From NCBI RefSeq assembly GCF_900102035.1, contig NZ_LT629689.1:744001-808000 (forward strand): a stretch of DNA of 64,000 bases, given 5' to 3'. How positions within the stretch are numbered: position 1 is the stretch's first letter; each line of letters opens with the position of its first letter. Position numbers and translations under genes: made by a program. Shown here in pieces: positions 1 to 64,000 of the stretch. The notes beneath the pieces were generated by a model. The model did not search any database and was not told the origin of the DNA. It saw only the letters and a program-made list of their open reading frames with translations. The DNA comes from Pseudomonas extremaustralis (lineage in GTDB: Bacteria; Pseudomonadota; Gammaproteobacteria; Pseudomonadales; Pseudomonadaceae).

Positions 1-85
1 ACCAGCGATTGAAGTTTTCCGGCGATTTCACCTGGGCAATCGGTGAGCCGACAATGGCGACCAGTTCAGTCGAACCCTGAATCAT
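1..85 (-). CDS. Shikimate dehydrogenase-like protein (N-terminus only, cut by window edge)
   Basis: Only the first 28 codons are inside the window, reading leftwards from an ATG at 85. The peptide contains GSPIAQVKSPENFN, which resembles the substrate-binding signature of shikimate/quinate dehydrogenases (GxPIxxSxSPxxHN), with the usual His of the last motif replaced by Phe. The family catalyses NAD(P)-dependent oxidoreduction of shikimate or quinate. It is divergent from the IclR regulator at 233 and shares with it an intergenic region that holds two operator-like repeats, so it is probably a target of that regulator. The identification rests on a short segment. Confidence 0.6.
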   Translation of the reverse strand, partial: MIQGSTELVAIVGSPIAQVKSPENFNRW

Positions 86-170
86 GCTGTGTACCCGTTT
101 ATTGGCTGTGTTGTGGGGCCGATACTGCAAGCCGGGGGCCCAGCGAACAATCGAGTGCACCGGCGAATGC

Positions 171-203
171 GTTGATAATCGCAGTGACAGTGCGATAATC
201 GCA
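171..203. promoter_or_regulatory. Paired operator-like repeat between divergent genes
   Basis: A perfect 13-bp palindrome, TGCGATAATCGCA, lies at 191-203. An imperfect copy, GTTGATAATCGCA, lies exactly 20 bp upstream at 171-183. The two sites on the same helix face, between a shikimate dehydrogenase-like gene and an IclR gene, look like an IclR operator pair. The assignment to this regulator is inferred from position. Confidence 0.45.
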
Positions 204-232
204 GCCTTTGCCTGATTAAGAGCCTGAGTTCG

Positions 233-1006
233 ATGAAACAACCCACCATTCATTCGCGGGATTTGATCGTCGGCCTGCAAAAGGGCCTGGCGCTGTTGCA
301 GTTGTTTTCCCAGGAGCACCCGCGCCTGAGCGTGCCGCAAGTGGCGCGCATGGCCGACATGACCCAAAGCGCCGCCCGGCGTTTTCTGCTGACCCTGGTG
401 CATGACGATTTCGCCCAGACCGACGGACGCCATTACTGGCTGACCGCCAAGACCTTGCGGATCGGCCAGGCTTATGTCGATTCGGCGGTGCTGCCGCGCA
501 TGCTGCGCCCGATTGTGGAGCAGGTGGCAAGGACCACCCAGGAGCATGTGTCGGTGGGTGTGCGCGACGGCGATGACATCGTGCATATCGTGCGCAGCCG
601 CTACAGCCATATCACTTCGATGTCGATCCGCCCCGGCTCCAGGGTGCCGATGTATTGCACGGGCAGTGGCCGGCTCTGGTTGGCGAGCCTGACCGAAGAG
701 GCGCTCGCGGGGTATTTCAGCCGTAACGAGCTGCGTGCGATTACCCCTTATACCGTGACGGACGAAGCGCGCATCCGCGCCGAGATTGCCTTGGCGCGCG
801 AGCGTGGATACGTCCTGGTGGACCAGGAATATGAAGTGGGCATGCGTGTGCTGAGCGTGCCGCTGATCGATCGGGAAGGGCGCTTGCAGGCGACCTTGAC
901 CCTGACCACCCACGCCTCGCGCATGAGCGTCGAGGACATGCGCGAGCGTTATCTGTCGGCGTTGTACGAAGGGCAGGCGTTGCTGCGGCCGGTCATGACG
1001 CTCTGA
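233..1006 (+). CDS. IclR family transcriptional regulator (PcaR/PobR type)
   Basis: The 257-residue protein has the IclR layout: a winged helix-turn-helix in about residues 12-75 (VPQVARMADMTQSAARRFLLTL) and a C-terminal effector-binding domain from about 85 to 250. The opening RDLIVGLQKGLALLQLF is typical of the PcaR/PobR/CatR branch that controls protocatechuate, 4-hydroxybenzoate and quinate genes. It is divergent from the shikimate dehydrogenase-like gene. Its neighbours to the right are an AraC regulator and catabolic genes. The effector is not readable from sequence; an aromatic or hydroaromatic acid is likely from the context. Confidence 0.85.
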   Translation: MKQPTIHSRDLIVGLQKGLALLQLFSQEHPRLSVPQVARMADMTQSAARRFLLTLVHDDFAQTDGRHYWLTAKTLRIGQAYVDSAVLPRMLRPIVEQVARTTQEHVSVGVRDGDDIVHIVRSRYSHITSMSIRPGSRVPMYCTGSGRLWLASLTEEALAGYFSRNELRAITPYTVTDEARIRAEIALARERGYVLVDQEYEVGMRVLSVPLIDREGRLQATLTLTTHASRMSVEDMRERYLSALYEGQALLRPVMTL

Positions 1007-1009
1007 GCG

Positions 1010-1897
1010 TCACTGGCGTTTGGCTTGGGCCTGGAGGCGAAACTCGCTGGGGCTGCACTGGGCGTGCTTGCGGAAAAAACGGCTGAAGTAACCGACATCG
1101 GCAAAGCCCATGCCGTGGGCAATCTGCTTGACGCTTTGGGTCGAATGGGCCAGTTCGCGTTTGGCTTCGAGGATCAGCCGGGCGTTGATCAGGGTCATGG
1201 GGGTCATGCCCAGTTGTTCATGGCACAGCCGGCTCAGGGTGACCACGGTGATCCCGAGGAAATTGGCGTAGTCATGCAGCGAAAGGTGTTCGCGAAAGTG
1301 CCGGTTCACCCGTTCGCGGAAGGCGATCATCTGCTGGCTGCGTCGATCGTGACGCTGCGCGTGCAGCTCGTGGGTGGGCTCGCTCAGGCGCAGCATCTGG
1401 ATCACCAGCGCGAGCAGCAATGACATGCTGCTGGCGACATGCTCCCGGCCGCGACCGTGATACTCCTCGTACAGCGCTCGATACAGCGGCTCCAGCGGAT
1501 TGTCGGCCGGCGCCCAGTGCGGCAGGGCGACCACCCAGGGTTTCTGGATCTGCGCCAACAGGCCCGGAGAGAGCACCTGGACGATGCTTTCCAGCGGGTG
1601 TTGCACGGCGGTGATCACATGCCCTTCGACCCGCCCGTGCCAGGCGAAGCCATGGACGATCTGCTCAGGGATGAACAGCAGGCACGGCGCCTTGACCTCG
1701 ACCCGCTGGTTGTCCAGCAGCACCTCGCCTTCACCGCTTTGCAGGTACAGCATCTGCAACAACCCCTCGTGTCGATGGGCAGCGATCTCCCAGTTGTAGG
1801 CGCCGGAGCGCAGGGAGATCGACTCGACATGCAGGGAGTCGTGCCATATCGGCGCCGCCGCCTCGCCGTACAGGGCATAGCTGGGAATCTTGTTCAT
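1010..1897 (-). CDS. AraC family regulator, PobR-like
   Basis: The 295-residue protein has an N-terminal cupin-like sensor (about 25-110) and a C-terminal double helix-turn-helix of the AraC/XylS type (about 195-290; GMGFADVGYFSRFFRKHAQCSPSEFR). The start IPSYALYGE resembles AraC-type PobR activators of 4-hydroxybenzoate hydroxylase genes. It converges tightly with the IclR gene (3 bp apart) and is divergent from the SDR gene at 2102, the usual arrangement for an activator and its target operon. I infer that it activates the SDR-flavoprotein-NIPSNAP-MFS operon. The ligand is probably a 4-hydroxybenzoate-like acid. Confidence 0.82.
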   Translation of the reverse strand: MNKIPSYALYGEAAAPIWHDSLHVESISLRSGAYNWEIAAHRHEGLLQMLYLQSGEGEVLLDNQRVEVKAPCLLFIPEQIVHGFAWHGRVEGHVITAVQHPLESIVQVLSPGLLAQIQKPWVVALPHWAPADNPLEPLYRALYEEYHGRGREHVASSMSLLLALVIQMLRLSEPTHELHAQRHDRRSQQMIAFRERVNRHFREHLSLHDYANFLGITVVTLSRLCHEQLGMTPMTLINARLILEAKRELAHSTQSVKQIAHGMGFADVGYFSRFFRKHAQCSPSEFRLQAQAKRQ

Positions 1898-2101
1898 TAT
1901 TTTTATGGTCTACGGGCACGTGTTTTCTACCTTAGCGAAGAAACCGCGCGTTGGGCAATTCGCTGCCGATTTGTCGTAAAAGTCTCGACGGTTGAAGGTT
2001 TTGTCCATTCTTGCGAGCCGTCCCACGCTTCTATCCTGAGCATCGCCTGCTGCATCCCGAGCAGTGGGGCAATTGTCTTGAAATGCGTGTTGGAGATAAC
2101 A

Positions 2102-2941
2102 ATGAATAATAACGACCTGCAGAAAAGCTGGCTGAATCTGGACTCCAAGGTCTGTGTGCTCACAGGCGCGGCCGGCGGCATCGGCAGCGCGATTGCCGGC
2201 GCGCTGGTGCGCCAGAATGCCCATGTGGTGCTGCTTGATCGCGATGAACAAAAATGCCGCGAGCTGGCCGCCGAATTGGCGCAAAACAGTGAAGCGGATG
2301 TTTCTGTACTGCACTGCGATATTGCCGACCCCGTCAGCGTGCAACACGCTGCCGAACAAGTGCAGGCGCTCCACGGGCGCTGCGATGTGCTGATCAACAA
2401 CGCCAGCGTGTTGCAGGCCGGGGCGCTGGAAACGCTGAGCCTGGAACACTGGAACCAGGTGCTGTCGGTCAACCTCACGGGCTATCTGTTGTGTGCCCAG
2501 GCGTTCGGGCGGCTGATGCTGGCCCGGCAAAGCGGCAGCATCGTGCACATCGCCTCGATCGCCGCGCATTACCCGCAGACCTTCAGCGGCGCCTACAGTG
2601 CCGCCAAGGCCGGGGTCGCCATGCTTTCGCGGCAGATCGCTGCGGAGTGGGGCCCACGGGGCATTCGCAGCAATGCCATCTGCCCGGGACTGATCCGCAC
2701 GCCGCTGTCGGCAGCGTTCTACGCCGATCCCAAGGTCGAGCAGCAACGCAAGGCGATGACCGCCAACCAGCGCATCGGCGAGCCCCAGGACATTGCCGAC
2801 GCCGTCCTCTTCCTCGCGAGCCCGCGGGCCGGTTATGTCAACGCCGCCGAGCTGACCGTCGACGGTGGCCTGGAAAGCATGCTGATGGCGTTGATTCCGC
2901 GCCCCGGCTTTGAGTCCCCCATGGCCAGCCACCAGGCCTGA
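2102..2941 (+). CDS. Short-chain dehydrogenase/reductase, first gene of a catabolic operon
   Basis: The 279-residue classical SDR has the NAD-binding TGAAGGIG at residues 21-28, the NNAS motif, and the catalytic YxxxK in AYSAAKAG with a serine upstream. The start ATG at 2102 has GGAGA six bases upstream; longer in-frame extensions overlap the AraC promoter region. It oxidises or reduces a secondary alcohol/ketone. The next gene is a 3-ketosteroid-dehydrogenase-like flavoprotein, so it may supply the ring ketone that the flavoprotein desaturates. The exact substrate is unknown. Confidence 0.85.
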   Translation: MNNNDLQKSWLNLDSKVCVLTGAAGGIGSAIAGALVRQNAHVVLLDRDEQKCRELAAELAQNSEADVSVLHCDIADPVSVQHAAEQVQALHGRCDVLINNASVLQAGALETLSLEHWNQVLSVNLTGYLLCAQAFGRLMLARQSGSIVHIASIAAHYPQTFSGAYSAAKAGVAMLSRQIAAEWGPRGIRSNAICPGLIRTPLSAAFYADPKVEQQRKAMTANQRIGEPQDIADAVLFLASPRAGYVNAAELTVDGGLESMLMALIPRPGFESPMASHQA

Positions 2942-3049
2942 CCTCTGTTCGGCCAATGCTGGCCGACTCCGAATACCCCAGCGAACCTGTCCTGTCGTGC
3001 TGTCGACGGCGGCAAGCGTTCGGCTGGCTTTTACCGAGTGAGACTGACT

Positions 3050-4798
3050 ATGACGACGACAACTACCGAGGCGATCCGTCGGTGCGACGTACTGGTGATC
3101 GGCGCCGGCGCCGGTGGCCTGGCGACCGCCATCACTGCGCGCAAGCAGGGGCTGGAAGTCATTGTGATTGAAAAGGATGCGTACTTCGGCGGCACCACCG
3201 CGTTCTCGGGAGGCGTGCTGTGGATTCCCGGCAACGGGCTGTCCAAGGCCAAGGGCATCGCGGACAGCCGGGAGGCCGCGCTGACCTATATGAAAAACGA
3301 GACGGGCGATTTCTACGATGCCGAGGCGGTCGATGCGTTTCTCGATAACGCGCCGCAGATGATCGACTTTTTCCAGCGGGAGACCGAGGTCCAGTTCATC
3401 CCGACCCTCTACCCGGACTATCACCCAGACGTGGCCGGTGGCGTCGACATCGGCCGTTCGATCCTCGCCGCGCCGTTCGACATCCGCCGGCTGGGAGCCG
3501 ACATGGCACGCCTGCGCCCGCCGCTCAAAACCATCACGTTCATTGGGATGATGTTCAATTCGTCGAATGCCGACCTCAAGCATTTCTTCAATGCCACCAA
3601 ATCCCTGACCTCGTTCCTCTATGTGGCCAAGCGCCTGATGACCCACGCCAAGGAGCTGCTGCTGTACCGGCGTGGTATTCAAGTGACCAGCGGCAATGCC
3701 TTGGCTGCGCGGCTGGCGAAATCGGCGCTGGACCTGGGGATCCCGATTCTCACGCAAACCAGCGCCCGGCAATTATTGAAAGACGCGGATCGGGTCACCG
3801 GGGTGATCGCTCAGACCGAAGGCGGTGAAGTGCGGTTTGAAGCCCGCCAGGGTGTGGTATTGGCCAGTGGCGGGTTTTCCCATGACCTGCAACGGTTGCA
3901 GCAGGCTTATCCCCATGTGCGTCGCGGTGGCGAGCATTTCTCACCGGTGCCGCAGACCAACACCGGGGACGGCGCGCGCATGGCCGAGGCCTTGGGCGGC
4001 AGCGTCGAGATACGGCTCAAGGCGCCTGCGGCCTGGATGCCAGTCTCGAAAGTGCCGATGGGTAACGGCAGCTTCACGGCCTTCCCCCATCTGCTCGATC
4101 GCTACAAACCCGGCGTGATCGGTGTGACCCGCAATGGCCAACGCTTCACCAACGAGTCCAACTCCTACCACGACGTCGGCGCGGCGATGATCGAGGCCTG
4201 TGCCAATCAAACCGAAACCGCCATGTGGCTGATCTGCGACCGCCGGACCATGGCCAAGTACGGCCTGGGTTATGCCAAGCCGGCGCCGATGCCCCTCGCG
4301 CCATTGCTGCGCAACGGCTACCTGCACAGCGGCCGCACCCTGGCGCAATTGGCGCAGAACGCCGGGCTCGATGCGGCCGGGCTGGAACAGACCGTGCGTG
4401 ACTACAATCGCACGGCGGGGCAGGGCGTGGACCGGCAGTTCGGCCGTGGCACCACCAGCTTCAACCGCTACCTCGCCGACCCGCAGAACCTGCCGAACCC
4501 ATGCGTGGCGCCGATTGGCGACGGGCCTTACTACGCCCTCAAAGTGATCATGGGGGATCTGGGTACCTTTGACGGCATCCGGACCAGCGTGTGCGGGGAG
4601 GTGCTCGACCGCCAAGGCCAGGCGATCGCCGGGCTTTACGCGGTGGGCAACGACCGCGCGAGCATCATGGGCGGCAACTATCCCGCCGCCGGTATCACCC
4701 TCGGACCGATCATGACCTTCGGTTATCTCACCGGCCTGCACCTGGCGCGGGTGGCTGGCGCAAAAACACCGGGCAACCCCCGGCAGGAGGTGGCCTGA
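3050..4798 (+). CDS. FAD-dependent ring dehydrogenase (3-ketosteroid delta-1-dehydrogenase / 4-oxocyclohexanecarboxylate desaturase-like)
   Basis: The 582-residue flavoprotein has an FAD-binding VIGAGAGGLATA at about 16-27, EKDAYFGGTTAFSGG for ribose and pyrophosphate contacts, and a C-terminal NYPAAGITLGPIMTFGY that matches the delta-1-ketosteroid dehydrogenase signature. It belongs to the fumarate reductase/succinate dehydrogenase flavoprotein superfamily, in which the KSTD branch removes hydrogens next to a ring ketone. An upstream GTG (3038) is possible, but ATG 3050 follows a purine-rich stretch. The stop overlaps the next start (TGATG), so translation is coupled. The substrate is more likely a small alicyclic keto acid than a steroid, because the neighbours are an aromatic-acid transporter and aromatic-acid regulators. 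Confidence 0.82.
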   Translation: MTTTTTEAIRRCDVLVIGAGAGGLATAITARKQGLEVIVIEKDAYFGGTTAFSGGVLWIPGNGLSKAKGIADSREAALTYMKNETGDFYDAEAVDAFLDNAPQMIDFFQRETEVQFIPTLYPDYHPDVAGGVDIGRSILAAPFDIRRLGADMARLRPPLKTITFIGMMFNSSNADLKHFFNATKSLTSFLYVAKRLMTHAKELLLYRRGIQVTSGNALAARLAKSALDLGIPILTQTSARQLLKDADRVTGVIAQTEGGEVRFEARQGVVLASGGFSHDLQRLQQAYPHVRRGGEHFSPVPQTNTGDGARMAEALGGSVEIRLKAPAAWMPVSKVPMGNGSFTAFPHLLDRYKPGVIGVTRNGQRFTNESNSYHDVGAAMIEACANQTETAMWLICDRRTMAKYGLGYAKPAPMPLAPLLRNGYLHSGRTLAQLAQNAGLDAAGLEQTVRDYNRTAGQGVDRQFGRGTTSFNRYLADPQNLPNPCVAPIGDGPYYALKVIMGDLGTFDGIRTSVCGEVLDRQGQAIAGLYAVGNDRASIMGGNYPAAGITLGPIMTFGYLTGLHLARVAGAKTPGNPRQEVA

Positions 4799-5130
4799 TG
4801 CATCACAAGCCGGTCGTCGACCACCGCATCTACACCATCCGCCCACGGGGCATGCCCGAGTTCATCGAGATCTTCGATCGCCTGGCCATGCCGGTTCTGC
4901 TCGAGCATCTGGGCGCGCCGCTGGGGTTCTATACCAGCAGCATCGGCCCGCTGAACCAAGTCGTGCACCTATGGGGCTACGACAGCCTCGATGACTTCGA
5001 GCGACGCAGCCAGGCACGAGACAGCGATCCGCGCTTCCCGGCCTACCTGCAGGCTTCGGCGCATCTGATCATTGCCCAGGAAACCCGGATCATCCGTCCG
5101 GTGCGTTTCCACAGCCTCGGCGGTGCTTGA
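4798..5130 (+). CDS. NIPSNAP family protein
   Basis: The 110-residue alpha+beta-barrel protein has NIPSNAP features: an opening HRIYTIRPRGMPEFIEIF, the central HLWGYDSLDDFERR and a final basic strand. NIPSNAP proteins are dimeric ferredoxin-like-fold proteins. Bacterial ones often sit in catabolic operons, but their reaction is mostly undefined. Its ATG overlaps the flavoprotein stop (TGATG), so it is co-translated. A role with the flavoprotein, for example in tautomerising or binding a reactive enone, is inference only. Confidence 0.75.
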   Translation: MHHKPVVDHRIYTIRPRGMPEFIEIFDRLAMPVLLEHLGAPLGFYTSSIGPLNQVVHLWGYDSLDDFERRSQARDSDPRFPAYLQASAHLIIAQETRIIRPVRFHSLGGA

Positions 5131-5163
5131 ACCGCCGGTTACCGTCCTCGTTTCACCCCAATA

Positions 5164-5191
5164 AAAAAGCGGGCGCCGTGGTTGCGCGCCC
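5164..5191 (-). terminator. Possible antisense intrinsic terminator in the NIPSNAP-MFS gap
   Basis: GGGCGC at 5171-5176 and GCGCCC at about 5186-5191 form a stem. Read on the minus strand the stem is followed directly by a run of six T (AAAAAA at 5163-5168 on the plus strand). It would stop leftward transcripts. On the plus strand it would only be a hairpin between two operon genes. Confidence 0.35.
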
Positions 5192-5213
5192 CCACAACAC
5201 AGAGGTGACTTTC

Positions 5214-6587
5214 ATGCTGACAACCCAACCCATCGACATCCACGCGCTGATCAACAGTCGCCCCATCGGCGCCTTTCAGAAGTGGGTGGTGTTCCTCGGT
5301 TTCCTGATCATCGGCCTGGATGGCTTCGATGTGGCCATCATGGGCTTTATCGCACCGCAACTGAAAATGGACTGGGGCTTGAGCCATCAGCAACTGGGTC
5401 CGGTGCTGAGTGCGGCGCTGATCGGCCTGGCTGCCGGTGCACTGGTCGCCGGGCCGCTGGCCGACCGTTACGGGCGCAAGATCGTGCTGGTCAGCAGTGT
5501 GTCCATGTTTGGCCTGTGGACCCTGGCGACGGCGTTTTCCCCGGACATCAGCACCATGGTGATCCTGCGCTTCCTCACCGGGCTGGGGCTCGGCGCGGCC
5601 ATGCCGAATGCCAGTACCCTGGTGTCGGAGTACGCGCCGCAGCGCAGCCGTTCGTTCCTGATCACGGTAGCGTTTTGCGGGTTCTCCCTGGGCGCTGCCG
5701 GCGGCGGGTTTCTGTCGGCCTGGATGATTCCGGCCTTCGGCTGGAAAAGCATGCTGATCCTCGGTGGCATCTTGCCCCTGCTGGTGGCGCCGCTGCTGTA
5801 TTTCAAACTGCCCGAGTCGGTGACGTTCCTGGTCGCCAAGCGGGCGCCGAACCCGCGGATCCGCGCGATTGTGGAAAAACTCGCACCGGGCGTCAGTGAT
5901 GCGCAATCGACCTTTTGCCTGCCGGCCCATCCGCTGATGCGCGCGTCGGCCATGCACATCGTATTGTCGCCGTCCTATCGCTTCGGCACGTTGATGCTGT
6001 GGAGCGGTTATGTGCTGGCGTTGTTTCTGGTCTACCTGTTCAGCGGCTGGTTACCGACCCTGGTGAAAGACGGCGGCGGTTATAGCGTGGCGGACGCGGC
6101 GATTGTGACCGCGATGTTCCAGATCGGCGGGCCTGCCGGCGCGCTGTGTGTCGGCTGGGTCATGGATCGCTGGAATAAATACCGGGTGTTGATGGCGGTG
6201 TTCGTGTTGAGCGGTGGGGTGATCTACGCGATTGGCCAGGCCACCGGGCATTTCCTGTTGCTGTGCCTGATCGCCTGGCTGGTCGGGTTCGGCCTCAATG
6301 GTGCCAGCGTCGGCATGAACGCGCTGGCGGCCACGTTCTACCCGACCCAGGCACGCGCCACCGGCGCCAGTTGGATGAGCGGCATCGGTCGCTTCGGCGC
6401 GATCCTCAGCGCCTTTGCCGGTGCGCAGATGCTGAGTTGGGGCTGGACCTTCGCGCAAGTGTTTGCCGCGCTGGTGGTACCTTCCGCTCTGGCGGCCCTG
6501 GCGATTTACGGGTTGGGGCGCAGCGCTGGCGCGGTGTCGAGCGATCGACAGGGGGTGTCTGCTCCACCGCGCCGGACGAATGCCTAG
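5214..6587 (+). CDS. MFS transporter, aromatic acid:H+ symporter (AAHS) family
   Basis: The 457-residue protein has twelve predicted membrane segments and the AAHS signature DGFDVAIMGFIAPQL in segment 1, then LSAALIGLAAGALVAGPLADRYGRK in segment 2 and its loop. This is the PcaK/BenK/MhpT group that imports benzoates, 4-hydroxybenzoate and similar acids with protons. ATG 5214 is preceded by AGAGGTG with good spacing; the longer reading from 5127 has no such site. It is last in the SDR-flavoprotein-NIPSNAP operon and probably imports the substrate. The 3' end overlaps the convergent chemoreceptor gene by 4 bp. Confidence 0.88.
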   Translation: MLTTQPIDIHALINSRPIGAFQKWVVFLGFLIIGLDGFDVAIMGFIAPQLKMDWGLSHQQLGPVLSAALIGLAAGALVAGPLADRYGRKIVLVSSVSMFGLWTLATAFSPDISTMVILRFLTGLGLGAAMPNASTLVSEYAPQRSRSFLITVAFCGFSLGAAGGGFLSAWMIPAFGWKSMLILGGILPLLVAPLLYFKLPESVTFLVAKRAPNPRIRAIVEKLAPGVSDAQSTFCLPAHPLMRASAMHIVLSPSYRFGTLMLWSGYVLALFLVYLFSGWLPTLVKDGGGYSVADAAIVTAMFQIGGPAGALCVGWVMDRWNKYRVLMAVFVLSGGVIYAIGQATGHFLLLCLIAWLVGFGLNGASVGMNALAATFYPTQARATGASWMSGIGRFGAILSAFAGAQMLSWGWTFAQVFAALVVPSALAALAIYGLGRSAGAVSSDRQGVSAPPRRTNA

Positions 6588-7984
6588 ACCTTGAAACGCT
6601 CCACCAGGCGTTCCAACTCATGCCCCAGCCGCGCCAGTTCGTTACTCGACGCGGCGGTTTCTTCGCAGGTGTTGGCCGTCTGGTCGGAGATGTCGCGCAC
6701 GTTGATCACCGCGCGATTGATCTCCTCGGTGACGGCGCTTTGTTGCTCCGCCGCTGTTGCGATCTGCTGGTTCATGGACTGGATGATCGAGACCTTGCCG
6801 GTGATGTTCTCCAGGGCGCTGACCGCGCGATGGGTGCATTCCACGCTGCTTTCGCTCAGTTGCAGGCTGCTGTCCATGCCCGAGGCCACGGCTTGGGTGC
6901 CGCTCTGGACCCCGGCGACCAGGCTCTCGATTTCTTCGGTGGAGCGCTGGGTGCGCAGGGCGAGGTTGCGTACCTCGTCGGCCGACTGGTTGAGTTCTGT
7001 GGCCAGGCGCTGGATCTGCGCGATGGCTTCCCCCACGATCTGTTCGCCTTCGCTGGCTTGCTGATCGGCGATGGACGCGGCGACGGAGGCCTCTTCGGCG
7101 TTGCGTGCAACGTTGTGTACGGTGGCCGTCATCTCGTTCATGGCGGTGGCGACGTGATCGGTTTCGGCTTTCTGGTTGTTGATGCCCGAATTGGTCTGCT
7201 CGGTCACCGCCGACAATTGTTCCGCGGCGCTGGCAACCTGGATGACGCCGGATCGAATGCCGTCGATCAGTTCGTGCAGGTTGAGCATCATCTGCTGAAG
7301 GCCGGATTGCAGCTGGCCCAGTTCATCGCGTCGGGTCACCGTCAGCTTCTCGGTCAAATCGCCCCTGGCGATGCGGTTCACTGCCTGGAGCGTGTGTTGC
7401 AGTGGGTTGACGATTTGTCGGGTGATGACCCATGCGGCCAGTGCGCCGAGTAACAGGGCCAGGGTCGCGACGAGGCTGAGCAGGGTTTTGGCGGACGCGG
7501 CATCGGTATCGCGTTTGGTATTTTGCGAGTCAATGAGTTTTTGCGTGGTGTCGAGCAACAGGTCGCCCAACTGCCCCATCCGTTTGAACAGGGACGCTTG
7601 GTCAACGTCAGGCGTGGCCAAGTCCTTCAGCAATTTCCCGTACTCATTGACGGCCTCTTGCTGTTGGCGGATCAGATCGTTATCCCGTGGGTCGATGAAT
7701 TGAGCCCTGATACGGTCCAGATGGGTCGCGAGGCGATCCAGGGTTTGTTGCAGCGGTTGGAAGGCGTCCGCTTGGGTGCTCTTACCGATGCGCAAACGGA
7801 TGATGCGCAGGTCTTTGGTGTAATCGCTGATCTGAGCAATTTCCTCAACCTTCAGCCCGCGATCGGTCAATTTCACCACGGCATACCAGCCGGTTGCGGC
7901 CAGTAATAACGTAAGCCCCAGCACCAGGCCGAATCCCCAACTTAATTTAGCGCTGACTCGGATATTACTGATCCAGCCGGACAT
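6584..7984 (-). CDS. Methyl-accepting chemotaxis protein lacking the signalling tip
   Basis: The 466-residue transducer has a first membrane helix at about 13-35, a periplasmic helical sensor of about 130 residues (four-helix-bundle type), a second membrane helix at about 167-187 and a HAMP domain (about 188-235). The coiled-coil hairpin follows, with methylation-helix sequence. The text passes directly from RLATELNQSA (326-335) to DEVRNLALRTQRSTEEIES. In normal receptors these are separated by about 50 residues containing the nearly invariant EQTNLLALNAAIEAARAGE tip that binds CheA and CheW. The frame is intact, so this is an internal in-frame deletion near 6980-6987. Such a receptor is not expected to couple to the kinase. 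It converges with the MFS gene. Confidence 0.9.
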   Translation of the reverse strand: MSGWISNIRVSAKLSWGFGLVLGLTLLLAATGWYAVVKLTDRGLKVEEIAQISDYTKDLRIIRLRIGKSTQADAFQPLQQTLDRLATHLDRIRAQFIDPRDNDLIRQQQEAVNEYGKLLKDLATPDVDQASLFKRMGQLGDLLLDTTQKLIDSQNTKRDTDAASAKTLLSLVATLALLLGALAAWVITRQIVNPLQHTLQAVNRIARGDLTEKLTVTRRDELGQLQSGLQQMMLNLHELIDGIRSGVIQVASAAEQLSAVTEQTNSGINNQKAETDHVATAMNEMTATVHNVARNAEEASVAASIADQQASEGEQIVGEAIAQIQRLATELNQSADEVRNLALRTQRSTEEIESLVAGVQSGTQAVASGMDSSLQLSESSVECTHRAVSALENITGKVSIIQSMNQQIATAAEQQSAVTEEINRAVINVRDISDQTANTCEETAASSNELARLGHELERLVERFKV

Positions 7985-8318
7985 ATGGCCTCCAGAAAGT
8001 TACGTAGGTTAATTGACTCGTGATTCCCTGAGTGTCGACCCTCAGACCCAATGCTTTAGTGCTAACAGGGCGGTCACGCTGTTTCAGATGATTATTCGGG
8101 CCTTGGATGAAAAAAATGGCACTGCGAGGGGCATTGCTTGAAGCAATGGCTGAAAGGTTACAGCCCGCTATTTGTCAGGCGTTGGCGCAGAGATAGGCTT
8201 TTAGGCCAAGTATCTTTTTCGAGACTAAGCGTGGTGTCTTGTGCTTTGGTCGAATATTAAAAAGGCCTGGGTTCTGGTGCGTGGCAATCGAAAAGAGTGC
8301 AGGGCAGTTACGGGGGAA
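7985..8318. other. Intergenic stretch, nothing recognised
   Basis: This 334-bp stretch lies upstream of the chemoreceptor gene and presumably carries its promoter. It has no convincing ORF, strong hairpin or repeat. Confidence 0.5.
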
Positions 8319-8552
8319 TTAGAACGCGATTGATTTTTTCAGATAAGAAAACAGTTGGTCCTGGCAAGCCCTGTATTGGTTTTCAAGGTGCTCGACTTCC
8401 CACATGCGCGCCAGCCATACCTCATCACAAGCGGCTTCCAAATGATTGACGGTGGTCATCCAGGCGGTTTGGGCGTTGGCCGTCGCTTGAAGTAATTGCA
8501 ACAACTCTTCACTTATCGCGAGGGTGTTCGATGCAGCGTGTATGGACGACAT
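8319..8552 (-). CDS. Small hypothetical protein (77 aa)
   Basis: The 77-residue, mostly helical, slightly acidic protein has no signal peptide or membrane segment. It contains two Cys and several Trp (AQTAWMTTVNHLEAACDEVW). It was not recognised. The start region has no clear ribosome-binding site, and the local base composition is somewhat less GC-rich than the flanks. It stands alone between the chemoreceptor and the sulfide operon. It could be a real small protein or a chance ORF. Confidence 0.4.
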   Translation of the reverse strand: MSSIHAASNTLAISEELLQLLQATANAQTAWMTTVNHLEAACDEVWLARMWEVEHLENQYRACQDQLFSYLKKSIAF

Positions 8553-8823
8553 TAAAAGTACCGGGAATCAATTTAAACAGGCGGGATGTATGCGGCGCAC
8601 TATAAGGCGCCGTTCGCGAAAGGCAGTATTCGACTAATGGCTAACGAGGCGCCTCTGTTTATATGGGTTTTTTCGGTGTGGATATTCAGCCTGTTTATAG
8701 CGTTGCCTTTATCGGTAGCGTGTTTGATTGCGTTGAGCGGGTGATTCGATTCAGTCGACCAGTTGACTCGGTATGTAATCGTTATCGAATAAAACGCTGT
8801 TGATCTCTTAGCTGCAAACGTGA

Positions 8824-9243
8824 TCAACGTTTGCGTCGATTCTCCAGGGCCGTGAACAACAACATGCCACCCAACATGGCCAGCATGAACAGGATGGCTT
8901 GCCAGTGACCGGTCAGCAGGATAGCCACGGCCGGACCAGGACAAATCCCGGCAATGCCCCAACCGATGCCAAACAACAGGCTGCCGCCGATCAGGCGTCG
9001 GTCCAGTTCGCGTTTGGCGGGGAACTGCATGGGGCTGCCCAGGAGCGAACGGGACTGCCGGCGTGCCCAGGTCATCGGGCCAATGGCCACGGCAATGGCG
9101 CCGACCATGACCAGTCCCAGGGACGGGTCCCAGGCGCCGGCCACATCCAGGAACGCCAGCACTTTTCTCGGGTTGGCCATGCCCGCCAGCAAAAGGCCCA
9201 GGCCGAACAACAGGCCGGCGATGAATGCGCTGAATTTGATCAT
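8824..9243 (-). CDS. YeeE/YedE-type membrane protein, C-terminal-half type (DUF6691)
   Basis: The 139-residue integral membrane protein has about four segments and the family motif FGIGWGIAGICPGPAV. It corresponds to the second half of the YeeE/YedE (TsuA-like) thiosulfate/sulfur-species transporters, which are split into two short proteins in many proteobacteria. The ATG at 9243 follows the stop of the other half by 2 bp. It is the last gene of the sulfide operon. The likely role is movement of reduced sulfur species across the inner membrane; the exact substrate is not established. Confidence 0.82.
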   Translation of the reverse strand: MIKFSAFIAGLLFGLGLLLAGMANPRKVLAFLDVAGAWDPSLGLVMVGAIAVAIGPMTWARRQSRSLLGSPMQFPAKRELDRRLIGGSLLFGIGWGIAGICPGPAVAILLTGHWQAILFMLAMLGGMLLFTALENRRKR

Positions 9244-9245
9244 GT

Positions 9246-9680
9246 TCAACCCCCCAGTAGATGACGCAGCACAAACACCGTAACGAAGCCGCTGAACATG
9301 AAACACAGCGTGGCCGCCATCGAGCGTGGCGACAGGCGTGACAGGCCGCACACCCCATGGCCACTGGTGCAACCCGAGCCATAGCGTGTGCCGACTCCCA
9401 CCAGGACCCCGGCGAGGATCAGCCCGAGCCAACCGCTCTGGAACTCGATCAGCGGCAATACGGCGAACAGGCCCCAGAGCAGCGGCGCGACGAGCAGGCC
9501 GAGCAGAAACAGGGCTTTCTCACTCACGCCTTCGCCGCCGCGTTGCAGCACACTGCCGATCAGGCCGCTGATGCCGGCGATACGGCCGTTGCCGACGGCG
9601 AACAGGCTGGCGGCCAGGCCAATCAAGGCGCCGCCTGCCAGGGATGACCAGGGCGTGAAGTTGATCCAGTCGACAATCAT
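9246..9680 (-). CDS. YeeE/YedE-type membrane protein, N-terminal-half type
   Basis: The 144-residue membrane protein has about four segments and the conserved cysteine motif [12 protein letters not shown] (about residues 100-111). In YeeE such cysteines relay thiosulfate. It pairs with the DUF6691 protein encoded 2 bp downstream to form a split transporter. The start chosen is ATG 9680; a longer reading overlaps the gap after the TauE/SafE gene. The sulfide-oxidation operon context supports transport of a sulfur compound. Confidence 0.82.
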
Positions 9681-9735
9681 GGGGCTTCTCCAGTGCAAAT
9701 CAGGGGGAACAGGCCGGGTACGGGCGCGCGCAAGT

Positions 9736-10533
9736 TCAGGATCCAATCGCTTTGACCAGTAGGGCCACCGCCACCAGCATCGACACGATGGCAAACCCGC
9801 GTTGCAAGTGCGGGCCTGCCAGCCGCGCCGCGATCAGGCGTCCGCAGGCCATGCCGAACAATGCGCCCAGGGAGAACGGCAGGGCAACTGCCCACTGCAA
9901 ATGCCCGGCCGCCGAACTGGCGGCCACGCCGGACATCGACACCAGTGCGATCACCGCCAGGGACGTTGCCAGCACCGATTGCGCGGTCAAGTTGGTGTAG
10001 CGCTGCAACGCCGGCACCATCACGAATCCGCCGCCCACGCCGAGCAGGCCCGAAAGCCCGCCCGCGACCACGCCAGACACCGTGAGCGCCCAGGCGCAGG
10101 GCGCGGTCCAGTTCAGCTTTCCGCGCTGGGTGTCCAGCACGCACGGCGGCGGCTTGGTCGCGACCGGGGCCTTGGACGCCGGCAACGAACGTTTGAATAC
10201 CCGGAACGCCACGTACATCAACACGCAGGCAAACATGATCGTCAACGGACGATTCGGCGTGCGCTGCGCCAGCCACAAGCCCAGGGGCGAGCAGATGATC
10301 CCCGCGGTGGCGATCAACAGCGCCGCCTTGTAGCGCACGGTGCCGTTCTTGAGGCCCATCACCGCGCCCAGGGTCGCGGCCAGGCCCACCGCCAGCAAGC
10401 CGATGGGGCCGGCCTCGGCCATGCTCAGGCCCGCCCCGAACACCAGCAACGGCACCGCGAGGATGCCGCCGCCGGCGCCGGTCAGGGCCAGGATCACACC
10501 CACCGTCAGCCCCAGCAGTAAGACGATGATCAT
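9736..10533 (-). CDS. TauE/SafE (TSUP) family anion exporter
   Basis: The 265-residue inner-membrane protein has 7-8 predicted segments and the duplicated TSUP glycine motifs GAGGGILAVPLL (about 18-29) and GLLGVGGGFVMVPAL (about 162-176). TSUP members export sulfite, sulfoacetate and related anions. AAGGAGA precedes ATG 10533 at good spacing. It lies between the SQR fusion and the YeeE pair. It could remove the sulfite or thiosulfate made by persulfide dioxygenase and SQR, or import a sulfur anion; direction cannot be read from sequence. Confidence 0.83.
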   Translation of the reverse strand: MIIVLLLGLTVGVILALTGAGGGILAVPLLVFGAGLSMAEAGPIGLLAVGLAATLGAVMGLKNGTVRYKAALLIATAGIICSPLGLWLAQRTPNRPLTIMFACVLMYVAFRVFKRSLPASKAPVATKPPPCVLDTQRGKLNWTAPCAWALTVSGVVAGGLSGLLGVGGGFVMVPALQRYTNLTAQSVLATSLAVIALVSMSGVAASSAAGHLQWAVALPFSLGALFGMACGRLIAARLAGPHLQRGFAIVSMLVAVALLVKAIGS

Positions 10534-10561
10534 CCCAGTCTCCTTGCCTTCAATGCGGTTT

Positions 10562-12232
10562 TCATTGGTCGGTCAACTCGGGTTTGGCCAACCATTCCCG
10601 GCCCTTGAGCATGCCCTTCCAATACAGCGGTGGAAGAATCCGCTCTTTGAGCAACCAGGCCAGCCGGGAAGGGCGGGTGCCGTCGATCAGCCAGGACGGG
10701 AAGCTGGGGGCGACCTTGCCACCATAGGTGAACTCCGCCAGGACGATCTTGCCGCGCTCCACCGTCAGCGGGCAGGAGCCGTAGCCGTCGTACTGCGCGC
10801 AGCCGTTCGCCTTGCCCATGGCCGCCAACACGTTATGGGCCACCACTGGCGCCTGCTTGCGGGCGGCGGCGGCGGTCTTGGCGTTGCTTGAGTTGGCCGC
10901 GTCACCCAGCGCATGAATGTTTGCCCAGGTTTTATGCCGCAGCGTTGCGGGGTCGACATCAATCCAGCCGGCCGCGTCGGCCAACGGGCTGACCCGAATG
11001 AAATCCGGCGCGATCTGCGGCGGCACCACGTGCAGCAAATCGAACTCGCGGGTTACCTCGTGGTTCGTGCCATCCGCATTCGCGCTGTTGAACGTGGCGG
11101 TGCGCGCCGGGCCATCGACGCGGATGAGGGTGTGGCCGAAATTCAGGTCGATCCTGTAAGCCTTGACGTATTCCATCAGCGCCGGCACATAGTCGGGCAC
11201 CCCGAACAGCACCGCACCGGCGCTGTAGAACTCGATCTCGATGTCCTTCAGCACGCCGCTGCGTTTCCAGTGATCGGCCGACAAATACATGGCTTTTTGC
11301 GGCGCCCCGGCACATTTGATCGGCATGGGCGGCTGCGTAAAGATCGCCCGGCCACCGCGCAACTGTTGCACCTGTTCCCAGGTGTACGGCGCCAGGTGAT
11401 ACAGGTAGTTGGAAGTCACGCCGTTGCGGCCCAGGGTCTGCGACAAGCCCTCGATGGCATGCCAATTGAGCTTCAGGCCGGGGCACACGATCAGTTGTTC
11501 GTATTTGACCACCCGGCAGCCATCCAGAATGACCGCATTGCGCTCGGGTTCGAACGCCGCCACCGCCGCCTTGATCCAATGCACGCCACGGGGCAGGGTG
11601 GTGCCCATGGTGTGGGCGGTTTGGCGCGCATCGAATACGCCGCCGCCCACCAGTGTCCAGCCGGGCTGGTAGTAGTGCACGTCGGCCGGGTCGATGATCG
11701 CGATGTCGAGGCCCGGCGCGCGGGCGAGCAGGCTGGAGGCGGTGGCGATACCCGCCGCGCCGGCGCCGATGATGACCACGGTGTGCTGCGCTTCGGCCAC
11801 TTCGATCGGGGTGCGGCCCTTGTTCGCGATCCGCCGGATCACGCCTTTCATGTCGAACCCGGCTTTCTTGGCGCTCTCGACGATGTGCGGCAGGTCGTGC
11901 TGACCGGCTTGCGACAGCGCCCACATCGTTGTCGAGCGCATCCCCGAGCGGCAATAGGCCAACACCGGCTTGGGCAGCGTTTCCAGGAGTTTGCCGAAGG
12001 CAACCCCTTGCTCGTCGGTGACCTTGCCCGATTCGGCGGGCAAGTAGTGCGCTTCGATACCGGCCGCATCGGCGGCGCGTTTTATCTCGGCAAACAGCGG
12101 TTGGTCACTGCCTTCGCCGTCGGGGCGGTTGCAGACGATGGCGCGAAAGCCGGCGGTTTTGAGTTCAGCCACTTGGCTGGGGAAAATCTGTTCCGATACC
12201 GATAGACCGGGTGCAAGGCGGCGCAAATCCAT
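10562..12232 (-). CDS. sqr: Fusion of a DUF442/rhodanese-like phosphatase-fold domain with sulfide:quinone oxidoreductase
   Basis: The 556-residue protein has two parts. Residues 1-140 are a TIGR01244/DUF442 domain with the P-loop cysteine motif AYCRSGMRS (Cys94). Residues 150-556 are a human-SQOR-type (type II) flavoprotein with VVIIGAGAAG for FAD, KCAGAPQK (Cys307) and GYGSCPL (Cys487), the two cysteines that in human SQOR form the active site. It oxidises sulfide, passes electrons to quinone and makes persulfide. The fused domain could pass on or use the persulfide sulfur. The start ATG 12232 has GGAG six bases upstream; the in-frame ATG at 12253 does not. It is the second gene of the FisR-type sulfide operon. 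Confidence 0.88.
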   Translation of the reverse strand: MDLRRLAPGLSVSEQIFPSQVAELKTAGFRAIVCNRPDGEGSDQPLFAEIKRAADAAGIEAHYLPAESGKVTDEQGVAFGKLLETLPKPVLAYCRSGMRSTTMWALSQAGQHDLPHIVESAKKAGFDMKGVIRRIANKGRTPIEVAEAQHTVVIIGAGAAGIATASSLLARAPGLDIAIIDPADVHYYQPGWTLVGGGVFDARQTAHTMGTTLPRGVHWIKAAVAAFEPERNAVILDGCRVVKYEQLIVCPGLKLNWHAIEGLSQTLGRNGVTSNYLYHLAPYTWEQVQQLRGGRAIFTQPPMPIKCAGAPQKAMYLSADHWKRSGVLKDIEIEFYSAGAVLFGVPDYVPALMEYVKAYRIDLNFGHTLIRVDGPARTATFNSANADGTNHEVTREFDLLHVVPPQIAPDFIRVSPLADAAGWIDVDPATLRHKTWANIHALGDAANSSNAKTAAAARKQAPVVAHNVLAAMGKANGCAQYDGYGSCPLTVERGKIVLAEFTYGGKVAPSFPSWLIDGTRPSRLAWLLKERILPPLYWKGMLKGREWLAKPELTDQ

Positions 12233-12284
12233 AAATGTCTCCGTGATGGGCATTTTTTTATGTTTTTTTGGGTTAGGGGGAATG

Positions 12285-13163
12285 TCAGGCGACGTTGAGG
12301 GGGATTTTCAGGTAGCTGATCCCGTTCGATTCAGGCTCGGGAAAATGCCCGGCGCGCATGTTGACCTGCACCGAGGGCAGGATCAGCGTCGGCATTTCCA
12401 GCGATGCATCGCGTTTGGTGCGCATCGCCACGAACTCTTCCTCGCTGATGCCATTGCGCACATGCACGTTGTGCGCGCGCTGTTCGGCAACGGTGCTGGC
12501 GAACTGCACTTCGCGACCGCCCGGCTGGTAGTCGTGGCACAGGTACAGCATCGTATCGGCCGGCAGGCTCAGTACCTTGTTGATGGACTGGAACAGCGTG
12601 CGCGCATTGCCGCCGGGGAAATCGCAGCGGGCGGTGCCGTAGTCGGGCATGAACAGCGTATCGCCGACGAAGGCCGCCGTTTCGCTGCCGTTGCTGATCA
12701 GGTAAGTCATGCAGGCCGGCGTATGGCCGGGGGTATGCAGCGTGGTGCAGTGCAGTGTGCCGATGCTGAACGACTCGTCGTTCACGAACAGGTGGTCGAA
12801 CTGACTGCCATCGCGGGGCATATCGCTACCGGTGTTGAACAGTGTGCCGAACACTTCCTGCACCGTCGAAATCTGGCTGCCGATGCCGATTTTCCCGCCG
12901 AGTTTTTCCTTCAGGTAGGGCGCGGCGGTCAGGTGGTCGGCATGGACGTGGGTCTCGAGAATCCACTCGACCTTGGCATTCAGCTCGCTCACCCGGGCGA
13001 TCAGGCGATCGGCGGACGTGGTGGTCGTGTGGCCGGACTTAGGGTCGTAATCCAATACGCTGTCGATGATCGCGCAGTGGAGGGTGGCCTCATCCAGCAC
13101 CAGGTAGCTGACGGTGTGGGTAGCAGCATCGAAGAAACCTTCGACGTGAAGTTTGACGCGCAT
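12285..13163 (-). CDS. Metallo-beta-lactamase-fold persulfide dioxygenase (PDO/Blh type)
   Basis: The 292-residue MBL-fold protein has HVHADH (His72, His74, Asp76, His77), TPGHT (His147), GDTLF (Asp168) and CHDY (His210). In ETHE1-like persulfide dioxygenases a subset of these binds one iron. The enzyme oxidises glutathione persulfide to sulfite. AAGGAG precedes the ATG. It is the first gene of the operon driven by the sigma-54 promoter at 13223-13238, followed by SQR and transporters. This matches known pdo-sqr operons. A glyoxalase II-like hydrolase is less likely in this context. Confidence 0.87.
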   Translation of the reverse strand: MRVKLHVEGFFDAATHTVSYLVLDEATLHCAIIDSVLDYDPKSGHTTTTSADRLIARVSELNAKVEWILETHVHADHLTAAPYLKEKLGGKIGIGSQISTVQEVFGTLFNTGSDMPRDGSQFDHLFVNDESFSIGTLHCTTLHTPGHTPACMTYLISNGSETAAFVGDTLFMPDYGTARCDFPGGNARTLFQSINKVLSLPADTMLYLCHDYQPGGREVQFASTVAEQRAHNVHVRNGISEEEFVAMRTKRDASLEMPTLILPSVQVNMRAGHFPEPESNGISYLKIPLNVA

Positions 13164-13222
13164 GCAACTGTCTCCTTATAGGGGGGCTTTTTTAGCGAGC
13201 CGCTCAGACTAAGGACTGACAG

Positions 13223-13238
13223 TGCAATAAGTTTGCCA
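13223..13238 (-). promoter_or_regulatory. Sigma-54 promoter of the sulfide operon
   Basis: On the minus strand the sequence is TGGCAAACTTATTGCA. It differs from the sigma-54 consensus TGGCAC-N5-TTGCA at one position and has the invariant GG and GC separated by exactly 10 bp. Transcription would start near 13212, about 50 bp before the dioxygenase ATG. A sigma-54-dependent activator is encoded divergently next to it. Confidence 0.78.
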
Positions 13239-13342
13239 GGCCGTGATTTTGCCCTGGTAGCCTAATATCCAATTGATTTTATTGGGCTTTGTGTTTGTGT
13301 ATGGGGGTATTCAGGCCTGCATCGGGTGGACGTCTCTGCCAT

Positions 13343-13376
13343 TGGCAGTGCCTGTTGACAGAGGTGGCAGTGCCAC
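13343..13376. promoter_or_regulatory. Two enhancer-like sites (candidate FisR upstream activating sequences)
   Basis: TGGCAGTGCC occurs twice, at 13343-13352 and 13365-13374, exactly 22 bp apart. The second copy is extended to a perfect palindrome, GTGGCAGTGCCAC (13364-13376). The sites lie 105-150 bp upstream of the divergent sigma-54 promoter, the normal distance for an enhancer-binding protein, and just before the activator gene, so they may also autoregulate it. Confidence 0.6.
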
Positions 13377-13409
13377 AACAGGATGGAACGATGGATTCCA
13401 GGAGCCATG

Positions 13410-14735
13410 ATGAAGACTTTTCTGCCGACCCCAACCAACGCCGTCCCACGTCCGGATCAAGTGCAGTCGCTTGTTTCGTTTCTGGAGCACGAACCCAATC
13501 CAATGATCGTGCTCGATCCGAACTACAACATCCTCGCAGCCAACACCGCCTATCAGCGCCAGTTCGGCAGCGCTGACAAACCCTTTATCGGGCATAAGTG
13601 TTATCAGATCTCACATCATTACGACGTCCCTTGCGACCAGGCAGGTGAGAATTGTCCGATGAAAAAGGCCCAGGAAATGCGCGGGCCGGATCGTGTCCTG
13701 CACATTCACCACACGCCACGGGGGCCTGAACACGTCGATGTCGAGTTGCGGCCGATCCTCGACGAACACGGTGCGATCACCGCCTATGTGGAGCGCCTGA
13801 CCCTGGTGCGCAGTGCCTCGGCGCGTCCGAGCGACGAAGGCCTGGTCGGCTCTTCGCCGGCCTTCAACCTCGCCCTGGCGGAGCTGCAGCGCGTGGCGCC
13901 GTCCCTGTTGCCGGTGCTGCTGCTGGGCGAGTCGGGCACGGGCAAGGAGCTGTTCGCGCGGGCCGTGCATGAAACCAGCGAGCGCGCCGATGGGCCGTTT
14001 GTCGTGGTGGATTGCTCGGGCTTGACCGAAACACTCTTTGAGAGCGAGCTGTTCGGCCATGAAAAAGGCGCCTTCACCGGTGCTGTCACGCGCAAGCCCG
14101 GCCTGGTCGAGACGGCCCAGGGCGGCACGTTGTTCCTGGATGAGATTGGCGATGTGCCGCTGGCCATGCAGGTCAAACTGTTGCGCCTGATCGAGTCGGG
14201 TACCTATCGTCGGGTCGGCAGCGTCGAGACTTTCCACGCCAATTTCAGGTTGATTGCCGCCACCCATAAACCGCTGGAAAAAATGATGGAAAAAGGCGAG
14301 TTCAGGCAAGACCTGTACTACCGCATCAGCGCATTCCCCATTCACTTGCCGCCCTTGCGCAACCGGGTCGAAGACATTGCCCTGCTGGTGAATTCCTTCC
14401 TGCAACGTCGCGGTGCCGGCAAGCGGCGGCTGACCATCGACGCCGAAGCCCTGGCCGCCCTTGAGCAATACTCGTGGCCCGGCAATGTCCGTGAGTTACG
14501 CAATGTCTTGGAAAGAGCGAGTCTGTTCGCTGACGATGGGGTCATCCGCGCCATCCATTTACCCCAGGTTTGTGTGACGCCGCCCCCTCAGGCTGCGGCT
14601 TCGATGCCCCTCGACGACAGCTCGCTGGCGCAGACGCTGGCGACGTTCAAAGGTACCCGCAGCGAGTTGGCCAAACACCTGGGAATCAGCGACCGGACCT
14701 TGTACCGACGCCTGAAAGAACAAGGCCTGGCCTAG
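13410..14735 (+). CDS. Sigma-54-dependent sulfane-sulfur-responsive activator, FisR-like
   Basis: The 441-residue protein has a PAS-like sensor domain (1-135), an AAA+ sigma-54 interaction domain (about 148-375: GESGTGKE Walker A, GAFTGA loop) and a Fis-type helix-turn-helix at the C-terminus ([20 protein letters not shown]). In the sensor, three cysteines (64, 75 and 82 from ATG 13410) are spaced 11 and 7 residues apart, the same spacing as the Cys53/64/71 trio reported to sense sulfane sulfur in Cupriavidus FisR. AGGAG lies 5 bp before ATG 13410 and only 2 bp before ATG 13407. It is divergent from the pdo-sqr operon with a sigma-54 promoter and paired sites between them, so it should activate that operon when persulfides accumulate. 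Confidence 0.88.
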
Positions 14736-14746
14736 CCCTCTACGAC

Positions 14747-14785
14747 TGCCAGTGACTGCCACGCTGCCAGAGGTGGCAGCGTATT
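14747..14785. promoter_or_regulatory. Cluster of TGCCA/TGGCA half-sites upstream of the cyd operon
   Basis: TGCCA occurs at 14747-14751, 14757-14761 and 14765-14769, and TGGCA at 14774-14778; the last two lie in an inverted repeat (CGCTGCC, six-base loop, GGCAGCG). These are the same half-sites as in the proposed FisR sites at 13343-13376. There is no T-run, so a terminator for the activator gene is less likely than a protein-binding region. Confidence 0.4.
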
Positions 14786-14893
14786 AACCAGCCAAAACTC
14801 CCCGCGTCCAATCCCCGATTTTCGTAACTGTATGTTTTATAACGATATGCATACAGGTCGAAGGGTTGGCATGCCCTGTGCTAACTACAAGGC

Positions 14894-15070
14894 ATGACCA
14901 TTTCCGACAAACGCCTACTACGCCAACTGATTACAGCGGTGCTGATCAAGCTCCTGCTGTTGAGTGTGCTGTGGTGGCTGTTCATCCGGGATTCGCACGT
15001 CAGTGTCGACCCGAACATCGTCGGCAACCGTTTCGGTGTACCCACCTCGACTCAAGGGGCAAGCAAGTGA
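14894..15070 (+). CDS. cydP: CydP, small accessory subunit of cytochrome bd
   Basis: The 58-residue protein has one membrane segment (about residues 12-31, LITAVLIKLLLLSVLWWLF) after a short charged start, SDKRLLRQ. This matches the CydP-type small proteins found before cydA. The stop codon overlaps the cydA start (GTGA), so the two are translationally coupled. Only a short AAGG precedes the ATG. Its job is presumably assembly or stability of the oxidase. Confidence 0.8.
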   Translation: MTISDKRLLRQLITAVLIKLLLLSVLWWLFIRDSHVSVDPNIVGNRFGVPTSTQGASK

Positions 15071-16638
15071 TATCAGAACAACTGGTGGATTTGTCACGGC
15101 TGCAGTTCGCAGCTACTGCGCTTTACCACTTTCTATTCGTACCGCTGACGGTTGGCATGGTCTGGCTGCTCGTCATCATGGAAAGCGTCTATGTGATGAC
15201 CGGGAACGTCATCTGGAAAGACATGACGCGCTTCTGGGGCAAGTTATTCGGCATCAACTTCGCCTTGGGGGTGACAACCGGTATCACCATGGAATTCCAG
15301 TTCGGTACCAACTGGGCGTACTACTCCCACTATGTGGGCGACATCTTCGGTGCGCCACTGGCCATCGAGGGCTTGATGGCGTTCTTCCTCGAATCGACCA
15401 TGATCGGTCTGTTCTTCTTTGGCTGGGATCGCCTGAAGAAAGAGCACCACTTGCTGGTCACGCTGCTGATGGCCATCGGTACCAACCTGTCGGCGCTGTG
15501 GATCCTGATCGCCAACGGCTGGATGCAGAACCCGGTGGGCTCGGAATTCAGCTACATCACCATGCGTATGGAGATGGTCGATTTCTGGGCGGTGGTGTTC
15601 AACCCGGTTGCCCAGGCCAAGTTTGTGCACACGGTGTCCGCCGGTTATGTCACCGGTTCGATGTTCGTGTTGTCGATTTCCAGCTGGTACCTGCTCAAGC
15701 GTCGTGATGTCGAGTTCGCCAAACGCAGCTTCCGGGTGGCGGCGGCGTTCGGCCTGGCGTCCGTGCTGAGCGTGATCGTACTGGGGGATGAATCGGGTTA
15801 CACCGTGGGTGAGGCGCAGCAAACCAAGCTGGCGGCCATGGAAGCCATGTGGGAAACCAAGCCTGCGCCGGCGGGCCTGACCTTGCTGGCCAGCATCAAC
15901 GAAGCCGAGTCCAAGAATAACTGGGAAGTCGATGTGCCCTGGGTGATGGGCTTGATCGGCACACGCTCGGTGAGCAAGCAGATTCCTGGTATTCACGACA
16001 TCAAAGCGAAAAACCGCGCGCGCATCCTGCGCGGCATTACCGCCGTCAATGCGCTGGAAGCCCTGCGGGCCGATCGCAACGACAAGGCCGCGTTCGAGAC
16101 TTTCGAAGCGTACAAGACAGACCTCGGTTTTGGCCTGCTGCTGAAAAAGTACGTTGAAGACGTCAACCAGGCCACGCCGGAGATCATCGACAAAGCGGTG
16201 AACGATACCGTACCCCACGTGACCCCGATGTTCTGGTCGTTCCGGGTCATGGTCGCGATGGGCTTCGCCATGCTCCTGCTGTTCGGCCTGGCTTTCTGGA
16301 GCACCTTGCAGTCGGCCTGCACACGCCGCCGCTGGCTGCTGCGTTGGGCCCTGTGCATGCTGCCCGCGCCTTGGCTGGCCTGTGAACTGGGTTGGTTCGT
16401 CGCTGAATATGGCCGTCAACCCTGGACCATCTACGGCGTGCTGCCCACTCACATGAGTGTTTCCACCCTTAGCGTCAATAACATCTATGGCTCGCTGGCA
16501 GGATTCGTCGCTTTCTACACCGTGCTGCTGGTGGTTGAAATGTTCCTGATGGTCAAGTTCGCCCGCCAAGGGCCGGGCAGCCTCGGAACCGGCCGTTATG
16601 CCCACGATGCCAACATGAAGGAACTCCACCATGTTTGA
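15067..16638 (+). CDS. cydA: Cytochrome bd quinol oxidase subunit I (E. coli-type, long Q loop)
   Basis: The 523-residue subunit begins with GTG overlapping the cydP stop. It keeps the haem and quinol residues known from E. coli CydA: His21 in LYHFLF (E. coli His19), the His in KFVHTV, the Met in FRVMVAMGF and the Lys/Glu pair in TKLAAMEA of the Q loop. The long Q loop and total length match E. coli CydA (522 aa) rather than the shorter CioA usual in pseudomonads. It oxidises ubiquinol and reduces oxygen to water. bd oxidases tolerate sulfide and cyanide, which fits its place beside the sulfide-oxidation genes. Confidence 0.95.
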   Translation: MISEQLVDLSRLQFAATALYHFLFVPLTVGMVWLLVIMESVYVMTGNVIWKDMTRFWGKLFGINFALGVTTGITMEFQFGTNWAYYSHYVGDIFGAPLAIEGLMAFFLESTMIGLFFFGWDRLKKEHHLLVTLLMAIGTNLSALWILIANGWMQNPVGSEFSYITMRMEMVDFWAVVFNPVAQAKFVHTVSAGYVTGSMFVLSISSWYLLKRRDVEFAKRSFRVAAAFGLASVLSVIVLGDESGYTVGEAQQTKLAAMEAMWETKPAPAGLTLLASINEAESKNNWEVDVPWVMGLIGTRSVSKQIPGIHDIKAKNRARILRGITAVNALEALRADRNDKAAFETFEAYKTDLGFGLLLKKYVEDVNQATPEIIDKAVNDTVPHVTPMFWSFRVMVAMGFAMLLLFGLAFWSTLQSACTRRRWLLRWALCMLPAPWLACELGWFVAEYGRQPWTIYGVLPTHMSVSTLSVNNIYGSLAGFVAFYTVLLVVEMFLMVKFARQGPGSLGTGRYAHDANMKELHHV

Positions 16639-17767
16639 TTACGTCACCCTGAAACTTATCTGGTGGGCACTGGTCGGCGTACTGCTGATCGGCTTCGCCA
16701 TCATGGACGGCCACGACATGGGCGTTGGCACCTTGCTGCCCTTCGTCGGCCGCTCGGACGTGGAACGCCGCGTCGCGATCAACACCGTAGGGCCGCACTG
16801 GGACGGTAACCAGGTGTGGTTCATCACCGCGGGCGGGGCGTTGTTCGCCGCGTGGCCGGTGGTGTATGCCACTGCGTTCAGCGGGTTCTACTGGGCGATG
16901 ATCCTGGTCCTGTGGGCGCTGTTCTTCCGCCCGGTGGGGTTTGACTATCGCAGCAAGATTCACAACGCCAAATGGCGCAGCACCTGGGACTGGGGCCTGT
17001 TCATCGGCGGCGCCGTGCCACCGCTGGTGTTCGGCATCGCGTTCGGCAACCTGCTGCAAGGCGTACCGTTTCACTTCAGTAACATGCTGGTATCGACATA
17101 CACCGGGAGTTTCTGGCAACTGCTGAACCCCTTCGCGCTGCTGACCGGTGTGGTGAGCAGTGCAATGATCACCCTGCAAGGCGGTACCTACCTGGCGCAC
17201 CGTACTGAAGGCGTGATCCAGGCCCGTGCCATCAAGGGCGGGGTCGGCGCGGCGCTGGTGCTGATGTGCACGTTTGTCATTGCCGGCGTGTGGTTGCAGT
17301 CGATCGACGGCTATCGCATTACCTCGGTGGTGGACATCGCCGGGCTGCCGGACATTCTCAACAAGACCGTGGTACGCGAAGCCGGGGCCTGGATGGCCAA
17401 CTATGGCCATTATCCAGCGTTGTGGCTGCTGCCTGCGCTGGGCCTGGCGGGCGCCGCCGGTGCCGCATTGTTGATGCTGATGCGCCGCACACTCGCCGCG
17501 TTTGTCGCCTCGTCGCTGGCGGTGGTCGGGGTGATCAGCACCGCTGGTGTGTCGATGTTCCCGTTCGTCATGCCGTCGTCGACCGTACCGGCGGCAAGCC
17601 TGACCGTATGGGACAGCGTGGCCAGTCATCTGAGCCTGGCGATCATGTTCTGGGCCACGTTGATCTTCATGCCGCTGATCGTGATCTACACCTCGTGGGC
17701 CTATCGCGTCATGCGCGGCAAGGTCACCGTGGCGCACATCAAAGCCAACGAACACTCGGCCTACTAA
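16631..17767 (+). CDS. cydB: Cytochrome bd quinol oxidase subunit II
   Basis: The 378-residue membrane protein has about eight or nine segments and opens with the CydB signature GFAIMDGHDMGVGTLLPFVG followed by GPHWDGNQVW. The length matches E. coli CydB (379 aa). It overlaps the end of cydA by 8 bp. It completes the catalytic heterodimer with CydA. Confidence 0.95.
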   Translation: MFDYVTLKLIWWALVGVLLIGFAIMDGHDMGVGTLLPFVGRSDVERRVAINTVGPHWDGNQVWFITAGGALFAAWPVVYATAFSGFYWAMILVLWALFFRPVGFDYRSKIHNAKWRSTWDWGLFIGGAVPPLVFGIAFGNLLQGVPFHFSNMLVSTYTGSFWQLLNPFALLTGVVSSAMITLQGGTYLAHRTEGVIQARAIKGGVGAALVLMCTFVIAGVWLQSIDGYRITSVVDIAGLPDILNKTVVREAGAWMANYGHYPALWLLPALGLAGAAGAALLMLMRRTLAAFVASSLAVVGVISTAGVSMFPFVMPSSTVPAASLTVWDSVASHLSLAIMFWATLIFMPLIVIYTSWAYRVMRGKVTVAHIKANEHSAY

Positions 17768-17789
17768 CGCCATTAGAGGAGCAAGGACT

Positions 17790-17912
17790 ATGTGGTATTT
17801 CGCCTGGATGCTGGGAGTCGGTTTTGCGCTGCTGCTGGCGATATTGAATGCGATGTGGGGCGAGACCGAAGCCGGTCGCACCCAAAGCGATCGCGACGAG
17901 GCACAGCCGTGA
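17790..17912 (+). CDS. cydX: CydX, small subunit of cytochrome bd
   Basis: The 40-residue protein starts MWYFAWMLGVGFALLLAI, almost identical at the N-terminus to E. coli CydX (MWYFAWILG). It has one membrane helix and a charged acidic tail. An AGGAG-type site lies upstream. The stop overlaps the ybgE start (GTGATG). CydX stabilises the haem sites of bd-I oxidase. Confidence 0.93.
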   Translation: MWYFAWMLGVGFALLLAILNAMWGETEAGRTQSDRDEAQP

Positions 17913-18199
17913 TGTCGCGTGTCGCTGACGACGCTCCGGCGTCCTCACGCCTTCACCCGCTGAGCCTGCTTATCGCGATTGCGATCATGCTCGTGTGTAC
18001 GCTCTATCCGCCGCTGATGGCCTCCCCGGACGGGAAAGCCGATCACGGGCTGGCAACGGCGTTGTTCGTGGCGATGAGTGTGGCGTTTGTGCGCGGCGTG
18101 GGGTTCGTGCCGCGTGCGCGCATATGGCGCTGGCTGTTCTCGGGCTGGACCTGCTGTGCCGCGCTGGTACTGGCGGGCGTGTTGAAGTACCTGCTGTAA
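17912..18199 (+). CDS. ybgE: Cyd operon protein YbgE
   Basis: The 95-residue protein has about three membrane segments. The segment HGLATALFVAMSVAFVRGVG followed by FVPRARIW matches the conserved HGLLLMWAVCAGVIHGVG-FRP core of YbgE. It is the last gene of cydPABX-ybgE, overlapping cydX by 1 bp. The function is unknown beyond association with the bd oxidase. Confidence 0.83.
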   Translation: MSRVADDAPASSRLHPLSLLIAIAIMLVCTLYPPLMASPDGKADHGLATALFVAMSVAFVRGVGFVPRARIWRWLFSGWTCCAALVLAGVLKYLL

Positions 18200-18204
18200 G
18201 TTCA

Positions 18205-18252
18205 GACGATTCCGGCGCCGCGCGGGCTTCTCTTCGGGGCGCCGGGATCGTC
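18205..18252. terminator. Long stem-loop after the cyd operon
   Basis: GACGATTCCGGCGCC (18205-18219) pairs with GGCGCCGGGATCGTC (18238-18252) with one G-T mismatch out of 15. It begins 6 bp after the ybgE stop. No T-tract follows, so it may act as a stabilising or Rho-assisted 3' end, or be a REP-like element. Confidence 0.55.
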
Positions 18253-18301
18253 AAACCACATTGTTTTGGCTGGGGCTGCCGCGCGAAGCATCGCGCGATG
18301 C

Positions 18302-19183
18302 CTACCCTTGAATCAGCGCCTGTGCTTGCGCAAGCGTGACGCGCGGGATAACGCTCTCAGGAATTCTTGAACAGTCGGATAAGTTGTAGACCTTGAAGTC
18401 ATCGCCGACGATTTTCTGCGACATCAGCTCTAACGACGGAAGTATGCGCGTGTAGTAGTGCTGATCGAGTCCGCAGGGGGAGTTGATTGACTCACGGTTC
18501 TCATAGAATCGTCCCGAGTTCTGGTTCAGGTCCACGCCCACCAGAAACACCTTGGAGAACCCGACGTGGTAGGCCAGCTGAATGGCCAGGTACGCCACTG
18601 TCCGGGCATCAAAAAAACCCTCGCGCATGTCTTTACTGAAACCAATGTTCGCTTTCCCGCACGCCAGCAAAGGGTTGGGGGTGACCAGCGACGTGTGGCG
18701 TCCCAATAGGGCGTCGAGCCAGGACGGTTTTTTCGCCTTGGACAGCCCATAGAGTTGCCCGCTGGGACAAAGATCCAAGTTACGCGCGTGGTCCTCCCAC
18801 AGCGCGACGTTTTGACTGATCGTCATGGCCTGGTTGAATAAATGCGGCTGCTGTTCGGAAAAACTTCTATCCGAGCAGACATAAAAAAACGGTTTTACGT
18901 CGGTGTTCAAAAACATCGAAATAGCGCCGTTCATCGTGATCATCGGCACGTGCGCAAATTTTTCGATGGGAAACGATTTTGCCGACAGACCGGAAGCAAG
19001 AATAAAAACCGCGCCTGATGCGATATTCCGACAGCTACCGAAATCGTGCACGGTCAACTTGGGGTCATGCAGCGCCTGCTCAGCGTTCTCAACGTACTCG
19101 CCCTTGAAGGACATCTGTTTCATCTGACCTACTCGTGCAGCTAAATGAAAAGATATACACGGTAGCGGAGCCGAGGTCTTCAT
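18302..19183 (-). CDS. Putative glycan/LPS biosynthesis protein (DUF115 / sialyltransferase-CST-like fold)
   Basis: The 293-residue protein has the pattern of DUF115 and GT42-like enzymes: a nucleotide-binding first strand GAVFILASGLSAKSFPIEKF, a central FFYVCSDRSF and the late motif AIQLAYHVGFSKVFLVGVDL. This group transfers or modifies sugars, usually on LPS or flagellin. The start at 19183 lacks a clear ribosome-binding site; Met21 (19123) is an alternative. It sits alone between the cyd operon and bamA on the opposite strand to cyd. The acceptor and donor are unknown. Confidence 0.55.
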   Translation of the reverse strand: MKTSAPLPCISFHLAARVGQMKQMSFKGEYVENAEQALHDPKLTVHDFGSCRNIASGAVFILASGLSAKSFPIEKFAHVPMITMNGAISMFLNTDVKPFFYVCSDRSFSEQQPHLFNQAMTISQNVALWEDHARNLDLCPSGQLYGLSKAKKPSWLDALLGRHTSLVTPNPLLACGKANIGFSKDMREGFFDARTVAYLAIQLAYHVGFSKVFLVGVDLNQNSGRFYENRESINSPCGLDQHYYTRILPSLELMSQKIVGDDFKVYNLSDCSRIPESVIPRVTLAQAQALIQG

Positions 19184-19296
19184 GGGAGTTTCTTTATAAA
19201 AAAGAATTCACAAACGGACGTCAGATAGTTACCGGTATGGTGTAGGAATCATTTCTGTTTGAGGGCGGCCCTCGGCGTCTTGACCGGCTGAAGCAC

Positions 19297-21666
19297 TCAA
19301 AACGTCTGCCCCATGGAGAACTGGAATATCTGCTTTTCGGCATTCTCAGGCGTGCGAATCGGATAGGCCAGGTTGAAGCTCAACGGCCCCAGCGGGCTGT
19401 ACCACGTCACCCCGACCCCCACCGAACTGGCCATCTGGCTCAGGTCCATACCGTCGCAGCCCTGGGTGGTGGTCAGGTAGCACTTGTCCGAATACACCGA
19501 GCCCATGTCCCAGAACACCGAGGTGCGTACGGATTTGTTGTCCTTGATGAACGGCACGGGGAACAGGTACTCCGCGCCGCCGGTAATCAGGATATTGCCG
19601 CCCAGTGCGTCGGTGCTCCGGTCCGAATAGTACGCCTGGCCTTCGCTGGCATATGCGCCGGTCGCCGGTGTGCTGCGTGGGCCGAGGGTGCCACTTTTAA
19701 ACCCGCGCACCGTGCCTTCGCCGCCCGCCGTATAGCTTTCATAGAAGGGCAAGCCGTCCGTGGAGCCATAGCCATTGCCGTAACCGAGCTTGGTGTGCAG
19801 GCGCAGGGCCGTGTCGTTGCTGATCGGCAGGAAGGTTTGCCCGGTGTAGTCGATCTTGTAGAAGCTCAGGTCACTGCCGGGCACCGTCACCATCAGGTTG
19901 AGGTTTTGCGAATGCCCACGCGTTGCCAGTACACCTTTGTTCAGGGTCGATTCCGACCAGCCTGCGTTAGCCTTGAAGTTGGTGAACTCCTTGCCTTCGC
20001 GCTCGATGAAGTTGTAGATCTCGTCGGCGCTGTAGGTGCCCGGTTCGATGCTGTCGTGCTGCGCGGTGAGGCCGAAGGTCAGGCGCGAGGTCTCATTGAT
20101 CGGGTAGCCGAAGGTGGTGCCCAGGCCAAAACTGTTGATGGCGTAATAGGACACGCCGTCATCGTAGTATTTGTTGTAGTCGGTCTTGCTGTAGAACGCG
20201 TTGTAACCCAGGCTCACGCCGTCGGTGGTGAAGTAGGGGTCGGTGAAACCGATGTTGTACTTGCTCTGGTAGGACGAACGGGTCAGCCCCAGGCTGGCGT
20301 AGTTACCGGTGCCGAGAAAGTTGTTCTGGGTAATCGAGCCGCCAAGGATCAGGCCTGAGCTCTGGGCGAAGCCGATGCTGGCGGTGATCGAGCCCGAGGC
20401 CTGCTCTTCCACGGCGTAGTTCACGTCCAGTTGGTCATCCAGCCCGGCCACCGCTGGGGTCTCGACGTTGACCTCCTTGAAGAACCCCAGGCGCTCCAGG
20501 CGCACCTTGGATTGGTCGATCAGGTAGGTCGACGCCCAGCCGCCCTCCATCTGGCGCATTTCACGACGCAGCACGTGGTCGGCGGTCTTGGTGTTGCCGC
20601 GGAAGTTGATGCGATTGACGTAAGCGCGCTTGCCGGGGTCGACGCTGAAGATGATCTCGACCGTGTGGTCGTCGTCATGCACCTGGGGCGTGCCGTTGAC
20701 GTTGGCGAACGTATAGCCTTCGTTGCCCAGGCGACGGGTGATCAGCTCCGAGGTGGTGGTCATCAGTTTACGCGAAAACACCTGGCCCTTTTGCACCAGC
20801 AAGAGGGACTGCAGCTGGTCCTGGGGGACTTTCAGCTCGCCACTCAACTTGACGTCGCGCACCGTGTATTTCTGGCCTTCCTGGATGTTCACGGTGATGT
20901 AGACGTGTTTTTTGTCCGGGGTCATGGAGACCTGGGTCGAGGTGATATCCATGTTGATATAACCACGGTCCAGGTAATAGGAGCGCAGCCGTTCGAGGTC
21001 GCCGGAGAGTTTCTCCCGTGCGTATTTATCGTCGTTCTTGAAAAAAGACAGCCAGTTGCTGGTCTTGAGTGTGAATTGGTCGATCAAGGCGTCGTCGGGG
21101 AACACCGTATTGCCCACCACGTTGATGTGCTGGATCGACGCCACTTGGCCTTCATCGATCTTGATCTTCACACCCACCCGATTGCGCGGCTGGGCCACGA
21201 CCTCGGTGTCGACCGACGCCGAGTAACGGCCTTGGGCAACGTACTGGCGCTGCAACTCGTTGCGCACGCCTTCAAGGGTTGCGCGCTGGAAAATCTCGCC
21301 TTCGGCCAGGCCCGATTGCTTCATGCCTTTCATCAAATCGTCGGTGGAGATCGCCTTGTTGCCCTCGAACTCGATGCTGGCAACCGAAGGCCGTTCGACA
21401 ACATTGATAATCAGCACGTCGCCTTCGCGGCTCAACTGGATGTCCTGGAAGAACCCGGTCTTGAACAACGCGCGAGTGGAATCCACCAGGCGCCGGTCAT
21501 CGGCTTCGTCGCCGACGTTCAGCGGCAATGCGCCGAACACACTGCCCGCCGAGACCCGTTGCAGGCCATTGATTCGAATATCCGAGATTTTGAAACCTTG
21601 GGCGAGTGCCAGTGAGGCATTGAGCAGCAGCGCAACCGAGCAGAGCAGGCGCGAAAAATTCATCAA
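19297..21666 (-). CDS. BamA/Omp85 outer-membrane protein insertase (probable paralogue)
   Basis: The 789-residue protein has a signal peptide (about 1-22), five POTRA domains (about 25-425; FKISDIRINGLQRVSAGSVF) and a C-terminal barrel with VRGF (loop 6) and a terminal Phe (FSMGQTF). The length and text are those of a full Pseudomonas BamA. However, BamA is normally flanked by rseP and skp/lpxD. Here it stands alone, divergent from a CpxRA-like pair, so it is probably a second copy. It would insert barrel proteins as part of, or in parallel with, the BAM complex. Whether it is stress-induced is inference from the neighbours. Confidence 0.88.
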   Translation of the reverse strand: MMNFSRLLCSVALLLNASLALAQGFKISDIRINGLQRVSAGSVFGALPLNVGDEADDRRLVDSTRALFKTGFFQDIQLSREGDVLIINVVERPSVASIEFEGNKAISTDDLMKGMKQSGLAEGEIFQRATLEGVRNELQRQYVAQGRYSASVDTEVVAQPRNRVGVKIKIDEGQVASIQHINVVGNTVFPDDALIDQFTLKTSNWLSFFKNDDKYAREKLSGDLERLRSYYLDRGYINMDITSTQVSMTPDKKHVYITVNIQEGQKYTVRDVKLSGELKVPQDQLQSLLLVQKGQVFSRKLMTTTSELITRRLGNEGYTFANVNGTPQVHDDDHTVEIIFSVDPGKRAYVNRINFRGNTKTADHVLRREMRQMEGGWASTYLIDQSKVRLERLGFFKEVNVETPAVAGLDDQLDVNYAVEEQASGSITASIGFAQSSGLILGGSITQNNFLGTGNYASLGLTRSSYQSKYNIGFTDPYFTTDGVSLGYNAFYSKTDYNKYYDDGVSYYAINSFGLGTTFGYPINETSRLTFGLTAQHDSIEPGTYSADEIYNFIEREGKEFTNFKANAGWSESTLNKGVLATRGHSQNLNLMVTVPGSDLSFYKIDYTGQTFLPISNDTALRLHTKLGYGNGYGSTDGLPFYESYTAGGEGTVRGFKSGTLGPRSTPATGAYASEGQAYYSDRSTDALGGNILITGGAEYLFPVPFIKDNKSVRTSVFWDMGSVYSDKCYLTTTQGCDGMDLSQMASSVGVGVTWYSPLGPLSFNLAYPIRTPENAEKQIFQFSMGQTF

Positions 21667-21850
21667 GATCTTTTCCAGAACACATCGACAAGCAGCGCCG
21701 GCGCGCTTGGATCACTCGCCGACCGGTGAAGAGCCAGCATAAGAGCGCGCGGCGTTTGGTGCGGTTAACCGAATGTCAAGATAGGTAAAGGTTGGCGTGA
21801 AAACCGGCGACAAGCCTGATAATGCGCACCCCCTCACTGACGAGCCGACA

Positions 21851-22531
21851 ATGATCTGCGTACTGTTGGTCGACGACGACCAGGAATTGACCGAAATGCT
21901 GAGCCAATACCTGGCGCGCGAAGGCTTCGAGGCCACGGCCGTGCACACGGGCGAGGAGGGCGAGGTCGAGGCGCTCTCGGGGCGCTACAGCATTGTGGTG
22001 CTGGACGTGATGCTGCCCCAGCGCTCGGGCATCGAGGTGTTGCGGCGCATCCGTGCGGTCAGCCAGGTGCCCGTGGTGCTGCTGACCGCCCGTGGCGACA
22101 ACATCGACCGCATCACCGGCCTGGAACTGGGCGCCGACGATTACGTGCCCAAGCCCAGCTCTCCCGGCGAGTTGGTGGCCCGCCTGCGCGCGATCATGCG
22201 TCGGGTGCAGCCGGTGGGCCAGCCGACCGAGGTGATCAAGAGCGGCGCGCTGGTGTTGTGGCCCGGCAAGCGCCAGGCCCTGTGGAACGGTATCGAGTTG
22301 TGCGTGACCAGCACCGAATTCAGCCTGCTCGAAGCACTGGCCCGCAGCGCCGGCCAAGTGGTGAGCAAAAAGGATCTGTCCCTCAATGCCCTGGGCTGCC
22401 CACTCACCCGCTACGACCGGCGCATCGACGTGCACATCAGCAGCATCCGGCAAAAGCTGGGGCCGCGCCCGGACGCCAAGGCCTGGATCCAGAGCGTGCG
22501 CGGCCTCGGCTACCTGTTGATCGCCGAATGA
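21851..22531 (+). CDS. cpxR: OmpR-family response regulator, CpxR-like
   Basis: The 226-residue protein has a receiver domain (LLVDDDQE, phosphoacceptor Asp in VVLDVMLP, KPSSPGEL) and a C-terminal winged helix (YDRRIDVHISSIRQKLGP, VRGLGYLL). The phrases DNIDRITGLELGADDY and DVHISSIRQKLG are characteristic of CpxR. The stop overlaps the kinase start (ATGA). It lies 184 bp from the divergent bamA-like gene, which may be a target. The cpx name is by similarity only. Confidence 0.8.
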   Translation: MICVLLVDDDQELTEMLSQYLAREGFEATAVHTGEEGEVEALSGRYSIVVLDVMLPQRSGIEVLRRIRAVSQVPVVLLTARGDNIDRITGLELGADDYVPKPSSPGELVARLRAIMRRVQPVGQPTEVIKSGALVLWPGKRQALWNGIELCVTSTEFSLLEALARSAGQVVSKKDLSLNALGCPLTRYDRRIDVHISSIRQKLGPRPDAKAWIQSVRGLGYLLIAE

Positions 22532-23811
22532 CCCGGCCCAGCCTGCTGTTCTGGAAACTGTTCCTGGCCTTCTGGCTGGCGACTACCTTGACGTTTCTCG
22601 TCGGGATCGGCGTGCTTGAGCTGAGCCGCTTTCGCCCCGGCGACCCCCATGTGGAAGCGATTCTGGCGGCGGAAACCGGGCTGCTGGAACAGTTCGGGGT
22701 CGACGCCGCAGGCCAGCTCCTCACGGTCTGGGAACGTCCGCCGGATGAAAACATCGGCATCTATGACAGCAACGGGCGCTTGATCGCGGGGGCGCCGGTT
22801 GCGCAGCCGGCCTATGAACGAGCGGTCACCAGCAAGGAGGGCCTGGCGCTTTCGATCAGGTCCACCCACGCCCCCGGCAACATCCCGGACAGGCCCTGGC
22901 ACCAGATCCCGCTGCTGATCGGCACGCTGATGAGCGCTCTGTTCAGCGGCTACATGGCGTACTACCTGGCCTGGCCCCTGGCTCATCTGCGCCGGGCCAT
23001 GAGCGATGTGGCCCAGGGGCGTTTCGAAACCCGGGTCAAGCCCGCCATGGGCAAGCGCCGCGATGAAATCGTCGACCTGGCCGAAGACTGCGACCGCATG
23101 GCCAATCAGCTCAAGGTACTGGTGCAGGCCCAGCAGCATCTGCTGCACGACATTTCCCATGAACTGCGCTCGCCGCTGACACGCATGCAAGCGGCTATCG
23201 GCCTGTTGCGCCAGGACGCCGCGCGCCTGGAAATGCTCGAACGCATCGAGCATGAATCCGAACGCATGGACACCCTGATTGAAGCGCTGCTGACCCTCGC
23301 CCGCCTGCAAGGCCGCCCCGAAAGCATCGAGCGCGAGCCCGTGGACATCAGCGAGTTGCTGGCGATGATTGTCGAAGACGCGCAGTTCGAGGCCGGGATC
23401 AAAGGCTGTCGCGTGCACTTGCAACCGTGTCCGCCATTTATCGCATGTGTCAGCGGCGAGTTGCTCTACCGCTGCTTCGAGAATGTGATTCGCAATGCCG
23501 TGCGCTACACCCGAGCGGACACCATGGTGTGGGTGTCGGCGCATATCAGCACGGATGGGAACCGCCTCACGGTGCGCATCACCGACCACGGGCCGGGCGT
23601 CGACGATGACCGTTTGCACAGCATTTTCGAGCCGTTCGAGCGGGGCGCGGGGGATGCCTGTGTCGGCTTCGGCCTGGGCCTGGCTATCGCCGCACGGGCC
23701 GTGCAGATGCACGGCGGCACCATCGCGGCCCGCAACGAAGCGGGCGGCGGGCTGACCGTGGAGATCAACCTGCACAGCGCACGATCTTTACACGACATTA
23801 CATTGGCTTGA
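22528..23811 (+). CDS. cpxA: Sensor histidine kinase, CpxA-like
   Basis: The 427-residue kinase has two membrane helices (about 8-30 and 128-150), a short periplasmic domain of about 100 residues and a HAMP domain with the motif AWPLAHLRRAM. The H-box is DISHELRSPLTRMQ. The ATP-binding domain has NVIRNAVRYT, DHGPGVDDD and GFGLGLAIA. It is translated in an overlap with the response regulator. It probably senses envelope stress like CpxA; the signal is not defined by sequence. Confidence 0.82.
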   Translation: MTRPSLLFWKLFLAFWLATTLTFLVGIGVLELSRFRPGDPHVEAILAAETGLLEQFGVDAAGQLLTVWERPPDENIGIYDSNGRLIAGAPVAQPAYERAVTSKEGLALSIRSTHAPGNIPDRPWHQIPLLIGTLMSALFSGYMAYYLAWPLAHLRRAMSDVAQGRFETRVKPAMGKRRDEIVDLAEDCDRMANQLKVLVQAQQHLLHDISHELRSPLTRMQAAIGLLRQDAARLEMLERIEHESERMDTLIEALLTLARLQGRPESIEREPVDISELLAMIVEDAQFEAGIKGCRVHLQPCPPFIACVSGELLYRCFENVIRNAVRYTRADTMVWVSAHISTDGNRLTVRITDHGPGVDDDRLHSIFEPFERGAGDACVGFGLGLAIAARAVQMHGGTIAARNEAGGGLTVEINLHSARSLHDITLA

Positions 23812-23868
23812 CCGCCCTGTACGTCGCCGCTCATTAGACTCATCGCCATTGATTGAGTGGAGGTGGCG

Positions 23869-24321
23869 ATGTTTCAGGTGCATAAAAAGGGCTTTGTGCC
23901 CGGCAGGAAAATGGTCGATGGCCTGGTGCCTTATGACTTCTTTTGTGAAGACAGCCCGGCGATCAATCTCTTTGTGTTCACCGGCGCCGCCACGCCGGAC
24001 GCCACGGTCGAGGAGCAGACGCTGTGGGGCTTCACCCGGCTGGAGCGGTTCGAGGCGATGACCGGTGCACTGGTGAGTAACAAGCGGCACGCCGGCTGGT
24101 TTCAAAGCGTCAACGTGCTGACCGGGCCCAACCAGAACGGCACGCAAAGCGTGAAATTCCAGCGTGTGCTGAAAATCATCAAGCACGCCAGCGCCACGCG
24201 CAAAGCCGACTACGAGATCCTCACCGACGAAGGCGACATCTACTTCACCCGGCAGACCGTTGCGGCGGACAGTGCGCAAACGGTCATCTATTCGGCTGAG
24301 TCATCCCCTCGGAGCGTGTGA
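23869..24321 (+). CDS. Hypothetical protein (150 aa)
   Basis: The protein begins at ATG 23869 behind a strong GGAGGTGG site. It has no signal peptide or membrane segment and looks like a beta-rich cytoplasmic domain (NLFVFTGAATPDATVEEQTL, SVKFQRVLKIIKHA). The family was not recognised. It lies 57 bp after the kinase gene on the same strand, so it could be in its transcript. The reading frame, strong site and codon use indicate a real gene. Confidence 0.65.
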   Translation: MFQVHKKGFVPGRKMVDGLVPYDFFCEDSPAINLFVFTGAATPDATVEEQTLWGFTRLERFEAMTGALVSNKRHAGWFQSVNVLTGPNQNGTQSVKFQRVLKIIKHASATRKADYEILTDEGDIYFTRQTVAADSAQTVIYSAESSPRSV

Positions 24322-24505
24322 TTGTTTCCAGAACCTGGCGGGCGCAAAGCTCGCCTGTTCATGCGCCATTGCGCGTTACTGCTGCCCACCTATGGGGCGG
24401 GTTGAGCCATTTGGTAGCACATTCCTCCGTCCTCCCTTCCGTCGCCTACCGACATGTCCTGACCGAATTCATCTGAATCAATCACTTGGCACTGCGCTCC
24501 AGGAG

Positions 24506-24522
24506 TTGGCACGCATCCTGCT
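24506..24522 (+). promoter_or_regulatory. Sigma-54 promoter upstream of the GntR gene
   Basis: TTGGCACGCATCCTGCT matches the sigma-54 consensus YTGGCACGrNNNTTGCW at all but two positions, with GG and GC 10 bp apart. The predicted start near 24533 is 40 bp before the GntR ATG and inside the inverted repeat at 24527-24552. Nitrogen control via NtrC would suit an amino-acid/gamma-glutamyl uptake cluster. Confidence 0.65.
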
Positions 24523-24526
24523 TTTT

Positions 24527-24552
24527 TTGCATCCGTGGATAATTGGATACAA
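24527..24552. promoter_or_regulatory. GntR-type operator (inverted repeat)
   Basis: TTGCATCC (24527-24534) and GGATACAA (24545-24552) form an inverted repeat with one mismatch and a 10-bp spacer. It covers the predicted transcription start, so a bound regulator would repress its own gene and any co-transcribed genes. Confidence 0.55.
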
Positions 24553-24572
24553 AAATTCAAAAGGTGCCGCCG

Positions 24573-25241
24573 ATGCAATTTGCCCGCGCTTACGTTGACC
24601 GTCAGCCGCTGACCGCCGAGGAAGAGGCTTATAACTTCCTGTTGGAAGCCATTTGTCGTGGCCGCTACCGCAAGGGCGATCGGCTGATCGCCGAAGACAT
24701 CGCCAGTGAGATCGGCATGAGCCGCATGCCGGTGCGCGAGGCATTCCGGCGCCTGGATGCCCAGGGCCTGGTGACCCTGCGGCCCAATCGCGGTGCGGTT
24801 GTCAGTGGCCTGGATATCGACGAACTGCACGAGGTGTTCGAGATGCGCAGCGCCCTCGAAGGCCTGGCGGTGCGTGTGGCGGTCGGTCGTACCGGTGAGC
24901 GCCAGCTCGCGGCGCTGGAACGCCTGCTGGATGAAATGGACGACTATCGCGACGAGGGCGCCGCATGGGTCGGCCGGCACCGTGCGTTCCATGAATACCT
25001 GTGCAGCCTCAGCGGTCGGCCGCGCTTGATGAAGCAGATTTCGGCGCTGTACTCGCTGGTCGAGGCGCCCATGCGCCTGTGGTTGCAGCACGGCGAAAAA
25101 CCCCTCAGCGCACGCCAGGAACACGCGGTGATCCTCGACGCGATTCGCGCCGGTGATGCTGCGCGCGCCGAAGCCGTGGTGCGTGAACACATCGAAGGCA
25201 CGGTGCCGGCGCTGATCCAATTCCTGCAAAACGAACAATAA
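24573..25241 (+). CDS. GntR family regulator (FCD/FadR subfamily)
   Basis: The 222-residue protein has an N-terminal winged helix (about 15-80; EDIASEIGMSRMPVREAFRRL) and an all-helical FCD effector domain (about 90-215) with the metal-site histidines in GRHRAFHEYLC and RQEHAVILDAI. ATG 24573 follows AAGG at good spacing; the TTG at 24543 lies inside the promoter. It precedes an amino-acid ABC transporter and a gamma-glutamyltransferase gene, which it probably controls. The ligand is presumably the imported compound or a product of it. Confidence 0.85.
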   Translation: MQFARAYVDRQPLTAEEEAYNFLLEAICRGRYRKGDRLIAEDIASEIGMSRMPVREAFRRLDAQGLVTLRPNRGAVVSGLDIDELHEVFEMRSALEGLAVRVAVGRTGERQLAALERLLDEMDDYRDEGAAWVGRHRAFHEYLCSLSGRPRLMKQISALYSLVEAPMRLWLQHGEKPLSARQEHAVILDAIRAGDAARAEAVVREHIEGTVPALIQFLQNEQ

Positions 25242-25305
25242 AAAAGCTGTCGTGTTTTGACGTTGATTCCTGCCGCCGTTATTCAACGAATTGGAGTGTC
25301 TGGTC

Positions 25306-26112
25306 ATGCATAAACGCCGCGCCTTGCTGATGGCTGTCTCCCTCGGCCTCTGTACTCAATGGGCATGTGCTGCGCCCCAGGTACCGGAGCGCTTGCAGAA
25401 AGTCGATAGGCTCACGTACTGCTCGGGGATGGATTCACCGCCCCTGGTGTCCTTCGACGAAGCCCAGAAACCGCGCGGGCTCACCGTCGACCTGGGCCTG
25501 GAAATCGCCAAGCGCCTGGGCGACAAACAGGTGCAATGGCGGGTGATTCCGTTCTCCGGTTTAGTGCCGGCATTGCTCGCCCAGCAATGCGACATGATCG
25601 TCGACCAGTTGTTCGACAAGCCCGAGCGGCGCCAGGTGATCGACATCGTCAACTACATGTATTCCAGCCAGTCGGTGGTGGTGCCCAAGGGCAACCCCAA
25701 GGGCATCAAGGCGCTGGATGACCTGTCCGGGCACAAGGTCGCGGTGCTCAACGGCTCCACCATCAAGACCCTGCTGGACGCGCAAAACGACAGCCTGACC
25801 AAAGCCGGCAAGCCACCGATGAAACTGGTGGTCTACAACACCGACACCGACGCCTTCCAGGCCCTGCGCATCAGCCAGGTCGACGCCTACGGCACCACCG
25901 TGGAAACCGCCGGTTACTACGCAGCGATGGCCCCCGAGCTATTCCAGGAAGGCGTGCCAGCATTCAGCCGCATCCTCACCGGCCTTGGCATGCGCAAGGA
26001 CGACCCGCAACTCACCGCCGCCGTGCAGCAGATCATCAGCGACATGCGCAGTGACGGCAGCTACGTGCGGTTGCTGGACAAATGGCATGTCAGCAGCGAC
26101 ACACTCGACTGA
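25306..26112 (+). CDS. Periplasmic substrate-binding protein of a polar amino acid ABC transporter
   Basis: The 268-residue protein has a Sec signal peptide (cleavage after about residue 23, ACAAPQ) and the SBP_bac_3 fold: MDSPPLVSFDEAQKPRGLTV near the start and a closing MRSDGSYVRLLDKW. GGAG lies 9 bp before ATG 25306. It delivers a polar or gamma-glutamyl amino acid to the permease encoded 12 bp downstream. The ligand is not predictable from sequence. Confidence 0.88.
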   Translation: MHKRRALLMAVSLGLCTQWACAAPQVPERLQKVDRLTYCSGMDSPPLVSFDEAQKPRGLTVDLGLEIAKRLGDKQVQWRVIPFSGLVPALLAQQCDMIVDQLFDKPERRQVIDIVNYMYSSQSVVVPKGNPKGIKALDDLSGHKVAVLNGSTIKTLLDAQNDSLTKAGKPPMKLVVYNTDTDAFQALRISQVDAYGTTVETAGYYAAMAPELFQEGVPAFSRILTGLGMRKDDPQLTAAVQQIISDMRSDGSYVRLLDKWHVSSDTLD

Positions 26113-26124
26113 GGCAAACCGGCG

Positions 26125-26901
26125 ATGAATTTCAATTGGGATGTGTTCTGGCAGTACCTGCTGCAGCCCAGTGGGGTGTACCTCACCGGGTTGTGGTTGA
26201 CCTGCGTGATCAGTGTGTTGGCGATGCTGCTCGGCTGTGTGCTGGGGCTGGCGGCGGCGCTGCTGCGCTTGTCGAAGAACCCACTGTTGCACCTGCCGGT
26301 ACGTTTTTATGTGTGGCTGATGCGCGGCACGCCGCTGCTGGTGCAGATCGTGTTTTTGTACACCGCGCTGGCGGCGGGCGGGATTTTCCGCTTCGAGGAT
26401 ATCGAGCTGTTCGGCCTGATCGTGCCCGGCAATGTCCAGGCGGCGATCATTGCCCTGGGCCTCAATGAAGGCGCGTACATGGCCGAGATCATCCGCGCCG
26501 GCATCGGTGCGGTGGACAAGGGCCAATATGAAGCCGGGCGTTGTCTGGGCATGGGCTTTGCCAAATTGATGCGGCGCATCGTGCTGCCCCAGGCGTTCCG
26601 GGTGATCGTGCCGGCCCTGGGCAACGAGTTCAACGTGATGCTCAAGAACACCACCCTGGTCAGTGTGATTGGTGTGCAGGAGTTGCTGCTCAGTACCCAG
26701 ATGATCACCTCGGCAACCTTCCGCGTCTTTGAGCTGTACCTGGTAGTGGCCCTGTACTTCCTGACGCTGACCACCCTGTGGGGCTTTTTCCAGCGCTGGC
26801 TGGAGAAGCGCTTCAGCCAATCCGACCGGCCTGACACACCACCACCGGCCGCCAGCCGCATGTTCGGGCGCAGCACCCTGAAACTGCTGAGGGGACGTTA
26901 A
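26125..26901 (+). CDS. Amino acid ABC transporter permease (HisM/GlnP family)
   Basis: The 258-residue inner-membrane protein has about five segments. The cytoplasmic EAA loop reads [20 protein letters not shown] and [18 protein letters not shown] precedes it, both typical of His/Glu/Gln permeases. A single permease gene suggests a homodimer. It sits between the binding protein and the ATPase genes. Confidence 0.9.
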
Positions 26902-26903
26902 CC

Positions 26904-27683
26904 ATGGCGCACCAAAGTGAAGAACTGATCATCGAAGCGCTGGACATCCACAAGTCGTTCGGCCACCTGCAGATTCTCAAGGGCATTTCCCTGCAAGTGC
27001 GACGCGGCGAAGTGGTGGTGCTGATCGGCGCCTCCGGTTCCGGCAAGACCACGTTCATCCGCTGCATCAACCTGCTCGAAGACATCCAGGGTGGACGCAT
27101 TCGCGTCAATGGCCGCGCCATGGGCTATCGCGAACGCCGCGACGGCAGCCTGGTGCGCGATTCGGAGCGCAACATCGCCCGGCAGCGCCGTGACATCGGC
27201 ATGGTGTTCCAGCGCTTCAACCTGTTCCCCCATATGACGGCCCTGGAAAACATCATCGAAGCACCGATCCACGTGCTCGGCACCCCGCGTGCCGAGGCAT
27301 TGGAGCAGGCCCGTGGTTTGCTCGCGCGGGTCGGCCTGGCGGACAAGGCCAGCCATTACCCGTCGATGCTCTCTGGCGGCCAGCAACAACGGGTGGCGAT
27401 TGCCCGCGCCCTGGCGATGAAGCCCCAGGCCATGCTGTTCGACGAACCCACCAGCGCCCTCGACCCGGAAACCGTCGGCGAAGTGCTGCAGGTAATGAAG
27501 GAACTGGCCGAGGAGGGCATGACCATGGTGGTGGTCACCCATGAAATGGGCTTTGCCCGTGAAGTGGCCGACCGCGTGGTGGTGCTCGACCAGGGCGAAC
27601 TCATCGAGCAAGGCCCGCCGGAACAGATATTCAGCCACCCCAGCCACCCGCGTACCCGGGCCTTTCTCAGCCGCGTGTTATGA
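26904..27683 (+). CDS. Amino acid ABC transporter ATP-binding protein
   Basis: The 259-residue ATPase of the HisP/GlnQ family has Walker A GASGSGKT, the Q-loop in [13 protein letters not shown], signature [15 protein letters not shown] and Walker [14 protein letters not shown] followed by the switch His in VVTHEMG. It starts 2 bp after the permease stop. It powers uptake by the neighbouring permease and binding protein. Confidence 0.92.
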
Positions 27684-27735
27684 CCCTGGAATGGAACCGG
27701 ATCGGATCCGGCCAATAAATCGAAGAGTCTTTGTC

Positions 27736-29346
27736 ATGTTGAAATTTTCTGCTCACGAGTACCCCTATCCGTCGCAACGCCAGACTGTGTTTGCCCGGCG
27801 CGGCATGGTCGCCGCGTCCCAGCCCCTGGCCGCTCAAGCCGGTATCGAGATCATGCAAAAGGGCGGCAACGCGATCGACGCGGCCATTGCCACGGCGGCG
27901 GCCTTGACGGTAGTGGAGCCCACCGGCTGCGGCCTGGGCGGCGATGCGTTTGCCTTGGTCTGGTGCAAGGGCCGGTTGCACGGTCTCAACGGCAACGGTC
28001 ACGCGCCGGCCGCCTTGAGCATCGAGGCGGTCAAGGCGGCGGGGCATGACCGGATGCCGCTGTACGGCTGGACCCCGGTCACCGTACCCGGCTGCCCTTC
28101 GGCCTGGGCCGAGCTGTCGCAACGCTTCGGCAAGCTGCCGTTTGCCGAACTGCTGCAACCGGCCATCAGCCTGGCGCGGGAAGGGTTCCCGGTGTCGCCG
28201 GTGGTCGCCCATCAATGGCAGATTGCACTGAACGAATTCAGCCCCCATCGCGACGCGGTCCTGGACGCCTGGTTCGAGACCTTCCTGATCGACGGATGCG
28301 CGCCCCAGGCGGGGCAGATTTTCCGCAACCCGGCCCAGGCCCGAACCCTGGAAGAGCTCGCCGCGACCCGCTGCGAAAGCCTGTATCGCGGGGCCCTGGC
28401 CGAACGCCTGGATGCGCATTCCCAGGCCGGCGGCGGCTACCTGCGCGCCAGCGACCTCAAGGATTACCGCGCACAGTGGGTGGAGCCGATCCACATCAAC
28501 TATCGCGGCGTCGATGTCTGGGAAATTCCCCCCAGCGGCCAGGGCCTGGTGGCACTGATGGCGCTGAAGATCCTCGAAGGTTTCAGCTTCGATTACCGCG
28601 ACAGCCAGCAAACCTGGCATCGCCAACTCGAAGCGATGAAGCTCGCCTACAGCGATGGCTTGCATTACATCACCGACCCCCAGCGCATGCGCGTGGCGGT
28701 GGCCGACCTGCTGAGCGACGACTACAGCACCCGCCGCCGCAACCAGATCGGCGAGCAGGCACAGGCGCCCAAGCCCGGCGACCCTCACGCCAGCGGCACG
28801 GTGTACCTGGCTACGGCGGACGCCGAAGGCAATATGGTCTCGTTCATCCAGAGCAATTACCACGGCTTCGGTTCCGGCGTGGTACTGCCCGACAGCGGCA
28901 TCGCCCTGCAGAATCGCGGGCAGGAATTCAGCCTCGACCCGAGCCACGCCAACTGCCTCGCGCCGGGCAAGAAAACCTTCCACACCATCATCCCCGGCTT
29001 TCTGACACAAAACGGTGAAGCCCTCGGGCCGTTCGGCGTGATGGGCGGGTACATGCAGCCCCAGGGCCATGTGCAGATGGTGATGAACCTGGTGGACTTC
29101 GGCCTCAACCCCCAGGCCGCCCTGGATGCGCCGCGCTGGCAATGGCTGGGCGACATGAAGGTGGGGATTGAGCAGGGCGCCTCACGGGACCTGGCCAATG
29201 GGTTGGCGCGCCGTGGCCACAAGGTGCAGATCGACAGCGACCTTACCGACTACGGGCGCGGGCAGATCATCCTGCGCGACCCGGTCAGCGGCGTGCTGTG
29301 CGCGGGCACCGAGCCGCGGGCGGACTCGCATATCGCGGTGTGGTAA
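27736..29346 (+). CDS. Gamma-glutamyltransferase-family enzyme (Ntn hydrolase), cytoplasmic
   Basis: The 536-residue protein has GGT family features: GGNAIDAAIATAAALTVVEP at about 39-58, the self-cleavage/nucleophile Thr355 in ASGTVYLATADAEGN, FGSGVVLPDSGI, and the C-terminal GGYMQPQGHVQMVMNLVDFG. It should mature by autocleavage before Thr355 into two chains. There is no signal peptide, unlike secreted GGTs, so it probably acts on a gamma-glutamyl compound after uptake by the ABC transporter encoded just upstream. Other members hydrolyse cephalosporin side chains or oxamate-type amides, so the substrate stays open. Confidence 0.85.
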   Translation: MLKFSAHEYPYPSQRQTVFARRGMVAASQPLAAQAGIEIMQKGGNAIDAAIATAAALTVVEPTGCGLGGDAFALVWCKGRLHGLNGNGHAPAALSIEAVKAAGHDRMPLYGWTPVTVPGCPSAWAELSQRFGKLPFAELLQPAISLAREGFPVSPVVAHQWQIALNEFSPHRDAVLDAWFETFLIDGCAPQAGQIFRNPAQARTLEELAATRCESLYRGALAERLDAHSQAGGGYLRASDLKDYRAQWVEPIHINYRGVDVWEIPPSGQGLVALMALKILEGFSFDYRDSQQTWHRQLEAMKLAYSDGLHYITDPQRMRVAVADLLSDDYSTRRRNQIGEQAQAPKPGDPHASGTVYLATADAEGNMVSFIQSNYHGFGSGVVLPDSGIALQNRGQEFSLDPSHANCLAPGKKTFHTIIPGFLTQNGEALGPFGVMGGYMQPQGHVQMVMNLVDFGLNPQAALDAPRWQWLGDMKVGIEQGASRDLANGLARRGHKVQIDSDLTDYGRGQIILRDPVSGVLCAGTEPRADSHIAVW

Positions 29347-29472
29347 AGCCCGTGGCCTGCGCATCGGGAGGCGGTGGATAGCCGTTGCGGAAAATAGTTT
29401 GACGAAGCCTGTCCCTTTTTTTCACCTCGCCTGTCATTCCAGGCAAGTGAACAAAATCGAGAGCTTCTTCCC

Positions 29473-31878
29473 ATGTCCGCAGTCCCCGCCTTGCGCTTGC
29501 GCCCGCTGCTCAAACTGAGCCTGTTGCTGAGCCTCAGTGCCAGCCCGCTGTTCGTGCCCGTCAGCTATGCCGAAGACACCGCCAGCCGCCGCAGCTACCA
29601 GGTGCCCGCCGGCAGCCTGAGTGCGGCGTTGACCCGTTTCGCCGGGTTGTCGGGGGTCAACCTGTCGGTGGACCCGGCGCTGGTCAGCGGTCGCACCAGC
29701 AGCGGGTTGTCCGGTGAGTATGGGGTCGAGGAGGGCTTTGCCCGCCTGCTGCAAGGCTCGGGCCTGCAACTGCAAGCCATGGGGGAGCAGGCGTACATGC
29801 TGGTGCCGGTGCCCGAGGGCAGCCACCTGGAATTGGCGCCGACGTCGATCCTCGGCACCACCGGCCTGTACGACGGCGATACCTACGCCGGTGGCCAGGT
29901 GGCGCGGCGTGGCTCCCAAGGCTTGCTGGGCACCCGGGACTTCATGGAAACGCCGTTCAGCATGACCACCTACACCCAGGACACGGTGAAAAACCAGCAG
30001 GCCCGCACCCTCGGCGACCTGATTGCCAACGACCCGTCTGTGCGCGCCACCAACCCGGCGGGCGGGCGCTTCGAGCAGTTCACCATTCGCGGTTTCAGCC
30101 TGTTCAACAGTGATGTGGCCTACAACGGCCTGTACGGTGTACTGCCGACTTACACCATCGACATGGAAATGGCCGACCGCGTCGACATCTTCAAAGGCCC
30201 CACCCAGTTGATCAACGGCATCTCGCCACGGGGCAGCGTGGGTGGCGGGATCAACGTGGTGCCCAAGCGTGCCACCGACAAGGACATCACCTCGTTCACC
30301 GGCTCCTGGGCCTCCGACAGCCAGGCCGGCGGCGCGGTGGATGTGGGCCGGCGCTTTGGCGAAGACAACCAGTTCGGCCTGCGCTTCAACGGCGTGAAGC
30401 AGTCCGGCGATACCGAATGGGATCACCAGAGCGTCGACCGTGAGATGGCCGTGCTGGGCCTGGATTTCCGTGGCGAGCGCCTGCGCCTGTCCACCGATAT
30501 CGGCCACACCGAGCGCGACACCGATGCCCCCCAGGAGCGCGTGCAGGTGGCCGCCGCCGCGCCGGTGCCGAGCGCCAACGCTGTGCGCCGCAACTATGCG
30601 CAGTCCTGGAGCAAGGCCAGCACCAACGACACGTTCGGCACGGTGAATGCCGAATACGACCTGAGCGATGCGGTGATGCTCTACGGCGGCGTCGGCGCGC
30701 GTAAAAGCAACCATGACTTCCTGCGCCATGCCGTGTCCGTGGCCGATGCCGCGGGTAATTTCACCGTGCAGCCGCGGTATTTCACCCGCGACGAAAATGT
30801 GCGCACCGCCACGGGCGGGGTGCGCAACTGGTTCCACACCGGGCCTGTGAGCCATGAGGTCAACCTGGCGGCCAGCTACTTCTACATGGACTTCACCAAC
30901 GGCGGCGCGCGGTATGCAACGGCGCAGAGCAACCTCTACAACCCAGTGCAAACGCCGACGCCGTCCACCGCCACGCGCCAGGATGCGAAGGTGTATACCG
31001 AAAACGCCTTCAGCGGCCTGGCGTTATCCGACACCCTGGGCTTCTTCGACGACCGCCTGCTGCTGACCCTCGGCGCGCGCTGGCAGCGTGTGAAAGTGGA
31101 CGACTGGACCAACGACGTCAAAGGCAAGACCGGCTACGACGAAGAAAAGGTCTCACCCTCCGGCGGCCTGCTGTTCAAGGCCACCGACAAACTGTCGCTG
31201 TACGCCAACTACATGGAAGGCCTGAGCCAGGGCAAGATCGCGCCGTCGACTTCGCGCAACGAAAATCAGATCTTCCCGCCATTCATCAGCCGCCAGGTGG
31301 AAGTGGGCGCCAAATACGACGCCGGGGCTGTCGCGCTGACGGCGGCGGTGTTCCGCATCAGGCAACCGGCCTATGAAACCAATGCCACCACGCGGCTGTT
31401 CGGCCCCAACGGCAAGCGCCAGAACCAAGGGCTGGAGCTGAGCGTATTCGGCGAACCGCTCAAGGGCGTGCGTTTGCTCGGCGGGGTGATGTACACCGAC
31501 AGCGAACTGACCGACACCACCAATGGCACCTACGACGGCAACCGCGCGCCGGCCACGCCCAAGTACAACGTCAACCTCGGCGCCGAATGGGACGTCCCGG
31601 GGTTGGAAGGCCTGACCTTGAGCAGCCGTGGCCTGTACTCCAGCTCGCAATACCTGGACGCCTCCAACGTCAAGCAGATCGACGCCTGGACCCGTCTCGA
31701 CGTGGGCGCGCGCTATGGGTTCAAGGTGGACGACAAACGCATCACCCTGCGGGCCAATGTGGAGAACGTCGCCGATAGACGCTACTGGAGTTCGGCGGGC
31801 GCATCGGACGACAGTGAGCCGGGGCTGACCTTGTCGACACCGCGCACTTATCTGCTGTCGGCGACGATCGACTTCTGA
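29473..31878 (+). CDS. TonB-dependent receptor with STN signalling domain (FpvA/FecA/Fiu class)
   Basis: The 801-residue outer-membrane receptor has a signal peptide (about 1-33), an STN domain (about 45-105; YQVPAGSLSAALTRFAGLSG), a plug (about 150-270; IRGFSLF, GGINVVPKRA) and a 22-strand barrel ending in Phe (YLLSATIDF). STN domains normally signal to a FecR/FpvR anti-sigma protein, but none is encoded nearby. It probably imports a ferric siderophore. No convincing Fur box was found in the 126 bp before it. It precedes the PfeRS genes but a 159-bp gap with a repeat separates them. Confidence 0.87.
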   Translation: MSAVPALRLRPLLKLSLLLSLSASPLFVPVSYAEDTASRRSYQVPAGSLSAALTRFAGLSGVNLSVDPALVSGRTSSGLSGEYGVEEGFARLLQGSGLQLQAMGEQAYMLVPVPEGSHLELAPTSILGTTGLYDGDTYAGGQVARRGSQGLLGTRDFMETPFSMTTYTQDTVKNQQARTLGDLIANDPSVRATNPAGGRFEQFTIRGFSLFNSDVAYNGLYGVLPTYTIDMEMADRVDIFKGPTQLINGISPRGSVGGGINVVPKRATDKDITSFTGSWASDSQAGGAVDVGRRFGEDNQFGLRFNGVKQSGDTEWDHQSVDREMAVLGLDFRGERLRLSTDIGHTERDTDAPQERVQVAAAAPVPSANAVRRNYAQSWSKASTNDTFGTVNAEYDLSDAVMLYGGVGARKSNHDFLRHAVSVADAAGNFTVQPRYFTRDENVRTATGGVRNWFHTGPVSHEVNLAASYFYMDFTNGGARYATAQSNLYNPVQTPTPSTATRQDAKVYTENAFSGLALSDTLGFFDDRLLLTLGARWQRVKVDDWTNDVKGKTGYDEEKVSPSGGLLFKATDKLSLYANYMEGLSQGKIAPSTSRNENQIFPPFISRQVEVGAKYDAGAVALTAAVFRIRQPAYETNATTRLFGPNGKRQNQGLELSVFGEPLKGVRLLGGVMYTDSELTDTTNGTYDGNRAPATPKYNVNLGAEWDVPGLEGLTLSSRGLYSSSQYLDASNVKQIDAWTRLDVGARYGFKVDDKRITLRANVENVADRRYWSSAGASDDSEPGLTLSTPRTYLLSATIDF

Positions 31879-31890
31879 CACGGTTTCTTT

Positions 31891-31962
31891 GAGCAGGCTT
31901 GTTGTGGAGACGGGACTTGTTGTGGCGAGCAGCCATGCCCGATGAATGCAACAAGCCGGCTC
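31891..31962. repeat. Degenerate inverted repeat between the TonB receptor and pfeR
   Basis: GAGCAGGCTTGTTG (31891-31904) and CAACAAGCCGGCTC (31949-31962) are complementary at 13 of 14 positions around a 44-bp spacer with further short similar words (TTGTTGTGG, TTGTTGTGGCGAGC). It resembles the degenerate palindromic intergenic repeats of the P. fluorescens group. It may also end transcripts of the receptor gene. Confidence 0.45.
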
Positions 31963-32037
31963 CAAAGGGGGCGCGGTAAACGTTGCACAGGGGAGGTTGT
32001 TGCGAATTATTACGGCGGATGAGAAACTGGCGTAATT

Positions 32038-32769
32038 GTGAATAATTATCATCTTCCCCAGATCCCTTCTGCACCTGCGCGCATCCTGATCATCGAGGAT
32101 GACGTCGAGCTGTGCACGCACCTGAGCAATCATCTGAGCCGGCGCGGCTTCGCGTTGAACAGTACCCATCGCGGCGATCAGGGCCTGGACCTGGCCCTGC
32201 ATTCGCCGGTGGAGCTGATCCTGCTGGACATCATGCTGCCCCACCACAGTGGCCTGAATATCCTCGCGCGCCTGCGCCATGAGCGGGGGACGCCGGTGAT
32301 CCTGATGTCGGCCCTGGGCGCCGAGCAGGACCGTATCACCGGTTTCAGCCAGGGCGCCGATGACTACTTGCCCAAGCCGTTCAGCCTGGCGGAACTCGAT
32401 GTGCGCATCGACGCCTTGCTGCGCCGTGTAGCGATCGATTGCGGCACCCGCACGCCGCCGGCCGCTGGTCGCCGTTCGACGCTGGATTTCGACACAGATG
32501 CGCGGGACGTTAGCTTCAACGGCCGCGCCGCCGGGCTGACTTCTTCGGAATTGCGCCTGCTGTACACGCTCCACGAGCACCGGGGCGAGGCGCTGAGCAA
32601 GGCCTTCCTCTACCAGCATGTGCTGCATCGGCCCTACACCCGGCTGGATCGCGGCCTGGATGTGCATGTATGCAACCTGCGGCGCAAGCTGGCGGCCATC
32701 GAGGTGCAGGGTGTGCGCATCGACGCGGTGCGTCATCAGGGCTATGTGCTGATGTGTGAAAGCGCCTGA
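32038..32769 (+). CDS. pfeR: Response regulator, PfeR-like
   Basis: The 243-residue OmpR-type regulator has a receiver (IIEDDVEL, Asp in LILLDIMLP, KPFSLAEL) and a winged helix with DVHVCNLRRKL. GTG 32038 is the first good start after an in-frame stop at 32020. The start overlaps TGAATAATTATCA, a Fur-box-like word. The stop overlaps the kinase ATG (TGATG). PfeR activates the enterobactin receptor gene in response to the ferric siderophore; pfeA lies downstream here, which supports the name. Confidence 0.82.
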   Translation: MNNYHLPQIPSAPARILIIEDDVELCTHLSNHLSRRGFALNSTHRGDQGLDLALHSPVELILLDIMLPHHSGLNILARLRHERGTPVILMSALGAEQDRITGFSQGADDYLPKPFSLAELDVRIDALLRRVAIDCGTRTPPAAGRRSTLDFDTDARDVSFNGRAAGLTSSELRLLYTLHEHRGEALSKAFLYQHVLHRPYTRLDRGLDVHVCNLRRKLAAIEVQGVRIDAVRHQGYVLMCESA

Positions 32770-34112
32770 TGCGGTGTCGTCATCCGCTGCTGTGGAAAAT
32801 GGCCATGCTGCATGTGTGCGCCTGTCTGCTGCTGGTGTGGCTGGTGTGGAACTGGGGCTTGCGGGTGGAGCGCAACACCTACTTTCTGGACCCGTCCGAC
32901 CGGGTCGCCCTGGCTGCCTATGCCGCCGAGGCCGAGCAGGTCGCGGCCCGTGGCGATGCGCAGGCGGTAGAGCGCTGGCGGCTGGCGTTGCAGCAGCGTG
33001 AACGCACCTGGGTCGCGGTGTTGGATGAGCGTCTGCAGAGCCTGGGCACGTCGCCGCTCAGCGCTTCGCAGATCAGCCATCTCACCTTCATGCGCAAGCT
33101 CAGTTGGCCGATGAGCAAACGCCTGGAGGATGAACTGCCGTATGTGAGCATCGCCTTTCCCCAACACCCGGAACGCGGGCGGCTGGTGATGCAATTGCCG
33201 GAACGCCTGTTGCCGCCGGGGCTTACACCGTGGACCCATGTGTTGACCCACGGCGTGGTGCCGGTGCTGCTGGCGCTGGGGCTGGGATTGGTGCTGTATC
33301 GCCATCTGGTGCAGCCGCTGAACGAACTGCGCGAGCGCGCCAACACCCTGAGCGCCGGCGACCTGGCGCCCCTGGCCAGCAGCCGCGTCACGCGCCGCCC
33401 GGATGAGCTGGGCGAGCTGGCCCGCGCCTACGAGCACATGGCCGAGCGCCTGCGCCAGAGCCTCGATCAGCAACGCCAGTTGCTGCGCACCTTGTCCCAT
33501 GAAATCCGCACGCCCCTGGCGCGCTTGAAGATCGCCAGCGAAAGCGGCCTGCCACCCGATCAGTTGGAACAACGCCTGGCGCGCGAGGTGGAGGACATGC
33601 GCCAACTGGTGGACGACGCCCTCAACCTGGCCTGGCTCGACACCGAAAAACCACGCCTGCCGGCCGAAACGGTGGTGGTGGCCTCGGTGTGGGAAGCCCT
33701 GGTGCAAGATGCGTATTTCGAAACCGGTTGGCCGCTGGAGGCGCTGGTCTGCGAGCTGGACAGCACCTGCCAGTTGCGCGTGCACCTCAACAGCTTTGCC
33801 CAGGCCCTGGAAAACGTCCTGCGCAATGCCATCCGCCACTCGCCGGTACACGGCGTGGTGCGCTTGAGAGGCCGGCGCGACGGCGACAGTTGGTGCCTGG
33901 TCGTCGAAGACCAGGGGGCGGGCGTGGCCGAGGCCGATCTGGAGCGCATCTTCGAGCCTTACCTGCGGCTGGACGGCACCCAGGGCAGCGGTTTCGGCCT
34001 GGGCCTGAGCATCGCCCGGCGCGCCATCGAACTGCAGGGCGGCGAGTTATGGGCCAGCCGTGGCGCCCAGGGCCTGCGCATGAACCTGCGCCTGCCGGCG
34101 GCAAATGTTTAG
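32769..34112 (+). CDS. pfeS: Sensor histidine kinase, PfeS-like
   Basis: The 447-residue kinase has two membrane helices (about 10-30 and 158-178) flanking a periplasmic domain of about 125 residues, a HAMP domain, H-box TLSHEIRTPLARLK and ATP-binding boxes NVLRNAIRHS, DQGAGV and GFGLGLSIA. It pairs with the overlapping PfeR gene and is followed by pfeA. It is expected to sense ferric enterobactin or a similar catecholate in the periplasm. Confidence 0.82.
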   Translation: MRCRHPLLWKMAMLHVCACLLLVWLVWNWGLRVERNTYFLDPSDRVALAAYAAEAEQVAARGDAQAVERWRLALQQRERTWVAVLDERLQSLGTSPLSASQISHLTFMRKLSWPMSKRLEDELPYVSIAFPQHPERGRLVMQLPERLLPPGLTPWTHVLTHGVVPVLLALGLGLVLYRHLVQPLNELRERANTLSAGDLAPLASSRVTRRPDELGELARAYEHMAERLRQSLDQQRQLLRTLSHEIRTPLARLKIASESGLPPDQLEQRLAREVEDMRQLVDDALNLAWLDTEKPRLPAETVVVASVWEALVQDAYFETGWPLEALVCELDSTCQLRVHLNSFAQALENVLRNAIRHSPVHGVVRLRGRRDGDSWCLVVEDQGAGVAEADLERIFEPYLRLDGTQGSGFGLGLSIARRAIELQGGELWASRGAQGLRMNLRLPAANV

Positions 34113-34138
34113 AAAGTTAATGTTCTTTACTCGCAATT

Positions 34139-34157
34139 GCATCTGATTATCATCGGC
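34139..34157. promoter_or_regulatory. Fur-box-like site upstream of pfeA
   Basis: GCATCTGATTATCATC at 34139-34154 matches most of the Fur consensus half (GATAATGATTATCATC). It lies 55 bp before the pfeA ATG. Iron repression fits the siderophore receptor downstream. Confidence 0.55.
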
Positions 34158-34209
34158 GATCTTTGATGGCCTGCCGCTATCGGTCGGGCTGACGTTTGGA
34201 GATCCCCGC

Positions 34210-36432
34210 ATGTTCCGCTTATCCCTGCTTGCCGTGAGTATTTGCAGCCTGCTGCCCGTCAGCAGTTTCGCCGCCGAGGTCGACGCGCCCGCGCCGCTGG
34301 AATTGCCGACCCAGACCGTGTTGGGCACCGCACAGGAAGAGATCAAGCAGATGCCCGGTGTGTCGATCATCACCGCCGACGACATCAAGAAGCGCCCGCC
34401 GGCCAACGACCTGTCGGAGATCATCCGCACCATGCCCGGCGTCAACCTCACCGGTAACTCCAGCAGCGGCCAGCGCGGCAACAATCGCCAGATCGACATC
34501 CGTGGCATGGGCCCGGAAAACACCTTGATCCTGGTCGACGGCAAACCCGTCAGCAGCCGCAACTCGGTGCGCTACGGCTGGCGCGGTGAACGTGACAGCC
34601 GTGGCGACAGCAACTGGGTGCCGGCCGATCAGGTCGAGCGCATCGAAGTCATCCGTGGCCCGGCGGCGGCGCGTTATGGCAACGGTGCGGCGGGCGGCGT
34701 GGTGAATATCATCACCAAGCAACCGGGCAGCGAAACCCACGGTTCGGCGACGATCTACCACAACTTCGCCCAGCACAAAGCCGAAGGCGAGACCGAACGC
34801 ATGAACTTCGGCCTCAACGGCCCGCTCACCGACACCCTCAGTTACCGCGTGTACGGCAACATCGCCAAGACCAACGCCGACGACGCCGACATCAACAGCG
34901 GCCACGAATCCACCCGCACTGGCAACCAGGTCGGCACTTTGCCGGCCGGGCGCGAAGGCGTGCGCAACAAGGACGTCAACGGCTTGCTGAGCTGGAAGAT
35001 GACCCCCGAGCAAACCCTCGACCTGGAGGCCGGCTTCAGCCGCCAGGGCAACATCTATACCGGCGACACCCAGAACACCAACAGCAACGCCAACGTCAAG
35101 AGCATGCTCGGCCATGAGACCAACATCCTCTACCGTGAAAACTTCGCGCTGACCCATCGCGGCGAATGGGATTTCGGCAGCAGCCTGGCCTACCTGCAAT
35201 ACGAAAAGACCCGCAACAGCCGCATCAACGAGGGGCTGGCGGGCGGCACCGAAGGCATCTTTTCCAGCACCGACTTCTACACCACCGTGCTGCGCGACCT
35301 CACCGCCCACGGCGAGGTCAGCCTGCCGCTGCATGCCGGTGTCGACCAAGTGCTGACCCTGGGCACCGAGTGGGTCGAATCCAAGCTCGATGACCCCAGC
35401 GCCAACACCCAGACCACCACCGCGGGCGGCAGCGTCGCCGGCCTGACGAGCACCAACCGCAGCAGCACGTCGTCGGCGCGGATCTTTTCGGTCTTTGCCG
35501 AAGACAACATCGAACTGTTCCCCGGCACGCGCCTGACCCCGGGCCTGCGTCTGGACCACCACGATATCGTCGGCGACAACTGGAGCCCGTCGCTCAACGT
35601 GTCCCAGGTGCTCACCGACACCCTGACCCTCAAGGCCGGCATCGCCCGCTCGTACAAGGCGCCGAACCTCTACCAGCTCAACCCCAACTACCTGCTGTAC
35701 AGCAACGGTCAGGGTTGCTATGGCTCGACCAAAAGCTGTTACCTGCAAGGCAACGCCGACCTCGAGGCCGAAACCAGCGTCAACAAGGAACTGGGCATCG
35801 AGTACCGCCAGGACGGTGTGGTCGCCGGCCTGACGTACTTTCGCAACGACTACAAGAACAAGATCGAGTCCGGCCTGACCCCGGTCGGCACGGCATCCGG
35901 CGGCACCGGCACCACCGCCAATGCCAACGTGTTCCAGTGGGAAAACGTGCCCAAGGCGCTGGTCGAAGGGCTTGAAGGCAACCTCACGTTACCGTTGGCC
36001 GAGTCGCTGACCTGGACCAACAACTTCACCTACATGCTGCAATCGAAAAACAAACAGACCGGCGATGTGCTCTCGGTCACGCCCAAGTACACGCTCAATT
36101 CCATGCTCGACTGGCAAGCCACCCAGGACCTGTCCCTGCAGGCCAGCGTCGCCTGGTACGGCAAGCAGACACCGAAAAAATACGACTACCACGGCTACCG
36201 CGTGACCGGCACCAGCAACCAGCAGTTGTCGCCGTATGCCATCGCCGGCGTCAGCGGCACCTACGCGCTGACCAAGCACCTGAGCCTCACCGCCGGCGTG
36301 GATAACGTCTTCGACAAACGCCTGTGGCGCGAAGGCAATGCCCAGGGCGTGACCAACATCGAAGGCGCGGGCGCGGCCACCTACAACCAGTCCGGCCGCA
36401 CCCTGTACACCAGCCTGACGGCGTCGTTCTGA
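34210..36432 (+). CDS. pfeA: Ferric enterobactin-type TonB-dependent receptor
   Basis: The 740-residue outer-membrane receptor has a signal peptide (about 1-22, SSFAAEV), a TonB box-like region, a plug (about 45-175; IDIRGMGPENTLILVDGKPV, YGNGAAGGVVNIITK) and a barrel ending in Phe (LYTSLTASF). The SRNSVRYGWRGERDSRGD region and overall length match FepA/PfeA catecholate receptors. The stop overlaps the ATG of a siderophore esterase gene. PfeRS upstream and a Fur-like site control it. It imports ferric enterobactin or a related catecholate. Confidence 0.92.
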   Translation: MFRLSLLAVSICSLLPVSSFAAEVDAPAPLELPTQTVLGTAQEEIKQMPGVSIITADDIKKRPPANDLSEIIRTMPGVNLTGNSSSGQRGNNRQIDIRGMGPENTLILVDGKPVSSRNSVRYGWRGERDSRGDSNWVPADQVERIEVIRGPAAARYGNGAAGGVVNIITKQPGSETHGSATIYHNFAQHKAEGETERMNFGLNGPLTDTLSYRVYGNIAKTNADDADINSGHESTRTGNQVGTLPAGREGVRNKDVNGLLSWKMTPEQTLDLEAGFSRQGNIYTGDTQNTNSNANVKSMLGHETNILYRENFALTHRGEWDFGSSLAYLQYEKTRNSRINEGLAGGTEGIFSSTDFYTTVLRDLTAHGEVSLPLHAGVDQVLTLGTEWVESKLDDPSANTQTTTAGGSVAGLTSTNRSSTSSARIFSVFAEDNIELFPGTRLTPGLRLDHHDIVGDNWSPSLNVSQVLTDTLTLKAGIARSYKAPNLYQLNPNYLLYSNGQGCYGSTKSCYLQGNADLEAETSVNKELGIEYRQDGVVAGLTYFRNDYKNKIESGLTPVGTASGGTGTTANANVFQWENVPKALVEGLEGNLTLPLAESLTWTNNFTYMLQSKNKQTGDVLSVTPKYTLNSMLDWQATQDLSLQASVAWYGKQTPKKYDYHGYRVTGTSNQQLSPYAIAGVSGTYALTKHLSLTAGVDNVFDKRLWREGNAQGVTNIEGAGAATYNQSGRTLYTSLTASF

Positions 36433-37301
36433 TGGGCCGCGCACTCTGGCTCGCGTTGTTGTTCACCTCATGGGTGCAGGCCCAGCCGGCCCCCGATCAA
36501 GTGATGGAGGCGTCGGTGCTGCGCGAGGCCAGCGACTACCAGTTCAGCACCCTGGAACTGGACTCCGTCGATGGCACCCGGCACTACCGCCTCTGGCTCG
36601 GTCGCCCGCTCAAGGTCACCGCCGCCAACCCGGTCGCTTATCTGCTCGATGGCAACGCGGCCATGGCGGCGCTGGATACCGCGCTGCTCAACCGCTTGTC
36701 CCACAGCGCTACCCCACCGGTGCTGGTGGCGGTGGGCTACGCCACGCCGCTGCGCATTGACCGCAAAGCGCGCACCTTCGACTACACGCCAAAGGTGGGC
36801 GAGGGCGCCCAGCGCGATCCGCTGACCGACCTGCCCAGCGGCGGCGCGGAGGCATTCCTGGATCTGCTCACGCAGCAGATCCGCCCACTGATCAACCAGC
36901 GCCTTGAGGTACAACCCAAGCGCCAGGTGTTGTGGGGGCATTCCTATGGCGGATTGCTGGTGCTGTACACACTGATGACCCGCCCGGATGCCTTCGACGA
37001 ATACGCCGCCGCCAGCCCGTCGCTGTGGTGGAACAACGGCGTGATCCACCCCGAGGGCCTGGCGCAACGCCTGAACGGCCAGCGACCGACGTTGCTGTTG
37101 ATGCGTGGAGACGAGGAGCCGGCAAGCCCGGCCCTGGGCCGTCACCCCAAAGGCGCTCAGGATGGCGCGCTGAAAAACCTGCTGGCGGCACTGCGCCAGG
37201 TGCCGGGTTTGACGGTGCAATACCAGGCGTTCGCGGGGTTGGGGCATGGGCCGATGTTGCCGGCGTCGTTGGGTTTTACGCTGGAGCACATCGGCCAATG
37301 A
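36432..37301 (+). CDS. pfeE: Siderophore esterase, PfeE/IroE-like alpha/beta hydrolase
   Basis: The 289-residue protein has a signal peptide (about 1-18, WVQAQPAPD) and an esterase D/IroE fold. The nucleophile is Ser171 in GHSYGG, the likely histidine is His272 in GLGHGP, and YLLDGNAAM forms the oxyanion region. It overlaps the pfeA stop by 1 bp. It should hydrolyse ferric enterobactin in the periplasm to release iron after uptake by PfeA. It ends 10 bp from the convergent ridA-like gene. Confidence 0.87.
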   Translation: MGRALWLALLFTSWVQAQPAPDQVMEASVLREASDYQFSTLELDSVDGTRHYRLWLGRPLKVTAANPVAYLLDGNAAMAALDTALLNRLSHSATPPVLVAVGYATPLRIDRKARTFDYTPKVGEGAQRDPLTDLPSGGAEAFLDLLTQQIRPLINQRLEVQPKRQVLWGHSYGGLLVLYTLMTRPDAFDEYAAASPSLWWNNGVIHPEGLAQRLNGQRPTLLLMRGDEEPASPALGRHPKGAQDGALKNLLAALRQVPGLTVQYQAFAGLGHGPMLPASLGFTLEHIGQ

Positions 37302-37311
37302 CCATTGGCGC

Positions 37312-37719
37312 CTAGAGGTCAGCCGCGATGGCATAAGTCTCTATTTCAACTTTCTGCCAAGGTCGCAGCATCGAGTCCACCTGGATCAGGCTGCTGGCCG
37401 GACGGATGCCATCGAACACCTCGCTGTGGGCCTTGGCGACCAGCGGCGCATCGTTGATATCGCGCAGATACACCACCGTGCGCACCACATCCTGCGTACT
37501 CATGCCGGCATCGGCCAGTACCTTGTTGACAGTGACCAGAATTGCCTGGGCCTGCTCGAAGGCGTTGCTGTGTTCATAGTCGGGCGAGGCGCACGTGCCG
37601 GAGATGTGCAAGTGATTGCCGACGCGCACCGCACGGGAGTAACCGAACACCGATTCATACTGGCCGCCCGAGGAAAAGTTTTGTCGCGTTACGGTTTGGC
37701 TGGTCATGGTCATTCTCAT
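37312..37719 (-). CDS. RidA family enamine/imine deaminase-like protein
   Basis: The 135-residue protein has the YjgF/YER057c/UK114 core: VGNHLHISGTCASP, EQAQAILVTVNKVLADAG and the end RPWQKVEIETYA. The conserved Arg of RidA is in DVVRTVVYLRD. The most upstream ATG (37719) overlaps the stop of the MFS gene (ATGA), which supports it; two further in-frame ATGs follow. It may hydrolyse an enamine, imine or amide intermediate of the pathway encoded upstream. The actual substrate is unknown. Confidence 0.8.
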   Translation of the reverse strand: MRMTMTSQTVTRQNFSSGGQYESVFGYSRAVRVGNHLHISGTCASPDYEHSNAFEQAQAILVTVNKVLADAGMSTQDVVRTVVYLRDINDAPLVAKAHSEVFDGIRPASSLIQVDSMLRPWQKVEIETYAIAADL

Positions 37720-39065
37720 GTTGGGAGGGGTTTACCGGTGGAGTCCTTGACGAACAGGATCGAAATCAGGCCCACCACAGCGCCGGCGATCAGGTACCAG
37801 GCCGGGATCATCGGGTTGCCGGTGGCGGAAATCAGCCAGGTATTGATCAGCGGCGCAGTACCGCCAAACAACGACACGGCCACGTTGTAACTCAGGGCCA
37901 GGGCGCTGTAGCGCACCCGTGCACGGAACAGCGAGGTCATGGTCGCCGGCATCGCACCTTCGAAGAACAACTGGGCCAGGGTCAGGATCAACAGCGCGGC
38001 GAGCAGGAATGCCACGTTCCCGGTGCGCAGCAGCATGAAGCAGGGGAACGCCATGACGATCAGCAAGAGGCAGCCGCTGATGATCATCCGGTTGCGCCCC
38101 AGCCGGTCGGCGAGCAAACCGGAGACCGGGATCAGCACCAGCATGAACAGCGTGGCGGTCATGCCCAGGCCCATGGCAAAGGCGTTGCTGTACCCCAGCA
38201 CGTTTTCCAGGTAGCCGGGGATGTAACCCAGGATGATGTAGTAGGTGACGTTGAACACTGTCACCAGGCCCATGCACTGCAAAACCTGCGGCCATTCACT
38301 GACCAGCATTTTGAACAGGCCTTGCTTGGGGGCTGTGGTCTTTTGCTGTTTTTCCTGCTCCTGGATTTCCTTGAACACCGGGGTCTCTTCCAGGCCCAGG
38401 CGCAGGTACAGCGCGATCAGGCCGAGCAGGCCGCCTATCGCGAACGGCACCCGCCAGCCCCACTCCTGCATGGCCTGCTCGCCCAGGCCAAGGGTGAACA
38501 AGCTCACCACGGCACCGCCGAGCAAGAAACCGGAAATATTGCCGAACTCCAGCCAACTGGTAAAAAAGCTGCGGCGTTTATCTGGTGAGTGTTCGGCGAT
38601 AAACGTGCAGGAACCACCGTACTCGCCACCGGTGGAGAGGCCTTGCAACAGGCGCATAAGGACCAGCAGCAGTGGTGCGAACACGCCAATGCTGGCGTAG
38701 CTGGGGATCAAGGCGATTGCGAAAGTCGCCACGGCCATCAGGGTAATGCTCAGGGAGAGCGCGGTGCGGCGACCGCATTTGTCACCGATGGGCCCGAAGA
38801 CCAGGCTGCCCAGGGGGCGTATCAGGAAACCTGCGGCAAAGGTGGCGTAGATCGCCATCAGTTGTGCGGTGGGGTCGTCATCGTGGAAGAACGTTCGGCC
38901 GATAATGCCGGCCATCGATGAGTAGAGCGCAAAGTCGAACCACTCGACCATATTGCCCAGCGTCACGCCGACCACCGCCTTGCTCAAGCGTTTGGACGAG
39001 AGTTCCGCCGGCGCACGCGCGGTGGATGAATCAGGATGAATCGAGGAAGGGTAAACTTCGCCCAT
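37716..39065 (-). CDS. MFS transporter, metabolite:H+ symporter (MHS) family
   Basis: The 449-residue protein has twelve predicted segments and the MHS signatures GNMVEWFDFALYSSMAG and GPIGDKCGRRTALS, plus GLSTGGEYGGSCTFIAEH, as in ProP and ShiA. It imports small polar or dicarboxylate-like metabolites with protons. ATG 39065 is preceded by AGAGGG; the longer reading lacks this. It is third in the FMO-SDR-MFS-RidA operon and likely imports the substrate. Confidence 0.87.
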   Translation of the reverse strand: MGEVYPSSIHPDSSTARAPAELSSKRLSKAVVGVTLGNMVEWFDFALYSSMAGIIGRTFFHDDDPTAQLMAIYATFAAGFLIRPLGSLVFGPIGDKCGRRTALSLSITLMAVATFAIALIPSYASIGVFAPLLLVLMRLLQGLSTGGEYGGSCTFIAEHSPDKRRSFFTSWLEFGNISGFLLGGAVVSLFTLGLGEQAMQEWGWRVPFAIGGLLGLIALYLRLGLEETPVFKEIQEQEKQQKTTAPKQGLFKMLVSEWPQVLQCMGLVTVFNVTYYIILGYIPGYLENVLGYSNAFAMGLGMTATLFMLVLIPVSGLLADRLGRNRMIISGCLLLIVMAFPCFMLLRTGNVAFLLAALLILTLAQLFFEGAMPATMTSLFRARVRYSALALSYNVAVSLFGGTAPLINTWLISATGNPMIPAWYLIAGAVVGLISILFVKDSTGKPLPT

Positions 39066-39154
39066 GATATTGCCCTCTGGAATAATTGTAGTGAGGCAGC
39101 AGTCAATAGGGAGCCAGGCCCACGTCTGGCGCGTGGGGCCCGAGGTATTCGCGG

Positions 39155-39868
39155 TCAGCGCATAAACACACCTCCTGCGATGCACAACGATTCGCCGGTC
39201 ACATAGCCGGGCTTGGCACTCAACTGCCAGACCCAATCGGCGATTTCCTCCACGCGCGCGGCGCGCTTGAGGGGGATGGAAGCCACGGCGGCGTCGATAC
39301 GGCCGCCGGCGCGGGTGCCTTCGGTGTCGACCCAGCCCGGCGCCAGGGCGTTGACCACGATGTGGTGGTCGGCCAACTCGATCGCCAGGCTGCGCGTCAT
39401 CGACACCACGGCCGCTTTGGAGGCGCTGTAGAGCAACTGGTTTTTCGACACGGTGAACGCGTCCACCGAGGCGAAAAACACAATGGCACCGCCGCCCGCC
39501 GCTTTGAGATGACGCGTGCCGATCCGCGCGATATTCAGTGAGCCCAGCACGTTGATATCGAAGATCCTGCGATACAGCGCCTCGCTATAGGTCTCCAGGG
39601 ACGACGTGGGGAAGATGCCCGCAGCGTTGATCACCGCGCGCAATGGCGGCTTGCCGTCGAGGGCGGCGTCGATGCGAGCGGTCAGCGCCGCCTCATCGGT
39701 GATGTCACCGACCACCGGAGAAAACACGCTGCTGGCCGCCTTTGGACTGGGCGTCAGGTCGACGGCAACGACGTGCCAGCCTTCTGTCTCAAAGCGTTGC
39801 GCGACGGCTTGGCCCATGCCGGAAGAGGTGCCGGTGATGAGGACGCTGGCGTGAGGTGCATGGCTCAT
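39155..39868 (-). CDS. Short-chain dehydrogenase/reductase
   Basis: The 237-residue classical SDR has TGTSSGMG for NAD(P), INAAG, and the catalytic YSASKAA with an upstream serine in FFASVDAF. It starts 14 bp after the FMO gene. It probably oxidises an alcohol to the ketone or aldehyde that the FMO attacks, or reduces the product. The substrate is unknown. Confidence 0.85.
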   Translation of the reverse strand: MSHAPHASVLITGTSSGMGQAVAQRFETEGWHVVAVDLTPSPKAASSVFSPVVGDITDEAALTARIDAALDGKPPLRAVINAAGIFPTSSLETYSEALYRRIFDINVLGSLNIARIGTRHLKAAGGGAIVFFASVDAFTVSKNQLLYSASKAAVVSMTRSLAIELADHHIVVNALAPGWVDTEGTRAGGRIDAAVASIPLKRAARVEEIADWVWQLSAKPGYVTGESLCIAGGVFMR

Positions 39869-39882
39869 AAGTAGGTGTCCGT

Positions 39883-41166
39883 TCAGGCGAGTTGAGGGCG
39901 TGGGGCGCTGGGTTGCAAGGTCAGTTCCAGGACATCCAGCTGACGTTGGGTGTCCTGGTAGTTGGCCAGCCATTCGCGCTTGACGATGTCGATGCGCGAC
40001 TCGGCCGGCTGCAACTGGGCGAACTTGGCGGCCAGGCCCTTCATGCCGGCGGCGCGCAAGGCGAGGAAGCGCATCACCAGCTTGGTCTGTTCGCAATAAA
40101 CCGGCCATTGCGGGCCGCGGGGCGCTCCCAGGCCGATGTAGAACAAGCCTTCCAGGTTGGTCGGCAAGGTCATCGCCGCAGTGCGCAGCGGTACGCCGTC
40201 ACGCCATTGCAGCAGGCTTTCGTCGAGGAACGGCAGACGGGTATTGAACCCCGTGGCCCAGACAATGGTGTCGTAGTCGGCCTGGCTGCCATCGGTGAAG
40301 GTGACCGTCTTGCCCCGGATGCACTCGATCCCCGGCGCGATTTTGATCCGGCCATGCTGCACCCAATACAGCAGCAGGGTGTTGACCACCGGGGGTTGAG
40401 CATCCAGATCGTAGGTCTCGGGCGCGGGCAGGCCCGGATAGTGTTTGTGAGTACCGACGCTGGCCATGATCAGCAGATTCATGAGCATGTTCTGTTGTTC
40501 CGGCGGCAACTGCCCCAGCAGCGGCAATTCGCCGCGAGGCAGGCCGAAAAGTGTCTTGGGTTGGAACAGTTGGCCGCGACGAATTGCGATGGTGGTATCC
40601 AGGCGCGCCTGGGCGGCATCCACCGCCAGATCGCAGCCGGAGTTACCAAAGCCCACCACCAGCACCTTGCCGTGTAGCTGCTGCACGTTGCGGTATTCGC
40701 CGGAGTGCACCGACACGCCGGTAAAGCCCTGGCCGACTTCGGGGATCTTGCAATCCCACAGATGCCCGTTGGCCACCAGCACCCCGGCATAGCGCCGGCT
40801 GCGGCCATCGGCCAGGGTCACCTGCCAGCCGCCTTCGCCGTTGTCGTCCAGGGGGGTGAGGCTGCGTACCTCGGTGTCGAAGGTGATTTTTTCGCGCAGG
40901 CCGAAGGTATCGGTGTAGGCGTTCATGTACGCCTTGACCTGATCGCGACTCGGGTACACCGGGTAGTCGGCCGGCATGGGGAACCCGTCGAAAAACGAAC
41001 TGCTTTTGGGGGTGATCAGGTGCAGGGCATCGTAGTCGGTGTTCCAGTGGCCGCCGATGCGGCCGGACTTCTCGAAGCAGTCCACCCGAAAGCCGGCGTC
41101 GGTGAGGGTCTTGAGGGCCGCAAGGCCTGCGGCGCCGGCGCCAATGATGCAGTAGTGGTCGGACAT
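39883..41166 (-). CDS. Flavin-containing monooxygenase (FMO/Baeyer-Villiger type)
   Basis: The 427-residue protein has two Rossmann motifs, GAGAAG (9-14, FAD) and GFGNSG (172-177, NADPH). The FMO fingerprint FxGxxxHxxxY lies between them as FTGVSVHSGEY (148-158). WATGFNTRLPFL near the C-terminus is also typical. It inserts one oxygen atom into N, S or ketone substrates. It is the first gene of an operon with SDR, MHS transporter and RidA, behind a LysR-type site at 41274-41288. The ketone- or amine-oxidation role is inference. Confidence 0.85.
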   Translation of the reverse strand: MSDHYCIIGAGAAGLAALKTLTDAGFRVDCFEKSGRIGGHWNTDYDALHLITPKSSSFFDGFPMPADYPVYPSRDQVKAYMNAYTDTFGLREKITFDTEVRSLTPLDDNGEGGWQVTLADGRSRRYAGVLVANGHLWDCKIPEVGQGFTGVSVHSGEYRNVQQLHGKVLVVGFGNSGCDLAVDAAQARLDTTIAIRRGQLFQPKTLFGLPRGELPLLGQLPPEQQNMLMNLLIMASVGTHKHYPGLPAPETYDLDAQPPVVNTLLLYWVQHGRIKIAPGIECIRGKTVTFTDGSQADYDTIVWATGFNTRLPFLDESLLQWRDGVPLRTAAMTLPTNLEGLFYIGLGAPRGPQWPVYCEQTKLVMRFLALRAAGMKGLAAKFAQLQPAESRIDIVKREWLANYQDTQRQLDVLELTLQPSAPRPQLA

Positions 41167-41273
41167 TCTGACTCTCCATTCTTCGCACGTTGGAAGCGCC
41201 TGTGACTGGCGTCCGTGGTTTGAGTATCCGGCCAGGCAAGCGGCGGATGAATGGGCTAAGTCATGTGCTTCCT

Positions 41274-41288
41274 ATAGGGGATACCTAT
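41274..41288. promoter_or_regulatory. LysR-type box upstream of the FMO operon
   Basis: ATAGGGGATACCTAT is a perfect inverted repeat (ATAGG-N5-CCTAT) containing the T-N11-A pattern of LysR regulators. It lies 108 bp before the FMO start and 3 bp after the end of a LysR gene transcribed in the same direction. Confidence 0.55.
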
Positions 41289-41290
41289 GG

Positions 41291-42217
41291 CTAAAGCGTC
41301 TCCAGGTGTGCATACAGCGTCTGGATACGGCTCAAGTGGCTGCGCATCAGGTTGATCAGCACCCGTGTCGGCGGTGAAATGGGCGTGTCATGCCGATGGA
41401 TAAAGCCGAACACCTCGAAGATCGCCGGGGTGATGGGCACCCAGCCGAGGCGGTCGTTGAAGCCCAGCTGATGCAGGATCGGGCGTGTGGCAATCACGTC
41501 GCCGAGGCCGCGTGCCGCCAGTTCAAAGCCGGTGATCTGGTGCTCGACTTCAATGATCGGGTCCAGTACCTCGCCACCCTTGGCGGCCATCTGTGTCAGC
41601 AGCTTGCGAATCGGGTCGGCGGCCTGCCAGCGCGCTTCGGTGAGGATCAAGGGGGCGACGGCCAGGTCACGGATGCTCTTGGGGCTTTTAAGGCGCTCGG
41701 GGTCGGCGCTGATATAGCCCACCTGGGCCGACCATACCGGTTCGCTGACGGCCAGGTTCTGCTGCTTGATGGGCAACATCACCAGGCCCGCCTCGAGTTC
41801 GCCCTGGCTGACCCGTTCGGCGATTTCCGAAGAGTTGTAGCCGACGATCTTGATACGCATGTCCGGGTGCTGCGTACGGAACTGTTCGATCAGATCGGTG
41901 AGGAAGTAGTGGTGGGCTGTGCCGAAGGTGCCGAAGCTGGCGACCCCGCCGGACAGTTCGCGCACCGCCTGCACCGCCTCGAAACCCTGGCGCGCCGACG
42001 TCACCATGCCTTGCGCGAAGGGCAGCAGGCGTCGCCCGGCTTCGGTGAGCACCAGTCGGCGATTGGTGCGAATGAACACATGGGTGCCCAGGTGCTCCTC
42101 CAGCCGCAGGATCTGCTCGGACAGTGAGGGTTGGGAAAGATGCAGGCTCTCCGCCGCCTTCGAGAACGTGCCATGCTCGATGGCGGCGAGAAAGTAATTG
42201 AGCTGTTGCAGTGTCAT
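41291..42217 (-). CDS. LysR family regulator
   Basis: The 308-residue protein has an N-terminal winged helix (AAIEHGTFSKAAESLHLSQPSLSEQI) and a substrate-binding domain from about 90. The SLSEQILRLEEHLGTHVF text resembles the CynR/OxyR branch. It lies directly upstream of, and in the same direction as, the FMO operon, with a palindromic T-N11-A box between them. Co-directional placement is less usual than divergent, but local control of the operon is likely. Confidence 0.85.
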   Translation of the reverse strand: MTLQQLNYFLAAIEHGTFSKAAESLHLSQPSLSEQILRLEEHLGTHVFIRTNRRLVLTEAGRRLLPFAQGMVTSARQGFEAVQAVRELSGGVASFGTFGTAHHYFLTDLIEQFRTQHPDMRIKIVGYNSSEIAERVSQGELEAGLVMLPIKQQNLAVSEPVWSAQVGYISADPERLKSPKSIRDLAVAPLILTEARWQAADPIRKLLTQMAAKGGEVLDPIIEVEHQITGFELAARGLGDVIATRPILHQLGFNDRLGWVPITPAIFEVFGFIHRHDTPISPPTRVLINLMRSHLSRIQTLYAHLETL

Positions 42218-42284
42218 GGCGCTGGACCGTCACCTGTTTCGGTCAACATGCCATAGAACGCCAGTATCGCGAAGCGCTGCCGCC

Positions 42285-43490
42285 TCAGTCGCGCCATACG
42301 GGCAGGTCGTTAGCGTCCAGTGTCCAATGGGCGCCGCCGGGCTGCAGGCACACTCCGCCGACCCAGCGTTCATGGCTGGCGTGATCGAGCCAATAGGTGT
42401 CGCCGCTCAGCACCCGGTGGCCCAACGGTGTGAGCGCCAGCACGCGCCGAGGCCAGTCCAGATGCGCCTCGGTTTGGGTGAGCAACGGCTGCTCGGCCTC
42501 GATCAACGGTCGCAACAGCGCATGAAACATCATGTCCCCCAGGAACGGCAGCGGCTCGCGCTTGGCCATCAGCTCCGCGAACACGCGTCCAAACGGCATC
42601 GGCCCGGCTTCGGCGAGGCAGGTCAGGGCCAGGCGCTCGGTGAGTGACAGGCCATCCTGGGTCCCCGGCAATTCCTGCAACTGGCGCAACAGCGCCGGCG
42701 CCAGCAAGGGCAGCGCGGGATGGCTGCCGTGGGCCAGTTGTGCCCAGGCCGTCGGTGTCGGGGCGCAATACGCCGACCAGGCCTGTTTGGCCAGTTGCAG
42801 CGCGTCGTCATCGATCAAGCGGCGCTGCGGCCATAACCAGGCGAGGACGTCGGGCGCCAGTTGGCCGATGCCGATAAACCGCTCGACGCCGGGAATGCGA
42901 TCCACCTCGATCAGCTCCAGCCGGGGTGGCACATGATCGAGGCCCGCCAGGGCGCGGATCAGGAAGAGTTGGTCATAGGCATCCGCCTCGCACCACAGCA
43001 CGCTGTGCTCGGCGTGGGCCAGTGCTTCGAGCTGGTGGTATTCGTCGTCGACGCGGCGCGCCACCTCCGTGCTGTCCATGGCAAAGGCGTGGCTGATAAA
43101 AGCGCTGCGCATGGCGCGGAATGCTTCGGCGGGCAGCTCGCGAACCGGGCCCATGCACAGCGGGTCGGTGAGCATCTGGAAGGGTCCCTTGAAGCCGGCC
43201 ACCTGCAGGCTATGGGCGATGTCATTACCGCAGCGCCAGTGGGTGGTGCGGGCTTCGTCGCTGGCGTTGAAGTCGGGATGGCGGGCGGCGAAGTCTAGGG
43301 CGTCGACATGGGCCTTGAGCTTGGGCCAACTGCTGAAGCCCAACTGTTTGGCGATCTGCCATTGGGCCTGGGACAAGGTGGCGTCCGGGTCTTGGATTTT
43401 CAGCTGCGCCAACCATTCCTTGGCGCGCTTGCGCTGTTGCTCAAGGTTGAGACGGCCATCGGTGTTGGAAGAAACAGGGCGTTGCGACAT
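42285..43490 (-). CDS. DUF1835 domain-containing protein
   Basis: The 401-residue cytoplasmic protein has a short N-terminal helical motif (KRAKEWLAQLKI, KQLGFSSWPKLKAHV) that often precedes other domains in Pseudomonas. A DUF1835 region follows from about residue 88 (GNDIAHSLQVAGFKGPFQML, CMGPVRELP). A DUF3658-like C-terminal part is possible. AGGAG is 7 bp before ATG 43490. The function is unknown. It stands alone, divergent from fetA. Confidence 0.75.
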   Translation of the reverse strand: MSQRPVSSNTDGRLNLEQQRKRAKEWLAQLKIQDPDATLSQAQWQIAKQLGFSSWPKLKAHVDALDFAARHPDFNASDEARTTHWRCGNDIAHSLQVAGFKGPFQMLTDPLCMGPVRELPAEAFRAMRSAFISHAFAMDSTEVARRVDDEYHQLEALAHAEHSVLWCEADAYDQLFLIRALAGLDHVPPRLELIEVDRIPGVERFIGIGQLAPDVLAWLWPQRRLIDDDALQLAKQAWSAYCAPTPTAWAQLAHGSHPALPLLAPALLRQLQELPGTQDGLSLTERLALTCLAEAGPMPFGRVFAELMAKREPLPFLGDMMFHALLRPLIEAEQPLLTQTEAHLDWPRRVLALTPLGHRVLSGDTYWLDHASHERWVGGVCLQPGGAHWTLDANDLPVWRD

Positions 43491-43772
43491 ACGAGCTCCT
43501 TGTACAAACCTTTTCCGCTTCAAGGTGGGGAGTCGTAGAAATGAGGTGTTGCTCGAATGTCCTGGGCGCAGCGCTTTCCGCGGAAGGAGGCGTAGAGAGC
43601 GCCCGGCGGGAAATATAGGCAGAGCGGGGCACGATTGCAAATGGCGTGTTCCTGTCCGTTGACTGCGAAGCGCCGAGCCATCGGGGTGGCGACAGGTTGA
43701 GTTTTTTCATGAAAACTGTGCGCGCCTGCGTCACCATGGCGCCTGACACATTCAACCAGGAACCCCGCGTCC

Positions 43773-44450
43773 ATGAGCGCACTGATCGAAACCCGCGCCC
43801 TCACGCGCATGGACGAGCGCCGCCAGGTGCCCTTGCTCCAGCCCACGGATTTCACCTTGAACCGGGGCGACCGTGTGTCGATCACCGGTGCTTCCGGTTC
43901 CGGCAAAAGCGTGTTCCTGCGCATGCTGGCGCTGTTGGACGCGCCCAGTGCGGGGCAGATCCTGTGGAACGGCCAGGCGATCACCGACGCGCAGATTCCC
44001 CATTACCGCAGCCATATCAGCTACCTGTCCCAACGTCCGGCGCTGATCGAAGGCTCGGTCGAAGACAATCTGCGCTTTCCCTTCAGCCTCAAGACCCTGC
44101 GCAAGCGCCGTTTCGATATACATGCCGTCACCACACTGCTAGCGCATGCCGGCAAGGCCGCGGACTTCCTGGACAAGCGCGCCGCGGACTTGTCGGGCGG
44201 CGAGTCCCAGGTGGTGTCGCTGATCCGCACCTTGCAACTCGACCCCGAAGTGCTGCTGTTGGACGAGCCCACTGCGGCCCTCGACCCCACGTCCTCCCGC
44301 GAAGTGGAAGCGTTGATCAACGCCTGGTTCGCCGGCGACAAGGCCCGCGCGTGTATCTGGGTATCCCACGACTTGGAGCAGGCCCGGCGCATGAGCGACA
44401 TCCATTTGCAGATGAGCGCAGGCGTGTTGAGCGAGGTGGTCCGGCCATGA
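43773..44450 (+). CDS. fetA: ABC transporter ATP-binding protein, FetA-like
   Basis: The 225-residue ATPase has Walker A GASGSGKS, signature LSGGESQ and Walker B VLLLDEPTAALDP followed by SHDLEQARRM. The gene pair with the overlapping permease matches E. coli fetAB (ybbL/ybbM), implicated in iron homeostasis and oxidative-stress resistance. Its stop overlaps the fetB ATG (ATGA). Confidence 0.83.
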   Translation: MSALIETRALTRMDERRQVPLLQPTDFTLNRGDRVSITGASGSGKSVFLRMLALLDAPSAGQILWNGQAITDAQIPHYRSHISYLSQRPALIEGSVEDNLRFPFSLKTLRKRRFDIHAVTTLLAHAGKAADFLDKRAADLSGGESQVVSLIRTLQLDPEVLLLDEPTAALDPTSSREVEALINAWFAGDKARACIWVSHDLEQARRMSDIHLQMSAGVLSEVVRP

Positions 44451-45238
44451 ACTATCAAAACCTGAGCGCCCTGGACATGGGCATCGCCGCGTCGCTGATC
44501 CTGATCAACGGCGCGCTGTCTTTGCTGCTGCGCCTGGGCCTGGGCCGCCAATTGCTGTGGGCGGCGGTGCGCACGGTGGTGCAACTGTTGGCCATCGGTT
44601 ACCTGCTGGGCTGGGTGTTCGAATTCGCCTATTGGTACGTGGTGCTGCCGTTGATGTGCGCGATGACCCTGATTGCCGGCCTGTCCGCGGCGGGGCGCGG
44701 GCGGCGTACTTATCGGGGCCAGCGGGTCGACAGCATCCTGTCGGTGTGGGGCAGTTCGTGGCTGGTGACGGCGGTGGGGTTGTTTGCAGTGATCCGCATC
44801 CACCCCTGGTACGAGCCGCAGTACGCGATCCCGATCCTCGGCATGATCCTCGGCAATACCCTGACCGGCGTGTCCCTGGGCATAGAGCGCATGACCCAGG
44901 AACTGGCCACCGGGCGCAACACCATCGAGATGATCCTGGCCCTGGGCGGTACACGCTGGGAAGCGGCCCAGGAAGCGATCCGCCAGGCGGTGCGCGCCGG
45001 GATGATCCCGACGCTCAACCAGATGGCCGTGGTCGGCATCGTCAGCCTGCCGGGCATGATGACCGGCCAGGTGCTGGCGGGGGAGAGCCCGGTGGACGCA
45101 GTGCGTTATCAGATCGTGATCATGTTCCTGATCGCCGCATCGTCGGCGCTGGGCACAGTGGGGGCGGTGCTGCTCACGTATCGGCGGTTGTTTTCCAGCA
45201 GCCACAGGTTTCTGCGTGATCGGCTTGAGGAGCGCTGA
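44447..45238 (+). CDS. fetB: ABC transporter permease, FetB-like
   Basis: The 263-residue inner-membrane protein of the UPF0014/FetB family has about seven segments and the conserved block ERMTQELATGRNTIEMILALG then GMMTGQVLAG. It pairs with FetA, and iron export is the proposed role. The last 44 bp of the gene recur at 47419-47462 with only synonymous changes, marking the left edge of a low-GC insert. Confidence 0.85.
   Translation: MNYQNLSALDMGIAASLILINGALSLLLRLGLGRQLLWAAVRTVVQLLAIGYLLGWVFEFAYWYVVLPLMCAMTLIAGLSAAGRGRRTYRGQRVDSILSVWGSSWLVTAVGLFAVIRIHPWYEPQYAIPILGMILGNTLTGVSLGIERMTQELATGRNTIEMILALGGTRWEAAQEAIRQAVRAGMIPTLNQMAVVGIVSLPGMMTGQVLAGESPVDAVRYQIVIMFLIAASSALGTVGAVLLTYRRLFSSSHRFLRDRLEER
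45195..45238 (+). repeat. Left copy of a 44-bp direct repeat (3' end of fetB)
   Basis: This stretch ends at the fetB stop and is repeated at 47419-47462 with 39 of 44 identical bases. All five differences are synonymous in the shared reading SSHRFLRDRLEER-stop. It marks the point at which the low-GC segment joined. Confidence 0.8.
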
Positions 45239-45265
45239 GTGCCGTTAGCCCGGCCAATTAACGTG

Positions 45266-45285
45266 GGTAGCTAAAAAACGCTACC
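45266..45285 (+). terminator. Hairpin after fetB
   Basis: GGTAGC (45266-45271) and GCTACC (45280-45285) enclose an A-rich loop, 28 bp after the fetB stop. There is no U-tract, so termination efficiency is uncertain. Confidence 0.35.
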
Positions 45286-45476
45286 GTTCGTCGTATTAGT
45301 TATCGGATGCCTGAGTAAGCGCTCGGTTTTTATAAGCACTCTCCACAATTGAAGAACGTCTATGGATAGTTGTTAGGTGTTTGTAAATTCCTAATTTTTA
45401 TGGATGTTTAGTTGAGGCTTGTGACGGCTTGCAATATATGCTTGATGCGCAACTGTTGATGTTCTGATTTTGGTGA

Positions 45477-45784
45477 ATGAATTTTCCTATTTTAACTGAT
45501 GAAGTTTCCTGCGTTGGAAAATTCAAGAAGTTGCATTTTTTGTTATGGGAACTAAATTTGGATTGCCGCCTTTATATGAGACTCACCAAAACATCACCGA
45601 TGTGCAGATTGACGCCAAGGGACAAGAAAAAACTTCAAATGTCAGCTTCACACTGGCTGGGAATTTATCGGTATTGAAAGGCGAGAATATTTCAGGATAT
45701 TTCTATTCGAAGGCTTCTAAAGTTAATGGCTTTGACTGTGTGCTCAGTAAATATATGTCGCCTGGAATAGCGAAAAGAATATAA
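45477..45784 (+). pseudogene. Small unrecognised ORF, apparently frameshifted at a T6 run
   Basis: Two overlapping frames together look like one protein of about 100 residues. Frame one starts at 45477 (MNFPILTDEVSCVGKFKKLHF). After the six-T run at 45536-45541 the text continues well in the next frame (FVMGTKFGLPPLYETHQNI to 45784). The second part alone could start at ATG 45545 but lacks a ribosome-binding site. It is AT-rich and lies just before the ABC exporter genes. It could be a broken gene, a product of slippage, or a precursor-type substrate of the exporter; none of these is established. Confidence 0.35.
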
Positions 45785-45872
45785 ATTCAATAAATAAGTG
45801 CTCTAAAGACTTTGAATGTCAGATGCTGTCAACCCGCTTGAAAAAAATGGTGCCGTTTCCGTGAGGTGAATG

Positions 45873-46616
45873 ATGAGTTATTACTTTCTGGTTAAACCTC
45901 TTCTGTTGGCGAAAATTTTTATCAAGGAACAATTGAAAGAGCCAGTTGCACTGTTTTGGACTGTCCTGTCGCCGGTAGTTACATTTTATCTGATTAATTA
46001 CGCTGGATTGCCGGCAAGCGATAGGTCAGGTAATTATCTTTCAAGTACCTCGTGGTTTTATGCGTTTGTATCGTCCAGTGTGGCTTTTTTTGGTTTGGCA
46101 TTTTATATGGTTGGCCGGAGGGAAAGCGGGTTTTTACGGTCCTTCGTATACACGGCGCGTACAAAAATTATTTTCCTGGTCGGGCAGGTATTGGCCTATT
46201 CATTCATGTCGCTGGTCTATTGTGCAGTTTTTTATGTTTCTACTCGAGGTCACTATGGTGTTATGGGGGTGGCGGAGTTATTTATTATCGTCGGTAGGTT
46301 TTATATCTGTTTTCTAATGTTTTCCATAATGTCACTTTTGTTGACGCTGATTCCCTTGGGTTTTCAAAATGCAAACACTGTTTTTTCAATACTGTCTTTT
46401 GCGATGTTGGCGTTAGGAGTTTCTAGCGAGCGTTCTTCTCATCCCTTCTTTGAGCTGCTTGGTGTTTTCAATCCGATGGGGTGGGCGAATCACATTATGT
46501 TGATCGGCGTGGCTGAGCTGAAATATGCCGTCATGGCTATTGTTTTCTTATTTGGATGCTCGTTATGGATGACATTTAAATTCTTGCTTGTTAATCCAGT
46601 GTGGAGTCGTTATTGA
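45873..46616 (+). CDS. ABC-2-type exporter permease in a low-GC island
   Basis: The 247-residue membrane protein has about six segments. The first follows a short cytoplasmic stretch (AKIFIKEQLKEPVALFWTVLSP), as in ABC-2 export permeases. GAGGTGA gives the better spacing for ATG 45873 than for ATG 45870. Base composition is strongly AT-shifted (46021-46080 has 24 G+C of 60, against 43 of 60 at 44521-44580 in fetB). It overlaps the ATPase start. Such two-gene exporters carry lipids, glycans, drugs or peptides; the cargo here is unknown. Confidence 0.8.
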   Translation: MSYYFLVKPLLLAKIFIKEQLKEPVALFWTVLSPVVTFYLINYAGLPASDRSGNYLSSTSWFYAFVSSSVAFFGLAFYMVGRRESGFLRSFVYTARTKIIFLVGQVLAYSFMSLVYCAVFYVSTRGHYGVMGVAELFIIVGRFYICFLMFSIMSLLLTLIPLGFQNANTVFSILSFAMLALGVSSERSSHPFFELLGVFNPMGWANHIMLIGVAELKYAVMAIVFLFGCSLWMTFKFLLVNPVWSRY

Positions 46617-47326
46617 TGAAGCGGCTTATTGTAAATTCACTCGATGTCAGGTTTGCGCGCCACGTTTTGTTTAATAAGGCTTCGTTGAGAGTGGAGGCGG
46701 GTTCGATATCGGGTTTGTTAGGGCCTAACGGTTCGGGGAAAACCACCTTCTTTGATGTGGTGTGTGGTTTGAGAAAAGTAGATGGCGGTGACGTTTGCAG
46801 TTCTTTTTCAAAGCTGCTTTACCTGTCGCAAACCATTACGACACCCACTGTGTTTCGTATGTTTGATGTCTTTAGGATGATGATGCTGTTTTGTTCGGAG
46901 AACGAAATTACTCAACGGCACGCGCTGGAAAAAATTGAAAAATGGGCCCCGGGGGTAGCAGAGCGATATTGTGCAATCTGGAAGAAAAAATCCTCCCTTT
47001 GTAGTTACGGTGAAAAGCGTTGGTTTTTCACGTTATCCCTGCTTTCCGCCAACGCAGACTTCGTGATTTTGGATGAGCCTACGGCGGGTGTAGATCCAGA
47101 GTTTCGACATTACATCTGGAAATGCCTGGAGGGCGCAGCAGCAGAAGGCGTCGCGGTGCTGGTTTCGTCGCACAATGTCGATGAAATCGTTGCTCATTGC
47201 GATAACTTTTATATGTTGAGTCAGCAGCGTTTCAACCACTTCACTGATGCGAAAGGTTTTTTGAAGACATACGGTGCGTCCAGTTTGGATGAGGCCTTTA
47301 TTCATGCGGCGAGTTTGCCGCCGTAA
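46616..47326 (+). CDS. ABC exporter ATP-binding protein with degenerate signature motif
   Basis: The 236-residue ATPase has Walker A GPNGSGKTT, Walker B FVILDEPTAGVDPE and a switch His in SSHNVDE. The LSGGQ signature is replaced by CSYGE. ATG 46616 overlaps the permease stop (TGATG) behind GTGGAG. Low GC content and rare-codon use set it apart from flanking genes and point to transfer. It drives the adjacent ABC-2 permease. The gene ends exactly where a fragment of an arnT-like gene begins. Confidence 0.8.
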   Translation: MKRLIVNSLDVRFARHVLFNKASLRVEAGSISGLLGPNGSGKTTFFDVVCGLRKVDGGDVCSSFSKLLYLSQTITTPTVFRMFDVFRMMMLFCSENEITQRHALEKIEKWAPGVAERYCAIWKKKSSLCSYGEKRWFFTLSLLSANADFVILDEPTAGVDPEFRHYIWKCLEGAAAEGVAVLVSSHNVDEIVAHCDNFYMLSQQRFNHFTDAKGFLKTYGASSLDEAFIHAASLPP

Positions 47327-47410
47327 CGCCACGCTCCCATCCTCACGCGTGCAAAACAACCGCTCGCCGTTATCCGGCTGCGTGGTGACCATCTGATGAT
47401 CCGCACCCAG
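47327..47410 (-). pseudogene. 3' fragment of an arnT-like glycosyltransferase gene
   Basis: Read on the minus strand it encodes GADHQMVTTQPDNGERLF then REDGSVA, clearly homologous to the C-terminus of the intact gene at 52785-54308 (GADHQLISTQPDNGERLF, REEGSVA). The DNA over this stretch is visibly similar to about 52807-52894. Only the last 28 or so codons remain; the rest has been lost at the junction near 47411. It is a recombination remnant. Confidence 0.8.
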
Positions 47411-47418
47411 AACCCCCT

Positions 47419-47462
47419 CCAGCAGCCACCGGTTTCTACGCGATCGGCTTGAAGAACGCTGA
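47419..47462 (+). repeat. Right copy of the fetB 3'-end repeat
   Basis: It encodes SSHRFLRDRLEER-stop like the true fetB end at 45195-45238, with five substitutions that are all synonymous. The rest of that fetB copy is missing. Synonymous-only divergence indicates the copy came from a related strain's functional fetB and not from a recent duplication here. Confidence 0.8.
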
Positions 47463-47579
47463 TCGTCGAGGTGATTGTTTCAGTGGGTGAAATGCTCGAT
47501 TGTAAAACCTGGTGATTCCATCAGCCGGGGCAGCGGCGGAACATGCGTGGTGTCGAACCCCCACCTTCTGGAGCTTTTC

Positions 47580-48212
47580 ATGTCTACGCATCCGATCAAA
47601 CTCTATGGTTTCAAGCTGTCCGGCCACTCCCATCGGGTGGAGCTGATGCTGTCGCTGCTGGGGCTGCCCAGCGAATTCGTGCTGGTCGACCTCACGCAAG
47701 GCGCCCACAAGACTCCGGAGTTCCTCGCCACGTTCAACCGTTTCGGCCAGGTGCCGGTGATTGACGATAACGGCACCGTCCTTGCCGACTCCAACGCGAT
47801 CCTGGTCTACCTCGCCACGCAATACGGCAACGGTCAATGGCTGCCCGCCGACCCTCTGGGGCAGGCCCGCGTACAGCGCTGGCTGTCGGTCGCTGCCGGG
47901 CAGTTGCACGTCGGCCCTGCCAGCGCGCGCCTGGCCCTGGTGTTTGGGGCGCCGGTCGATCTCGACGCCGCCATCAGCCGCTCCCACGCCTTGCTCGCAG
48001 TGCTCGAGCAGCAACTGAGCCAGACGCGCTTCCTGGTCGACGAGCAGCCGAGCATCGCCGATATCGCCCTTTACACCTACGTGGCCCACGCGCCGGAAGG
48101 CAATGTGTCGCTGGCCGACTACCCTCATGTACGCGCCTGGCTGGCGAGCATCGAAGCCTTGCCGGGGTTTGTCGGCATGCCGCGCACGGCGGTGGGGCTG
48201 CAATCACAGTAA
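47580..48212 (+). CDS. Glutathione S-transferase
   Basis: The 210-residue protein has an N-terminal thioredoxin-like domain ([42 protein letters not shown] with the SNAI glutathione-binding turn) and an all-helical C-terminal domain (about 90-205; [18 protein letters not shown]). ATG 47580 has GGAG six bases upstream. It conjugates or reduces with glutathione; the substrate is unknown. It is followed after 18 bp by a LysR gene. Confidence 0.87.
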
Positions 48213-48230
48213 TTCTCACGAGGCGCGTCG

Positions 48231-49151
48231 ATGGACCGATTCCATGAAATGCAGGTGTTCGTCACGGTGGCCGAGGAGGAGGGTTTTGCCGCCGCCGCGC
48301 GGCGCCTGAACACCTCGCCGCCCAGCGTGACCCGGGCCATCGCCGCCATGGAAGCACGCATCGGCACCCAACTGCTGGCGCGCACCACCCGCAGCCTGCA
48401 CCTGACGGAAGCGGGCCAGCGTTACCTGGACGATTGCCGGCGCATTCTTGCCGAGCTGGAGGAGGCCGAGGACGCGGCGGCGGGCAGTTATTCGATCCCG
48501 TGCGGCCAACTCACGGTGACCGCGCCGGTGCTGTTCGGTGAGTTGTATGTGGCCCCGGTGCTGGGCGCGTATCTGGAGCAGTTTCCCCTGGTGAATATCA
48601 ACGCGTTGCTGGTCGATCGAGTGGTCAACATGACCGATGAAGGCGTCGATGTGGCCGTGCGCATCGGTCATCTGCACGAGCCCGACCAACAGGCGATCAA
48701 GGTGGGAGAGGTGCGCCGGGTGGTCTGCGCATCGCCCGGCTATCTCGACCAACACGGGCGGCCCCAGCATCCCGCGCAGTTGCGTGACGCCAGGCTCGTC
48801 ACCTCATCCGCCAGCCAGCGGGTAAGCGAATGGACCTTTGCCGAGGGCGGCCAGCCGCTGACGGTGGCCATCGAACCGCGCCTGGTGGTCACCGCGAACA
48901 ATGCGGCGATCAACCTGGCGCGATTGGGCTGGGGCATGACGCGGGTACTGTCCTATCAGGTCGCGGCGGCGGTGGCGGCCGGGGAGCTGGAGATTGTCCT
49001 GGAGGACTTTGAGCCGGCAGCGCTGCCGATCCAGGTGGTGTTCCACCCCCGCGGGCGCGTGCCGGCCAAGGTCCATACCTTTGTCGACTTCCTCAGCCAG
49101 CAGCTCGGCCAGGACGTAGCCCTGAACCCGACCCGGCAGCGGCGCGGCTGA
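48231..49151 (+). CDS. LysR family regulator (first of a tandem pair)
   Basis: The 306-residue protein has a winged helix (AEEEGFAAAARRLNTSPPSVTRAI) and an effector domain from about 90, of the common MDRFHEMQVFVTVAEEEGF subtype. It lies 18 bp after the GST gene on the same strand and probably shares its transcript. Its stop overlaps the ATG of a second LysR gene (TGATG). Confidence 0.88.
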   Translation: MDRFHEMQVFVTVAEEEGFAAAARRLNTSPPSVTRAIAAMEARIGTQLLARTTRSLHLTEAGQRYLDDCRRILAELEEAEDAAAGSYSIPCGQLTVTAPVLFGELYVAPVLGAYLEQFPLVNINALLVDRVVNMTDEGVDVAVRIGHLHEPDQQAIKVGEVRRVVCASPGYLDQHGRPQHPAQLRDARLVTSSASQRVSEWTFAEGGQPLTVAIEPRLVVTANNAAINLARLGWGMTRVLSYQVAAAVAAGELEIVLEDFEPAALPIQVVFHPRGRVPAKVHTFVDFLSQQLGQDVALNPTRQRRG

Positions 49152-50035
49152 TGGAGCGTTATCGCGATATGCAGTTGTTTGCCGCGCTGGCCGGGCAACC
49201 GAGCCTGGCCGCGGCGGCGCGCAGTGCCCAGGTGTCGGGCGCGACCCTGGTGCGCGCGGTGGCACGTCTGGAAGCGCGCCTGCGCGTGGCGTTGCTGTTG
49301 CGCAGTACCCAGGGCGTCAGCTTGACCGACGCGGGGCACGCTTACCTGGCCGACTGCGTGCGCCTGCTGGCCGCCGTCGATGCCGCCGAAGCCTCGGCCC
49401 TGGGCTTGCAGGTGCAGGCCCAGGGCCATGTGCGGGTGTTCTTGCCGGTGCTGTTCAGTCGCTACGTGATGGCGCCGATCCTGGCCGACTACATGGACCG
49501 CCACCCCGACGTGCGCCTCACTGTGCGCTATCACGACTACTACCCGAACCTGCACGAAGAGGGCCTGGACGTGGCGATCCTGGTGGGCGAACTGCCCAAC
49601 TCATCGTTGATCGCGCGGCCGGTGGGGCAGGTGCGCTCTATCCTGTGCGCCAGTCCCCGCTACCTTGCGGCCCACGGCGAACCCCGGCACCCCGAAGCGC
49701 TGAAACAGCATCGCCTGATCGCCAGCGCCAATCGGGTCGACTGGGATTTCCAGGGCTATTCGCTCAAGGCCCGTGCGCGCTTGAGTTGCTCCACGGTGCA
49801 AGGCGCGATCAACGCGGCGGTGCAGGGCACGGGGTTGATTCGTTGCTTGAGTTACCCGGTTCATGACGCTGTGCACGCTGGGCAATTGCGCCGGGTCTTA
49901 TCCGCGTATGAACCGCCGCCGCTGCCTGTGCAGGTGGTGTACCGGGAAGGCCGCCAGGCGCCGCTGCGCGTGCGCAGTTTTGTCGATCATTGCGTGGCGG
50001 CCCTGCGCGGGCATCCGGCATTTCAGTTGGCGTAA
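49151..50035 (+). CDS. LysR family regulator (second of a tandem pair)
   Basis: The 294-residue protein is similar in build to the preceding LysR (MERYRDMQLFAALAGQPSLAAAARSAQVSGATLVRAVARLE), so the two arose by tandem duplication. The helix-turn-helix is alanine-rich and less canonical. They are translationally coupled. It may act together with or oppose the first regulator on the GST or PNPOx-fold genes. Confidence 0.85.
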   Translation: MERYRDMQLFAALAGQPSLAAAARSAQVSGATLVRAVARLEARLRVALLLRSTQGVSLTDAGHAYLADCVRLLAAVDAAEASALGLQVQAQGHVRVFLPVLFSRYVMAPILADYMDRHPDVRLTVRYHDYYPNLHEEGLDVAILVGELPNSSLIARPVGQVRSILCASPRYLAAHGEPRHPEALKQHRLIASANRVDWDFQGYSLKARARLSCSTVQGAINAAVQGTGLIRCLSYPVHDAVHAGQLRRVLSAYEPPPLPVQVVYREGRQAPLRVRSFVDHCVAALRGHPAFQLA

Positions 50036-50115
50036 TGCTGGATTGCCGGGGGTGGTTATTCCCTCGCTGGCGGGCTGGGCGCAGTCTTGGCACATCCCAC
50101 ACGGAGGCGATTGCC

Positions 50116-51048
50116 ATGAACCCGAGCGAACAATCCCCCTGGCATGCCGGCGAACGGCAGGTGCAAGAAACCGTTGGCGTGGCCGAGCGCATGGCCATGA
50201 TCGGCCCCAAGGTGATTCGTGACCACCTGCCCGAACAGCATCGGGATTTCTATCCCTTGTTGCCGTATCTGCTGCTTGGCGTGGTGGATGAGCAGGGCCT
50301 TCCCTGGGCGACGATGATTGAAGGCGCGCCGGGTTTTGCCCACTCGCCCGACCCGTACACCTTGCAGGTCGACAGCCTGCCATCCAGCAGCGACCCAGCA
50401 CGGGCCGCCCTGCGCAATGGCGCCGCCGTGGGCCTGCTGGGCATCGACCTCAGCACCCGCCGCCGCAACCGCATGAACGGCCGCATCGGTTGGCTGGACC
50501 ACGACGGTTTTTCGGTCGATGTGGTGCAGACCTTCGGCAACTGCCCCAAGTACATCCAACTGCGCCCGGTGGACGGGATCGCGCGTAAACCCGGCACACA
50601 GGTCGAACGCCTCAACGGCCTGGACGCTGCTGCACAAACGATGATCCGCAACGCCGACACGTTCTTCGTCGCCAGCTACGTGGACTTGGACGGCGAACGC
50701 TCGGTGGACGTGTCCCATCGCGGCGGCAACACCGGCTTCGTGCGCGTGGAGGGCAATGTGCTGACCATCCCCGACTTCGCCGGCAACCTGTTCTTCAACA
50801 CCCTGGGCAACCTGGCGGCCAACCCGGTGGCGGGGTTGTTATTTATCGATTTCGATTCTGGCGCGGTGCTGCAAGTGGCCGGGCGCACGACGCTGATCCT
50901 CGACGGGCCGCAAGTGGCGGCGTTCGAAGGAGCGCAGCGGTTGTGGACGGTGACGGTGGAACACCTCGTGCGGCGTCCGGCGGCGTTGGCGTTGAAGTGG
51001 CAGGTTGGGCAGTTTTCGCCGTTCAGTCTGGCGATGGGGCATTGGTAG
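50116..51048 (+). CDS. Pyridoxamine 5'-phosphate oxidase-fold flavin-binding protein
   Basis: The 310-residue protein has two split-barrel PNPOx-like segments (about 40-150, LPYLLLGVVDEQGLPWATMI; and about 175-290, FFVASYVDLDGERSVDVSHRGG). Proteins of this build in proteobacteria are annotated as PNPOx-family with unknown reaction and probably bind FMN. GGAGG is 8 bp before the ATG. It follows the GST and LysR genes in the same direction, which suggests a stress or detoxification role. Confidence 0.78.
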   Translation: MNPSEQSPWHAGERQVQETVGVAERMAMIGPKVIRDHLPEQHRDFYPLLPYLLLGVVDEQGLPWATMIEGAPGFAHSPDPYTLQVDSLPSSSDPARAALRNGAAVGLLGIDLSTRRRNRMNGRIGWLDHDGFSVDVVQTFGNCPKYIQLRPVDGIARKPGTQVERLNGLDAAAQTMIRNADTFFVASYVDLDGERSVDVSHRGGNTGFVRVEGNVLTIPDFAGNLFFNTLGNLAANPVAGLLFIDFDSGAVLQVAGRTTLILDGPQVAAFEGAQRLWTVTVEHLVRRPAALALKWQVGQFSPFSLAMGHW

Positions 51049-51061
51049 GTGGTCGGGTCGG

Positions 51062-51115
51062 CAAGCCCGCTCGCCGCGACAAACTCACTAGCCGCGACAA
51101 GCCCACTTGCCACAA
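51062..51115. repeat. Three 18-bp tandem repeats
   Basis: The units are CAAGCCCGCTCGCCGCGA (51062), CAAACTCACTAGCCGCGA (51080) and CAAGCCCACTTGCCACAA (51098), head to tail with no spacer. They resemble the short degenerate intergenic repeats common in P. fluorescens genomes. Confidence 0.75.
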
Positions 51116-51129
51116 AAGCCCGGTCGGCA

Positions 51130-51402
51130 TCAGGCCACCGGACACTCCCGGTTCAATGCGTCATCTACCAATAACTGTGCGATCTCGATCATTTGCACCA
51201 CTGCCAGCACTTGTTTGCGGTGTTGACCATCGAGGTGTTCCGCGCAGTCGTATGCACAGACCGTCGCCGATTCCAGCATCTCGCTGGCATTGCTCAAGGC
51301 TGCTTCGGTGCTCAGGCCAGCACGGACGGTAAAGATTATTTCAGGGGGCGGGTCGATGTTGGTCGAGGAGGACGGAGGGGGGTTGGGTGTGGCTTTTTTC
51401 AT
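51130..51402 (-). CDS. DUF6124/DUF3077-like small protein
   Basis: The 90-residue protein starts MKKATPNPPP and continues with a proline-rich tract and a helical core (GLSTEAALSNASEMLESATV, VVQMIEIAQLLVDDAL). This is the layout of a multi-copy Pseudomonas family of unknown function (DUF3077/DUF6124). AGGAG lies 8 bp before ATG 51402; the longer reading from 51468 passes through this leader. The family assignment is from memory of its pattern. Confidence 0.7.
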   Translation of the reverse strand: MKKATPNPPPSSSTNIDPPPEIIFTVRAGLSTEAALSNASEMLESATVCAYDCAEHLDGQHRKQVLAVVQMIEIAQLLVDDALNRECPVA

Positions 51403-51542
51403 GGTGAAACTCCTATGAATGAGCACCTCCATTTCGCTACCACACGAAGTCAGGAGGCGACTGTACACGGGGTGGTAGACCGGTCATAGAAACCCGGCAG
51501 GCCGAAGCCTCCCATGCACAGCCGCCACAAAGCAGCCCGCAC

Positions 51543-51700
51543 AAAAAAACGCCCTTGAGCGTTTTGGGGTCTATGAGAGAACTGGGCTACCACACCCATT
51601 CGCTGAATTTGCAGCGACCCGCGAAGGTTAGCGACGAGGTTCATCGGACGCAACCCGAAAGTTGCGTAAGAACGGTCCTGTGACCGGGGGGTAATCCGCT
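51543..51700 (-). ncRNA. Candidate structured RNA with intrinsic terminator
   Basis: Reading the minus strand, four compact hairpins follow each other: CGGTC/GACCG (51686-51673), GCAAC/GTTGC with a six-base loop (51665-51650), CGCTG/CAGCG (51616-51601), and AACGC/GCGTT (51563-51548) followed by a run of T. The last is a standard intrinsic terminator, yet no minus-strand protein gene precedes it. It ends about 140 bp upstream of the DUF6124 gene. It may be a small RNA or a regulatory leader. The 5' end is a guess. Confidence 0.45.
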
Positions 51701-51850
51701 TATAGCCTAAAAGCATTTCGCTATTCGATTCAGCTATTGGATTGTTCCTGAGGTAATGCCTTTAATTCGGAACCTAACTCATTGTTGTACGGAATAAATC
51801 GGCGCTTTCGGGCGTTGTAATGAGTCATCGTTGCGCCATTGAGGTTAGCC

Positions 51851-52777
51851 ATGAGCAACCCCGTTGCCCCCGAGCCCCTGGTTCGTCTGCTGGGCCTGTG
51901 CAAGACCTTTGGTGCGCAATGCGCGCTGGATCAGGTCAGTCTGGATATTTATCCGGGCGAGGGCGTGGCGTTGCTGGGGGCCAACGGTGCAGGCAAGTCG
52001 ACGTTGGTGAGAATCCTCAGCGGCGCCCTAGCGGCGGATGCCGGGGAGCTCTGGGTCGATGGGCAGCGCCAACGCTTCACTTCGCCATTGTCGGCGCGGC
52101 GGGTCGGCATTGTGGCGGTGCATCAGAGCCTCGACGATGCCATCGCCCCGGGCCTGAGTGTGGCCGAGAACCTGTTGCTCGATGAGCTTGGCCAGCCCGA
52201 CGCCGATTTTCTGCTCAACCGCAAAAGCCTGTTGCACCGCGCCGAAGCCATTGCCGCCGGGCTCGGCCTGGACTTGCCGTTGCAATACCCAGTCGAGCGC
52301 CTGGGCCGCGCCGACCGCCAATTGCTGGTGCTGGCCCGTGCGTTCGCGCTGCAACCCAGGCTGCTGATCCTCGACGAACCCACCGCCGCCTTGCCTGAAG
52401 CCGATGCCGAACGTCTGCTCGGCCTGATCGACAGTCAGCGCGCGCGCGGGGTGGCGATTCTGTACATTTCCCAGCGCCTGTCCGATCTGCAACGGGTCAC
52501 CAACCGCGCCATCGTCCTGCAAGACGGTCGGCTCACCGGCGATCTCAATACCCGCCACTTGCCGAGCGCGGCCTACACCCTGTTCGGCGATATCGCCGAA
52601 AACCCGTCGGTCGCCCCGGACCAAGCCTTGCCGGTACCCTTCCTGGAGCGCTTTACTCGCGCCGGGTTCATTCGCAATCGTGCCGAGGGGCGGGCGGTGC
52701 AGGCGCAGGTGGCGGGGCTGGGCAGCAGCGTGGCGCCGGCCGACGTGCTGCCCTCTGGCAAAACCGAGCGCACCTGA
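51851..52777 (+). CDS. Orphan sugar-type ABC ATPase, half length
   Basis: The 308-residue protein corresponds to the first ATPase domain of RbsA/XylG-type sugar ABC proteins, which are normally about 500 residues with two domains. Walker A is GANGAGKST and Walker B LLILDEPTAALPEAD. The signature is degenerate (LGRADRQL for LSVGQQQ). Residues from about 235 show no second domain. No permease or binding protein is nearby. It is either a truncated remnant or a reassigned protein. It converges with the ArnT-like gene 7 bp away. Confidence 0.7.
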   Translation: MSNPVAPEPLVRLLGLCKTFGAQCALDQVSLDIYPGEGVALLGANGAGKSTLVRILSGALAADAGELWVDGQRQRFTSPLSARRVGIVAVHQSLDDAIAPGLSVAENLLLDELGQPDADFLLNRKSLLHRAEAIAAGLGLDLPLQYPVERLGRADRQLLVLARAFALQPRLLILDEPTAALPEADAERLLGLIDSQRARGVAILYISQRLSDLQRVTNRAIVLQDGRLTGDLNTRHLPSAAYTLFGDIAENPSVAPDQALPVPFLERFTRAGFIRNRAEGRAVQAQVAGLGSSVAPADVLPSGKTERT

Positions 52778-52784
52778 GGCGCGA

Positions 52785-54308
52785 TCAGCGCGGTGAGGCC
52801 GGGATGAACGCCACACTGCCTTCCTCACGCGGCTTGAACAGCCGCTCGCCGTTGTCCGGCTGGGTGCTGATCAACTGATGATCCGCCCCCAGGTAGGCCA
52901 ATGGCGTCGGGTCGTCCTTGGAGAACGGCGCGACGATAATCGTGCGCTGCGGGTCGAAGTGTTGGCCGCTGGTGGTGTCCAGCCAGGCCATGAACGCGGC
53001 GCTGTCGCCCTGGCGCGGGAAGTCCTGGGTCTGGGCGACGTAGTAGAACGGCGGGCCGCCATTCTGCAGGTACATGGGCAGTTTGTTGTCGACTTCCACC
53101 AGCACCATCTGCCATTGGTTCCAGGGCGCGATTTTGACCGCTTGGGCCTGCACGTCCTGGGCGAAGCGGGTCACGCCGCCGTTGCCGTTGGACCAGGGAT
53201 AGGCCACGCCGAGGATCAGCAGCAACAGCGCGGCGGTGAAGGCAAAACCTTTCTGCCAGCGCGGCCCGCTGGCGGTTTTGTTCGCCAGCCGTTCGCTCAG
53301 CCACCACGCGCCCAACAACTGCGCGAACGGCACCAGTGGCAACACGTAGTAGCTGCGCCGGCTGCCACTGGCGGTAAAGAACACAAACAACAGGCCCAGG
53401 CCCCATACCAGCCAGCGCACATTGGGCGGCGTCTGGCGCCAGTGCCGCACCGCCAGCCACAGGCCGAGCAGCCAGCACGGTACCCAGGGCAGGGTGTAGG
53501 CCGGCAAGTAGATGAGGTAGGTGTAGATCGGGCCCATGTGGTCGAACGGGTCGAAGAAGCGCACCACGTTTTCCCGGAACACCAGGGCCAGGCCGCTCTC
53601 GCCATAGGTCGGTGCGCCGTACACGTGGGACAGCACGAACGGCGTGGCATACACCGCCGCGGCGATCAGCAGCGCCAGCAGCAGGCGCAGGTTGAGGTGA
53701 CGTTTGTAGCGTTGTTCGCTGAGTACATGCGGCAGCAGCACTAGGCCGGGCAGCACGAAGCCGATCAGGCCCTTGAGCAGGGACGTCAGCGCCAGTATCA
53801 GGAAAAACACCGTGTAGCGTCCCAACCGCGTGTCATCCGGCCCGCGCCAGTACCACCACACGGCTGCCAGCACGCCGCATACGGTGAGCACGTCGGCCGT
53901 GGCCACTCGCGCCCAGAACAGAAAGTAGAAGGTGGTGGCGAGCATCCAGCCGGCGATCAACCCCGTGCCCTTGGCGAACAGGCGTTCGCCGATCAGGTAC
54001 ACCAGCCACACGCTCAGCCAGGCGCCGATCACCGATGGCAGGCGCAACGACCAGGGACCGAGGCCGCCCATCAGGTGGGAAAAACCGGTGATCAGCCAGT
54101 AGGAGGGCAGGGGTTTGTCGTAGTACGGCACGCCCTTGAGGTACGGGTCGAAATAGTCGCCGCTTTGCAGCATCTGCAAGGCGATGTTCGCCCAGCGGGT
54201 TTCCGGGCCCCACAGGTCGCGGGCGCCGAGGCCAGTGAGCAGCAACAAGGCCGAGACGCCCAGCAAGAGCAGCAGGGCGCCGCGCTCGGTCCTGAAAAAT
54301 CGAAGCAT
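52785..54308 (-). CDS. ArnT-like (PMT/GT83 family) membrane glycosyltransferase
   Basis: The 507-residue protein has about twelve membrane segments. The first periplasmic loop reads ARDLWGPETRWANIALQML with the acidic residue pair typical of PMT enzymes, then YYDKPLPSYWL. It is related to, but shorter than, the ArnT encoded upstream and overlaps its stop by 3 bp (TGATG). It probably moves a lipid-linked sugar onto lipid A or another envelope acceptor. A fragment of a close relative lies at 47327-47410. Confidence 0.8.
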   Translation of the reverse strand: MLRFFRTERGALLLLLGVSALLLLTGLGARDLWGPETRWANIALQMLQSGDYFDPYLKGVPYYDKPLPSYWLITGFSHLMGGLGPWSLRLPSVIGAWLSVWLVYLIGERLFAKGTGLIAGWMLATTFYFLFWARVATADVLTVCGVLAAVWWYWRGPDDTRLGRYTVFFLILALTSLLKGLIGFVLPGLVLLPHVLSEQRYKRHLNLRLLLALLIAAAVYATPFVLSHVYGAPTYGESGLALVFRENVVRFFDPFDHMGPIYTYLIYLPAYTLPWVPCWLLGLWLAVRHWRQTPPNVRWLVWGLGLLFVFFTASGSRRSYYVLPLVPFAQLLGAWWLSERLANKTASGPRWQKGFAFTAALLLLILGVAYPWSNGNGGVTRFAQDVQAQAVKIAPWNQWQMVLVEVDNKLPMYLQNGGPPFYYVAQTQDFPRQGDSAAFMAWLDTTSGQHFDPQRTIIVAPFSKDDPTPLAYLGADHQLISTQPDNGERLFKPREEGSVAFIPASPR

Positions 54309-55963
54309 CAAGGCACCTGTGGGTAGAGGATGAGTTCCAGATGGCCCTTGGCATAGCGTTTGCCACCCAGCGGCAGTTGCCCGGCCTCGCGCATTTCACT
54401 GGTGCTGGCGACCTGCAGTAGCACGCCGACCGGACCGTGGCGGCGTGCTTCGTCGAGCCAGGCCTGGACCTGGTCCAATTCCACTTTGCGATGCACGGAA
54501 CCGGCGTATTGCAGGCCGTATTGCAGTTCGCCCTCGGTGTTATACAGCGTCACGTCCGGGCGCTTCAGACGCCAGGCCAGGGCGCTGGCGTTATCCAGGG
54601 TATTGCTCAGCAGCGCTTGGGTTTGCTGCAGTTCATCCAGGTGCTCCAGCACAAACTGGTCGGGCATTTCGTTGTCCGTGACCTGCGCCGGCATGCTGGC
54701 CGGCAGCAGGATCACCAGCACGCCGATGCCCAGCGCCGGCATGGCCCACAGCGTCAGCGGGCGCACGGCTTGCAGCAGGTGGGCGAGCACCCACACCAGC
54801 AGCACGATAAAGGCCAGGGACAGGCTGAACATCTCGGCATGGCTGTGGCCGTACAGCGGTCTGGCGACTTGCAGGTAGATCAGGCCGACCATGGCGGCCA
54901 GGCCGATCACCGCATTGATCACGCCATTGAGGCACAGGGCGCGGGCTTTGCCGCGGTTGAGCAGGTCGACCAGGGTGTGCCCCATCAACAAGGCCAGGGG
55001 CAGCAGGCACGGCATGATGTAGGTCGGCAGTTTGCCGTTGCTCAGGCTGAAGAACCCCAGCGGCAGTAGCAGCCACAGGGTCAGGAAGCCGATCGACGGC
55101 TGGCGTTTTTGCTTCCAGGCCTGTTGCAGCGTATTGGGCAGCAGCGCGGCCCAGGGCAGGCAGGACACGACCAGAATCGGCAGGAAAAACCACCACGGCC
55201 GCACGTGTTGCGCGTTGTCGGCGCTGAAGCGGCGAATGTGTTCGTTCCAGAAGAAAAAGCGCCAGAAGTCCGGTTCCTGCAGATGGATCGCCATGACCCA
55301 CGGCAGGCACACCAGCGCGGCCACCCCCACCGCCAGCGGGCCGTACAGCAGCAACTCCCCCAGGCGCCGTTGCCAGAGCATGTACGGCACGGCAATCAGC
55401 ACCGGCAATGCCCAGGCCAGAAAGCCCTTGGTCATGAACCCCATGGCGCAGGCCAGGCCCAGCACGGCCCAGGCGATCAGACGGTGGCGCGTGGTGGTGG
55501 TGTCGAGGGCGAACCACAGGGCCACCAGGCTGAGGTTGACCCACAGGGTGAATTGCGGATCGAGGTTGGAATACCCGGCTTGCCCGGCCACCAGGCCAAA
55601 GCTCAGGTAGAGCAGGGCGCAGGCGAAACTTTTGCGTGGGTCGTTCCACATCCGACGGGCAATCAGGTAGGCCAGCAATACGCTCAAACCGGTGGTCAGG
55701 GCCGAAGCGATGCGCACGCCGAACAGGTTCTGGCCAAACACCGCCTGGCCCAGGGCGATCAGCCAATAGCCGCCGGCCGGTTTTTCGAAATAGCGGATGC
55801 CCATGAAGTGCGGCGTCACCCAGTTGCCGCTCAGCAGCATCTCTTGGCTGATCTGGGCGTAACGGGTCTCGTCCGGGGTCCATAAGCCGTGCAGGCCCAG
55901 GGGCAGCAGATAAAACGCGACAAAGGCGAGTAATAAAATCGGCAGGGGTTTTAATCGGGTCAT
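54308..55963 (-). CDS. arnT: Lipid A 4-amino-4-deoxy-L-arabinose transferase
   Basis: The 551-residue protein matches ArnT in length and landmarks: [20 protein letters not shown] in loop 1, [11 protein letters not shown], and a C-terminal soluble periplasmic part. It transfers L-Ara4N from undecaprenyl phosphate to lipid A, lowering its negative charge and giving polymyxin resistance. AAGGAG precedes the ATG. The sugar-making genes arnBCADEF are not in this window, so it must be supplied from elsewhere. It lies downstream of a histidine-phosphatase gene and is coupled to an ArnT-like gene. Confidence 0.88.
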
Positions 55964-56152
55964 GACAACGTCGCTCCTTGACGTTTAATTGCGCAATGTT
56001 GAAGTAGTGAAGTAATAGCGGAATATGTCACAGCGGTCACTAAATAACAGGAAGTATTCATGACGTCCTTAAATGAAAGGGCGCAACTAAACATGCCAGA
56101 ACAGGCCTGTCTTTTTGCTGAACATTAATTGCGGAGGCTGGTGCTAGAGCCT

Positions 56153-56854
56153 TTAGCGTTGTTTTAACGCATTCGGCCAGTCTGCGCTTTTCACAATGCC
56201 CAGGGCCTTGAATTTACCGTTGGGCAAGACCTGCACGAACAGCGAACTGCCGTACTCGGAGAACTTCGCATGGGGGTAGCCCAGGACTTTTTCGAAGTCG
56301 CCGATGCAGCCGCTGTGGGTGATGAAGACCAAGTTGCGCCCAGGCTGCTTGTGGCTGAGCAATTCTTCGCCCATGGCCGCGCCGCAGACTGCATCTTCGC
56401 TGGCGGTCAGCTCGGTTTTGCCGAACATGAAACGCGCGGTCTGGGCCGTGCGAATGGCGGGGCTTGCGAGGGTGTCGGTGCCGTCCATGCCCAATGATTT
56501 AAAGGCTTTGCCGAGGTTTTCCGCATGTTGGCTGCCGTTGACCGTCACACCTTCCGCCGGGCCCAGGCACGGGTTGGTGGAGCGATCGCAGCGCTCTTCA
56601 TGACGCACCAGCACGATCACGTCGCCGTCGCGCCATAGGGGCAGGACCTGGGACGTCATCAGGCGATTGCCCACACCCAGGTCACGGGGAGATCCCGGCC
56701 ATAGCAGGCTGGCAGTGAGCAACAGACCGATCACGGCGATGCCCAGCCACAACGGTTTCACGCGCTTGGTCATGGCCCGCAGCGAACGCGGCTTGGTCAG
56801 GGTCAGGTCGATCACTTTCTTCACCATAGGCACTGTTGGCAGTGTTGTTTTCAT
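56153..56854 (-). CDS. Histidine phosphatase family protein (Ais/PmrG-like), membrane-anchored
   Basis: The protein (233 residues from ATG 56854) has an N-terminal membrane anchor (PLWLGIAVIGLLLTASLLW) and a phosphoglycerate-mutase-like domain with VLVRHEERCD and ITHSGCIGDF providing the two catalytic histidines. Ais/PmrG removes phosphate from LPS core heptose and belongs to the PmrA regulon, which fits the neighbouring arnT. The start is unsure: GTG 56902, ATG 56854 and ATG 56827 all lack strong ribosome-binding sites. Confidence 0.72.
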   Translation of the reverse strand: MKTTLPTVPMVKKVIDLTLTKPRSLRAMTKRVKPLWLGIAVIGLLLTASLLWPGSPRDLGVGNRLMTSQVLPLWRDGDVIVLVRHEERCDRSTNPCLGPAEGVTVNGSQHAENLGKAFKSLGMDGTDTLASPAIRTAQTARFMFGKTELTASEDAVCGAAMGEELLSHKQPGRNLVFITHSGCIGDFEKVLGYPHAKFSEYGSSLFVQVLPNGKFKALGIVKSADWPNALKQR

Positions 56855-57100
56855 TAGGCGCAACGTATTGGCGAATGCCCGTAGCCAAAAAGAAACTGTC
56901 ACAGGGCTGCTGTCTTTTCGCTGAACAGGGTGCCGTTAAAAGTGGGTGGGCGTGGCAACTAACAAGTTGTCGATGGGTCACGCTTGGCCGGCAATTTAAA
57001 GTGGCGTGAGTCGGTGCGCGGTGAAATGCATGTGAAAAATTTGCATGGCCTTGATCCGCAGCCGTTATTCTCGATGGCCGGCCATCGAACGAGCGTTCCC

Positions 57101-57769
57101 ATGCTGCAGGTGCAAGGTGTCTTCAAAAGCTACACGACCCCCCAGGGCCCATTGGCGGTGTTGGCCGGGGTCGACCTCCATCTGGCGGCGCGCAGTAGCT
57201 TGGCCTTGATGGGCGAGTCGGGCAGCGGCAAGAGCACGCTCATGCACCTGGTGGCGGGGCTCGACCGGGTGGATGACGGCAGCATCCAGGTCGGCGAGCG
57301 GCGTCTCGACCGCATGAGCGAAGCGCAACTGGCCCACTGGCGGCGTACCGAGATCGGCCTGGTGTTCCAGCAGTTCAATCTGATCGGCAGCTTGCGCGTC
57401 GACGACAACCTGGCCTTCCAGGCGCGGCTGGCGGGGCGCTTCGATGCCCGATGGCAGGCGCAACTGGTGGAACGCCTGGGTCTTGGGGACTTGCTCAAGC
57501 GTTACCCGGAACAACTTTCCGGCGGCCAGCAGCAACGGGTGGCGGTGGGGCGCGCGCTGGCCTCGCGCCCAGGCTTGCTGCTGGCCGACGAGCCCACCGG
57601 CAACCTCGACGAAGCCACCAGCGACGAGGTGCTGCAATTGATGCTGGACCTGTTGCGCGACACCCCCACAAGCCTGTTGATGGTTACCCACAGCCCACGC
57701 ATCGCCGCGCGTCTGGACCGCCAGGTGGTGCTGCATCGCGGTCGCGTGCTGCCTGCGGACGCGCGCTGA
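57101..57769 (+). CDS. ABC transporter ATP-binding protein, LolD/MacB type
   Basis: The 222-residue ATPase has Walker [25 protein letters not shown] and LLADEPTGNLDE, the last typical of LolD/MacB/FtsE proteins. The N-terminal extension back to 56984 looks unlikely. It is followed 1 bp later by a large FtsX-type permease, then by an AttH-like lipoprotein. This layout matches the att-type (AttEFGH-like) export systems with a mechanotransmission permease. Confidence 0.85.
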   Translation: MLQVQGVFKSYTTPQGPLAVLAGVDLHLAARSSLALMGESGSGKSTLMHLVAGLDRVDDGSIQVGERRLDRMSEAQLAHWRRTEIGLVFQQFNLIGSLRVDDNLAFQARLAGRFDARWQAQLVERLGLGDLLKRYPEQLSGGQQQRVAVGRALASRPGLLLADEPTGNLDEATSDEVLQLMLDLLRDTPTSLLMVTHSPRIAARLDRQVVLHRGRVLPADAR

Positions 57770-57770
57770 G

Positions 57771-60233
57771 ATGGCGGTGTTTATGTGGACACTGCGCGCG
57801 CTGCTCAGTCATTGGCGGCGGCACCCCGTGCAGTTTTTCAGCGTGCTCACTGGGCTGTGGCTCGCCACCGCGCTGTTGACCGGGGTGCAGGCGCTCAACA
57901 GCCAGGCGCGTGACAGCTATGCGCGCGCCAGCCAATTGATCGGCGGCGAACCCCAGGCCAGCCTCAGTGCGCCGGACGGTGCCGGTTTCCCCCAGGCGCT
58001 GTTCGCCCAGTTGCGCCGTGCCGGGTGGCCGGTGTCGCCGGTGGTCCAGGGGCGGCTGCAACTCCAGGGGCATGAGGATGTGCGCCTGCAATTGATGGGC
58101 ATCGACCCGGTGTCGTTGCCCGGCAGCGGCGCGGTGGCCGGGCAACGCTTGAGCCAGGCGCAAATGCTCGCCTTCTTTGCGCCGCCGGGGCGTACCTGGA
58201 TCGCCCCGCAGACCTTGCAGGCCCTGGGGCTGCACGCAGGCGAGCAACCGCTGACGCTGAGTGGGCAGCGCCTGCCGCCCTTGCAGGTGCAGGCCGACAT
58301 GGCGCCCGGCCTGCTGCTCACCGACATCGGCTTCGCCCAGCCGCTGTTGGCGATGCCCGGCCAACTGTCGCGCCTGCTGGTGGACAAGGCCTTCGCCGCC
58401 AGCCATCCCACGCCGCCGGCCGCACTGCAACTCAAGCTGGGTGAGGACAACAACCTCGCACGCCTGACCGAGAGCTTTCACCTGAACCTCGACGCGCTGG
58501 GCTTTTTGTCCTTTGTGGTGGGCTTGTTCATCGTGCACGCCGCCATCGGCCTGGCCCTGGAGCAACGGCGCGGGCTGCTGCGTACCTTGCGTGCCTGCGG
58601 GGTCAGTGCGCGGATGTTGATCCTCGGCCTGGGTGTCGAACTGGGGGTGTTGTCGGTGCTGGGCGGCGTGCTGGGCGTCGCCAGCGGTTACCTGCTGGCC
58701 AGCCTGCTGCTGCCGGATGTGGCCGCCAGCCTGCGCGGCCTGTATGGCACCGAGGTGTCGGGGCAATTGAACCTGAGCCCGTGGTGGTGGCTGGCGGGGC
58801 TGGGCTTGAGCCTGCTCGGTGCGTTGCTGGCCGGCGCCGGCAGCCTGTGGCGGGCGGCACGTTTGCCGTTGCTGGCACTGGCCAACGCCCAGGCCTGGCA
58901 GGAGGCCCATGGACGCTGGTTGCGGCGCCAGGGCTGGGTCGCGGCCACGGCGTTGCTGATCGCACTACTGGCGCTGTGGCAGGGCGACAGTCTGGCCGCC
59001 GGCTTTGTGCTGATGGCCGCGTTGCTGCTCGGCGCCGCCCTCGGTTTGCCGGTGCTGCTCAACGGCCTGTTGACGATGGTGCTGGGGCGCAGTCGTTCGG
59101 TGCTGGGTCAATGGTTTCTCGCCGACTGCCGCCAGCAACTGCCGGCCCTGAGCCTGGCCCTGATGGCGCTGCTATTGGCCCTGGCCGCCAATATCGGCGC
59201 GGGCTCGATGACCTCGGGCTTTCGTCACACCTTCTCGAACTGGCTGGAACAGCGGCTGACCGCCGAGCTGTACCTCAACCCGCAAACCCCGGCCCAGGCG
59301 CAACAACTCAATACCTGGCTGATGCAACAACCGTTGGTGCAGACGGTGCTGCCCACCTGGCAGGTCGCCGTGCAGTTGCAGGGCTGGCCGGCGGATCTGT
59401 TTGGCGTGGTCGACGACCCGACCTATCGCCAGCACTGGCCGTTGCTCGACGCCGCCAGCACGCCGTGGGACCGCTTGCAGCAAGACGACACGCTGATGCT
59501 CAGTGAGCAACTGGCGCGGCGGCTGGCGGTGCAGCTCGGCGATACGGTGAGCATTCCCACGCCGCAAGGGCAGTGGACCCCCACGGTGGTGGGTATCTAC
59601 GCCGATTACGGCAACCCCAAGGGCCACATCCTGGTCAACGCCGCGCACCTGCTGGCCCATTGGCCGACGCTGACGCCGGCGCGCTTCAACCTGCGGGTGT
59701 CGCCGGAGAAGGTCGCGCCGCTGGTGCATGAGGTGCAGCGCGCGTTTGCCCTGGACGACAGCCGTATCGTCGATCAGCAGCAGCTCAAAGGCTGGTCGAG
59801 CCAAGTGTTCGAACGCACCTTCGCCGCGACCGCCGCCCTCAACAGCCTGACCCTGGGAGTGGCCGGCGTGGCGCTGTTCATCAGCCTGCTGACCCAGAGC
59901 CAAAGCCGCCTGGGCCAACTCGCACCGCTGTGGGCATTGGGGGTGACGCGCCGCCAATTGATGCTGCTGAACCTGGGCCAGACCTGGTTGCTGGCGGTGC
60001 TCACCTTGATCCTGGCGTTGCCGCTGGGCCTGCTGTTGGCGTGGTGCCTGGACGCGGTGATCAATGTGCAGGCCTTTGGCTGGCGCCTGCCGTTGCAGAT
60101 ATTCCCCTGGCAGTTGGCGCAATTGCTCGGCCTGGCGCTGCTGGCCACGCTCCTGGCCTCGGCCTGGCCGTTGTGGCAGTTGTATCGCAGCCGTCCGGCC
60201 GACCTGTTGAGGACATTTGCCCATGAAGCGTAA
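57771..60233 (+). CDS. FtsX-like ABC permease, large two-domain form
   Basis: The 820-residue protein has an N-terminal membrane helix (residues about 17-37), a large periplasmic domain, a block of helices (about 245-460), a second periplasmic domain (about 490-670) and three final helices carrying the FtsX/MacB_PCD motif (VAGVALFISLLTQSQSRLGQ, GVTRRQLMLLNLGQTWLLAV). It is a fused double permease of the type IV ABC class. It probably extracts a lipid or lipoprotein from the inner membrane. It overlaps the lipoprotein gene by 11 bp. Confidence 0.85.
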   Translation: MAVFMWTLRALLSHWRRHPVQFFSVLTGLWLATALLTGVQALNSQARDSYARASQLIGGEPQASLSAPDGAGFPQALFAQLRRAGWPVSPVVQGRLQLQGHEDVRLQLMGIDPVSLPGSGAVAGQRLSQAQMLAFFAPPGRTWIAPQTLQALGLHAGEQPLTLSGQRLPPLQVQADMAPGLLLTDIGFAQPLLAMPGQLSRLLVDKAFAASHPTPPAALQLKLGEDNNLARLTESFHLNLDALGFLSFVVGLFIVHAAIGLALEQRRGLLRTLRACGVSARMLILGLGVELGVLSVLGGVLGVASGYLLASLLLPDVAASLRGLYGTEVSGQLNLSPWWWLAGLGLSLLGALLAGAGSLWRAARLPLLALANAQAWQEAHGRWLRRQGWVAATALLIALLALWQGDSLAAGFVLMAALLLGAALGLPVLLNGLLTMVLGRSRSVLGQWFLADCRQQLPALSLALMALLLALAANIGAGSMTSGFRHTFSNWLEQRLTAELYLNPQTPAQAQQLNTWLMQQPLVQTVLPTWQVAVQLQGWPADLFGVVDDPTYRQHWPLLDAASTPWDRLQQDDTLMLSEQLARRLAVQLGDTVSIPTPQGQWTPTVVGIYADYGNPKGHILVNAAHLLAHWPTLTPARFNLRVSPEKVAPLVHEVQRAFALDDSRIVDQQQLKGWSSQVFERTFAATAALNSLTLGVAGVALFISLLTQSQSRLGQLAPLWALGVTRRQLMLLNLGQTWLLAVLTLILALPLGLLLAWCLDAVINVQAFGWRLPLQIFPWQLAQLLGLALLATLLASAWPLWQLYRSRPADLLRTFAHEA

Positions 60234-61287
60234 GGCGCTGCTGTGCGCGGTTTTGGTGTTATTGAGCGCGTGCGATGCGCCCCCCGCGCCGCCGGAAAGC
60301 TTCGCTGGCCTTGGCAGTGACGCGGCGGATTTTGCCCAGGTGGTGCCCGGAAAAGTCTTCAGCTTCCCCGAGGACCACGGCCCCCACGCGGGCTTTCGCA
60401 TCGAGTGGTGGTATGTCACCGCCAACCTCAAGGATGCCCAGGGCAATGCGTTCGGCGTGCAATGGACGCTGTTTCGCAACGCCCTCAAGGCCGGGCCGAG
60501 CCAGGCGGGCTGGCAAGACTCGACGATCTGGCTCGGCCACGCCGCCGTCACCTCCGCCACCCACCATTACGCCGCCGAACGTTACGCCCGTGGCGGCGTC
60601 GGCCAGGCCGGGGCCCAGGCGGCGCCCTTCGACGCCTGGATCGACGACTGGCGTTTCTCCACCCGCCCCGGCGCCGTGAGCCCCCTGGCGGATCTGCAAC
60701 TCAAGGCCAGCGCCGCGCAATTCGCCTACGACCTGCACTTGACCTCCAGCCGCCCGCTGGTGCTGCAGGGCGAGAACGGCTACAGCCGTAAATCCGACCA
60801 GGGCCAGGCGTCGTACTACTACAGCCAGCCCTTTTTCAGCGCCGAAGGCAGCCTCAGCATCGACGGCAAAACCTACCAGGTCAGCGGCCCCGCCTGGCTC
60901 GACCGCGAATGGAGCAGCCAACCCTTGAGCGCCAGCCAGACCGGCTGGGACTGGTTCTCCCTGCACCTGGACCGTGGCGAGCAGTTGATGCTGTTCCGGG
61001 TACGGCAAACCGACGGCAGGTCCTACCTGACCGGCACCTGGATCGACCGCGAGGGCCATACCCAGACCCTGCACAACGCCGATATCCAACTGGCGCCCGT
61101 ACGCACCACGGCCATCGATGGACGCAGCATTCCCACCCGCTGGTCGCTGAAAATTCCCGGCAAACAGCTGGATATCACCACCGAAGCGGTTAACCCGAAC
61201 GCCTGGATGAACCTGAGCATTCCGTACTGGGAAGGGCCGGTGCGGTTCGAGGGCGGGGTGGGGTACCTGGAGATGACTGGTTATTAG
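60223..61287 (+). CDS. AttH/lipocalin-like lipoprotein of the ABC operon
   Basis: The 354-residue protein has a lipoprotein signal with the lipobox LLSAC (Cys17) followed by Asp at +2, an inner-membrane retention signal in enteric bacteria. The rest is an AttH-type double lipocalin-like fold (carotenoid 1,2-hydratase-like) with RIEWWYVTANL and YSRKSDQGQASYYYSQPFFS. GAGGA lies 9 bp before ATG 60223. It is the last gene of the LolD/FtsX operon and probably a carrier or partner of that transporter. Confidence 0.83.
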   Translation: MKRKALLCAVLVLLSACDAPPAPPESFAGLGSDAADFAQVVPGKVFSFPEDHGPHAGFRIEWWYVTANLKDAQGNAFGVQWTLFRNALKAGPSQAGWQDSTIWLGHAAVTSATHHYAAERYARGGVGQAGAQAAPFDAWIDDWRFSTRPGAVSPLADLQLKASAAQFAYDLHLTSSRPLVLQGENGYSRKSDQGQASYYYSQPFFSAEGSLSIDGKTYQVSGPAWLDREWSSQPLSASQTGWDWFSLHLDRGEQLMLFRVRQTDGRSYLTGTWIDREGHTQTLHNADIQLAPVRTTAIDGRSIPTRWSLKIPGKQLDITTEAVNPNAWMNLSIPYWEGPVRFEGGVGYLEMTGY

Positions 61288-61312
61288 GCGAGGAAATTTC
61301 CTACAAAAAATA

Positions 61313-61328
61313 CTGGACATCCATACAG
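61313..61328. promoter_or_regulatory. LexA-box-like sequence upstream of the secreted protein gene
   Basis: CTGGACATCCATACAG has the CTG-N10-CAG frame and matches 12 of 16 positions of the LexA consensus CTGTATATATATACAG. It lies 74 bp before the ATG of the PPC-like protein. One half is weak, so this is a candidate only. Confidence 0.4.
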
Positions 61329-61401
61329 TTAATGACTAGATTCCATCTCAGGTGACCGGATGTCATCTGACCTTCAGTTTTTAACTATGGATGGATAAAA
61401 A

Positions 61402-62868
61402 ATGAAATCGAAAAAAGCTTTTATGCTGGGCGCGGCCATGGCGGCCACCTGCTTCGTTTCGGCCTTTGCCCTGGCCGAGCAATACCCTTCGCAACCCCTC
61501 CCCAAACTCAGTGCCCAGGCGCTCAAGCAAGCGGTTGAGAAAGCGCTGAAGCCCGGGGGGACGCTTGAATCCAAGCCCATCTCCGCGCAATTGCAGCAAA
61601 AGCTCAAGGCAGCCATGGCGACGAAAGCCGCCGGCCAGTCCAAGGCGGTTGCCGGCAAGGCGGCGAAAGTCACCACGGTGGCCACCGTTGACAGCGAAGT
61701 GAAGAAACCCGATCAGGACACGCTCAAAACGGCGGTCGCCGAGTTTGTACCGCTGTTTCCGACGCTGGACGTCAACACCCTGTACACCATCAGCGACGTG
61801 CAAACCGGCCAGGCGTTTCCCTACCACTTCAATCTGCCGCAGAGCGCGCGGGTACTGGTGCAACTGATCGACCAGAGTGCCGGCGCCGATATGTCCCTGA
61901 GCCTGTTTCGCGATGATGGCCAGGGCAACCCGCAGTTGATCGACACCTCCGACAACCCCGGCAACGCCGACGAGTACCTCGGCGGTGTGCTGCCGGCGGG
62001 GGATTACTACTGGTACATGGTGGCCAACACGGCCGACAACGCGCAGTTCAGTTTTGGCGTGGCGGTGGACACCAACATCGATGCCTATGAACCCAATGAC
62101 ACGCCCCAGGCCTCGTTTGTACTGCCCGATGCCCTGAACCGAGTGACGGGCAATATCGACAACCCCAACGATGTCGACTACTTCGCGTTCCAGGCCACCC
62201 GTGGCCAGAACGTGGCGATGTCCTTGAGCGACGATAAAAAGGGTGTGCGCGACCAGTGGATCTTCGAGCGCCTGGAGGGCAATAACTGGGTCGTGGTGCC
62301 GGCCGGTACCAGCCTGACCACCTCGGGCGTGGCGCCGGGTTATGTCGCCCAGGTGCGGGTCCGGGCCAACCCGGCCGTGGTCCAGGACCCCACGGCGCAG
62401 TACCGGCTCACCCTGGGGTCGGCGCCGCGCTTGAATACCTTCGATGTGAAGGGCGACAACATCGTGCGCGTGCCGTATTCGGTGTTTTCCCTGGCGACCC
62501 AGACCGCGCGGACGTTGAACTGGTCGACCCAGTGGTCCGACTCCACGGGGGCACCACTGTTGGGCGTGACGCCGATCCTGCGTGTCGACAAGCGCTTTGA
62601 CGGCGCCGAGTTCCACTGGACCGATTTCAAGGCCACCACCAACAGTGCGGGTGCGTCCCTGGCCAGCGCCGGCCTGGGTGAGTGCTTTGGCGAGTACCGC
62701 GTGGTGATCCCGGACAGCAGCACCGGCGTGGCGTACAACTGGGACACCACCTTCAACTTCGGCGGCTGGCGTATCGAGCTGGACGAGTTCCCCGGCGTCG
62801 GGGTAGGGGGCGATAACGTGCCGTATGTGAGCCTGGGGCATATCTGCACCCAGGACATCAAACACTGA
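61402..62868 (+). CDS. Secreted protein with PPC-like beta-sandwich domains, no enzyme domain
   Basis: The 488-residue protein has a Sec signal peptide (about 1-25, SAFALAEQ), a low-complexity Ala/Lys/Gln-rich stretch (about 30-100), and then at least two bacterial pre-peptidase C-terminal (PPC) type sandwiches: about 115-215 (YHFNLPQSARVLVQLIDQS, GGVLPAGDYYWYMV) and about 220-310 (DAYEPNDTPQAS, DVDYFAFQATRGQNV). No protease or other catalytic motif is visible. It is probably exported and binds a surface or partner. A strong terminator follows. The function is not known. Confidence 0.7.
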   Translation: MKSKKAFMLGAAMAATCFVSAFALAEQYPSQPLPKLSAQALKQAVEKALKPGGTLESKPISAQLQQKLKAAMATKAAGQSKAVAGKAAKVTTVATVDSEVKKPDQDTLKTAVAEFVPLFPTLDVNTLYTISDVQTGQAFPYHFNLPQSARVLVQLIDQSAGADMSLSLFRDDGQGNPQLIDTSDNPGNADEYLGGVLPAGDYYWYMVANTADNAQFSFGVAVDTNIDAYEPNDTPQASFVLPDALNRVTGNIDNPNDVDYFAFQATRGQNVAMSLSDDKKGVRDQWIFERLEGNNWVVVPAGTSLTTSGVAPGYVAQVRVRANPAVVQDPTAQYRLTLGSAPRLNTFDVKGDNIVRVPYSVFSLATQTARTLNWSTQWSDSTGAPLLGVTPILRVDKRFDGAEFHWTDFKATTNSAGASLASAGLGECFGEYRVVIPDSSTGVAYNWDTTFNFGGWRIELDEFPGVGVGGDNVPYVSLGHICTQDIKH

Positions 62869-62888
62869 TAGACCGTTGTAAATGAAGG

Positions 62889-62917
62889 GGGGCAGCCTGA
62901 GGGGGCTGCCCTTTTTT
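62889..62917 (+). terminator. Intrinsic terminator
   Basis: GGGCAGCC and GGCTGCCC form a GC-rich stem followed by six T, 20 bp after the stop of the secreted protein gene. Its T-tract overlaps the stop codon of the convergent gene. Confidence 0.9.
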
Positions 62918-64000
62918 CATTCCTCCGGCGCCAGTGCCAAGGCCAGCGGCAAGCGCGCCATGCTCGTGTTCTTCAACGAACCCAGGTACAACCAGTCGCC
63001 ATATTCCCGGGCGGTGGTGATCGGCGAGTAATTGCCCGCGCTGCCGTCCTGCAGGTTGGCGATGACCTTGCCCTCGGTGTCGAGCCCCAGCACAAAGCCT
63101 TTGCGCTCGATGGGCTTGGGCACCACCATCAGCGCGCGCACCATCATCTTGCGCAGCAGCGGGTAGCCGGCAACGCTGTCGAGCAACGGGTTGCGCGGTG
63201 AGTACAGCGCCACCCAGAAGCGGTCCTGGCCGTTGAAGCTGAGGTTGTCCGGCAGGCCCGGCAGGTTGTCGATAAACAGGTCATGGCTGCCGGCGCGCTC
63301 GCCCTTGAGCCAATAGCGGCTGATGCGATAGGCGCCGGTTTCATTGACCAGCACGTAGCGTTCATCCGGGCCCAGGGCCACACCGTTGGCGAATTGCAGC
63401 TGGTCCAGCAACACCTCGGTGTTGCCGGTGCTGAAGTCATAGCGCAACAGCCGCCCATCGCCGCCATGTTCGATCACCGCCTCGCCATCCTGGCCGTAAC
63501 CCCAACGGCTCGAGGCATCGCTGAAATACGCATAACGACCACTGGCGTCCACGGCCACGTCGTCGGTAAAGCCAAAGGGCACGCCATTGGCGCTGGTGCT
63601 CAAAGTGCTCAGCTGGCGATTGGCATCCAGCGCCAGCAGGCCCTTGATCCCATCGGCAATGATCAAGCGCCCATCCGGGTGCAGCGCCAGGCCCAGCGGC
63701 CGGCCACCGGTATTGGCCAGCACTTCCAGGCTGCGACTGTCGGGCGAGGTGCGGATGATGCGCCCGTCATGCAGCCCGCTGATCAGCAAGCCCTGGGCAT
63801 CCAGCACCAAGGCCTCGGGCCCGGCGATGTCCTGGGCGCCGATTCTCTGCACGCCCTTGAGGCGCTGGTTTTGCGCGTAGGGGCCGTCTTTCATCGACGG
63901 CGCCTTGGGCGGCGTCCAGTTCACCGGTTGCACCGGGGTGGGCATCAGCAGCAGAAACGCGATCACCGCCAGCAGCAGGACAAACAACAGATGACGCAGT
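62917..64000 (-). CDS. SMP-30/gluconolactonase/strictosidine synthase-like protein (5' end beyond the window)
   Basis: The reading frame is open to the window edge (about 361 residues visible). It begins with a hydrophobic segment (LRHLLFVLLLAVIAFLLLMP), so it is membrane-anchored or exported. The rest is a six-bladed propeller: GPEALVLDAQGLLISGLHDG, GRPLGLALHPDGRLIIADG, DDVAVDASGRYAYFSDASS, FANGVALGPDERYVLVNET. Strictosidine synthase/paraoxonase-like lactonases share the FANGVALSPDE and NETxxYRI motifs. The likely reaction is lactone or ester hydrolysis; the substrate is unknown. Confidence 0.8.
   Translation of the reverse strand, partial: LRHLLFVLLLAVIAFLLLMPTPVQPVNWTPPKAPSMKDGPYAQNQRLKGVQRIGAQDIAGPEALVLDAQGLLISGLHDGRIIRTSPDSRSLEVLANTGGRPLGLALHPDGRLIIADGIKGLLALDANRQLSTLSTSANGVPFGFTDDVAVDASGRYAYFSDASSRWGYGQDGEAVIEHGGDGRLLRYDFSTGNTEVLLDQLQFANGVALGPDERYVLVNETGAYRISRYWLKGERAGSHDLFIDNLPGLPDNLSFNGQDRFWVALYSPRNPLLDSVAGYPLLRKMMVRALMVVPKPIERKGFVLGLDTEGKVIANLQDGSAGNYSPITTAREYGDWLYLGSLKNTSMARLPLALALAPEE

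Follow-up and report, generated by a model that had tools for sequence, protein, structure and literature searches.

The locus under study lies in a 64,000-nucleotide stretch of the Pseudomonas extremaustralis contig NZ_LT629689.1, here called the window. Between the fetAB gene pair and a GST-family gene there is an island that closes with a second copy of the fetB 3′ end (Table 1). A preliminary description of this DNA reported a two-gene exporter and a small broken open reading frame between two 44-bp fetB ends with 39 identical bases. The exporter genes and the small frame are both present. The fetB-end repeat is likewise real and, at its full length of 45 bp, has 40 identical positions.

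Table 1. Features of the island and its surroundings (positions are those of the window).
Feature	Position	Strand	Basis or remark
fetA, ABC ATPase of the FetAB pair (left flank)	43773..44450	+	Pfam ABC_tran; best NCBIfam match FetA, under its cut-off
fetB, complete; final 45 bp are repeat copy 1	44447..45238	+	PF03649, 288 bits; TIGR00245 under its cut-off
fetB 3′ end copy 1, encodes SSSHRFLRDRLEER-stop	45194..45238	+	repeat comparison, synonymous test
Left joint, 42 bp	45239..45280	.	up to ~45281 not clearly homologous to DNA upstream of mcb
Retained DNA upstream of mcbA, ~300 bp	45281..45580	+	aligns with 6 of 16 mcb loci
mcbD (YcaO) remnant, ~last 100 codons, two frames	45578..45869	+	tblastn, own-genome search
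mcbE, intact, predicted membrane subunit of McbEF immunity/export pump	45870..46616	+	tblastn
mcbF, intact, predicted ABC ATPase; stop codon abuts arnT2 fragment	46616..47326	+	PF00005
arnT2 3′-end fragment, 28 codons, open frame	47325..47410	-	83% to own arnT2 (52807-52892)
fetB 3′ end copy 2	47418..47462	+	repeat comparison; continuous with relatives' fetB-GST spacer
Native-type fetB-GST spacer	47463..47579	.	alignment to empty sites L036-L039
GST-family gene (right flank)	47580..48212	+	Pfam GST_N/GST_C
Resident arnT2, intact, without mcb genes beside it	52785..54311	-	in contrast to L101, where mcbF is next to arnT2

All five differences between the fetB ends are synonymous, as had been stated; under random substitution the probability of this outcome is 0.0005-0.0023, the range being set by transition bias and by the choice of starting copy. 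When the initial 42 bases of copy 1 were used as query, copy 2 matched at 37 positions, and no further match of at least 28/42 was found on either strand of the window. The AT-richness noted earlier also holds: in 400-base windows the GC content falls from 0.64-0.69 in the flanks to 0.37-0.52 between the copies. Since mcbEF is also of low GC (0.38-0.53) at the arnT locus of L060, the sole other species for which it was computed, island composition cannot date the insertion, and low GC was set aside as a sign of recent foreign origin.

By sequence similarity, the two exporter genes are identified as mcbE and mcbF, the predicted immunity/export pair of a microcin B17-like cluster. As in such pairs, a gene for a McbE-type membrane protein is followed directly by one for an ABC ATPase. 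Tblastn against annotated plasmid-borne mcbE of E. coli gave 28.7-29.8% identity over 95% among the 20 matches listed of 136 records. The nearest McbE proteins are 98% identical, on a contig of 2291 bp, and 84% identical, in a record named Pseudomonas grimontii. Compared with relatives, the island mcbE shows 60-67% identity in 14 loci on the arnT side, 56% in L066 and a match in two pieces in L058; for mcbF the values are 74-80% in 15 arnT-side loci and 65% in L066. Synonymous sites were saturated or nearly so when mcbE and mcbF were compared with 14 loci (the mcbE row of L103, which has an in-frame stop, was dropped), so that dN/dS reveals long-term constraint alone and not selection after toxin loss. 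Judging from the genes, the most likely function of the putative pump is still the export of microcin made by neighbours.

The genes for toxin production are gone. Searches of the genome with McbA, McbB and McbC returned no match, while the same searches found matches in relatives; these positive controls served to calibrate the McbB and McbC searches. For mcbA, matches were obtained in G303, G017 and G121, and G301, like the genome under study, had none; the mcbA leader motif was absent from all six frames of the window. Intact McbD queries match the island at residues 303-403, in two pieces, and the small frame of the preliminary description (45545-45784) lies mostly within this mcbD remnant. 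With mcbE and mcbF open, mcbD reduced to a remnant and McbA, McbB and McbC without a match in the genome, the island is what is left of a microcin B17-like cluster, an orphan immunity relic in which the pump genes were kept.

The DNA in front of the mcbD remnant is likely the mcb promoter region. It contains two conserved blocks, CCGTTTGTCG and TTTCCTA, and the upstream anchor motif is shared with six of the 16 relatives' mcb loci (L101, L061, L064, L103, L106 and L060). The distance from this anchor to mcbE is 3.26-3.28 kb in three loci with all toxin genes, 0.40 kb in the window and 0.18-0.54 kb in three toxin-less loci (L060, L106 and L103). Thus, these three loci and the window are similar reductions in which the upstream region was kept. 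Nine of the 16 relatives in which mcbEF matched over a long stretch lack mcbB-D (one of them retains fragments of B and C), and in seven of the nine mcbE is an open frame. Twelve further loci (L088-L099), whose McbEF-like pairs are more distant, were excluded from this classification; part of mcbD is present in four of them. A Gly/Cys-rich mcbA was found in six relatives' loci. Beside the mcbEF pair of L056 there are a McbB gene (TIGR04424, 213 bits against a cut-off of 65) and SagB-like and SagD-like genes, each under its cut-off.

The preliminary description missed that 86 bp of the arnT2 3′ end, in antisense orientation, separate mcbF from the second fetB end. At the right border, therefore, arnT2′ is fused to fetB′ in a composite joint. 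Seven bases between the two matches were assigned to neither gene, and similarity to arnT2 of L060 reaches position 47424. The pentamer CCAGC occurs at the joint position in arnT2 of L060 and L065, where the resident arnT2 reads CCAAT, and is a weak candidate for junctional microhomology. Because the right joint combines the ends of two different genes, plain homologous exchange at conserved gene ends, the simpler model of the preliminary description, is unsupported; its other proposal, that a segment of a related strain with its own fetB end was joined here, is probably correct, the gene ends of that segment having evolved under selection.

The mcb cargo is located on the arnT side in 15 of 16 relatives, arnT2 adjoins mcbF in nine of 16, and mcb directly beside fetB was seen in none of the 398 genomes searched. 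In G303 (locus L101) the order is DUF1835-fetA-fetB-GST-LysR-LysR-PNPox-mcb-arnT2-arnT1 over ~15 kb, with the same relative orientations as in the window, and its part from fetB to arnT2 is likely ancestral. In G164 (L061), a fresh 270-bp direct repeat (99.3%) of arnT1/mcbF ends flanks the mcb cluster on both sides. Flanking repeats were also observed in G099.

The two gene-end fragments do not look like resident sequence in decay. Between the arnT2 fragment and the resident arnT2, 15 of 86 bases differ; in comparison with the latter, the fragment is closer to four, equally close to four and further from six of 14 other loci. Had it drifted from the resident gene, it would be expected to be clearly more distant than that gene from almost all of them. 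Against 28 other fetB ends, copies 1 and 2 match at a mean of 33.0 and 32.7 of 45 positions. Copy 1 is the closer one in 15 cases and copy 2 in seven, with six ties; this slight bias could also result from drift of copy 2. We conclude from these comparisons, and from the synonymous nature of all five fetB differences, that two lineages probably contributed the fetB and arnT2 fragments. Local similarity (25 loci, 16 bins) pointed to no consistent nearest relative as the donor, and a near strain with the arnT2′-fetB′ joint was not found among 398 members of the genus. The nearest fetB is ~91% identical, the comparison set including neither conspecific strains nor strains of a very near species.

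We consider it reasonably probable that the island arose by import of related-strain DNA that was integrated homologously at fetAB and joined illegitimately at its opposite end, with deletion of the toxin genes. The starting point would be a cluster of the mcbABCDEF type convergent with the arnT2 3′ end, as is still found in relatives. DNA of a related strain with fetB copy 1 (presumably the donor's), mcb and the arnT2 end would have entered an ancestor of this genome through some route of uptake and undergone homologous recombination at fetAB. At the opposite end, the incoming DNA would have been joined illegitimately to the resident fetB at a point 45 bp short of the stop codon, perhaps at a shared CCAGC, so that donor fetB was followed by mcb DNA, then by the tail of arnT2 and last by that of the resident fetB. 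In the order of events that we infer, mcbA, mcbB, mcbC and most of mcbD would have been deleted before or after entry, together with whatever donor genes lay between fetB and mcb, leaving mcbE and mcbF intact behind the old mcb upstream region. Of what homology-facilitated illegitimate recombination is expected to leave, the illegitimate joint is seen and microhomology is found in relatives' arnT2 alone, the set offering no near strain on which to map the homologous side.

The same joint would be expected, exactly, from a tandem duplication in one lineage of the segment from fetB to arnT2, mcb included, with subsequent loss of GST-to-PNPox from copy one and of mcb from copy two. Colinearity of the island with L101 in order and orientation agrees with such an event, as does the fresh repeat around the mcb cluster of G164. 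However, two additional deletions are required, and both fragments resemble gene ends of another lineage rather than decayed resident copies, so that later replacement by foreign DNA would also have to be assumed. We regard tandem duplication as possible, if rather unlikely. Less likely still, and in our opinion improbable, is plain homologous replacement of the fetB-GST interval from a donor that already held the whole island with its joint. Ordinary recombination would then suffice in this genome, the fetB-GST slot does differ between species, and a 98% identical McbE exists on the short contig mentioned above, but the origin of the joint is merely shifted to another strain, and no such donor was found in the 398 genomes searched.

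Many integrase islands are flanked by direct repeats of a gene 3′ end, and the preliminary description considered an element that inserts at the fetB 3′ end and restores this end in doing so. The repeats around the cargo and a slot that varies among species would fit. Yet no integrase or transposase family matches the three island ORFs, and profile searches of these ORFs and the flanking genes scanned revealed no site-specific recombinase; the arnT2 fragment sits between cargo and repeat; and the cargo of relatives is nearly always on the arnT side. A second fetB end (at least 30/42 identities) occurs in none of 28 other fetB loci, one of which was scanned for just 249 bp downstream, and therefore neither such an element nor a repeat-flanked hotspot is supported. 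We reject the element as highly improbable. Empty sites with a single fetB end, which had been anticipated, do exist: seven of the 21 fetB-GST slots (those fetched, not a random draw) are empty, with 108-136 bp between the genes. Eleven contain one and the same LysR/SDR module (ten of these with ADH) and three contain other DNA without it, a distribution that does not support a multi-cargo hotspot. Two of four further loci without GST beside fetB, counted apart, also have the module. Nor do all relatives carry both fetB ends and the same cargo, the pattern that was to indicate old vertical inheritance.

The repeat, unexplained before, can now be read as a recombination scar, and a composite gene-end scar of this kind is a usable signature for one-sided integration without integrases. 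The island adds a clear case of immunity outliving toxin to the relatives without mcbB-D. If they work, orphan pumps could allow non-producers to live beside microcin producers. We suggest, with considerable doubt, that in this Pseudomonas group mcb immunity pairs may repeatedly be kept behind the old upstream region while the toxins are shed, and may be moved about between fetB and arnT by one-sided integration (homologous at one end, illegitimate at the other), with stacked gene 3′ ends as the scars; the window, the G164 repeat and the G099 flanking repeats would then be snapshots of one process that needs no mobile-element enzyme.

For the most part the island neatly illustrates evolutionary events of known kinds and is not a new system. 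In the orphan immunity arrays of the Vibrio cholerae T6SS, for which homology-facilitated illegitimate recombination is the origin proposed in the published account (PMC5361080), immunity is likewise retained, toxin lost and a displaced 3′ gene end left behind; by analogy, they may serve as a precedent for the proposed one-sided import, with the differences that the toxin class is another and that the presumed anchor here is the unrelated gene pair fetAB. The microcin B17-like clusters of soil Pseudomonas, as described in eLife 2021 (PMC8719888), have the gene set seen in the relatives here (mcbA-F, with McbB of TIGR04424); that description lists McbE-like and McbF-like immunity proteins and reports that McbG was not found in its strains. 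In contrast to them, the island lacks mcbA, mcbB and mcbC, has a remnant of mcbD, and carries the pair at fetB instead of arnT. From the microcin B17 operon of E. coli plasmids it differs in having no biosynthesis genes, its McbE being a homologue (29-30% over 95% among the 20 matches listed of 136 records) followed by an ABC ATPase. Immunity genes without biosynthesis genes are also reported for microcin B17-resistant E. coli, where, in the description given (PMC10926693), an orphan mcbF orthologue and mcbG are flanked by transposase sequence; the island instead carries mcbE together with mcbF, within a recombination scar on the chromosome.

The membrane protein encoded by the first intact gene of the island between the two fetB 3′ ends had no Pfam match; it matches mcbE, annotated on E. 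coli plasmids and encoding the microcin B17 immunity protein, with 28.7–29.8% identity over 95% in the 20 listed of 136 records. In relatives, mcbE and mcbF terminate a full cluster. They follow genes for a precursor whose core is rich in Gly and Cys, for McbB (TIGR04424; 213 bits, cut-off 65) and for two proteins that score below their family cut-offs, one a SagB-like dehydrogenase and the other a SagD-like YcaO protein. The window keeps the DNA that precedes mcbA in relatives and then passes abruptly into approximately the last 100 codons of mcbD, split over two frames, 3′ of which mcbE and mcbF are intact. McbA, McbB and McbC had no match anywhere in the own genome, while the positive controls gave matches (G303, G017 and G285 for McbB; G303, G017 and G121 for McbC and McbA). 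The island thus holds an immunity/export pair from which the toxin is missing. Two relatives classed as toxin-less gave no match either (G301 for McbA, McbB and McbC; G067 for McbB and McbC).

Coordinates of the features discussed (window, or locus of a relative)
Feature	Location	Positions	Basis
fetB copy 1 (end of intact gene)	window	45194-45238	
Retained region upstream of mcbA	window	about 45281 to 45580	comparison with relatives' mcb loci
mcbE	window	45870-46616	
mcbF	window	46616-47326	
arnT2 3′ fragment	window	47325-47410	
fetB copy 2	window	47418-47462	
Sugar-type ABC ATPase ORF	window	51851-52777	
Resident arnT2	window	52785..54311 (-)	
Direct repeat around mcb cluster	L061 (G164)	8084-8353, 13299-13568	
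Repeats flanking mcbEF	L060 (G099)	7609-7766, 9745-9785, 10261-10377	

Among 398 genus members (397 besides the own genome), a long mcbEF match was present in 16 others; twelve loci with more distant pairs (L088–L099) were left out of the classification. Fifteen of these 16 carry the pair on the arnT side: it adjoins arnT2 in nine and arnT1 in five, and in L060 it is separated from arnT2 by about 2.6 kb containing other ORFs. At L066 no arnT gene was found within the 17 kb examined. Seven relatives have kept mcbB, mcbC and mcbD, mcbD having an internal stop in G303 and being split in G052. All three are missing from the other nine, one of which retains fragments of mcbB and mcbC; mcbE is broken in two of the nine. 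The upstream anchor motif (6/16 loci) lies 3.26–3.28 kb before mcbE in three loci with toxin genes; in three that lack them the distances are 0.18, 0.43 and 0.54 kb, and in the window 0.40 kb. The order in G303 (locus L101) is compact (DUF1835-fetA-fetB-GST-LysR-LysR-PNPox-mcb-arnT2-arnT1, about 15 kb).

McbEF export is stated to be part of self-immunity (PMC7680869), microcin B17-like clusters with McbE/F immunity are known from soil Pseudomonas (PMC8719888), and an orphan mcbF orthologue with mcbG has been described in resistant E. coli (PMC10926693). Judged by title and start of abstract, none of the matches listed, from a collection with few subscription papers, dealt with mcbEF-only Pseudomonas loci. 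The window locus is a well-resolved example of a kind already known.

The duplication of the fetB end, noted in the preliminary description, is real: 40 of 45 bases are identical between the copies, far above background, and no further match of at least 28/42 exists elsewhere within the 64-kb window. All five differences are indeed synonymous, as had been stated, an outcome that random change would yield with a probability of 0.0005–0.0023. Since copy 2 lacks its own start, both ends were probably functional fetB termini for most of their history.

At the right-hand border, the arnT2 fragment, which lies in antisense, matches the end of resident arnT2 at 83%, forms an open frame for an ArnT2 C-terminus and is separated from fetB copy 2 by 7 bases. 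The sequence 3′ of copy 2 is the ordinary fetB–GST spacer of empty sites. The arnT2 alignment of L060 to the window extends to 47424, across a CCAGC stretch that fetB has in common with the arnT2 of L060 and L065. A microhomology joint is plausible, and we put it no higher because resident arnT2 lacks CCAGC. The mcbEF search of the 398 genus members returned no joint-spanning match besides the window's own.

As a rival reading, the island could have originated by tandem duplication of the fetB-to-arnT2 interval. If the fragments were decayed copies of resident genes, a greater distance from other species than that of the residents would be expected. Compared with resident arnT2, the fragment is closer to 4 of 14 other loci, equally close to 4 and further from 6. 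Against 28 other loci, the fetB ends have mean identities of 33.0 (copy 1) and 32.7 (copy 2) of 45, copy 1 being nearer to 15 of the loci and copy 2 to 7, the remaining 6 being ties; this lean towards copy 1 leaves some room for drift. Because the fragments do not look as decayed resident copies would, our preferred reading is that DNA of a related strain was integrated, one of its ends being joined illegitimately. Such integration has been proposed for Vibrio cholerae orphan immunity arrays (PMC5361080), in a paper that cites work on the same process in Pseudomonas stutzeri. The duplication reading stays alive, since tandem duplications are reported to arise by transformation too (PMC3784515).

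An insertion hotspot with fetB-end flanks found no support: none of 28 other loci with a readable fetB end has a second one (threshold 30/42), 27 of them having at least 3 kb downstream. The empty one-copy sites to be sought in relatives do exist, 7 of 21 fetB–GST slots being empty (108–136 bp). A LysR/SDR module fills 11 (L040–L043, L045, L046, L049–L053), ten of them with ADH and two with a 450-aa transporter, and three hold other DNA. The slot is variable, though not via repeat-flanked cargo. At L061, the same LysR, SDR and ADH genes adjoin mcb instead of lying in the slot.

At L061, a 270-bp direct repeat (99.3%) of arnT1 and mcbF 3′ ends encloses a complete mcb cluster; it is a fresh gene-end duplication similar to that of the window. 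In L060, mcbEF is flanked by 117-bp (86%) and 41-bp (90%) repeats, the copy near mcbF resembling the other repeat region with an internal deletion. Protein P0054 (184 aa), a relative of P0001 on a short contig, differs from it beyond some 150 residues as if by a frameshift, which would reflect mcbE decay or a sequencing error. A 308-aa sugar-type ABC ATPase ORF adjoins resident arnT2 in the window; near mcb, about 290 of its residues are kept in some relatives and only a 47-residue piece in others.
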